Source of the DNA: a virus | Length of the DNA stretch: 34,604 nucleotides | Direction: 5' to 3' (one strand) | Virus record (IMG/VR): IMGVR_UViG_3300022540_000049 | Span: 1 to 34,604 of that record | Shown: one piece after another, positions 1 through 34,604 of the stretch | Position numbering within the stretch: position 1 is the first letter of the stretch | Layout: each line of letters begins with the position of its first letter | Position numbers and translations under genes: made by a program | The notes under the pieces: model-generated | Database searches by the model: none | Told to the model about the DNA's origin: nothing | What the model saw: only the letters and a program-made list of their open reading frames with translations

Positions 1-119
1 AACAGATAATTAAGTTCCAATTTGCTGATACTCCTGAGATGGAGAATGAGGCAGAATATACAAGACAACTACAAACCATGTCATTTGGTGTGGGTAGATC
101 CAGAATAGGCGGATATTAG
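1..119 (+). CDS. 3' end of probable large terminase subunit (partial)
   Basis: An open frame enters from the left edge (codons in phase with base 3) and ends at TAG 117-119, giving about 38 C-terminal residues that finish in RSRIGGY. The visible part has no diagnostic motif. The call rests on position: in P22-like and many other podoviruses the large terminase gene lies directly upstream of the portal gene. The stop codon shares its last base with the GTG start of the portal gene, so the two are probably translationally coupled. It could also be another packaging protein. Confidence 0.5.
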   Translation, partial: QIIKFQFADTPEMENEAEYTRQLQTMSFGVGRSRIGGY

Positions 120-2119
120 TGAGTAATTTTAACTATAGTTTTGACAAGTTAGCTAATAAAGATGATATAGTTACTTTCCTGTCAGATGATGAATTGGATA
201 GTATAGGTACTGTAATATCTGAAGGTATCCAGAATGATATCAATTCTAGGGCAGCATGGACTAAAGATATGGATGAGTGGCTTAAGCTAGCTGCTCAAGT
301 AAGAGAAGATAAGCAATTCCCTTGGCCAGATGCCGCTAATGTTAAGTACCCTATACTTACTATTGCTGCTACCCAATTTGCAGCTAGAGCGTACTCAGCT
401 CTATTATCAGGCCCAGATTACGTACAAGGTAGGGTTGTAGGCCCAGATGCTACTGGAGAGAAGACAGAGATAGCTATAAAGATTGGTAAGCATATGTCTT
501 ATCAGCTTAAAGAAGAGATGGAAGAGTGGGAAGAAGATACAGATAGATTACTACATACACTGCCTATCACAGGTACAGCCTTCAAGAAAACATACTATGA
601 CCCTTCAGTTGGTCGTCCAGTCTCAGAATTCGTATCACCTAAAGAACTAATCATAAATTACCATGCTAAATCCCTAGAGAAAGCATACCGTAAAACTCAC
701 GTATTATATTATACTAATAATGAAATGGAGAGTATGGTTCGATCTGGCTTATATAAAGAGTATGATAATGAGCTAGAGATAACAACTAGTGAAGCTCCTC
801 TAACTAATGCAGATGATTCACAGAATCTTAATCCCGGTATTGTAGATACGGCATCCACATATACACTATATGAGTGTCATACATGGTTCGATATAGATGG
901 TGATGGATACGAAGAACCATACATTATAACAATAGACTCTAAGACCAATAAGGTACTAAGAGTAGTCTCTGCTCTATCTGAGAAAGAGAATGCAGTACAA
1001 CGTAATGAGGTTGGTAAGATTTCTGTCTTATTACAGAAGCAATACTTTACCTCTTTCATATTCATCCCAGATCCTAATAGTGGTGTATATGGCTTAGGAT
1101 TTGGTTCCTTACTAGGGCCTCTGAATGTAAGTATAAATACAATAATCAATCAATTATTAGATGCAGGTACTCTGAGTAATATGCAGAGTGGTTTCATAGC
1201 CTCTAATATACAACCCCAAGGCGGTGATACAGGTTTTAGACCGGGTGAGTGGAAGATAGTTAATTCATATGGTACTGATATCCGTAATGGTATTATACCT
1301 CTACCAGTAAGAGAACCCTCCGGTGTTCTATTCTCCTTACTAGGTATGTTAGAGCAAGCATCTATGAAGATGGCCTCTGTAGTAGATATCCTAACTGGGG
1401 AGATACCCGGTCAGAATACTAAGGCTACAGTTGCAATGGCAGCTATTGAACAAGGGCTTAAGGTCTTCTCTAGTATTTATAAGAGACAGCATAGATCACT
1501 CAAGAAAGAATATAAAAAGATATATGACATTAATGCAGAGTTCTTACCAGTAGAACAGTATGTCTCTATCTTTGATGCAGAAGATATGGAGACTATAGGA
1601 CAGACAGATTACGATATAACTAGTAATGATGTAGTCCCTTATAGTGACCCTAATGTATCCTCTGAACAACAGAGAATAGCCAAGATTCAGGTAGTACAAG
1701 AGTTACTACAGACTGGTGTTATCAATGTTAAAGAATATGTACGTAGGTTCTTAGAAGCAACAGATCAACCTGCGATAGAAGTATTAATGGATGTTCCACC
1801 ACCACAGCCAGATCCTATGGTTATATTGGAACAACAGAAATTCCAGCACGAGAGAGAGATGGATATATGGACTCTCCGATTGAAGGAAATCGACTTAGAC
1901 CTTAAGGCTACTAAAGATCGTATAGATGGTATCCTGAAGATAGCTAAGGCGGAAGGTGAGGAGATTGGGGAACAAGTCAGCTTATATGACAAGTACCTTG
2001 ATAAACTTATGCAACAAGAAGACCAACTGATGGAGCAACGTAGACAAGCGCATGAACAGCGTATAGCTGAGAAGGCACTAGCCCAACAACAGGCTCAACA
2101 GCAAGGTCAACAACAATAA
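119..2119 (+). CDS. Portal protein (head-tail connector)
   Basis: The portal is a 12-subunit ring at the unique capsid vertex through which DNA enters and leaves. This 666-residue protein is close in size to P22 gp1 (725 residues). It has an N-terminal segment FPWPDAANVKYP typical of podovirus portals, and a central stretch (about residues 340-480) with GFGSLLGPLNVSIN and an ILTGEIPGQNTKATVAM-like region. The C-terminus (about 570-666) is a charged, glutamine-rich coiled coil, comparable to the helical barrel of P22-type portals. Start is GTG at 119, overlapping the previous stop by one base, with a weak AGGCGG site upstream. It heads the capsid operon, which fits a portal. Assignment is by residue pattern and gene order. 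Confidence 0.88.
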   Translation: MSNFNYSFDKLANKDDIVTFLSDDELDSIGTVISEGIQNDINSRAAWTKDMDEWLKLAAQVREDKQFPWPDAANVKYPILTIAATQFAARAYSALLSGPDYVQGRVVGPDATGEKTEIAIKIGKHMSYQLKEEMEEWEEDTDRLLHTLPITGTAFKKTYYDPSVGRPVSEFVSPKELIINYHAKSLEKAYRKTHVLYYTNNEMESMVRSGLYKEYDNELEITTSEAPLTNADDSQNLNPGIVDTASTYTLYECHTWFDIDGDGYEEPYIITIDSKTNKVLRVVSALSEKENAVQRNEVGKISVLLQKQYFTSFIFIPDPNSGVYGLGFGSLLGPLNVSINTIINQLLDAGTLSNMQSGFIASNIQPQGGDTGFRPGEWKIVNSYGTDIRNGIIPLPVREPSGVLFSLLGMLEQASMKMASVVDILTGEIPGQNTKATVAMAAIEQGLKVFSSIYKRQHRSLKKEYKKIYDINAEFLPVEQYVSIFDAEDMETIGQTDYDITSNDVVPYSDPNVSSEQQRIAKIQVVQELLQTGVINVKEYVRRFLEATDQPAIEVLMDVPPPQPDPMVILEQQKFQHEREMDIWTLRLKEIDLDLKATKDRIDGILKIAKAEGEEIGEQVSLYDKYLDKLMQQEDQLMEQRRQAHEQRIAEKALAQQQAQQQGQQQ

Positions 2120-2137
2120 CCTAGAGGATACTCTAAA

Positions 2138-2383
2138 ATGGCGCAAGAAGTAATAACAAGACAAGAATATGTAGATTGGAAACGTAACCCATGTACTAGT
2201 TCTTTTCTAGAGAACCTAGATAACAACTGTAAGGTCTTAATGATGAATTGGTCTAAAGATGCTTATAAGGAGAGTGGTTCAGAGGAAAAGATTAAGGGAA
2301 TGATAGAAGCATACCGACTTATACTACAAGGTTTCAATGATAACACTGTAGTAGCTTTTGAGAAGGAAGATCTCGATGCGTAA
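2138..2383 (+). CDS. Hypothetical protein between portal and co-chaperonin
   Basis: An 81-residue soluble protein without a motif I recognise. It looks alpha-helical (residues 50-65 KIKGMIEAYRLIL), with no signal peptide and no membrane segment. ATG 2138 is preceded by AGAGGA at good spacing. Its end overlaps the start of the GroES-like gene by eight bases, so it belongs to the capsid operon. Small helical proteins at this place occur in many marine podoviruses, but I cannot give it a function. Confidence 0.7.
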   Translation: MAQEVITRQEYVDWKRNPCTSSFLENLDNNCKVLMMNWSKDAYKESGSEEKIKGMIEAYRLILQGFNDNTVVAFEKEDLDA

Positions 2384-2732
2384 GGCGGTTATGGAACCAT
2401 GTGGTCACAGGGTATTAGTCCTACCTAAAGTAGTTGAAGAGAAATCAGAGGGTGGTATTATCATCCATACTGATGAGACAACTATGAAGATGGAGAAGGC
2501 TGGTAATGATATTGGTACACTGTATAAAGTAGGCCCTAATGCTTGGAAAGCATATGATAATGGAGAACCTTGGGCTAAAGAGGGAGATACAGTAGTTTAT
2601 GCTAGGTTTGGTGGAGTATTTGTTAAAGATCCAAATACGGATATTGAATATATTTTATTAAACGATGAAGACTTAGCTTTGGTAGTAGAGACGGAAGTAG
2701 AAGATATAGAAATAACAGAGGAAATATCCTAA
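2376..2732 (+). CDS. GroES-like co-chaperonin
   Basis: A 118-residue GroES (Cpn10) family protein. It has the N-terminal strand EPCGHRVLVLPK, a mobile-loop segment SEGGIIIHTDETT which in GroES docks onto GroEL, the GTLYKVGP core strand, then GDTVVYARFGG and a C-terminal IEYILLNDEDLALVV strand. E. coli GroES is 97 residues; the excess is an insertion around NAWKAYDNGEPW and an acidic tail. ATG 2376 is chosen over an upstream TTG because AAGGA lies eight bases before it. It sits between portal and scaffold/coat genes, so its inferred job is to adapt host GroEL to fold the coat protein, as T4 gp31 does. Confidence 0.9.
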   Translation: MRKAVMEPCGHRVLVLPKVVEEKSEGGIIIHTDETTMKMEKAGNDIGTLYKVGPNAWKAYDNGEPWAKEGDTVVYARFGGVFVKDPNTDIEYILLNDEDLALVVETEVEDIEITEEIS

Positions 2733-3556
2733 TGAGTAAAGATCTAGATATAGATAATGGTAAAGATGTAGATAAAGGCGCAGGGGAAGAAGATATTCAA
2801 GAGTTGTCTCCTGTACAACAAGAGGCAACTGATAGAGGTTGGACAACAAAGGAAGGGTTTAAAGGTGATCCTGAGAAGTGGGTTGATGCTGGAGCTTTCA
2901 TCACTAATGGTGAGTTGATGGATAAGATCTCTAAGCAGAATAGTTTACTTAAGAATCAGGGTAAGGCTATTGACTCTTTTAAGAAGATGCAATCCAGTAT
3001 TGAGAAGAGAGCCATTGAGAAGGCTAAACAACAACTACTAGCAGATAAAGCAGAAGCTTATAATGCTGGTGATGGAGAAGCTATTGTCCAGATAGAGGAA
3101 CAGATTAAGGTAGCTGATAAAGAGCTACAGGATGTCGTTAAGGAAGCAGAGGTTGTAGATCATGGTGCTGTATTCAGTGAATACTTCTCCAATCAATGGG
3201 CTCCTAAGAACGATTGGTATAAGACAAATGATGTAATGGAAGCCTATGCTGATAAGATTGGTGTAGAGCTATATAATAAAGATCCATCAGTTGATCCATC
3301 TGATATTATGGCTGTAGTGGATAAGAAGATGCGGGATAAATTTCCTGTACAATTTGAGAATCCAAGTCGTAGTAAGGCAGGTGCAGTAGGTGGAACTAAC
3401 CAGAGCTCTGGATCAGGTAATTCAAGAGGTTTAATCTCTAAATTAACTGCTGTAGAGAAGAAGGTTGGGAATGATTTAATCAAGATGGGTGTATTTAAGA
3501 ACTTGAGTGAATATGCTCAAGCCAATGCAGATACCCTAGCTAACGAACAAGAATAG
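2732..3556 (+). CDS. Probable capsid scaffolding protein
   Basis: A 274-residue highly charged protein. The N-terminus is acidic (residues 1-30), there is a long predicted coiled coil at about 65-135 (KKMQSSIEKRAIEKAKQQ region), a Gly/Ser-rich linker near 215-230, and a helical C-terminus. Size, charge and position just upstream of the coat gene match scaffolding proteins of P22-like and T7-like phages, which direct procapsid assembly and are then lost. It begins at an ATG overlapping the co-chaperonin stop (TAATG). Scaffolds diverge too fast for motif proof, so the role is inferred. Confidence 0.65.
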   Translation: MSKDLDIDNGKDVDKGAGEEDIQELSPVQQEATDRGWTTKEGFKGDPEKWVDAGAFITNGELMDKISKQNSLLKNQGKAIDSFKKMQSSIEKRAIEKAKQQLLADKAEAYNAGDGEAIVQIEEQIKVADKELQDVVKEAEVVDHGAVFSEYFSNQWAPKNDWYKTNDVMEAYADKIGVELYNKDPSVDPSDIMAVVDKKMRDKFPVQFENPSRSKAGAVGGTNQSSGSGNSRGLISKLTAVEKKVGNDLIKMGVFKNLSEYAQANADTLANEQE

Positions 3557-3565
3557 GATACTATT

Positions 3566-4087
3566 ATGTCAAATGACAAATTGAATACGGTCACAAATAG
3601 TGATCAAGTAGAAGCTAAGAAGAATACACGTAACGCTAATCCTACAGCAGGTGCTGTTGATGAGAAGCGTCCTAAACGTATCTCCGTAGCTAAACAAAGA
3701 GATAAGCTCTCTGTAGAGGGACAAGACCCCTCTCGTCACTATCATTGGATTAATGATAAGGATGATGGACAGCGTATCTATAAGTTAGAACGAGCGGGAT
3801 ACCGTATAGAAACAGATCAAACGCTAACTATTGGTGTTAAAAAGATGTCTGACTCATCTGGGTTAGGCACACCTCATCGGCAATTTGCTGGTGTAAACAG
3901 AGAGGGTGCAACAATGTATGCATACTTGATGTCTACATCTAAAGAATTCTGGAATGAAGATCAAGCTGAGAAGCATAAAGAGATCGACAAACAGATGAAT
4001 GAGCAGACTGCATTAGAAGAGGGCTTCTACAACCCAGAGGGTGACGCTACACGTATCACTGATGATACAGCTAACCGAAGGTACTAG
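3566..4087 (+). CDS. Hypothetical protein of the capsid operon
   Basis: A 173-residue hydrophilic protein with a basic N-terminus (residues 25-50 rich in K and R) and a central motif HYHWINDKDDGQRIYKLERA (about residues 60-79). I have the impression that similar proteins lie between scaffold and coat genes in other marine podoviruses, but I know no function. There is no membrane segment. It follows the scaffold gene by nine bases with an AGGATA site before the ATG. It could be a minor virion or assembly protein. Confidence 0.65.
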   Translation: MSNDKLNTVTNSDQVEAKKNTRNANPTAGAVDEKRPKRISVAKQRDKLSVEGQDPSRHYHWINDKDDGQRIYKLERAGYRIETDQTLTIGVKKMSDSSGLGTPHRQFAGVNREGATMYAYLMSTSKEFWNEDQAEKHKEIDKQMNEQTALEEGFYNPEGDATRITDDTANRRY

Positions 4088-4169
4088 AAGTAAAATATAG
4101 GTATACTATATAGTAAAATATCAATAACAGGGCGTGCAATTAAATTTAACTAAATAAAGGAAATAAATT
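4088..4169 (+). promoter_or_regulatory. Intergenic leader with AT-rich palindrome, possible promoter
   Basis: An 82-base AT-rich gap in an otherwise closely packed module. It holds a perfect 12-base palindrome, TACTATATAGTA, at 4104-4115, within a run of TATA-like sequence. A clean AAAGGA ribosome binding site lies at about 4157-4162, before ATG 4170. The position just before the most highly expressed capsid genes suggests a promoter or a processing site. I see no confident -35/-10 pair. Confidence 0.3.
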
Positions 4170-4742
4170 ATGGCGAATGTTGATCGTCCAAATGGATTCC
4201 GTCCTGTACAAAATGCAAACGGAAGTCCTTATAATGGTATGAGTCAGAAGTACTACAGCTTGTCAGACAACCTTTCGGTTGGTGACGTTGTTATCGCTGT
4301 TACAACTGGTGAAGGTAAGTACCGAACAATAGGTCGTTCTACTAATGGAGCAACTGATATCATGGTTGGTGTAGTTACAGGGTTTGAAGTAAATCCAGAT
4401 AACTTAGCTAATAACTATCATACAGCTTCAGCAGTATACGGTGTATTTGTCTGTGATGATCCAAATGTAGTATTTGAGGCTCAATCAGATGATGCCAGCT
4501 TATCTAAAGCTGACCTTGGTTTAAATGTAGATTACACTGTTACAGCTATTGATACTGATACTGGTTTATCCGGTATGGAAGTTGATGGTAGTTCAGCAGT
4601 AACACTTATTGCAACTCCTTGGCGTATTGTCGGGTTTGTGGATAAAGAGGATAATGATGAGACTTTGACTAATGCTAGAGTTCTTGTGAAGCCTAATATG
4701 CATAAATACGCAGCTGATGGCGGTGTGAGTGCTGGTGTATAA
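4170..4742 (+). CDS. Structural protein, possible capsid decoration protein
   Basis: A 190-residue beta-rich protein starting MANVDRPNGFRPV. This opening, and the later run about a measurable effect on value (GDVVIAVTTGEG, PWRIVGFVDKEDNDE), resemble a group of phage virion proteins encoded directly before the coat gene. I do not know a proven role; decoration or head stabilisation is inferred from position, small size and beta content. A strong ribosome binding site (AAAGGA) and a short leader precede it, which suggests high expression together with the coat gene 27 bases downstream. Confidence 0.6.
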   Translation: MANVDRPNGFRPVQNANGSPYNGMSQKYYSLSDNLSVGDVVIAVTTGEGKYRTIGRSTNGATDIMVGVVTGFEVNPDNLANNYHTASAVYGVFVCDDPNVVFEAQSDDASLSKADLGLNVDYTVTAIDTDTGLSGMEVDGSSAVTLIATPWRIVGFVDKEDNDETLTNARVLVKPNMHKYAADGGVSAGV

Positions 4743-4769
4743 TCTAAAATATTATAAGGAGAATAAATA

Positions 4770-5678
4770 ATGCCTATTTCAAGTAATGCATGGGCGAAGG
4801 CTATGTGGCCGGGACTTAATGCAATATGGGGTAATGACTATAAGGATTGGAATCCAGAGCATGTAGCTTTGTTTGATGCCTTTACAGATAGTCGCAAATA
4901 TGTAGAAGAACTTTCTACTAGTGGTTTTGGTCAAGCTGGTATCATAGCAGAGGGCGGTTCCGTCCAGTATGATACTGAACAACAAGGTTTCGTAACCCGT
5001 TATACTCACGTAGAACGTGGTTTGGGATTCATTGTTACCCGTATCGCTTATGAAGATGATCAGTACATGGTTATCGCTCATGATGGTGTTAAGGGCTTGT
5101 CTAAGAGTATGAAGGATACACGTGAGACTGTTGCTGCTAATGTATATAACCGCGCTACAAACGCGTCCTATACAGGCACAGGCGGTACTACACTGTTGAA
5201 CTCATCTCATCCTAATATCGCTGGTGGGACTTACTCTAATCAATTATCAGTAGCTGCTGATCTATCTGAAGCATCATTAGAACAAGCATGTATTGATATT
5301 GGTAAGTTGACAAATGATCGTGGTTTGAAGGTCGCATTGCGTCCTCAGACACTCCACATCCCTGTTGATAGTGAGTTTGAAATTGAGCGTATCTTGAAGT
5401 CACCTTTACGATACGGTACTGCGAATAATGATTTGAATGCAATTGGCTCTATGGGCAAGTTCCCAGGCGGAGTGCATATCAATCACTATTTCACTGATAC
5501 TGATGCATGGTTCATCCGAACAGATGCAGCTAATGGTATGAAGTGTTTTAACCGACGAGCTCTAGAGTTTGTTCAGGATAATGACTTTGATACTAGCAAT
5601 GCCAAGTATAAGGCTACTGAGCGTTACAGCTACGGTTGGTCTAATCCAAAAGGTATTTTTGGTTCGGTTGGAGTTTAG
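4770..5678 (+). CDS. Major capsid protein
   Basis: A 302-residue protein with the character of an HK97-fold coat protein. The middle has the pattern TLLNSSHPNIAGG followed by DLSEASLEQA (about residues 140-170), which resembles the gpT-like coat family. It continues with LRPQTLHIPVDSEFEIERIL and the C-terminal YSYGWSNPKGIFGSVGV. Gene order (portal, scaffold, coat) supports the call. ATG 4770 follows AAGGAG. A terminator lies immediately downstream at 5698-5724, as is usual for coat genes whose transcript must be abundant. Confidence 0.85.
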   Translation: MPISSNAWAKAMWPGLNAIWGNDYKDWNPEHVALFDAFTDSRKYVEELSTSGFGQAGIIAEGGSVQYDTEQQGFVTRYTHVERGLGFIVTRIAYEDDQYMVIAHDGVKGLSKSMKDTRETVAANVYNRATNASYTGTGGTTLLNSSHPNIAGGTYSNQLSVAADLSEASLEQACIDIGKLTNDRGLKVALRPQTLHIPVDSEFEIERILKSPLRYGTANNDLNAIGSMGKFPGGVHINHYFTDTDAWFIRTDAANGMKCFNRRALEFVQDNDFDTSNAKYKATERYSYGWSNPKGIFGSVGV

Positions 5679-5697
5679 TAGTAAGTAGTTGATTTAT

Positions 5698-5724
5698 ATG
5701 GGGTTGTAATGGCCCCATTTTATT
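5698..5724 (+). terminator. Rho-independent-type terminator after capsid gene
   Basis: The stem ATGGGG (5698-5703) pairs with CCCCAT (5713-5718) around a nine-base loop and is followed directly by a T-rich tract TTTTATT. It lies 20 bases after the coat gene stop. It would end or attenuate capsid-operon transcripts. Confidence 0.7.
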
Positions 5725-5737
5725 CTTAAAGTATATA

Positions 5738-5776
5738 TCCTCCCACATGGAGGAGTTGACAGCCTGTTCCAAGGCT
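5738..5776 (+). promoter_or_regulatory. Two tandem hairpins in the leader of the appendage operon
   Basis: Hairpin one: TCCTCC (5738-5743), loop CACAT, GGAGGA (5749-5754). Hairpin two: AGCCT (5761-5765), loop GTTCCA, AGGCT (5772-5776). Both are perfect and lie between the terminator and the ATG at 5791. The first contains an anti-Shine-Dalgarno-like and a Shine-Dalgarno-like half, so it may be a processing, stability or translational control element. The true ribosome site for 5791 is probably AGGAG at 5777-5781 or nearby. Confidence 0.4.
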
Positions 5777-5790
5777 AGGAGCTAAATAAT

Positions 5791-6207
5791 ATGGGAATTG
5801 CAAATTCAGGAACAAAGTATACTAATTTCTCTAATGTAGAAGTTGGTAATAGTACTGACCTAAATGGTAAAGTTAAGATTAATGGTCAGATTCAAAACAG
5901 TGGTAATGTAGATGTTACAGTATCAGCTGCTATCTCAGAGAACATCCAATCAGTAGAGCTTAATCATGCGACAGTTGTTGTTGCAGCTACTATTGCGGAT
6001 GCTTCTAAACATCAAGGTTTATTTGTAGTAAAAGATACGAGCTCTGGTGGTACAGCTGCTCATACAATTACAATCACAACTGGTACATTCGATGGCACTA
6101 ATAAGGTTGCTACTCTTAATGCACCTAATGAAGCATTGGTTGTCTTCTTCGATTCAGCTGGTAATGGTACTATCGTAGAGAACGTTGGTTTAGTTGTATT
6201 GTCGTAA
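5791..6207 (+). CDS. Beta-rich virion protein, possibly head decoration or fibre component
   Basis: A 138-residue protein made almost entirely of beta-prone sequence rich in T, V, N and G, with the segment TITITTGTFDGTNKVATLNAP and then EALVVFFDSAGNGTIVEN (about residues 92-133). This end resembles a small domain seen in many phage fibre and virion proteins. There is no signal peptide or membrane segment. It starts after the hairpin leader and its stop overlaps the next ATG (TAATG at 6205-6209). Function is unknown beyond a likely virion surface role. Confidence 0.6.
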   Translation: MGIANSGTKYTNFSNVEVGNSTDLNGKVKINGQIQNSGNVDVTVSAAISENIQSVELNHATVVVAATIADASKHQGLFVVKDTSSGGTAAHTITITTGTFDGTNKVATLNAPNEALVVFFDSAGNGTIVENVGLVVLS

Positions 6208-6851
6208 TGGCTAATAAGGGTAGACCTTCTAATTTTAATGCAGTAGAGATAGAGGCCTCTGAGGGCTTCTTTCCTCCATTGAAGTTAAAGGAAGGAGAAC
6301 TAACAACTATCCCTGAGAAAGGTGCTGTAGAGTACCATGATGGTCATTTGATGTTTACTGGGGAGAATGACAGATATGCTGTATCCCTTAGTAATTCAGT
6401 AAAAACAACTACAACAACTGTAGAAAATACGATAGTTGAAACAACAGTACAAAGTAAGTTATTTCCAGCTAACTCATTACATGAAGATCAAGTTATCAGG
6501 GGCTCAGGTTATGGTTCCATTAGCAATGTAACAGGTGCTGATGATTTCGTTCTTAGATTTAAAGTTAATGGATCAACTATCCATACATTAACTAGAGTAG
6601 GTGGTAATGTTTCTGGTGCAGGTTGGTTTGTAGCTTTTGTTATGACCATCCGTAGCACGGGAGTAACAGGGGCTATGATTGACTTTGTAGAATACAGAGA
6701 AGGATCAACAAGTACAAGTAGCGCAGATATCACTGAACATGTTGTTGATACTACCGAGGATATTTTACTAGAAATGACAATAGAGTGGGATGCTGCTAAA
6801 GTAGGCAACATTTTTACATCCTCTCAGGGATTTATAGAACTAATACATTAA
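6207..6851 (+). CDS. Probable tail appendage protein with a C-terminal jelly-roll-like domain
   Basis: A 214-residue protein. The N-terminal part includes LTTIPEKGAVEYHDGHLMFT (about residues 33-52), an anchoring motif common near the ends of phage fibre and baseplate proteins. A threonine-rich linker (68-82) follows, then a beta-rich C-terminal domain (85-214) that looks like a small jelly roll. It overlaps the previous gene by one base. It is probably a short fibre or appendage subunit, inferred from composition and location. Confidence 0.6.
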   Translation: MANKGRPSNFNAVEIEASEGFFPPLKLKEGELTTIPEKGAVEYHDGHLMFTGENDRYAVSLSNSVKTTTTTVENTIVETTVQSKLFPANSLHEDQVIRGSGYGSISNVTGADDFVLRFKVNGSTIHTLTRVGGNVSGAGWFVAFVMTIRSTGVTGAMIDFVEYREGSTSTSSADITEHVVDTTEDILLEMTIEWDAAKVGNIFTSSQGFIELIH

Positions 6852-6862
6852 GGAATTAAGTT

Positions 6863-7264
6863 ATGGCAGATGCAGTAAGTACTAAGGTGTTATTTACAGG
6901 AAATAACATATACTCTGTTCGTATCACAGGTAATAGTGATGGTACTGGAGAGACTGATGTAGTAAAGATTGATAAGAGCTCTCTTGCAGGGCCATTAGGT
7001 GTTGAACCTAATAAGATACGTATAGATGAAGTAACATGGGATATCTCTGGTTGGGATGGTATTAACTTAGAGTGGGATGGAACTACAGATTCTGTAGCTC
7101 TAGTATTAAGTACTAATGGATACACAGATTTTAGACCAGATGGTGGACTTATAGCTGATAATACAGATGGTACTGGTGATCTTTTACTAAGTACTGTTGG
7201 TACACCAGCAGCTGGTTATACATATGTAATTTACTTAAGATGTAGACTTAAAGGCGGAGTATAA
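6863..7264 (+). CDS. Virion protein of unknown function
   Basis: A 133-residue protein, mostly predicted beta-strand, ending YVIYLRCRLKGGV. It has the segments SVRITGNSDGTGETDVVKID and EVTWDISGWDGINLEWDG. Small proteins with this pattern of a W-D-G core are encoded in the tail regions of several marine podoviruses, but I know no assigned role. The ATG follows AAGGAATTAAGTT. Position between two appendage genes suggests a virion component. Confidence 0.6.
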   Translation: MADAVSTKVLFTGNNIYSVRITGNSDGTGETDVVKIDKSSLAGPLGVEPNKIRIDEVTWDISGWDGINLEWDGTTDSVALVLSTNGYTDFRPDGGLIADNTDGTGDLLLSTVGTPAAGYTYVIYLRCRLKGGV

Positions 7265-7268
7265 GTAA

Positions 7269-8789
7269 ATGGCAACTGAAACTTTCAGGGACTGGTGTAA
7301 GGAGAGTACTGCTACCACAGGTACAGGTACTATCACATTAGCTGGTGCTACAGCTGCATCATTCACTGAATTTACAGATGTCCTAGTAGATGGTGCTATT
7401 GTACCATATGCTATTATTGATGGTAATGATAGGGAAGAAGGTCTTGGTACATTTACAGCTACTGGCACATTACTGGCTAGAACTACAGTTTTGGCAACGT
7501 GGGTTAGCGGTACTTATGATGATACAGCTCCTACTGCTATTAGTTTATCTGGTAGTGCAGAAGTATATATAACTATGTCTTCTTTTCAGGCCATGAGTAG
7601 AACTGACACTAAGTTCACTAATATGCTATATAGAGACACAGCAACATTAAATGGTACAGCAATAAACGGACATGTTAACTTAGGTTCTGGTGCTTCTGTT
7701 ACTGGTACAACAGCACAGGCTTATGACTATTGTACTGTAGGTGGTGGGTTAAATGTATCAGCTATAAATCAATATGCCACAGCTAGTGGTGGTAGTAATG
7801 TATCAGCCACAGGTGCATGGGCTACTGCGTCAGGAGGCATAAGTTCTGTAGCTTCTGGTACGAGTTCGTCAGTTGGTGGAGGTAATGGTTGTGTTGCACA
7901 AGGTAGTTACTCTACAGTGCCGGGTGGTAGAGGGGGTAAAGCAGCACATACACATTCTGTTGCTATGGGTGGTGGAGCATTGACACGCGCTAATTTTGAT
8001 GTGGTCATTGGTGCTACTGATACAGGGACAGCCTCTTCAGCAAACAACACAATTCGTTTACAAGGTACAGGCGGGAATATAAAGATAGATGGAGCTGTAA
8101 CTAGTCCAGAGGCTGATTATGCTGAAATGTTTGAGTGGTATGATGGCAATCCTGATGAACAGGATAGAGTTGGTAGGTTTGTATCATTACACCAAGGTAA
8201 GATAGTACAAGGAGCTGGTAGATCAGATAAGACTGGTATCTATAATTATTTAGCATCATTATTCACTAGTCCAAATAGTTCAACATCTATAGAGATGATT
8301 GGTATTATATCTGGAACTCCTTCTATAATTGGGGATGGAGCACCTAATCATTGGAATGGCAGAAATGTTAAGGATAAATTTGGTAGAAAGAATAAATTAA
8401 AATATACAAAACATGAGTGGGTTGATTTGGATGAGGATCATATAATAGTATATGTATCTGATGCGGATGGTAAACAATATTCTGAATACCCACAATACAC
8501 ACATAAAGGTATAATAGATAATAGCATTATACCTGTAGATTCAGAGGTGGAGATTATTGAGTTCCCAGAAGTAAGTGAAGGATATAATCCAAATACACCC
8601 TACATCCCCAGATCAGAGAGACAGGAATGGGATGCTGTTGGTTTAATAGGTAAATTAGTAGTAGATAGTGCTGAACCTATAACAGTAGATTATGTAGACC
8701 CTACAGGTGATGGTAGAGCTGTTAATGGTACTAAGTACAGAGTATTAGAAGTAATTGATAATTATACAGTAAGGATATTCTTTAAGTAA
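7269..8789 (+). CDS. Tail fibre with YadA-like repeats and Peptidase_G2 autoprocessing domain
   Basis: A 506-residue fibre. The N-terminal 110 residues resemble podovirus fibre anchors. Residues about 158-221 are YadA-head-like repeats (TASGGSNVSATGAWATASGG), expected to form a trimeric left-handed roll. From about residue 281 comes ADYAEMFEWYDGNP followed by DRVGRFVSL, which is the signature of Peptidase_G2, an intramolecular chaperone domain that cuts itself off after the fibre trimer has folded (known in GA-1 gp12). The rest (to 506) is that domain plus a beta-rich end. I cannot place the exact cleavage site. It likely binds a host surface receptor. Confidence 0.75.
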   Translation: MATETFRDWCKESTATTGTGTITLAGATAASFTEFTDVLVDGAIVPYAIIDGNDREEGLGTFTATGTLLARTTVLATWVSGTYDDTAPTAISLSGSAEVYITMSSFQAMSRTDTKFTNMLYRDTATLNGTAINGHVNLGSGASVTGTTAQAYDYCTVGGGLNVSAINQYATASGGSNVSATGAWATASGGISSVASGTSSSVGGGNGCVAQGSYSTVPGGRGGKAAHTHSVAMGGGALTRANFDVVIGATDTGTASSANNTIRLQGTGGNIKIDGAVTSPEADYAEMFEWYDGNPDEQDRVGRFVSLHQGKIVQGAGRSDKTGIYNYLASLFTSPNSSTSIEMIGIISGTPSIIGDGAPNHWNGRNVKDKFGRKNKLKYTKHEWVDLDEDHIIVYVSDADGKQYSEYPQYTHKGIIDNSIIPVDSEVEIIEFPEVSEGYNPNTPYIPRSERQEWDAVGLIGKLVVDSAEPITVDYVDPTGDGRAVNGTKYRVLEVIDNYTVRIFFK

Positions 8790-8914
8790 TGTTAGGTACA
8801 GAACCTATGGCTGTAACACCTATGGCCACATTTACTCCTCCACCTGCTGTGACACCTGTAGGAACTAATAGAGGTGGTATGAGCACTATGATAAGACAGA
8901 GGAAACGAAGATAA
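8789..8914 (+). CDS. Small proline-rich ORF between fibre and next virion gene
   Basis: A 41-codon ORF starting MLGTEPMAVTP and ending in a basic tail RQRKRR. Its ATG overlaps the fibre stop (TAATG at 8787-8791) and its own stop overlaps the next ATG (TAATG at 8912-8916). It fills the only gap between the two genes exactly, which is good evidence that it is translated. Residues 10-25 are rich in P, T and V. No homologue is recognised. Confidence 0.6.
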   Translation: MLGTEPMAVTPMATFTPPPAVTPVGTNRGGMSTMIRQRKRR

Positions 8915-9426
8915 TGTCAGAGACAGGTAATCACAGCCCCAATGCAGGGTATATCCCCGGAGATCATTGGATAACATGCCAGAGATGCGGTTGTGACATA
9001 CGTAGTTCTGATGGTAGAGAAGAATGGACTGGGTTAATAGTATGTGCTAAGAAGTGTTGGGAAGCTAGACATCCACAAGATTTGGTTAGGTCTATTAAGG
9101 AGGATACAGCAGCTAAGGGATTAGTTACCTCTGATTTCAATAGATCAGGTGATGTAATAACACAACAAGATAATACGTCTCCTACACTGACAATAGGGAC
9201 AGATAACGAATTACAAGAGTGGTATACAGCATTAACTGCAAATAGAACTATTACATTTACAGCTAGTGGTGAGGACTACGATAGATTTACGATATATAGA
9301 ACAGCTGGTGGTGCATACACATTAGATGTAGGTGGACTTAAGACAATACCAGCAAGTATTAATGCAGTAGTTGAAGTTGAGTACAGAGATGGTACTTGGT
9401 TTTTATTCAACTACCATACGTTATAG
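8914..9426 (+). CDS. Virion-associated protein with N-terminal zinc-finger-like domain
   Basis: A 170-residue protein in two parts. Residues 15-60 contain CQRCGCDIRSSDGREEWTGL then VCAKKCWEARHPQD, a cysteine arrangement suggesting a bound metal; this domain recurs in phage proteins near tail genes. Residues 75-170 are a beta-rich domain with ANRTITFTASGEDYD and a final EVEYRDGTWFLFNY, like small fibre-tip or carbohydrate-contact domains. It is translationally coupled to the small ORF before it. Function unknown. Confidence 0.65.
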   Translation: MSETGNHSPNAGYIPGDHWITCQRCGCDIRSSDGREEWTGLIVCAKKCWEARHPQDLVRSIKEDTAAKGLVTSDFNRSGDVITQQDNTSPTLTIGTDNELQEWYTALTANRTITFTASGEDYDRFTIYRTAGGAYTLDVGGLKTIPASINAVVEVEYRDGTWFLFNYHTL

Positions 9427-9434
9427 GATAAGAT

Positions 9435-10148
9435 ATGTCACTTTCAGGAAGTACTAATTTTACAATGACAGCTGGTAATATAGTAACCAGAGCACTTAAG
9501 AACTGTGGTATAGGTCTTAATGGAGAGACACCTACAGCTCAAGAGACCAATGATGCCTTAGAGGATCTTAATATCCTTATGAAGGCATACTCTCCTAAAG
9601 GGCTTAAAACATACCTACAGTACACGATATCAGTTACCCTAGTAGCTAGTACTAAGAACTATTCTATAGGCCCTACAGGGGATGTGGTGGCTGATAGACC
9701 TGTAGAAATAACACAAGCATTCAGACGTAATAGTGATAATGTGGATACAGAGGTAAATCTTGTAAGTAAACAGGAGTACTTCCAATTATCAGATAAGGAC
9801 TCTTCTGGCCCACCTATTCAAATATACTATGATTATAAGCTGACTAATAGTGAGATAAACATATGGCCTGTCCCTACTACAGCTGATGCCTCTGAATACA
9901 CACTAGAGTTAATAGCTAGGAAGTCTGCTGATGATGCAGATGCTACTACAGATGATATAGAGTTTCCTCAAGAATGGTATAGGGCTTTAATCTGGAACTT
10001 AACAGAAGAGGTTATGGAATCATATGACCTACCTGATAGTAAGCAAAGACGTATAAAAGCTAAAGCTAAGAATACACTTAAGGATGCAGAGGGTATGGAT
10101 AAAGGCTCTAATACCTCAGTATACTTCCAACCTACAAGGAGAATATAG
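9435..10148 (+). CDS. P22 gp4-like tail accessory factor (portal-binding)
   Basis: A 237-residue, mostly helical protein with the features of the P22 gp4 family, which binds below the portal and closes the DNA channel after packaging. The start MTAGNIVTRALKNCGIGLNG and the segment ALEDLNILMKAYSPKGLKTY are typical of this group, as is the end FPQEWYRALIWNLTEEVM. The length is longer than P22 gp4 (166) but normal for its marine relatives. It is followed by a spike gene and the gp10-like gene, matching P22-type tails. Confidence 0.8.
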   Translation: MSLSGSTNFTMTAGNIVTRALKNCGIGLNGETPTAQETNDALEDLNILMKAYSPKGLKTYLQYTISVTLVASTKNYSIGPTGDVVADRPVEITQAFRRNSDNVDTEVNLVSKQEYFQLSDKDSSGPPIQIYYDYKLTNSEINIWPVPTTADASEYTLELIARKSADDADATTDDIEFPQEWYRALIWNLTEEVMESYDLPDSKQRRIKAKAKNTLKDAEGMDKGSNTSVYFQPTRRI

Positions 10149-11777
10149 ATGACAGTTGCTATACACGGTTATCCTGTCTTTAAATACTTCTTACCAGCTA
10201 CGAATACACTAGCTGTAGGTGCTAAGTTGTTTACTTATGAAGTAGGTACTACAACTAAGAAGACTGCATATAAAGATTTTGATAAGAATACCTCACATAC
10301 GAACCCTATCATCCTAGATGCTAATGGTGAGGTTCCTACCGCTTTATGGCTGGATGGTAAGTATAAGTTAGTACTTGCGCCCTCTAACGATACTGATCCT
10401 CCAGCCTCCCCATATTGGACTATTGATGATGTAGGTGATGAAGACCTTACAGCCTCAGTAGCCGGTGTAAGTAATAAGATACCTAATGGATCATTTGAGA
10501 TAGATACGTCTGGTGATGGTGTTCCTGATAATTGGTCATTAACTGCTGGTACAGGTAACACTTTAGTTATTGATACAGCCTCTCAGATACATGGAGACAC
10601 CTCTCTTAAGTTCACAATAACTAGTGCTAATACAGCAGATGCTATTACAGATTTCTTTGAGGTACAAGAGGGTGTACAAGAGATACTAAGGTTCTCTTTG
10701 AAGGCTAGTGCTGTAGATGCTAATATTATAGTACGTCTTAAATGGTATACAGATGCTCAGGTATTTGTATCTAATACAGATGTATACTCAGATAGTGCTG
10801 CTAATCCTACATCTTGGACTGATAAAGGATATTTATATACCCCCCCTAGTACAGCTAGATTTGCTAAGTTACAGATATTAGTAGCTACTACAGGTAAGAC
10901 TGTTAATATAGATAACTTTAGGACTGCCCCTATAGATGATCATGATATCCCTAGAACTGTAACTGGGGAATGGATCATAGGCGGGGTATCTGCCAGTAAT
11001 TTACTAGATAAAAGTGCTGCTGAGGTAGTATCTGGTCAGTGGGGTTTTACCGCAAGTGTAAAAGGTTTAGGTGGTAATTGGTTAATATCTCCTGATGGAG
11101 AAGATATAACACCTGCTCATGGCCTTGTTCTTAATAGAAATTCCAGTGGGGCTATATATACTCAGTATGTAAATAATGACACAGGGGTAGCGTCAACTAA
11201 TGGATTTCTAGTTGGGATAACTGCTTCTGAGGAGGCATGGATATACAATATTCACAATAGTGATATGGTGTTTTTAACTAATGATAAAGAGGAAATGAGA
11301 CTCCCATCTGCTGGTAGAGGTCTCATACTAGGAATACCAGCAGGGTTAGGCAAGGGAAATGGAACTGTAAATGCTGCTAATGGGTTTTATGATGACGGGG
11401 TTAGGATCAAAAGAACTGTAAATGATGAGTATACAACTAGTGGGACGACTGCTTCAATTGCGGGAGGCGCTCAGGTAGGTGCAACAATAACACATGGTTT
11501 AGGTACTGATGATGTTATGGTAGATATTCAAGCTAAAATAGATAACGCCACCTATGACGGACGATGGATGGTCATGGCAAGTATACCATCTGGGACTACC
11601 AACAATCCATACAATATATCAATACTAGGGTCAGATGCAGCTAGTGGTGCTAATTTTCCACCAGCTTCTATAATACATAATCCGTCAACTGGGACAATAT
11701 CGTTGACATTTGATAATGTAGGGACGGTGTCTGCGACATGTTCATATAGGGTACGCGTCTATAAGAGGTCTGTATAA
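10149..11777 (+). CDS. Tailspike-like protein with head-binding domain and lectin-like module
   Basis: A 542-residue adsorption protein. Residues 1-95 are a head-binding domain: YPVFKYFLPATNTLAVGAKL, then NPIILDANGEVPTALWLDG and YKLVL, as in podovirus tailspikes. Residues about 115-265 (NGSFEIDTSGDGVPDNWS onwards, ending KTVNIDNFRTAPIDD) resemble a galactose-binding-fold carbohydrate module of the CBM4/9/22 type. The C-terminal half (270-542) is beta-rich without an obvious lyase or hydrolase signature. AAGGAG precedes ATG 10149. Its place between the gp4- and gp10-like genes differs from P22, where the spike gene lies far away. Confidence 0.72.
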   Translation: MTVAIHGYPVFKYFLPATNTLAVGAKLFTYEVGTTTKKTAYKDFDKNTSHTNPIILDANGEVPTALWLDGKYKLVLAPSNDTDPPASPYWTIDDVGDEDLTASVAGVSNKIPNGSFEIDTSGDGVPDNWSLTAGTGNTLVIDTASQIHGDTSLKFTITSANTADAITDFFEVQEGVQEILRFSLKASAVDANIIVRLKWYTDAQVFVSNTDVYSDSAANPTSWTDKGYLYTPPSTARFAKLQILVATTGKTVNIDNFRTAPIDDHDIPRTVTGEWIIGGVSASNLLDKSAAEVVSGQWGFTASVKGLGGNWLISPDGEDITPAHGLVLNRNSSGAIYTQYVNNDTGVASTNGFLVGITASEEAWIYNIHNSDMVFLTNDKEEMRLPSAGRGLILGIPAGLGKGNGTVNAANGFYDDGVRIKRTVNDEYTTSGTTASIAGGAQVGATITHGLGTDDVMVDIQAKIDNATYDGRWMVMASIPSGTTNNPYNISILGSDAASGANFPPASIIHNPSTGTISLTFDNVGTVSATCSYRVRVYKRSV

Positions 11778-13228
11778 TGGCTAGAATCCCACTAAATGGT
11801 CAATCATATGAGGGTATGTCTATTGACGCTAACTTCCAGAGAACTGTAAACTGGTATCCAGAGAGCGACCCTACAGGTAAGGATAGTATACCACTATACC
11901 CTACTCCGGGTCTTATAAACTTTACTACAGCTGGTAGTGGCCCTGTAAGGGCCTGTATAGTGTTATCTGACTTAGTGTATGTGATATCATCAGATGGCTT
12001 CTATAGTGTCACTACGGCAGGCTCAGTAACGAATATAGGCACTATCACTACTACCTCTGGTAGAGTAGAGATGGCTCACAATGGTGATGAGATAATTATA
12101 GTAGATGGTACACAGGGAGCACACTACAAATTAAGTACTACTACGTTTACAGCGGATCTAAATAGTGTAGATGCTGACTTCCCAAAAGTAGCCACAACAA
12201 TATCCTTCTTAGATACATACTTTATAGTCAATGACCCTGCAAATACTAATGGAGCTAGTGTACCGGGTGCATTCTTTATATCAGGTATCTATGATGGTTT
12301 AACATGGGCTGCATTGGATTATGATGTAGCAGAGAGATCATGGGATCAGATAGAAGCAATAAGAACAGCCAATGGTCAACTATGGTTAATAGGGGAAGAT
12401 TCATCTGAGGTATGGTGGCATTCAGGTAATGCTGACTTCCCATTTGAGAGAATACCATCAGCTGTAATAGAGTATGGTACATCAGCAGGACATACAGTAT
12501 CCGAAGCTGATAATACACTAGTATTCTTATCTAGTAGTGATAGGGGTGCAGGACAGATACTACAGACTCAAGGGCATGGTACACCAAGAAAGATATCACA
12601 TGATGGATTAGATGATAAATTACATAACTATACATTGGGTGATAGTTTCTCCTTTGTATTTCAGTGGAAGGGGCATACATTCTGTGTATTCACATTTCCT
12701 ACATCAAATAAGACATGGGTATATGATCTAAGCACAGGTCTATGGTTTCAGTGGTCTACAGATGGTGATGATAGTAGACATATAAGTAATTCATACATAT
12801 ACTTCAATAATAAACACTATGTTGGATCTAGAGTGGATGGTACTATATATGAATTATCAGATGTAACATACGATGATGATGGTACAGCTATAACAAGATT
12901 AAGGCAATCCCCTCATCTACACTTTCAAGGTAAGGTTGGATGGATAAGGGCAATAGAGGCTATATTAGAGCAAGGTGTTGCTAATGGAGCAGTAGCCGAT
13001 CCTCAGATGATGTTACAGTGGTCTAAGGATAGAGGGCATACATGGAACAGTGAACAGTGGAGAAGTGTATTAGGGTCTACTGGAGAGTACAGTAAGGCTA
13101 GTACATGGAGAAGAATAGGTAGAACAGAGGATATCATATTTAGGTTTAAGATGACTGATGCTGTTAAGGGTGTATTGATAGGTGCGTATATGGATGTATC
13201 TGGAGTAGGTGACTTAGAGGTTAGCTAG
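11777..13228 (+). CDS. P22 gp10-like packaged-DNA stabilisation protein
   Basis: A 483-residue protein of the P22 gp10 tail accessory family (P22 gp10 is 472 residues), which forms the hexameric part of the tail hub below gp4. The N-terminus ARIPLNGQSYEGMSIDANFQ with RTVNWYPESD is characteristic, as is the repeated beta-propeller-like blade pattern (for example TWVYDLSTGLWFQWSTDGDD, about residues 313-332). It starts with an ATG overlapping the spike stop (TAATG). With the gp4-like gene it shows the phage has a short tail of P22 type. Confidence 0.85.
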   Translation: MARIPLNGQSYEGMSIDANFQRTVNWYPESDPTGKDSIPLYPTPGLINFTTAGSGPVRACIVLSDLVYVISSDGFYSVTTAGSVTNIGTITTTSGRVEMAHNGDEIIIVDGTQGAHYKLSTTTFTADLNSVDADFPKVATTISFLDTYFIVNDPANTNGASVPGAFFISGIYDGLTWAALDYDVAERSWDQIEAIRTANGQLWLIGEDSSEVWWHSGNADFPFERIPSAVIEYGTSAGHTVSEADNTLVFLSSSDRGAGQILQTQGHGTPRKISHDGLDDKLHNYTLGDSFSFVFQWKGHTFCVFTFPTSNKTWVYDLSTGLWFQWSTDGDDSRHISNSYIYFNNKHYVGSRVDGTIYELSDVTYDDDGTAITRLRQSPHLHFQGKVGWIRAIEAILEQGVANGAVADPQMMLQWSKDRGHTWNSEQWRSVLGSTGEYSKASTWRRIGRTEDIIFRFKMTDAVKGVLIGAYMDVSGVGDLEVS

Positions 13229-13308
13229 TATAGTAACATAGGGAAGTATTCATCAGCAGTAGAAGCAATAGCCTATGGATATGTTACAGTATACTCCATC
13301 ACCCCCGA

Positions 13309-13332
13309 AAGACTATGGTTTCTTATAGTCTT
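13309..13332 (+). terminator. Hairpin in a 209-base intergenic gap, possible terminator
   Basis: AAGACTAT (13309-13316) pairs with ATAGTCTT (13325-13332). Two extra G-T pairs leave a four-base loop, TTTC. A T-rich tract begins eight bases later. The gap 13229-13437 holds no convincing ORF. It also contains a TATAAC and a TATAAT close to the ATG at 13438, which might serve a promoter for the ejection-protein genes, but no -35 box is clear. Confidence 0.5.
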
Positions 13333-13437
13333 GAAGGTTCTTTTATTATCTTCTCTAACAACTATATAAAGAATATTAGACAACAGAAACAGCAAATAGT
13401 TCAATTTATTTTCTTATAACAGGTATAAGTATAATTA

Positions 13438-13809
13438 ATGTCACATAGAAGAACAGCAAGTAGATTACCATTAGAGCAACCATTACTTATGGAAGAGCAA
13501 GTAGAAGCTACTTGGGCTAAGTGGTTTACTACTATATCTGATAATACATATAGGTATGATAAGTATGAAGTAGATATTAATGTTACTAGTGTGCCTGCAA
13601 ATAGTACATCAGAACAAACAATAAGTTTAAATGGGGTAGCTACTAATGATTTTGTTACGATTAGTAAACCATCACACACTACGGGATTAGGCATAGTCAA
13701 TGTGAGAGTATCAGCGAAAGATACAGTAGCTATAACATTTATGAATACAACTGGATCAACTATAGATCCCGGATCAGAGATATACACTATAAAAGTGGAG
13801 AAGATATAG
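13438..13809 (+). CDS. Small virion protein ahead of the ejection proteins
   Basis: A 123-residue protein with a helical N-terminus (MSHRRTASRLPLEQPLLMEE, 1-20; then about 20-40) and a beta-rich C-terminal domain (45-123) containing TFMNTTGSTIDPGSEIYTIKV. The small beta domain looks like ones found at tips of tail needles and short fibres. There is no signal peptide. It starts a new group after the intergenic hairpin, and its end is followed directly by the next ATG. A tail-tip role is possible but not shown. Confidence 0.6.
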   Translation: MSHRRTASRLPLEQPLLMEEQVEATWAKWFTTISDNTYRYDKYEVDINVTSVPANSTSEQTISLNGVATNDFVTISKPSHTTGLGIVNVRVSAKDTVAITFMNTTGSTIDPGSEIYTIKVEKI

Positions 13810-15078
13810 ATGGGAATTAAAGCTAAGATGGAAGAGATTAGAGCTTCTGCTATAGAGGAGAAGGAGTATGCTGATAAGTTGCCTGCTCTTAAAGAGGAAT
13901 ATGCCTCTCTAGCTGTTGATGATCCTAGAAAGAAGGAACTTCATGGAGAACTATCTACATATGCTGCTAAATTTGAGTCTGAGATGGGTCATTTTGCAGG
14001 TGGTAAACTTACTGGAGATATGTATACCAAAGCAAAAGAAGGTTTAGGTCTAGGAGAGGAATTCTTTGAGGGGTCTCCTGAGTATAAGGCTGAGATTGGA
14101 AAGTATGAACAGTTAGGATATATAGAGAAGAAGATTGAACAAGGTATTACTGGTTCTAAAGAGGAATTAGATAAGTCTCTAGAAGCAATAGGCAGAGGTG
14201 CTGAGGGAGCTGCTGGTGAGTATACCGCTGGTGAGAAGAAGTTAACTGATATAGCTATAGCTGGTGGAGAGGATATTACAGAGGCAGCTGGTCGTGGTGC
14301 TACTGCCATGAAGGATGCCTATACAGAGGGCATGGATAAGGCTGGTACTCTTCTAGACCCATATGTTACGGCTGGTACTTCTGCTCTAGAGAAACAACAA
14401 ACATTACTAGGTATTGGTGAGGGTGGTATGGAGGGTGCTCAAGCAGCACTAGAAGGTACTCCCGGATATCAATTCAACCTACAACAAGGTCTTAAGGGAA
14501 TACAAGCTGGTGCTGCTGCTAGAGGTGGTACACTAGGGGGTAGAGCACTTAAGGAGCTACAAACTAGAGGAGCTGGTATAGCTTCTGGTACATATAATAC
14601 TACTTTAGCCCAATTAGGACAAGTATCTGGTATGGGTATGCAGGCTGGTACTACACTAGCTGGAATAGGTATGGCAGGTGCTCAAGGTATTGCAGGAGCT
14701 GAGAGATTTGGGGCTACTGGTGCTATGCAAGGAGCACAGTTTGGTGCTACTGGACAGATGCAAGCTACTCAATGGGGTGCAGGCGGTAGGGCAGGTGCTC
14801 AATTACAGCAAGGTGCAGCTGAGGCAAGTGTATATGGGCAACAAGCTAGTACAGTAGCTAATTTATATGGTGGACAAGCCACAACAGGCACACAAATAGG
14901 TATGCAAGCTACTCAATCCCAAATAGGTATGCAAATGCAAAGAATGGAGGCTGATTTAGCTAGAGAGATGGCTGATTGGCAAGCTGGACAAAGTATGTTT
15001 GGTGATATGTTAGGGTTAGCTGGTAATGTTTTCGGTGGGCCAGTTGGTGGTAAAATAGTTGAAGGGATATTGGGATAG
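13810..15078 (+). CDS. DNA-ejection (internal virion) protein, Gly/Ala/Gln-rich
   Basis: A 422-residue protein. Residues 1-130 are charged and helical with coiled-coil character. Residues 130-370 are rich in G, A, Q and T, with the segment PGYQFNLQQGLKGIQAGAA then RGGTLGGRALKELQTRGAGI (about 217-256), a pattern common in the DNA-transfer proteins of P22-like phages. A hydrophobic glycine-rich end MFGDMLGLAGNVFGGPVGG closes it. Such proteins leave the capsid with the genome and form a channel through the cell envelope. Position before two more ejection-type genes agrees. Confidence 0.7.
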   Translation: MGIKAKMEEIRASAIEEKEYADKLPALKEEYASLAVDDPRKKELHGELSTYAAKFESEMGHFAGGKLTGDMYTKAKEGLGLGEEFFEGSPEYKAEIGKYEQLGYIEKKIEQGITGSKEELDKSLEAIGRGAEGAAGEYTAGEKKLTDIAIAGGEDITEAAGRGATAMKDAYTEGMDKAGTLLDPYVTAGTSALEKQQTLLGIGEGGMEGAQAALEGTPGYQFNLQQGLKGIQAGAAARGGTLGGRALKELQTRGAGIASGTYNTTLAQLGQVSGMGMQAGTTLAGIGMAGAQGIAGAERFGATGAMQGAQFGATGQMQATQWGAGGRAGAQLQQGAAEASVYGQQASTVANLYGGQATTGTQIGMQATQSQIGMQMQRMEADLAREMADWQAGQSMFGDMLGLAGNVFGGPVGGKIVEGILG

Positions 15079-15088
15079 GAGCGCAATT

Positions 15089-16279
15089 ATGAGTATGGCA
15101 GATATTATAATGCAGGGAACTGCAAGAGGTTTAGAGTCAAGATCTAGAGGTATGGCTCAACTTGGGGCTGGTATATCAAGAGGCATGGGTGAGTACACCC
15201 GTCAGAAAGAGAGGGATGAAGACCAAGCTATTAAAAGCAAGGAGTGGGAAGTAAAGAAAAGATTTATGAATGCTCAGGCTGATGCTCAAGAGACATCCGC
15301 TAAAGTAGCCAGATCTAACCTAACAGAACAAACTACTTATAAAGCTAATTTACAATATGCAGCTGATAAAGGACTAACAGATGCACAGACTGTTGATTAT
15401 ATGAATAAACATGGTAGTGCTAACCTATCTAATCAGTGGCTAAAAGGTAAAGAAGAGAATGATTCTACCTTATTAGCTCAAGAGACTACTAGACTAGATG
15501 CAATAGATAGACGTAGAAAGACGATACAACAAAACTTTGCCTCTGTAAAGAGTGAGGATGAGTTTAATCAAGCACTGGCCTATACTACAAAGCAATTGGG
15601 TAAGAACCCATTAGAGGGTCAAGAAGGGTCTTGGCAGGAACAACATAAGATGCTTATGGGTAATATGGGAACTATGGAGCAACTTACTAAGACTAAGAAT
15701 GAAGCATTACGTGTAAAGAATAGAACTGACATAGAGAAGAAGGTCGATGCTGTAAAGAATGCACATAAGAGTAAAGATGCACAAATGATTGAGGCTACTG
15801 AGAGGGATTTAGAGAACTCTTATAAGAGGAAAGCTGCATTAACACATCAAGAAGAGATGAAGTTAAGAGATAAGAGAGCAGAGGCTAATGAGGCATACTC
15901 TAATAATGCTGATACAATACTAGATGCATACTTAGGACAGGAATCATTTGGTGGAATAGATGCTATGTCAGAGGGTTATGATATTGTAGCTCAACACCTC
16001 ATTAAGCAACAGGAAGCTGGATGGGAACCTGCAAGAACAAAGAAATGGTTAGAGGGTTTTGTAACTATGGAAGTAGATAAAGATCCAACTTGGGGTACAT
16101 TGTTTAATGGCCCACCTAAGATAGTTATAAGTGAATTTGCACCAGATCCAGTCAGTATGACCAGTGGTGATGTGCATTCTATGGCTAAACAAGCACAGGA
16201 GGCTTCTGAGGTTAAAGGTGCTGATGAGTATGAATATAAGATGGTTGATGGTAAGCGAATGAGACGTAAGGTTAAATAA
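15089..16279 (+). CDS. Probable second DNA-ejection protein, helical
   Basis: A 396-residue, strongly helical protein rich in K, E, Q and A, opening MSMADIIMQGTARGLESRSR and followed by a long charged coiled-coil region. ATG 15089 is preferred to an upstream TTG in the same frame because AGGAG lies seven bases before it and because the TTG overlaps the previous gene. It lies between the two other ejection candidates, as P22 gp7, gp20 and gp16 do. No enzymatic motif is seen, so the role is inferred from order and composition. Confidence 0.62.
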   Translation: MSMADIIMQGTARGLESRSRGMAQLGAGISRGMGEYTRQKERDEDQAIKSKEWEVKKRFMNAQADAQETSAKVARSNLTEQTTYKANLQYAADKGLTDAQTVDYMNKHGSANLSNQWLKGKEENDSTLLAQETTRLDAIDRRRKTIQQNFASVKSEDEFNQALAYTTKQLGKNPLEGQEGSWQEQHKMLMGNMGTMEQLTKTKNEALRVKNRTDIEKKVDAVKNAHKSKDAQMIEATERDLENSYKRKAALTHQEEMKLRDKRAEANEAYSNNADTILDAYLGQESFGGIDAMSEGYDIVAQHLIKQQEAGWEPARTKKWLEGFVTMEVDKDPTWGTLFNGPPKIVISEFAPDPVSMTSGDVHSMAKQAQEASEVKGADEYEYKMVDGKRMRRKVK

Positions 16280-16281
16280 CT

Positions 16282-19200
16282 ATGGCTAATGAATGGGAAG
16301 AGGTTGGCGCAGACCAATTCATGCTACAAGAGTTAGATAAGTACTCTAAAGAGAATCCTATAGATGATGGCTGGGAGGAGGATGGGTGGGAGGAAGCTCC
16401 TGCTAAAGAATCCTCTAATGGTGGATGGGAATTAGCCCCTGAGAGCTCCTCAGAGCCTGTTAGAGAGGCTTTACCGGATAATGGTGTAGATGTATCAAGT
16501 ATAGTATCTAGAATGGCTAAGGAGAGCGTTAAGGTAGGATTTGGGGATTATACCTTTGATACAGGTATATCTCTAGAGGATATAGGTTCTGTATTTGGTA
16601 GTGAGGACTTTGCTAAGGAAACTACAGCTGAATTAATAGGTGTAGGACATAGCATGTCTATGGTTCCTAGAGGACTTAAGCAATTAGCTGGTATAGATGA
16701 AGAACAGATGAAGACAGAAGAAGCTGCTATGGATGTACTATATGCAGATGAGGAATTAGGTACTTCTGCTACAGCTGGTATGGTTGTTGGTGCTGTTGTT
16801 GAACCAGCAGGTATGTTAATGCCCGGAATGAAAGCTGCTAATATAGGTGGTCAGATAGTTAAGGGAGCTGCTAAGACCAATGTTATTAGGGCTGCTGTGG
16901 GTTCTGCTATATATGGTGGAGCTGCTTATACTAAAGAACAAGAAGATGAATCATTCCTAGAGAGTAAAGCTAAACAAATAGCTACATTTGCTGCATTTGG
17001 TGCAGGAGCTGGTACACTATTTGGTGGTACATTTGCTAGAGGGGCTAAGTCCACTATACCAAAGGGCGCTCCTCCTGTAATTAAGAAGGAAGTATCTAAA
17101 GCATATAGTGCTATTAGTAAGAGACTATCAGAGAAGGCCAAAGAAACTGGTGAGAAAGTACGTATAGATGATGCTGGTGTGTATATTGCAGCTGAGAAAC
17201 AGATAGATGATATTGATTTAGCTATTGCTAGAATGATTAAGGATGATGCTGGTGAGATAGATCCTGTAAGGATTAGTCAAGAACTTAAGAAGAATATGCC
17301 ATTTAAGTTTAATGGACTTAGAGATGCTACTAAGGTCACTGGTAGGAAGCCTAGAATAGGTATGACCAGAGATGAGGCAGAGGATGTAATAAATTACTTC
17401 ACTAAAGCTGCTAGACAGAGTGAACTAGCTATAGGTGCAGATAAAGTAGTAGGTATGTTATCTACTCGTATAGGTAATAAGAGTCAGAGACTATTAGGTA
17501 GATTAGAGAGACATTTCCATGATAACAATAAGGCTGAGAAAGCTGCCCTAGATAAGGTTGATTCATTTATGGGTAGAGCTTCTGAGATATTTGGAAGACC
17601 TACTGGTAAGCAAAAGATTAAAGATGTAATAGCTGGTGTTAAGGGTGAGAAGATTGATAAGGTTAAGAGAGCTGCTGAGTATGATGAGTTCTCAGCTAAG
17701 ATGCTTAGTGGGGATTACTCTGGTATAAGGAATATGCTAAGAGGTAAAGGGTATATGTCTAATAGTCATGAGATTAAGAGTCTTGATAACCTACAAGATT
17801 GGTTAGGTTCTAGAGCTAGACACCTAGTAAAGTATGGTATCCTTAAAGAAAGTCAGGTAATTGATAATTATTTCCCTCGTATAGTTAAAGATTTAGAAGG
17901 TCTTAAGACAGCTGTAGGGTCTAAGATGTCTAATCAGATAGATGATGCTCTTAATAAAGCTGAAGCTAAGATGATGGAAGCTGAGAGAAGAACACTTAAT
18001 CAAGCAGAGAGGGCCTCTGTATTAAACAGCGTAATGGTTAAGTATCCTAAAGGTATCCAGACTAAGGGTGGTGGGTATACTAAGGGACGTACTATGGAGG
18101 AGATTGATCCTAAGTTAGTACAGTTCTATGAAGATCCATTAGAAGCATTACATACTTATGTACGTAATAGTACACAAGATATAGGTAAAGCTAAGTTATT
18201 TGGTAAGGTGGCTCAAAAAGAAAAGGTACTTAAGAAAGATATTATAAAAAGATATCTACCAGATAATCTAACAAGTAAGATTAGTAAAGATGAGTGGTGG
18301 AATGATACTGGTAAAGGATTACTTAAAAAAGCCAATAAGAAAGCAGAACCGCCTATAATGAGGGAAGGGCCTAATGGAACACCTGTTTTAGATGAATCTA
18401 GGAACATCGGGAGATTACTAAATGAAGAATTAGAGGCGGGCAATATCTCTACATCTGATGTACAAGAGTTACAGGAGATTATGGATGCGCTATTCTCTAT
18501 AGGACAGAAGAGCCCTAGCTCTATAGTACAGGGGACTAGAAACATTATGTATGCATCCCTATTAGCAAACCCTATTAGTGCAGCAGTACAGTTTGGTGAT
18601 GTGGCTATTAGTATGTACATTAATGGATTTAGAAACACAATAGAGACGATAGCACCTGCTGCTAAACATACCTTATTTGCTAAGAAAGGTTATATGAAGT
18701 CTATTATCCAAGATATGGGATTAAGAAGTCATATTACAGAGGAATTTGCTAGTACCGGTAAGACAGCTAAGTTCCTTAAGGTAGCTATGAAGGCATCAGG
18801 CTTTGAGAAGGTTGATACATTTGGTAAGGAAGTAGCTGTAAGAGCTGCTCTGAATAAAGCATCTAAGATGACTAGTACAGAGGCTGGTAAGAAGGCTTTC
18901 ATTGCCCAACACAAGGCTAAATATGGTAATGAGATATATAAGATAGCAGAGGATTTAAAGGCTGGTAAGGCTTCTGAGGAGGCTCAGGTATACCTATTTA
19001 GTGAATTAAGTAGAATGCAACCTATCTCTAAGTTAGAGTTACCTGAGATGTACCATAGATTACCTAATGGTAGAATCATGTATATGCTTAAGTCCTTTAT
19101 GCTAAAACAAATGGATATTGTTAGAAGAGATGGTATCCAGAAGATGATGAGTAAGAACCCTAAAGTACAATATCAAGGGGCTAAGAGCCTAACAGGCATA

Positions 19201-19614
19201 CTTGTAGCACTAGGAGCAGGTGGTACTGCCTCTGGGGTGATACAGGAGCTTATGAAGGGTAATTTAGATGCTGTAGATGAGGCTGGTGATCCGGTTAAGT
19301 GGGTTACTAATATGACCAAGACATTTGGTTTAAGTGAATATACCATGAGAAAGATTGGTAAAGCCGATATAGGGGATGCTATAGGAGGTATTGTGTTACC
19401 ACCATATGCCATGTTTGATGATGTATGGCAAGAAAGGAAGGATGAATTAGAACTTAATCCTAAAGCTGTTAAGAAGATACCTGTATTTGGTAAGCCAGCT
19501 TACTACTGGTTAATGGGTGGCATAGAGAAAGAGATTGAGAGTAAAGCCTACTGGGCAAAACAAGATGAATATAAACGGAAGAGAATAGCTAAGAGAGAAG
19601 CTAGAGGAGAATAG
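16282..19614 (+). CDS. Large internal virion / DNA-ejection protein (1110 residues)
   Basis: The largest protein in the window. The N-terminal 60 residues are acidic and tryptophan-rich with three WE repeats (DDGWEEDGWEEAP and NGGWELAP). Hydrophobic, glycine/alanine-rich segments lie at about 150-255 (AGMVVGAVVEPAGMLMPGMK and AAFGAGAGTLFGG). The rest is long helical sequence with hydrophobic patches, including one near the end (GILVALGAGGTASGVIQEL). No lytic transglycosylase or peptidase motif is visible. Size and place resemble large internal core proteins (T7 gp16 is 1318 residues; P22 gp16 is 609). It probably enters the envelope during DNA ejection. Confidence 0.7.
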   Translation: MANEWEEVGADQFMLQELDKYSKENPIDDGWEEDGWEEAPAKESSNGGWELAPESSSEPVREALPDNGVDVSSIVSRMAKESVKVGFGDYTFDTGISLEDIGSVFGSEDFAKETTAELIGVGHSMSMVPRGLKQLAGIDEEQMKTEEAAMDVLYADEELGTSATAGMVVGAVVEPAGMLMPGMKAANIGGQIVKGAAKTNVIRAAVGSAIYGGAAYTKEQEDESFLESKAKQIATFAAFGAGAGTLFGGTFARGAKSTIPKGAPPVIKKEVSKAYSAISKRLSEKAKETGEKVRIDDAGVYIAAEKQIDDIDLAIARMIKDDAGEIDPVRISQELKKNMPFKFNGLRDATKVTGRKPRIGMTRDEAEDVINYFTKAARQSELAIGADKVVGMLSTRIGNKSQRLLGRLERHFHDNNKAEKAALDKVDSFMGRASEIFGRPTGKQKIKDVIAGVKGEKIDKVKRAAEYDEFSAKMLSGDYSGIRNMLRGKGYMSNSHEIKSLDNLQDWLGSRARHLVKYGILKESQVIDNYFPRIVKDLEGLKTAVGSKMSNQIDDALNKAEAKMMEAERRTLNQAERASVLNSVMVKYPKGIQTKGGGYTKGRTMEEIDPKLVQFYEDPLEALHTYVRNSTQDIGKAKLFGKVAQKEKVLKKDIIKRYLPDNLTSKISKDEWWNDTGKGLLKKANKKAEPPIMREGPNGTPVLDESRNIGRLLNEELEAGNISTSDVQELQEIMDALFSIGQKSPSSIVQGTRNIMYASLLANPISAAVQFGDVAISMYINGFRNTIETIAPAAKHTLFAKKGYMKSIIQDMGLRSHITEEFASTGKTAKFLKVAMKASGFEKVDTFGKEVAVRAALNKASKMTSTEAGKKAFIAQHKAKYGNEIYKIAEDLKAGKASEEAQVYLFSELSRMQPISKLELPEMYHRLPNGRIMYMLKSFMLKQMDIVRRDGIQKMMSKNPKVQYQGAKSLTGILVALGAGGTASGVIQELMKGNLDAVDEAGDPVKWVTNMTKTFGLSEYTMRKIGKADIGDAIGGIVLPPYAMFDDVWQERKDELELNPKAVKKIPVFGKPAYYWLMGGIEKEIESKAYWAKQDEYKRKRIAKREARGE

Positions 19615-19616
19615 AT

Positions 19617-19877
19617 GTGTCTGGACAAACTAATGATGTGATAGTAGCTAAAGAAATTGGGTACTTGAAGGCCAATACTGAGATTAATACTAAGAAGATA
19701 GAAGATTTCTATGATCTATTATTTAGTCATATGGCTAAGGAAGAGAAAGAAAGGAAAGTGCTAGATTACAAGATGACTGCTATGGGTGGGGCATTGATGT
19801 GGCTTATAGTCAAGGATACTGCAACTGCTAATAACTGGTTCACAAGCATCCTTGGACTCTTTATACCGGGCATCTAG
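19617..19877 (+). CDS. Small protein with C-terminal membrane segment, holin candidate
   Basis: An 86-residue protein. Residues 1-50 are a charged helix (KEIGYLKANTEINTKKIED onwards); residues 52-86 are hydrophobic (MGGALMWLIV, then WFTSILGLFIPGI), giving one or two weak membrane segments. This layout is like XhlA-type and other single-span holins. The start is GTG 19617 with GAGGAG seven bases before it; a nearby ATG at 19615 is out of frame. It is the last gene of the late + strand unit, next to the convergent endolysin. Holin is a guess from topology and position. Confidence 0.6.
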   Translation: MSGQTNDVIVAKEIGYLKANTEINTKKIEDFYDLLFSHMAKEEKERKVLDYKMTAMGGALMWLIVKDTATANNWFTSILGLFIPGI

Positions 19878-20032
19878 AAGTACTCTGTGTAGAATACCTT
19901 TATGACGATAACCGTAAATATTGTAAAGGCTATATATCCCATAAATACCTAGTGGATTCTAAAATACCCCCTAGTGTCTCTACTATCACTATACCCCATA
20001 AGACATAGTATGTAGCTCTATTAACCTCTATT
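19878..20032. other. Convergent intergenic region between the two transcription units
   Basis: About 155 bases between the + strand late genes and the - strand genes. It should contain a stop signal for both directions. I see only an imperfect candidate: CCTTTA near 19899-19904 and TAAAGG near 19926-19931, separated by a long loop. A short direct repeat, CCTAGTG, occurs twice at about 19948 and 19971. No ORF in it is convincing. Confidence 0.4.
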
Positions 20033-20359
20033 CTATCTGTTAATAATTTGTACATGTAAATGATCCTCCTCAATTAATACCTTTAATCCACGAATCCTAA
20101 AGTTATGTATTACAGCACTCCAATCACCCCCATCAGGCACTACATCCATAGCATGTCCTGATAGGTGCTTTGACTTAGGAACACCACCTACCATCTTATT
20201 CCTCTTAGGAGTTCTGATCCAAGAAGTAACAGAACACCCATGATTCAAACATACATAACTTACTATATCCGCTAGACGATTACTCCTAGTATCCGCTACT
20301 GCACTTACGCTGTAACAGAGGAGTCCGATTGTAATAACTCTACATAGAGTAAGAAACAT
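20033..20359 (-). CDS. Signal-peptide-bearing M15-type peptidoglycan peptidase (endolysin)
   Basis: A 108-residue protein that probably cuts peptide stems of the cell wall. Residues 1-22 (MFLTLCRVITIGLLCYSVSA then VA) form a Sec signal with likely cleavage after AVA. The mature part matches the M15 family (VanX/L-Ala-D-Glu endopeptidase type): SWIRTPKRNKMVGG, then SKHLSGHAMDVVP with metal ligands His65 and Asp72, and EEDHLHVQI with the third ligand His102 and a nearby acid. The mature domain is only about 86 residues. Export by a signal means holin may serve mainly for timing. GGAGGG precedes the ATG. It closes the - strand unit. Confidence 0.82.
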   Translation of the reverse strand: MFLTLCRVITIGLLCYSVSAVADTRSNRLADIVSYVCLNHGCSVTSWIRTPKRNKMVGGVPKSKHLSGHAMDVVPDGGDWSAVIHNFRIRGLKVLIEEDHLHVQIINR

Positions 20360-20472
20360 ACCTTCATCCCTCCACTCTGTTTAACTAATTGTTTAGCCTT
20401 ATTACCAGCTTCATCTATAGAAGATGCTGCAATAGTTACAGGCCCTTTACCCATGAAGCTAGCTCTATACAT
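20305..20472 (-). CDS. Small ORF overlapping the endolysin start
   Basis: A 55-codon ORF beginning MYRASFMGKGPVTIAASS, with a helical KAKQLVKQ segment. The ATG at 20472-20470 overlaps the end of the upstream gene, and the last third overlaps the endolysin gene in another frame. It fills the otherwise empty 105 bases between these genes, which is why I list it. No homologue is recognised. An overlapping gene next to an endolysin could be a lysis regulator, but nothing in its sequence shows that. Confidence 0.4.
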   Translation of the reverse strand: MYRASFMGKGPVTIAASSIDEAGNKAKQLVKQSGGMKVCFLLYVELLQSDSSVTA

Positions 20473-20797
20473 CTTTGTCCCCATCTTCTAATCTCCTTAA
20501 CTTAAGCTCTAATCTAGCTATAGCATTCCAAGCCACTTGAGCGTCATGTAGAATATCATGATCAGTCCACTCTCGTATATCGGAATCATATTGCTCATCT
20601 GTGTAAAGATGTCGTAGCATTGCCGCAGTATAACGATTTTCTCCATCTGGAACACTCTGCCATCCTCCCCTTGTATACTTCTTAGCTCCAGCTGTACCAA
20701 CATCAGCGACCATAGTAAGTGCCTTACCAAACATCAGTAATAATGACATATCTGGTTTATCACCATCTAACTTAGCACCGGGTTCATGTTGATCCAT
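20465..20797 (-). CDS. dATP/dGTP diphosphohydrolase-like protein (DUF5664 type)
   Basis: A 110-residue all-alpha protein with the family pattern: GDKPDMSLLLMFGKALTMVA, AKKYTRGGWQSV, a helix with RYTAAMLRHLYT, and a final DHDILHDAQVAWNAIARLE. These are the conserved parts of the phage family annotated as dATP/dGTP diphosphohydrolase N-terminal domain, related to MazG-like pyrophosphatases. It would convert dNTP to dNMP and pyrophosphate or phosphate, shaping nucleotide pools. AGGAG lies eight bases before ATG 20797. No PurZ gene is in the window. The family assignment is fairly firm; the substrate is not. Confidence 0.7.
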   Translation of the reverse strand: MDQHEPGAKLDGDKPDMSLLLMFGKALTMVADVGTAGAKKYTRGGWQSVPDGENRYTAAMLRHLYTDEQYDSDIREWTDHDILHDAQVAWNAIARLELKLRRLEDGDKDV

Positions 20798-21149
20798 CTT
20801 TCTTACTCCTTGGTTGATACAGAGAGAATGCCTTACATAGACTAGGATTATCTCTCATTAACTGAAACATACTAGTCTCTAATGTGGATATATCTCTATG
20901 ATCTATATTGATTTCAAGCTTATCCACTATACACTCTATACACTCATGTAATAAGGTAGATAACTGACTATCATAAGGTAGCTCATCTGCATTAGATATC
21001 TCTATTAGGTTCTGTCCTCCATGATATAAGCCTAAGCACTCATCCCCATCTGAATGAAAGAGTGCAGTACTGTAGCTTACATCAACCTCAGAACCAAGGA
21101 TATTAAGAGATTTAACTAACCTACTTAAATCCTTAGTGTTATTAGCCAT
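20784..21149 (-). CDS. Small HExxE metalloprotease-like protein
   Basis: A 121-residue protein with LLHECIECIVDKLEINIDHR at about 66-85 and then ISTLETSMFQLMRDNPSL. His68-Glu69 and Glu72 form an HExxE site; His84 and Glu91 are further candidate ligands. Similar short phage proteins have the pattern LLHEIIEA...H..I..L...L.QVL.DN, some with HExxH, and are classed near the IrrE/SprT-like minimal metalloproteases. Activity and target are unknown. It overlaps its neighbours on both sides by 8-14 bases. It sits among nucleotide and recombination genes. Confidence 0.6.
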   Translation of the reverse strand: MANNTKDLSRLVKSLNILGSEVDVSYSTALFHSDGDECLGLYHGGQNLIEISNADELPYDSQLSTLLHECIECIVDKLEINIDHRDISTLETSMFQLMRDNPSLCKAFSLYQPRSKKDGST

Positions 21150-21846
21150 ATTGATCTTCTCCTACCCATCTATTCTTCTTATTAACAACCATAGGAACCC
21201 AAGTCATAATACCATTGTGAACTACACCAGCTCCTAAGCTACTCTTAACTCTAGCAAACTTAGCATAAGCCAAGGCATAAGCTGTATGATCAACTAGACA
21301 ACCTGCATTCATACCCTGTACAGACTTATTATGATCAGTAGATATATGAATAGTACCAGCATGTCCATGAGTATGACCATGTACTACTGACTTCATCTTA
21401 GATAGTAACATAGTACGTGTTGCATACATACCTGTATACCCATTACCATGATTGTAATTAACACCATCTATCTCCCACTCATCTCTCCACTCCCAACCAT
21501 CAGGTGCTTGGATAATCTCATTAAAGTCCTTAAGTAAACCCCTTGGTATACCTGCTCCAAATGCCTTACGATAGGCTCTGATATCATGATTACCATAACA
21601 ACCCTTAACTACTGGGAATAACTCATATAACTCTTGTAATTGATCTACAGCTTTAGATAACTCATCTTTAGGAGAGTAACCATCTGGATCGGCATCAAAC
21701 TGAGCCATAGCGTGCCAATCAATTATATCTCCTAAGTGTACCACTGTGTCTAAATCAAACTCATCATACACCCACTTCAAAAACTTTACACTATCCTTGT
21801 GCATGAAAGGTGCATGACAGTCAGGAATTGCTAGAACGTTACTCAT
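21142..21846 (-). CDS. Calcineurin-like metallophosphoesterase
   Basis: A 234-residue protein with every motif of the binuclear metallophosphoesterase fold in order: PDCHAPF (Asp9, His11), HLGDIIDWH (Asp40, Asp43), YGNHDIRAY (about 81-88), NYNHGNG (about 131) and VVHGHTHGHAG (about 156). It should hydrolyse a phosphomonoester or diester; the substrate cannot be read from the sequence. Homologues of this size are common in phage replication modules and are linked to nucleic acid processing. It starts at ATG 21846, overlapping the resolvase gene end by eight bases. Confidence 0.85.
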   Translation of the reverse strand: MSNVLAIPDCHAPFMHKDSVKFLKWVYDEFDLDTVVHLGDIIDWHAMAQFDADPDGYSPKDELSKAVDQLQELYELFPVVKGCYGNHDIRAYRKAFGAGIPRGLLKDFNEIIQAPDGWEWRDEWEIDGVNYNHGNGYTGMYATRTMLLSKMKSVVHGHTHGHAGTIHISTDHNKSVQGMNAGCLVDHTAYALAYAKFARVKSSLGAGVVHNGIMTWVPMVVNKKNRWVGEDQYG

Positions 21847-22222
21847 TATATAGTATCTCCTCTTTTCTATTATCAGTTATTGTGACAACTATATCATCTA
21901 TAGATCTAATATCAAACTCTATAAACTCTTCTCCCTTCTTCACTTTTACTTTCTCCATAAATATTTTAAATACCTTATTATCATTAAAATCATATTTCAC
22001 TTGAAGGCAATCTAAGAAAGGCTTACAAGCATTATCTATGTCATAGGCCGCTGAACTAAGGCCCCATCTAAACTTAATAAATAACTTACCATCTGGTATG
22101 GATACATCATCAGGTAAAAGTTCTTGCATTATCTCCTTATAATCTTTATATGGCTTAGTTGATATTCTACGCCCTAACCAGCATCCATTAGCTGAGAAAG
22201 GCTTAATACCTACCCTCCTCAT
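21839..22222 (-). CDS. RusA-like Holliday junction resolvase
   Basis: A 127-residue protein of RusA type (E. coli RusA is 120 residues). The hallmark YDIDNACKPFLDCLQ gives Asp61, Asp63, Lys67 and Asp71, and FNDNKVF gives Asp81. Their spacing matches the RusA catalytic set Asp70, Asp72, Lys76 and Asp91 well. It is expected to act as a dimer that cuts four-way and branched DNA during replication and before packaging. In T7 this job is done by gp3. The ATG overlaps the preceding stop (ATGA). Confidence 0.78.
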   Translation of the reverse strand: MRRVGIKPFSANGCWLGRRISTKPYKDYKEIMQELLPDDVSIPDGKLFIKFRWGLSSAAYDIDNACKPFLDCLQVKYDFNDNKVFKIFMEKVKVKKGEEFIEFDIRSIDDIVVTITDNRKEEILYNE

Positions 22223-22410
22223 ACTTTATCTCTTTCTAAGTCTAGGCAGTATCTCTCCCATGTAATATACTTAAATTCCCCATCAAATTCATCAGGAAAA
22301 TTCTCTCTAAAATACCTCTCTAAATACTCTTCTGAGGGACTCTGTTCCCAGTACCCTCTAACACCATTATCGCCAGATTCAGTCCAATATACAACTAAAT
22401 ATATATCCAT
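22219..22410 (-). CDS. Small hypothetical protein
   Basis: A 63-residue acidic, aromatic-rich protein (MDIYLVVYWTESGDNGVRGY, then EEYLERYFRENFPDEF). No membrane segment and no known motif. Its ribosome binding site GGAG lies in the last codons of the preceding gene, six bases before its ATG. Its stop overlaps the RusA-like start. Phage-specific small proteins of this type are often host-directed, but there is no direct indication. Confidence 0.6.
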   Translation of the reverse strand: MDIYLVVYWTESGDNGVRGYWEQSPSEEYLERYFRENFPDEFDGEFKYITWERYCLDLERDKV

Positions 22411-22596
22411 TTAGTACTCCTCCGGTACTGCATCTGACCCTAATAGAACCCACTTACCTTCTGGCATTGTAATATGGTTCTCCTCAAGAATACGAGCTAT
22501 CTGTGATCTCATATTAGCATGAGATGAAGCATAACCTGTCATAATTACCTCAGAGGGCTCATGAATGTACGTGTATTTGACTAGATTGGTTCCCAT
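22411..22596 (-). CDS. Small hypothetical protein
   Basis: A 61-residue protein beginning MGTNLVKYTYIHEPSEVIMT and ending WVLLGSDAVPEEY. The middle (ASSHANMRSQIARILEEN) looks helical. No motif is recognised. It overlaps the end of the exonuclease gene by 16 bases and directly abuts the next small gene, so it is part of the same coupled string. Confidence 0.55.
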   Translation of the reverse strand: MGTNLVKYTYIHEPSEVIMTGYASSHANMRSQIARILEENHITMPEGKWVLLGSDAVPEEY

Positions 22597-23575
22597 AATT
22601 CCTCCTCATTGCGCCTAATCCACAATAATTGTGCTCGCTGAATGATTGTCTCCCTACTAATTCCATCATCCTTATCCAAGTATACCTGTTGTACAGCATC
22701 CCACATCTCCTTTATTGTATTACATTCAGCTACAGCCTTAGCAGACTTAACCTTACCATAGCCCTTAATACCGGGTATATTATCTACACCATCACCTGAT
22801 ATAAGTTGAGCATAGAAGTTCCTATCAGCAGTCAACGGATCTATTAACTCAGGGTCAGTATCCATACCTGATAGGTTCTGATTCCACCCCTTAATCATCT
22901 TAAGATCCTTATCAACTGTAACTATAACAGTCCTTATATACTGTTTACCAGATAATGCCATCTGAGTAGATGAGTACTCCATAAGAGTCTGCTTAATACC
23001 TAAAGCATCATCAGCTTCCTGCCCATCAACCACAATAGCACCCCAATACTTTATAAGATACTCTCTAATCTTATCCTCATAGAAAGGCCTTACAGGGGCC
23101 TTATACTTCTCTTCAGTAGCATCAAGCCATTCAATGAACCTACCTGCATCCCTGTACTTCTGTCTCTTCTCTTTAGAGAAACGGTTTCCTTTATATGGCA
23201 TCTCACTAGCCACATCCTCCCTGAAATTATCTTTACCTCCGATGTAAACAATTGGATCACCTCCCTTAAACTTATCTTTAATAGCAGTCATCATTAATTT
23301 GGTAGTATGAAGGATTCTATTCAATGGTTCTAATATCTCCTTCTCAACAATAACAAAGTCTTCCCTAACCTTGTCATGTTCTTTCAACCAAGCATTCAAC
23401 TCTTTAATGTACCTGAATTTAATGATGTAGTTCTTAAGGTCTTTAGGAGAGTAAACTTCCCTCTCCTTGTATTGACCTGCTAATCCACTTCTAAATACTA
23501 TAGCACCTAATCGCCGTCAACTAGTGGAACCAATGATTCATAGCTGACGGCATTCTCCTTCTCTTTGTCTGTCAT
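22581..23575 (-). CDS. 5'-3' exonuclease (FEN family), reading frame broken by -1 frameshift
   Basis: A flap/5'-3' exonuclease for primer removal and DNA degradation. ATG 23575-23573 (overlapping the HNH stop as ATGA) opens a frame reading YESLVPLVDGD, then TAG at 23509-23507. The sequence resumes one base back (-1 frame) as LGAIVFRSGLAGQYKE and runs 310 more codons to 22581. DGD (residues 20-22) is the first metal-binding motif of this family, so both frames belong together: about 331 residues in all. Later motifs are DGQEADDALG, VTVDKDLKM and the helix-hairpin-helix GDGVDNIPGIKGYG. A product starting at TTG 23399 would lack the first catalytic aspartates. Frameshift, mutation or sequence error cannot be told apart here. 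Confidence 0.8.
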
Positions 23576-24009
23576 AATTTACATACCTCTCTATCAGTTT
23601 TAAATATACGTCTATACTGTTGACTCAAATTATCCTTCCAATTACGAGGCCTCTTGTTGTGCCCTTTAGTTAATTTATACCAAGAAGTATATTTCCTGCA
23701 CTGATTCTGCAATCCATCATAATTACTAGCTCTGCTATTAAAGGCATCTTTATTATGAAGTTTCTTACAACCACCACAGTACTTCTCGGTATTTGGATCT
23801 CCACCAAGATCTATAATCTTAGTCCTAACATGTAGAAGAAAGTGGTACTCAGGGTTTGGGCAAATAACAAGATTAGTATTCTCATAATTATTTTTATCCA
23901 AATCCACATGATGTACGCACTCAGCCCTGTGTAAAGACCTTCCAATAGCTTCCTCTGCTTTAATCCTATGTATTAACTTACCACTTTTCCTCGGATAACT
24001 ACTGGACAC
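23572..24009 (-). CDS. HNH homing-type endonuclease with zinc finger
   Basis: A 145-residue protein. Residues 12-60 are HNH_3-like: IHRIKAEEAIGRSLHRAECV, then HHVDLDKNNYENTNLVIC and HFLLH. Residues 78-108 hold CGGCKKLHNKDAF and a further Cys, resembling the CxxC zinc modules found after HNH domains. Start is GTG 24009 inside the previous gene; no clear ribosome site precedes it, so translation is likely coupled. Its stop overlaps the exonuclease ATG. It is a free-standing, probably mobile, DNA cutter inserted next to the exonuclease gene. Confidence 0.75.
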   Translation of the reverse strand: MSSSYPRKSGKLIHRIKAEEAIGRSLHRAECVHHVDLDKNNYENTNLVICPNPEYHFLLHVRTKIIDLGGDPNTEKYCGGCKKLHNKDAFNSRASNYDGLQNQCRKYTSWYKLTKGHNKRPRNWKDNLSQQYRRIFKTDREVCKL

Positions 24010-24337
24010 TTTTTGGTAAAAATAGTTCAGGGACTGTGATTGGACTAGTCTCCTTAAACTCTTTTTCCCATGCTGTATTCAAGTCCCTGCAATAACTAAT
24101 CGCTGTAGCTGCCAAAGTATCTTCCCATTCCCGAACACCAGTCTCTGTATTAGTAACACAATACAAGAATAGTCGTTCGTCTTCAGGGCCTTTGTTTAAT
24201 ATACTCCAATCAACTGTCAGTGCATATACCCCAAAGACCTTAAGTGTTTGTACAGGATCTTCCTTCTCTCCAGAGTAAGCCTCTTTCTCAATTGCATCTA
24301 ACTCTTCATTTGTAGGTTCTCTATCTTCTTCACCCAT
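23999..24337 (-). CDS. Hypothetical acidic protein downstream of SSB
   Basis: A 112-residue protein with an acidic N-terminus (MGEEDREPTNEELDAIEKEA) and a more ordered part with VYALTVDWSILNKGPEDERL and WEDTLAATAISYCRDL. No family is recognised. AGGAG is eight bases before ATG 24337, 18 bases after the SSB stop. Place in the replication string suggests a replication accessory role, which is inference only. Confidence 0.6.
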   Translation of the reverse strand: MGEEDREPTNEELDAIEKEAYSGEKEDPVQTLKVFGVYALTVDWSILNKGPEDERLFLYCVTNTETGVREWEDTLAATAISYCRDLNTAWEKEFKETSPITVPELFLPKSVQ

Positions 24338-24355
24338 CTTATTATCTCCTAGTTA

Positions 24356-25018
24356 TTAGTATGGTGCTTCTTGTTTCTCTTCAGCCATAGCAGTTGCTTC
24401 AGCTTCTTCCTCTTCTACAACTTCTTCTATAATACGCTTAGCATGTACAAACTTAGGTAGACCAAAAAGAGAACTAGTAACTAGATTACTCTTATCCTCA
24501 CTGTCACCTATACCACATTGTACAGTGGAAGCTCCAACACCTTCTTGGTACTTCTCAGGTATCTTATCTAGAGACTTGATATTGTCATATACCTTACTCT
24601 TATTCTCCCCAGTACCATTTACGTTCTCTACATTAACACTACATACCTTATCTAATTGAGCTTCCCAATCAGCATCTGACTCCACACCAGCACTCTCATC
24701 AAAGATAGAGTATAGTTCTAACTCAGTGCCCTTCTCTGTGAACCCATTCTCATAAGCCCAGAAAGGTCTAGTCCATAAGATACGTGGTTGTAATACACCC
24801 TCTTTATCTTCCTTACCAGCTCCAATGATCTCAATACCAAGAGATAGTTGTTGAAAGTTACCTTGAAATTCACCAGCATATGACTTCTCTTGTAAACCAA
24901 GATCAGCTACATAAACTAAGCGGCCCTCATGACCACCACTCTTCAAGTTATCCCAGATATACTCAGAATCACTCTCTTTCTTTACTACATTTGTACCAGC
25001 TTTTCTATTTAACGCCAT
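24356..25018 (-). CDS. Single-stranded DNA-binding protein
   Basis: A 220-residue protein of the phage SSB type with OB-fold-like strands: GGHEGRLVYVADLGLQEKSY, LSLGIEIIGAG, LQPRILWTRPFWAYENGFTE, KVYDNIKSLDKIPEKYQEGV and LFGLPKFVHAKRI. It ends in an acidic tail (about residues 193-215, EEVVEEEEAEA), as in T7 gp2.5, where the tail contacts polymerase and helicase. T7 gp2.5 is 232 residues. It lies between polymerase and exonuclease genes. The family pattern is recognised from other phages; sequence similarity to gp2.5 itself is low. Confidence 0.78.
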   Translation of the reverse strand: MALNRKAGTNVVKKESDSEYIWDNLKSGGHEGRLVYVADLGLQEKSYAGEFQGNFQQLSLGIEIIGAGKEDKEGVLQPRILWTRPFWAYENGFTEKGTELELYSIFDESAGVESDADWEAQLDKVCSVNVENVNGTGENKSKVYDNIKSLDKIPEKYQEGVGASTVQCGIGDSEDKSNLVTSSLFGLPKFVHAKRIIEEVVEEEEAEATAMAEEKQEAPY

Positions 25019-25020
25019 CT

Positions 25021-25191
25021 TTATTCTCCTATTTTAGTAACTATGATATTTGTAAAATGAGTAATATTATATACTGATTCCACATTACCTTTCTTTATGA
25101 AGTAAACCCCAAGATCATACGACACATCATCCACTTCAGTAAAAACAATGGAAGCCTCATCCAGCCCCTGAAACATTTCAACTTTATACAT
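25021..25191 (-). CDS. Small hypothetical protein between polymerase and SSB
   Basis: A 56-residue protein starting MYKVEMFQGLDEASIVFTEV, ending ITHFTNIIVTKIGE. The ATG at 25191-25189 is chosen over longer in-frame starts because AGGAG lies seven bases upstream. It looks like a small alpha/beta protein without a membrane segment. No motif is recognised. Confidence 0.55.
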   Translation of the reverse strand: MYKVEMFQGLDEASIVFTEVDDVSYDLGVYFIKKGNVESVYNITHFTNIIVTKIGE

Positions 25192-25204
25192 CCTACTTCT
25201 CCTA

Positions 25205-27172
25205 TTAATGGACATCACGCCATGTTTTACCCCACTTAGGGGTTCCTGTAACTGGTACTCTGATATTCAGAAACTTACCAGCCTCTTCAAACGCCTTCTT
25301 AGCCAACTCCTCTACAACATCCCTCTCATCTATAGGAACTTCTCCTTCTAATTCATCATGCATTATTATGATCTGCTGTGTTTCCATATCTCTCTCTCTT
25401 AACCACTTATCAAAGAATAGAGCAGCTACCTTAACCACAATACTACCTGTACTCTGAAAATATGCATTAACTAAACTATGTTCAGACCTAGTATTTATCC
25501 TCCTACCATCTATTCCTATTATGTACTGCTTCCCTGTACTCTTCCAGAAAGCTACAATAGCTTTCTTAAATCCATTAAGTGCTGTATTACCATTCCAGAA
25601 ATCATTGTATATCCTAGTAGCCTTAGCTGTAGAACAACCCAATGTATTAGCTAATCCCGGAATACCAGAACCATATGTAATAGCGTATTTTGGAGCTTTT
25701 GACTCCTCCCTAATAGCATCTAGTACCTTATACCTATGTTTATCCTTCTCCTCAAGAGGAGCCTTATCAACCTTATGGCTCTGATAAAAGGCTAACTCTT
25801 CCTCATTCATATAACCATTATTGAATGCTGTATTACTGTGTACATCTCCATCTATTAACTCATGTGCATAGGATTCTCCACCCTCATATGGCATACAGGA
25901 GTGAGCTTCCATTCTCGCTTCTAAACCATCCGCATCAACACCCATCATCAAGGTTCCCTCTGGTACAGTAAATAATTCTCGTATCTGTACATCAGAAGGC
26001 CACAGTCCTATATCTTTGGGCTTAGGTATATTAACTAGACCCCTATGTGTCATGCGACCTGTATTAGTACCATTGGTCATAGCACCTGCTTCTATCCGAC
26101 CATCACTTCTTACTAAATTTAGAAGACCTTTTAGTTCTCCTTTCTTATTAATATTGAATAACATCTGTGCTCTATGCTTTAGAACATTACGTCTAGATAC
26201 TAACTTACCTAACTCACCTCTAATAGTTGGATAGCTGCTCTCAGATAACTTAGGAGCACCCTTTGGTGTAAATTCATCAGGTATCCATCCCTGTGTTAAT
26301 AGGAAGTCCTTTACTTGTGCAGGACTATTTAAGTTTATTGGTTCATAAGAGAGTCTCGTAAACGGGCCACATACTGTTCCTGAGTTATGAAACCATTTTT
26401 GTACATTCGCCTGTAATACACCACCTTTTGTGAACGGCTCATCTTCGTAGCCTGCTCTCTTCTTTTCTCTGATAAGGCGGAGTGGCATACCTTTCTGCAA
26501 CTGTTCGGACACTTTGAACACTTCATTCCATATCTCCTCAGCTAAGTTATAAGCCCTATCCTCATCAAAGAGAACTCCCTTTCGTTCCTGTTCCCCTTGA
26601 AGTTTCGCAATACCATACTCTATTTTAATAGCTTGATCCCAAGAGTTCCCCTTATCTTCCCATGCTTTCTTTTCTTCTTGTAGTTTGTACCAAGTTTTTG
26701 TGCCTATTTGTACATCGTAGAAACATCTTTCAATCATCTCGTAAGAGAATTTATCCCACTCGTCATGTTGTACCTTACCCAGACCAACACGTTGTCCCCA
26801 AGCTTTTATAGAATGTAAACCACGGTCGGGGTTAAAAAGCTGACTTAGTATATAAGTACATTCAAAAGTCCCGGGTTCCCATTCGGGATCAATAAGCTTA
26901 CGAATTACTAACCTATCAAATTGACCAAAGTTATGATAACAAGTCTGTGTTTCTGATAATAACTTAAAGTGATTTTCTAATGTATCAAGAACAGAGAATT
27001 TATCTGTAACTTTCTCTACCCAATCCGTGAGTGTATCCCAACCGTACTCCTCTATGACAGTACTATGAAATGAAAAGTAATACATGTCTTCTTCTGTGTC
27101 ATAAGAAATATTTATCCAAATCTTGGTAGAATCAAATACTAAACCATCTGTCTCTAGGTCGCATATGTGCAT
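25205..27172 (-). CDS. Family A DNA polymerase with 3'-5' exonuclease
   Basis: A 655-residue replicative polymerase (T7 gp5 has 704). Exonuclease motifs: CDLETDGL at residues 4-11 (Asp, Glu), YHNFGQFD near 93-100, CFYDVQIG near 150-157. Polymerase motifs: TGRMTHRGLVNIP before motif A, VDADGLEARM near 411-420 (motif A), KAPKYAITYG near 485-496 (motif B: Lys-x3-Tyr-x3-Tyr-Gly) and HDELEGE near 604-610 (motif C). The residue matching E. coli Phe762 and T7 Tyr526 is Tyr. Start ATG 27172 follows AGGG and lies inside the end of the upstream HNH gene. There is no sign of an intein or intron inside. Confidence 0.95.
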   Translation of the reverse strand: MHICDLETDGLVFDSTKIWINISYDTEEDMYYFSFHSTVIEEYGWDTLTDWVEKVTDKFSVLDTLENHFKLLSETQTCYHNFGQFDRLVIRKLIDPEWEPGTFECTYILSQLFNPDRGLHSIKAWGQRVGLGKVQHDEWDKFSYEMIERCFYDVQIGTKTWYKLQEEKKAWEDKGNSWDQAIKIEYGIAKLQGEQERKGVLFDEDRAYNLAEEIWNEVFKVSEQLQKGMPLRLIREKKRAGYEDEPFTKGGVLQANVQKWFHNSGTVCGPFTRLSYEPINLNSPAQVKDFLLTQGWIPDEFTPKGAPKLSESSYPTIRGELGKLVSRRNVLKHRAQMLFNINKKGELKGLLNLVRSDGRIEAGAMTNGTNTGRMTHRGLVNIPKPKDIGLWPSDVQIRELFTVPEGTLMMGVDADGLEARMEAHSCMPYEGGESYAHELIDGDVHSNTAFNNGYMNEEELAFYQSHKVDKAPLEEKDKHRYKVLDAIREESKAPKYAITYGSGIPGLANTLGCSTAKATRIYNDFWNGNTALNGFKKAIVAFWKSTGKQYIIGIDGRRINTRSEHSLVNAYFQSTGSIVVKVAALFFDKWLRERDMETQQIIIMHDELEGEVPIDERDVVEELAKKAFEEAGKFLNIRVPVTGTPKWGKTWRDVH

Positions 27173-27642
27173 GACACCCTCCCGTGGTTAGGGTGAAATT
27201 TAAGAGAATTTTCTAATGACTTCCTAAAACAAATAGCATCAAATTGATTATCAAATCTTTTACCAATAGTTTTATTGTTAGAGCCTATTTGAGATATCCA
27301 TCTATTCCTATACTTACACCACCTAACTCCAAGTATCCCAGAAGTATTAGTTATAGGTATCTTACAGTTTTTGGCGTTATCACTATTAGATACATCCCTT
27401 AAGTTATCAAACACATTATCACTACGAACACCGTTCTTATGATCTATTTTATTCTTAGGGAAAGTACCAGTAACATATAACCATGCTAATATGTGTAGAC
27501 CATATTTAGTTCCATCAATATCTGTCCGAATGTACCCATTAGTTTCTGTCCATCCGACTTTTCGTGTAGAACGGAGTCGTGTAAACACACCGGTATCAGG
27601 GTCGTAGTCTAACAATTCTTTTAATCTTTCTTGTGTTAGCAT
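27154..27642 (-). CDS. HNH homing endonuclease with AP2-like DNA-binding domain
   Basis: A 162-residue protein. Residues 45-95 have the HNH_3 core: HILAWLYVTGTFPKNKIDH, then NGVRSDNVFDNLRDVSNSDN. The C-terminal part (about 103-155), SGILGVRWCKYRNRWISQIG, resembles the AP2 domain often fused to phage HNH enzymes. ATG 27642 is chosen over an in-frame GTG two codons earlier because GAGGAG is correctly spaced to it. It overlaps the polymerase start by 19 bases and the preceding small ORF stop by one base. Confidence 0.82.
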   Translation of the reverse strand: MLTQERLKELLDYDPDTGVFTRLRSTRKVGWTETNGYIRTDIDGTKYGLHILAWLYVTGTFPKNKIDHKNGVRSDNVFDNLRDVSNSDNAKNCKIPITNTSGILGVRWCKYRNRWISQIGSNNKTIGKRFDNQFDAICFRKSLENSLKFHPNHGRVSCTYAT

Positions 27643-27770
27643 CACTTCTCCTCTTTATCTATACTATCATCTATACCATGTTTATATTTACGTATCAAGT
27701 ACACAACCATATCATGTACTCCAATTACAACTAGGAATATACCTACATATAGAGCGTAATCTTGGAACAT
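27642..27770 (-). CDS. Tiny single-span membrane protein
   Basis: A 42-residue ORF: MFQDYALYVGIFLVVIGVHD is mostly a hydrophobic span, followed by a basic stretch LIRKYKHG and an acidic end. The ATG at 27770 has AGGAG eight bases upstream, inside the end of the previous gene, and its stop overlaps the HNH ATG (TGATG). Exact fit in the 127-base gap supports it as a real gene. Function unknown; tiny membrane peptides in early regions can be host-directed. Confidence 0.6.
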   Translation of the reverse strand: MFQDYALYVGIFLVVIGVHDMVVYLIRKYKHGIDDSIDKEEK

Positions 27771-27771
27771 A

Positions 27772-28044
27772 TTACCAGCTCCTGTGTTTCTCATGAATGG
27801 ACTCTATTCCATCATAATCATCCAACTCCCACTCTACACCATCAGGAATTTCTACAATTTCCAAGTCAGCCATACTCCCAGAAGAGTTTCTCAAACCAAC
27901 CTTCTCAACAGCCTCAACCAACTTAGGGTCATCTCTTTCTATATCCATAGCGAAACCGTACCCATCATAGTTTAAACCCATCTCTTCATACACTTCTTTA
28001 GATAAACTAAAACCACCATAACACTTATTAATTACTATTTTCAT
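27772..28044 (-). CDS. Conserved small phage protein of unknown function
   Basis: A 90-residue acidic protein beginning MKIVINKCYGGFSLSKEVYE. This opening (KIVIN.CYGGFSLS) recurs in many phages and some bacteria, without a function I know. It continues with GFAMDIERDDPKLVEAVEKVG and LEIVEIPDGVEWELDDYDG. The ATG 28044 is chosen because AAGGGG lies seven bases upstream; a longer frame runs into the primase gene. It follows the primase stop by a single base. Confidence 0.7.
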   Translation of the reverse strand: MKIVINKCYGGFSLSKEVYEEMGLNYDGYGFAMDIERDDPKLVEAVEKVGLRNSSGSMADLEIVEIPDGVEWELDDYDGIESIHEKHRSW

Positions 28045-28045
28045 A

Positions 28046-29692
28046 TCAATACCCCTTCTGTTTTGGTTCCAAATAATCTCCCGTGGATCGATCAAAGAAC
28101 ACCTCAAATGAACCACTATTACCAAATGCTCTATCCTCTAATAGTACAAAGGTAGATGTATTCCTTAATACAGGATCTTCCTCTAACTTATTTCTCTGAA
28201 TTCCAATGAAGTAATAAGCCGCTCTCATCATTGCTCTACTACCAGTAAACTGATTACTATGTACTTGTCCACCTTCCTCATGAGGACGGCCATTCTGTGG
28301 AGCTTTCAAATGAGCAAAGATCATATAGAAGAAACCCAAGTCCTTAGCCATTGTACTTATCTCATCAGCTATACGGTCTAATTCAGTATTTGCTGCACTA
28401 GAATCCATACCAGCTGTTAATCTAGTTAATGGGTCTATAATAATATCCTCACATCCCTCTACTAATACAGCATGTCTTATAGCTACCTTAAGTGTGTCCC
28501 AAGACGTGGCACCATAACTATCATACAGAACTACACCAGACCTAGCTGCATTAACTCCATCTATCAGCTCCTCCTGAGTAAAATCACCATCAGGTATATG
28601 AAATTGCTTATGCTTAATCTTACCAGCTATCTTACGTATAGTCATTGCTGGTTTCTCTTCTAACTTGAATACAGCTATCTTACCTTTCTCTACCTGAGTT
28701 ACATGGTGTACTATCTGATTAACAGCCTCACTCTTGCCTATCTTAACACCAGCCCCAAAGTATGCACCCTCTCCTAAGCGTCTACCATATGTCTTCTTAG
28801 TCAATGTAGGCCAAGGCCATGATTTACCCCATGTAGGCATTGCTGTAGCTTCTTCAAAGATATCATCTACTGTGATGAATCCTTCTGGTGCGTATGGTTG
28901 CGGCTGGAAGAAAGCATTAATAAATTCCTTCTGCTTACCTTTCTTGAGCATATCATTAGCATCTTTCTCAGTAGTAGTAACCATAAGAGCTTTAGCTCCA
29001 ACCAACTTGGCAATTTCTTCTCCAACTTTCTTACCTGCATCATCTTTATCCGTATATATCAGTACTTCATCAAAGGAAGAGACAAAATCTATGTTATCAG
29101 ATACAGAGGTAGCCTTATCTCCATGTATTAAGCTTACTACATTAGGTACAAAGTCAGGGTATTTAGCCCATAGCATCTGACATGCAGCTGCCATATCTTC
29201 ATAACCCTCTGTTATAAGCAGTTTCTTCCCACCAGGCTGACATTGTGCCTGACCGAAAAGTTCAGGTTTCTTACCTTTAATAGAACCCACCCAATAAAAG
29301 GATTTAGGTAAAAGTCTCTTCTTATAGGCAATTATTTTACCTTCTTTAGTTACAGGGCAAAAATACGCCTTTTCTTCACCTGTTTTAGAGCTATATTCTA
29401 CCCTAGTCCCATAGTGTGATGCTACCTTTTCAGATATACCTCTCCCTTTAAGAGCAGTTGTTGGGAGCTTATCTATTCCTTTTATTTCACTAGTGTTAAT
29501 AGCCCTATCCTCTGCTTCTACTAACGCCTTAATGTTCCCGACACCCTCCTTATAGGGCCTAACTGATATATGGTGTTCTTTTTTAGGGCAATACTTACCG
29601 CCATCGTCAAATTCTAATAAATGATTTCCAGCACTATCATGGCCATTTTCTCTACACGCAGGACACGGATGATCTTTTATAATTTTTCCCAT
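28046..29692 (-). CDS. Primase-helicase (T7 gp4 type)
   Basis: A 548-residue bifunctional replication protein (T7 gp4A has 566). Zinc-binding region: CPAC at 10-13, Cys35 and His40/41, so the second half is C-x4-H rather than CxxC. TOPRIM primase motifs: LLITEGYEDMAAA near 160 and IYTDKDDAGKK near 214. Helicase: GAGVKIGKS near 309-317 (Walker A), DIIIDPLTRLTAG near 415 (Walker B), with GRPHEEGGQVHSNQFTGSRA nearer the end. ATG 29692 is preferred to an upstream GTG because AAGGGG lies eight bases before it. It overlaps the upstream HNH gene by 16 bases. Confidence 0.93.
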   Translation of the reverse strand: MGKIIKDHPCPACRENGHDSAGNHLLEFDDGGKYCPKKEHHISVRPYKEGVGNIKALVEAEDRAINTSEIKGIDKLPTTALKGRGISEKVASHYGTRVEYSSKTGEEKAYFCPVTKEGKIIAYKKRLLPKSFYWVGSIKGKKPELFGQAQCQPGGKKLLITEGYEDMAAACQMLWAKYPDFVPNVVSLIHGDKATSVSDNIDFVSSFDEVLIYTDKDDAGKKVGEEIAKLVGAKALMVTTTEKDANDMLKKGKQKEFINAFFQPQPYAPEGFITVDDIFEEATAMPTWGKSWPWPTLTKKTYGRRLGEGAYFGAGVKIGKSEAVNQIVHHVTQVEKGKIAVFKLEEKPAMTIRKIAGKIKHKQFHIPDGDFTQEELIDGVNAARSGVVLYDSYGATSWDTLKVAIRHAVLVEGCEDIIIDPLTRLTAGMDSSAANTELDRIADEISTMAKDLGFFYMIFAHLKAPQNGRPHEEGGQVHSNQFTGSRAMMRAAYYFIGIQRNKLEEDPVLRNTSTFVLLEDRAFGNSGSFEVFFDRSTGDYLEPKQKGY

Positions 29693-30150
29693 ACTTTCCA
29701 CCCCTTGTGAGTTTGTTGTTTGTTATTAAGAACCCTCCACATAGCAGCTTGATCTAGATCATTTTCTCTACAAAATCTCTTAAGATTAAATATCTCCATA
29801 TAATCTTTATCTGGGGGAAGAACAATATACCACCTAGCTGCCCTCTTTTCATTATTGTATTGAGAATCACACCATTCTAAATTACTTTTAAAGTTATTAG
29901 CTTTTACTTCATCTTTGTGATGAATTTGTGTGTCTCCATATCCTTTAACTAGAAAGGCTTTTCCTACCAACTGGTGGACACCATACTGCATTTGAACACC
30001 ATAAATAGATAGAGAAGCACGAAGATACCCATCTTTATCTGTTTTCAGTTTTAGTATACGTTCTCTACTATGTAATGATTTTACTCTACCCCAATCAGAT
30101 ATTTGGTATTTTCCTTGGTACCCATCTATATCTTTCCAAATTTCATTCAT
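29677..30150 (-). CDS. NUMOD4-HNH homing endonuclease
   Basis: A 157-residue homing-type endonuclease. Residues 1-25, MNEIWKDIDGYQGKYQISDW, are a NUMOD4 DNA-binding motif. About 62-105 is HNH: VHQLVGKAFLVKGYGDTQIH, then HKDEVKANNFKSNLEWC. The C-terminus (about 118-157), MEIFNLKRFCRENDLDQAAM with THKGWKVWEK, resembles a NUMOD1-like recognition helix. ATG 30150 is taken as the start; a TTG three codons earlier is in frame. It overlaps the ligase gene end by eight bases and the primase start by 16, so it sits exactly between two core genes. Confidence 0.85.
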   Translation of the reverse strand: MNEIWKDIDGYQGKYQISDWGRVKSLHSRERILKLKTDKDGYLRASLSIYGVQMQYGVHQLVGKAFLVKGYGDTQIHHKDEVKANNFKSNLEWCDSQYNNEKRAARWYIVLPPDKDYMEIFNLKRFCRENDLDQAAMWRVLNNKQQTHKGWKVWEKL

Positions 30151-30787
30151 TCTTATCAAACCTCACTCTCTTAAACGCAGGATGCTTCATCTTACCACCC
30201 TTAGTCCAACCCTCATGCTCTACCTCAATTATAGTGCCTATAGGGGTGTCTAGGAGCTCCTTACGCTGCTTATCATCAAATCCTGTACCTACCTTACCTA
30301 AGTCTGTTATAAATGCACCTAGTAGGCCCTCAATACGCTTAGTACCCATCTGAATACCAGTTATAGCCACATCTGTAGTATCCTTTGGTTTTACCTTAAT
30401 CCATTTATCACCTTGACGTAGTACTAATCCCTCATCACCATTCTCAACAATTGCATCTAACCAGAAGTAGATAGTCCCAGCATTTGGATTTTCCAGATAC
30501 CCTAAACGAAGACGAGCATCTACTGGGTCTAAACTGTAAGCTTCATCTTGCTCAATTAACTTACCTTCCTGTGTTCTTACCCTTGATACAGTTGTATTCC
30601 AATCATCAACAAATATCTCATAATCACCATCAGCTAAACCCTCTAGGTTATATAGTGGCTTATTAGCCCGACTAGTGGCAACACCATCTTTAATAAAAGC
30701 CCTAACACCATCTCTCTTTATAGTAAGTTCCCAAGTTCCCTTAAGATCCTTACCATCCCAAGGTTTGGGTTTATTGTAATCTGCCAT
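30143..30787 (-). CDS. Very compact ATP-dependent DNA ligase
   Basis: A 214-residue ligase that would seal nicks with ATP. Motif I is TIKRDGVRAF with catalytic Lys24; SRANKPLYNL (39-48) follows. Motif III is YEIFV (Glu57), IIIa YFWLD (Phe108), IV DEGLVLR (Glu119) and V WIKVKPK (Lys131, Lys133). The OB-fold part runs from about 140 to 214 (IEGLLGAFI, then GTIIEVEHEGW). T7 ligase has 359 residues, the Chlorella virus enzyme 298; here the part between motifs III and IIIa is shortened. ATG 30787 is chosen because GGAG is seven bases upstream; a longer frame exists. All needed motifs are present. Confidence 0.88.
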   Translation of the reverse strand: MADYNKPKPWDGKDLKGTWELTIKRDGVRAFIKDGVATSRANKPLYNLEGLADGDYEIFVDDWNTTVSRVRTQEGKLIEQDEAYSLDPVDARLRLGYLENPNAGTIYFWLDAIVENGDEGLVLRQGDKWIKVKPKDTTDVAITGIQMGTKRIEGLLGAFITDLGKVGTGFDDKQRKELLDTPIGTIIEVEHEGWTKGGKMKHPAFKRVRFDKNE

Positions 30788-30789
30788 AT

Positions 30790-31083
30790 TTATTCTCCAT
30801 AGTATTGCCATAGTATTGCGTTACAGTGATTATGTACAGAACCTATTGTCATACCTGTTTCATGACTATGGTGTAGGTGTATTGGGTAATTGAAGAACCC
30901 TTTAGGAAATAACTTCTTATTAATAGACCTACTAGCCATATCCTTATGGGGAGATCCACTTAACTGTGCTCCACAGTACCAACACTTACCCTTTTGTATT
31001 TTAGTGTACTCTTCTCTTATTAATTTTCTATTAGAATAATGGGTGTCCCTATAGTTCACTGGTAATTTAATAGTTTCTGCCAT
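30790..31083 (-). CDS. HNH / endonuclease VII-like nuclease
   Basis: A 97-residue protein with CWYCGAQL at 34-41 and LHHSHETGMTIGSVHNHCN with ILWQYYGE at the C-terminus. The CxxC, the HH pair, and the final H..CN resemble the treble-clef HNH nucleases of the recombination endonuclease VII family. The same small protein is common in podovirus replication modules. It may resolve branched DNA or cut host DNA. Its start overlaps the stop of the previous gene by one base. Confidence 0.75.
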   Translation of the reverse strand: MAETIKLPVNYRDTHYSNRKLIREEYTKIQKGKCWYCGAQLSGSPHKDMASRSINKKLFPKGFFNYPIHLHHSHETGMTIGSVHNHCNAILWQYYGE

Positions 31084-31352
31084 TATAAATTCTCCCTAGC
31101 CTCTCTAGCATTTAGGGGAATGTCAACTGCCCAACATTTAACAGAGTTAAGGTGTATACGAGGTACTAACTCCTCACCATCCATATCTTTCTCTGCTTCT
31201 CTCAATAAGAGGAAATCATTATCAATAATCTTCTCTAGCCTATCACACTCTTGTACACTATCCATAACAATTACTGCTTGTTCCTGCTGACCTACTGCTG
31301 TTATAACTGATATAACAATTATAAATGCAGGTACGGTGAAAATTGAAGTCAT
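31083..31352 (-). CDS. Small secreted or membrane-anchored hypothetical protein
   Basis: An 89-residue protein. Residues 1-21 (MTSIFTVPAFIIVISVITAV) form a hydrophobic N-terminal segment that could be a signal peptide or anchor. The rest is hydrophilic and mixed, with two cysteines (CDRLEKIID region and VKCWAVDIPL). AAGGAG lies before ATG 31352. It follows the largest gap on this strand (31353-31406), where a promoter might sit. No homologue recognised. Confidence 0.6.
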   Translation of the reverse strand: MTSIFTVPAFIIVISVITAVGQQEQAVIVMDSVQECDRLEKIIDNDFLLLREAEKDMDGEELVPRIHLNSVKCWAVDIPLNAREARENL

Positions 31353-31406
31353 ATTATTCTCCTTGCTTTCTATTTTGACAACAAATAACCAATAAAGTTC
31401 AATTTA
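31353..31406 (-). promoter_or_regulatory. AT-rich gap upstream of small secreted protein
   Basis: A 54-base gap in an otherwise overlapping gene string. It includes AAGGAG before ATG 31352 and AATAAA...TTTATT arms that could form a weak AT-only hairpin. A TTGAAC and a TTGTCA occur, but no properly spaced -10 box goes with either. A promoter is possible and not shown. Confidence 0.25.
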
Positions 31407-31586
31407 TTATGCATGAAAATCAGAATAACTAGGTATCTCATATAGTGTGGTGATCCTCTCATACCTATTACACTGATATTCAGCTCCATCCTCTTTAGGA
31501 ACTAATGGTCTTACATGAAATGCCCTACCATCATCATGTATAATTACCTTTAACTCTACTTGTTTACCTTCTTTTGGTCTATCCAT
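31407..31586 (-). CDS. Small hypothetical protein
   Basis: A 59-residue protein: MDRPKEGKQVELKVIIHDDG, then RAFHVRPLVPKEDGAEYQC. Looks like a small beta domain with no motif I know. The ATG at 31586-31584 lies inside the end of the upstream ORF and has only a weak upstream site, so start by coupling is likely. The longer frame beginning at 31661 would overlap two other genes heavily. Confidence 0.5.
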   Translation of the reverse strand: MDRPKEGKQVELKVIIHDDGRAFHVRPLVPKEDGAEYQCNRYERITTLYEIPSYSDFHA

Positions 31587-31680
31587 AATTAGCCACCATA
31601 TAATAAGTTGATCCAAATACAAATACCGTATATAATAATACAGCCAGTGTTGTCTTATCAAACATCTTCATCTTCTTCAT
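31579..31680 (-). CDS. Tiny membrane peptide
   Basis: An ORF of up to 33 residues, MKKMKMFDKTTLAVLLYTVF followed by VFGSTYYMVANYG, with one hydrophobic span after a basic start. In-frame ATGs at 31680, 31671 and 31665 are all possible starts; I cannot choose. It overlaps the neighbours at both ends, like other genes here. Very short, so confidence is limited. Confidence 0.4.
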   Translation of the reverse strand: MKKMKMFDKTTLAVLLYTVFVFGSTYYMVANYG

Positions 31681-31867
31681 TCCAATTATCCTCTGGTTCA
31701 GGAACCATTCTGTCGTCCTTCCTACGTTCTGGCTTATCAAAATTAAGCTCCATTGTATTATCACTATCATCTATCTCAGATATACAATAAGAGCACATCT
31801 CCTCTTCCTTATATTCTTCCTCTACTGGGTTAATTTGACATTTAGAACATATCATAATAGTATTCAT
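31658..31867 (-). CDS. Small acidic zinc-ribbon-like protein
   Basis: A 69-residue protein with CSKC at about 8-11 and CSYC at about 25-28, which could bind one zinc ion, and a highly acidic tail (VPEPEDNWNEEDEDV). AGAGGA is eight bases before ATG 31867, inside the end of the previous gene. Zinc-ribbon plus acidic tail suggests a DNA- or protein-contact role; there is no closer clue. Confidence 0.6.
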   Translation of the reverse strand: MNTIMICSKCQINPVEEEYKEEEMCSYCISEIDDSDNTMELNFDKPERRKDDRMVPEPEDNWNEEDEDV

Positions 31868-32796
31868 AATAATCTTCCTCTAGCATATCCATTACCTGCA
31901 TTTAAAGAACCAATCGCTAACCCAGCTGCTTGCTGTTGCGCCTGTAATGGTGGAGGAGGCGGAGGAATTAACTCTGAATCTTGCCCTGCAAACTCTTTAG
32001 CTGGTCTCCATTCACCCGGCATTGAACCCTTTTTAACCCTCTTAGCACTCTGCTCTTTAAGAAGACGTTCATTCTCCATACTCTTCAACTCCTCAATAGC
32101 CATATACATCTGCCCTATCATAGCTAGTTTACTCTGACCATGCTTACGGCTCTTAGATATCTGGTAGAGTGCTGTAGATTGTACCTTAGAGGTACCTCTG
32201 TATAATGAACTCAACCACTTTCTACTACTATCCTTAGACATCATAGAGGGGTCTTCCTTCCAATTATCAGCGAATATATCTATGATATCCCTATCACAAA
32301 GAGTAGTAAAAGATCCGTCAGTTAAACAGTGCTCTGTGTCTATCCCATAAAGAGACCTACAATCACATACCTTATGTGCCCACTCTAGATACTTAGATTC
32401 TGTCATACCTCCTAACTCTCTTAGAGTTAAATAAGCCTCTACTATATAAGGATAATCATGTGCATATCTAAATAATGTAAAGATAAATAACATAGAGGCT
32501 GTAGATGCTTTAGAGGACACTGTAAGGCCATCCTCAAGTACTTCTTCTACAGTTGGTTTCCCAACTAAATACTCAGAGAGCCTAAGTTCATTAAGGAGTA
32601 AACCATAATACTTCTCTACCTTCTCTTTTGTAAGACCACCCCTCTCCCATTCAGGATAATAGGTAATACTTACAACCTCTCCTTCATCCTTGAAGTTACT
32701 AATATTAATTAATCTACCAAAACACGATTGGTGATTCATCTCATTTACACTACCATCCTTAAAATGTACATCATAGCTAACACGATAATCTGGCAT
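31864..32796 (-). CDS. Unidentified protein paired with the amidotransferase gene
   Basis: A 310-residue protein that I do not recognise. The first 240 residues look folded and mostly helical (for example SSKASTASMLFIFTLFRYAH and AYLTLRELGGMTESKYLEWA), with a cysteine-containing segment VCDCRSLYGIDTEHCL near 142-157. A charged coiled coil follows (about 228-255). The C-terminus has a run of seven prolines, then LQAQQQAAG and a glycine-rich tail ending GRGRLL. A perfect AGGAGG lies eight bases before its ATG, 12 bases after the amidotransferase stop. No catalytic motif is visible. Close linkage suggests a shared pathway with the amidotransferase. Confidence 0.65.
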   Translation of the reverse strand: MPDYRVSYDVHFKDGSVNEMNHQSCFGRLINISNFKDEGEVVSITYYPEWERGGLTKEKVEKYYGLLLNELRLSEYLVGKPTVEEVLEDGLTVSSKASTASMLFIFTLFRYAHDYPYIVEAYLTLRELGGMTESKYLEWAHKVCDCRSLYGIDTEHCLTDGSFTTLCDRDIIDIFADNWKEDPSMMSKDSSRKWLSSLYRGTSKVQSTALYQISKSRKHGQSKLAMIGQMYMAIEELKSMENERLLKEQSAKRVKKGSMPGEWRPAKEFAGQDSELIPPPPPPLQAQQQAAGLAIGSLNAGNGYARGRLL

Positions 32797-32808
32797 CTTT
32801 ACTTCCTC

Positions 32809-34206
32809 CTAGTGTAGGTGTCGATAAGCAAACTCATCATCTTCATTTTCCTTAGTGCATGTAGGGCAAATAGGGTCATTATTATATGTCCAAGACATAC
32901 TCTCATCATCCTCTAATAACACATTACCACTACATTGAGCACACCCATGTTCAGTTAGTTTTAGGAACTTTTTTACCTCAATAGTGTCCCCATTAGGGCC
33001 TCTTACAAACTCTTTAGCAATATCATCATCTGCCTCGGTGAAACCATTCATATATGCATCCTGTACAGACCCATCATCAGTACACCACTTTACAAACTCA
33101 TCTAGGGTTAGATTGGTGTCTAAGGGATTCTCTACTACTACCTGATCTTTCTTCTTCTTACCATTTCTGATTATAAAATTCTTAACATCTACTGAGTACA
33201 CCATACCTATCTCTAGATCTGTATTACTAGCCCCATGAATCTTATATTCAGCATCATCACCATAAGCTGATACACAACTAAAATACCCCTTAGTATCCTT
33301 AGCATTATAGGGGTTCCAAGACATAGGAGATACATCAGTGTGTCCACCTACTGATAAACCCAGTTTCTCAAGCCCCTCAGACCTTACTCGTTGAGCGTGC
33401 TCCCATCCCCGCTTCTTTGGGTTTATATGTGTAATAGCTTTAACAGGAGCGATATACGGAGTGTATGTTTCTACCTCAGTCTTGACAACATCTGTTTCCA
33501 GATTCTTATCAAATTCATACAGAGTATCTACATCTAGGCTATGAATCTCTTTGATGATATATCCATTACGATTACCCAACCATGCTAACATACCATACTC
33601 ACTTGCAAAGATAATAGTATCACTATCCTTAATAGTGGCATAGTACAGAGGGCGTTCCTCATTACGAACCATAAACATCTTCTGTTTAGCCTGATCGTAC
33701 CACACCAAGGCATATGCTCCATCTAGCTTTTTAATAGTTTCTTCAGCACCATTCTCATTAATAGATGCACAAATAGCCTCACTGTCGACAGTGTAGGTTT
33801 CTTTAGTCTTCAAATTATTGTGCCATAATAATGTGCCATTATGTACTAATGAAATGTTGCCATGTTGGAAGGGGTGTGCTGCTGCTGCACTGACACCACC
33901 TTTAGTAGCCCAACGGTTATGCCCAACTATGAATCGGTAACTATAGATGGCTTTTAAGAACTTATGATACCCCTTTAGCTGTATAAAGTCTGGGCCTGTT
34001 ACATCCTTCTTATATATAAAAACATCATCAGGATCATTTCTTTTAACAGCTAATAATCCTGTACTATCATACCCACGAACAACACCACATAATAGTGCTT
34101 CTGATATAAAAGCACCTCGATTCTTATCGTTAAATGTAGTATTGTTATTAAATTCTCCAATTAAACCACAGATTTTCTCATCTCCTAGCCGTATAAATAC
34201 GGTCAT
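32809..34206 (-). CDS. Class II glutamine amidotransferase with C-terminal zinc ribbon
   Basis: A glutaminase-domain protein (465 residues from ATG 34206) that would release ammonia from glutamine. It has the Ntn-hydrolase set: CGLIGEF with catalytic Cys13, GHNRWATKGG, HPF, LVHNGTLLWHN, SEAI and LDGAYALVWYD. No PRPP-transferase, sugar-isomerase (SIS), asparagine-synthetase or QueC domain follows. The C-terminal half (about 240-465) is unfamiliar and ends with a CAQC...CPTC zinc ribbon. The catalytic Cys must become N-terminal. TTG 34209 and ATG 34206 lack a ribosome site, while AGGAG lies eight bases before ATC 34173, whose next codon is this Cys. So either ATC starts translation or a 12-residue leader is removed. 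Confidence 0.85.
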   Translation of the reverse strand: MTVFIRLGDEKICGLIGEFNNNTTFNDKNRGAFISEALLCGVVRGYDSTGLLAVKRNDPDDVFIYKKDVTGPDFIQLKGYHKFLKAIYSYRFIVGHNRWATKGGVSAAAAHPFQHGNISLVHNGTLLWHNNLKTKETYTVDSEAICASINENGAEETIKKLDGAYALVWYDQAKQKMFMVRNEERPLYYATIKDSDTIIFASEYGMLAWLGNRNGYIIKEIHSLDVDTLYEFDKNLETDVVKTEVETYTPYIAPVKAITHINPKKRGWEHAQRVRSEGLEKLGLSVGGHTDVSPMSWNPYNAKDTKGYFSCVSAYGDDAEYKIHGASNTDLEIGMVYSVDVKNFIIRNGKKKKDQVVVENPLDTNLTLDEFVKWCTDDGSVQDAYMNGFTEADDDIAKEFVRGPNGDTIEVKKFLKLTEHGCAQCSGNVLLEDDESMSWTYNNDPICPTCTKENEDDEFAYRHLH

Positions 34207-34218
34207 CAAGTTTATATT

Positions 34219-34604
34219 CTACCACTCATCATCTACATCTAGACCATCTACAATAACCTGTTGCCTTGCTATTTGAGGCTCTGGGATATTCCATACTGAA
34301 GCATCAAATCCCCTAACCCTACCAGTGCTACTCTTCTTCTTTTTACCTTTAAGACCCAGTTTCTCCTCAAATACTTTAGCGACTATACCACCATCCTCCT
34401 CACCAATACCACGATATGCTTCTAATCCCCTTAACTCTTGGAAGTGAATCATATCATCTACAGCTCGTACACTACGAGAGATGTCCTCTTGTAACCCAAT
34501 ATATATTAGTTTCTCATGGTGATCTGGGAATACCTCCTCTAGAAAGTCCACAGGATGCTTAGATGAGCACAGAGTTGCTAAATCCTCTACCTCAAAGTCA
34601 CCCT
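34219..34604 (-). CDS. Unidentified protein, 5' end beyond the window
   Basis: The frame is open to the right edge, so this is a partial gene; a GTG at 34551 is only an internal codon or possible start. About 127 C-terminal residues are visible: DFEVEDLATLCSSKHPVDFL, then EEVFPDHHEKLIYIGLQEDI, a lysine-rich patch GLKGKKKKS and the end VIVDGLDVDDEW. No motif is recognised. It ends nine bases before the first possible amidotransferase start, so it is probably in the same operon and perhaps the same pathway. Confidence 0.6.
   Translation of the reverse strand, partial: GDFEVEDLATLCSSKHPVDFLEEVFPDHHEKLIYIGLQEDISRSVRAVDDMIHFQELRGLEAYRGIGEEDGGIVAKVFEEKLGLKGKKKKSSTGRVRGFDASVWNIPEPQIARQQVIVDGLDVDDEW

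Follow-up and report, generated by a model that had tools for sequence, protein, structure and literature searches.

The amidotransferase gene and its start region

The DNA analyzed (34,604 nucleotides; hereafter, the window) spans positions 1-34,604 of a 34.6-kb phage record (IMG/VR record IMGVR_UViG_3300022540_000049), in which genes for a portal, a head protein, a DNA polymerase, a primase/helicase and a ligase are present. One minus-strand frame matches Pfam GATase_6 (4e-21, above cut-off) and PHROG 4736 (6e-76), and shares with phage relatives residues of catalytic type (C2, RG..STG, GHNR.AT, AHPF, HNG, DS). The cysteine following an ATC codon aligns with residue 1 of mature GlmS 1xff (profile position 2 being residue 1). 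By the Cys1 alignment, the domain match and the glutamine-site motifs, the predicted product is a class II (Ntn) glutamine amidotransferase. The features of the locus are as follows.

32809-34173, minus strand: class II glutamine amidotransferase gene, 454 codons from ATC, the stop being counted in the coordinates
34161-34181, minus strand: out-of-frame ATG opening a six-codon frame over the start (ATG AGA AAA TCT GTG GTT TAA)
34168-34170, minus strand: TGT, catalytic N-terminal Cys, invariant in alignment A1
34171-34173, minus strand: ATC (AUC), proposed start codon; relatives have only ATG, ATT, ATC, TTG or GTG at this position
34182-34186, minus strand: Shine-Dalgarno (SD) sequence AGGAG, 8 bases from AUC
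34189-34202, minus strand: hairpin CCGUA-UUUA-UACGG, 5 bp, two bases 5' of the SD AGGAG
34204-34209, minus strand: in-frame TTG (34209-34207) and ATG (34206-34204), without SD, probably unused

Upon re-reading of the minus strand, the coordinates given in a preliminary description of this DNA for TTG, ATG, AGGAG, ATC, Cys and ATG 34181 were all correct. The six-codon frame reported there from ATG 34181 was found again, and ends with TAA; this ATG is unlikely to be used, because it abuts the SD without spacing. The next in-frame ATG, GTG or TTG 3' of ATC is codon 121, and the whole domain can thus be made only from ATC or from the TTG and ATG at -12 and -11. An open leader of 15 codons is unremarkable taken alone, and the case rests on the relatives. 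No Rfam match at the gathering score was found in the window. The folding of the whole 76-base region is no better than that of shuffled sequences, just the local stem being notable.

The genes flanking the amidotransferase (31864-32796 and 34219-34602, both minus strand) have no Pfam match, and for the 31864-32796 gene only a weak PHROG match was found, its function being unknown. In annotated relatives the amidotransferase gene is accompanied by amidoligase, ATP-grasp or COOH-NH2 ligase genes; given the lack of Pfam matches and the single weak PHROG match at the flanks, such partners are not recognisable beside the window gene. For this gene set the literature, as cited in PMC10580990, suggests a cell-wall or peptide modification by which superinfection is prevented in phiEco32. 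Two homing-type endonuclease genes reside on the minus strand of the window (27154-27645 and 29677-30159), one matching HNH_3 (3e-13), the other NUMOD4 (3e-16) with HNH; they adjoin the polymerase and primase/helicase genes.

Codons preceding the catalytic cysteine in relatives

Relatives were collected from annotated phages, three alignment-based scans of IMG/VR and one scan of bacterial genomes. A search for related loci with the single window protein as query returned zero relatives, while alignment queries succeeded; when searched for at the DNA level, close relatives of the window were not found. Removal of near-duplicates left a viral set of 157 distinct genes. The codon preceding Cys is ATG in 113, ATT in 25, ATC in 10, TTG in 8 and GTG in one of them; ATA, CTG or ordinary internal codons were found in none of the 157. 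A codon lying within a leader would vary freely, and the restriction to these five codons therefore marks a start position. ATT and ATC occur at this position also in isolated phages of E. coli, Pseudomonas, Klebsiella and Aeromonas. In bacteria, the control motif ATG-TGY-GGN-ATH-GTN-GGN-GC (MCGIVGA) was found in 158 out of 274 genomes of one class, and its variant having ATH instead of ATG in 0/274.

The preliminary description had left three options for the window gene: translation from AUC, removal of a leader, or a wrong base. According to the second, translation would start at ATG 34206 or TTG 34209, and a leader of 11-12 residues (12 in the preliminary description) would be cleaved before Cys as in PurF and glutamate synthase precursors. 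Such a leader could be encoded in the window, whose reading frame stays open after the stop at 34219 and contains both TTG and ATG. It is impossible in 27 of the 34 main-set AUU/AUC genes, in which no ATG, GTG or TTG is found from the in-frame upstream stop to the codon. PurF and glutamate synthase are, like the amidotransferase, Ntn-type enzymes needing an N-terminal Cys; they feature a propeptide, whereas in phage amidotransferases a leader is not conserved and mostly impossible. Bacterial PurF-like relatives (L369, L371) do carry non-start codons before Cys, and propeptides hence occur in the wider superfamily.

Three genes (L024, L194 and L055) have the box AGGAGATGAGAAA in common with the window. 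The window box CTAGGAGATGAGAAA is found identical before ATT in L055, and is common to L024 from T onward and to L194 from A onward, the stems of these genes being different. Stops lie at -9, -5 and -19 codons in L024, L194 and L055, with no canonical in-frame start between stop and codon; a PurF-type leader that is conserved and has a separate ribosome-binding site is thus not common to these three genes and the window. In the window, ATG 34206 is not preceded by an SD, and the hairpin comes just after it. Cleavage of a leader is, on these grounds, very unlikely. In contrast, the AUC start gains from the relatives, which have start codons only at this position, most of those with ATT or ATC having no room for a leader.

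In phiEco32, an in-frame TAG is found two codons upstream of ATT, and downstream no canonical start occurs before codon 114. The ATT of the amidotransferase is the sole start other than ATG, GTG or TTG among 75 phiEco32 genes checked. An amber read-through leader (MKGFTLQVD*K-ICG) was considered for this phage, and dropped because found only in phiEco32-like phages and BUCT695.

The third option, one base wrong or newly mutated in the window contig (ATC for ATG) and an ordinary AUG start, may be weighed on the same counts. Whether relatives have ATG before Cys, as the preliminary description suggested checking, has a split answer, ATG being found in 72% and ATT or ATC in 22%. The window is covered by a single contig, and close relatives were searched for and not found; an error is thus conceivable for one base of one contig. 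It is unnecessary as an explanation, since ATT or ATC is found at this codon in 35 distinct genomes, 34 of them other than the window and isolated phages included. Single cases may differ: L254 has ATT, a poor SD and a sister with ATG, and its ATT may be a recent mutation.

A hairpin abutting the Shine-Dalgarno sequence

The hairpin at 34202-34189 had been overlooked in the preliminary description, as had the family-wide extent of ATT and ATC starts. Similar structures were scored in relatives as perfect stems of at least 5 pairs, at least 2 of them G-C, directly 5' of the SD; the criterion was set after the sequences had been seen, and the AUG group and shuffled sequences served as a guard. 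Abutting hairpins were found in 21/34 AUU/AUC, 2/102 AUG and 0/9 UUG/GUG genes (Fisher p = 8e-14). When the upstream regions of AUU/AUC genes are shuffled, the mean count is 1.6, the maximum 6. Between hairpin and SD are 0-2 bases, and the spacing between SD and codon is 8 in 22/34 AUU/AUC relatives. The window has the hairpin that marks AUU/AUC genes and is rare among AUG genes, which further argues against a wrong or newly mutated base; this option is extremely improbable.

Stem sequences vary while pairing is kept. The covariation score of six aligned members is 0.84 (vs. 0.32 in shuffles), a value reached in 0/500 shuffles and by none of the slid registers, all of which score lower. Since L209 and L030 are in a shifted register in A4/A5, the covariation count rests mainly on five sequences and on the group statistics. 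Two loops recur, GUU (six) and UUUA (five). An exact scan of all viral contigs for AGGAGATGAGAAAATH returned 105 stretches, mostly by chance; in four genes, those of L055, L024, L194 and the window, the sequence has a hairpin next to it and a start of the amidotransferase type. A scan for hairpin, SD and AUU/AUC together in all the sequence searched yielded essentially amidotransferases only, hits in short frames or within larger ones aside, and the element is thus not general in these phages.

Two loci carry variants of the start region. In L227 (IMG/VR 3300008050_000183), at 1750-2020, a 70-codon frame of unknown family opens with the arrangement hairpin-SD-ATC-TGT-GGA-TTA-GTA-GGT-GTT, and an intact amidotransferase restarts at TTG 2001 with the same seven codons; the start region was either duplicated or captured by an insertion. 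L358 (upstream of 2001) is a further ATT gene, where the hairpin GTGTTG-ACAT-CAACAC precedes AAAGGGGATGAGTAA-ATT and an in-frame TAA is found right before ATT. L358 was left out of the hairpin statistics.

Recurrence of AUU/AUC starts and hairpins

A tree was built from 145 proteins, the first residue being left out. The AUU/AUC state changes 24 times on this tree, at least 15 of the changes falling on well-supported branches. Across 15 independent tree pairs, hairpin and codon change together about 9.5 times and in opposition 0.1 times (median p about 0.004). A close set is formed by PA11, which has TTG and no hairpin, and by FBPa8 (ATT) and L096 (ATC), both with hairpin; the proteins are nearly the same.

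The AUC may be the start and the hairpin have no part in initiation at a weak codon, being a hairpin for mRNA stability or processing, or the site of a regulatory protein, which travels with the start region. Thirteen of the 34 AUU/AUC genes do not satisfy the hairpin criterion, and the hairpin is therefore not required; the AUG gene L005 features a perfect one. GUU and UUUA reappear as loops on differing stems, as would be expected for a recognised hairpin. Against a travelling hairpin speak its fixed position relative to the SD, the way it tracks the codon in independent tree pairs, and the lack of it in TTG or ATG sisters, as in PA11 vs. FBPa8. Such an unrelated hairpin is possible, and somewhat doubtful.

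Expression and annotation of the frame

The depositors of both phiEco32 and SU10 placed the start of the amidotransferase at this ATT. The SU10 protein was identified by mass spectrometry with nine peptides, and is listed as an early product (PMC4281155); the detection of peptides indicates that the amidotransferase frame is expressed. According to the SU10 record (KM044272, L402:1834-3864), the protein starts at ATT and has 676 aa and a mass of 76.2 kDa. The mass tabulated in PMC4281155, 63.8 kDa, corresponds to a start at Met115. Residues 1-114, including CGIVLAGGNLSSTDLDVFN... at the N-terminus, were probably absent from the database searched in that work.

Annotation often begins downstream of the start position. 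FBPa8, Klyazma and BUCT695 proteins are annotated from codons 15, 18 and 12, and have lost the catalytic Cys. Annotated downstream TTG, GTG and ATG starts drop the Cys in L003 1510-1552, L006 1210-1261 and L007 1213-1246 (ON857932, OP125547, OL799327). Gene finders thus trim the catalytic Cys from many of these proteins, in several public phage records and, apparently, in one proteomics database.

Comparison with known non-canonical starts

Only a few bacterial genes are known to start at codons of the AUU/AUC type, infC accounting for most cases. In a positive control made up of bacterial infC genes, ATC, ATT and ATA starts were found, most of them eight bases from GGAG(G); phage amidotransferases are alike in combining an AUU or AUC start with a strong SD, mostly at the same distance. 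In the phage family, AUU or AUC lies at the start position without a usable canonical start in 27/34 genes, and a strong SD is near eight bases; in the window itself, TTG and ATG without SD remain upstream. The two systems differ in that infC encodes IF3, the amidotransferase being a phage metabolic gene, and in that AUA, the start of some infC genes, was never seen in amidotransferase relatives. The idea that infC leaders have the same hairpin found no support, nearly all the infC leaders checked being without an abutting one. IF3 represses AUU/AUC starts, including that of infC (PMC5472188).

Other non-canonical starts are the GUC of sigR in Streptomyces, and the AUU of cvfC1 and AUA of ccpN in S. 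aureus (PMC13009471, PMC5472188). In these genes, as in the amidotransferases, a weak start codon has been kept over evolution. Weak start codons (AUU, AUA) of S. aureus are paired with extended SD motifs which aid recognition, the yield being lower (PMC13009471), as AUU or AUC is paired with the SD in the amidotransferases. sigR, cvfC1 and ccpN are single genes conserved in one genus or clade, whereas the amidotransferase trait recurs 15-24 times in a widespread phage family, and has a covarying hairpin.

The amidotransferases of phiEco32 (gp83), LUZ24-like phages and Zobellviridae belong to the same family as the window gene and share its catalytic residues. No comment on their start codon or hairpin was found in the literature searched; the ATT start of phiEco32 gp83 may well have been remarked upon before, for example in the original phiEco32 paper. 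An AUU or AUC start as such is of a known kind. In the literature searched, subscription journals being mostly outside it, no description was found of a phage enzyme family in which AUU/AUC starts recur and are coupled to a covarying hairpin abutting the SD.

A weak start codon and its possible role

The window amidotransferase is very probably translated from AUC 34173-34171, by fMet, on a strong SD helped by the hairpin, with weak or IF3-sensitive initiation as in infC. The start position is strongly supported by the comparison of relatives, from which its recurrence and the association of hairpin and codon also emerge. We infer decoding by fMet, removal of Met, a role for the hairpin and sensitivity to IF3. 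In this scheme, 30S subunits would bind the strong SD AGGAG eight bases from AUC, and the initiator fMet-tRNA would be accepted at AUU or AUC despite the mismatch at the third base; deformylation and removal of Met would then expose the catalytic Cys, just as after AUG.

The strong SD at eight bases and the abutting stem-loop would compensate for the weak codon. The hairpin probably helps, and could do so by stacking on the helix formed by SD and anti-SD, by keeping it free or by blocking a competing structure; the recurrent loops GUU and UUUA may be recognised by a protein or other factor. Expression would be low or conditional and sensitive to the fidelity of initiation, as for infC, the part of IF3 being proposed by analogy with infC and sigR (PMC5472188). 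A low or delayed dose of the enzyme is a plausible reason for the weak start. More tentatively, these phages may carry a dedicated start element, a covarying stem-loop which abuts the SD eight bases before AUU or AUC and has been gained and lost together with the codon repeatedly in one family, the hairpin being needed for efficient use of AUU/AUC through coaxial stacking or a phage or host factor.

AUU and AUC starts in phage amidotransferases suggest that this means of control over a phage protein is recurrent and has been overlooked. The natural series at hand, one enzyme with AUG or AUU/AUC, with and without hairpin, suits the study of upstream structure and IF3 at weak codons. As AUU or AUC is used by 22% of the members of this widespread family of phage enzymes, repeatedly and together with an RNA structure that matches, the choice of the start codon looks selected and regulated.
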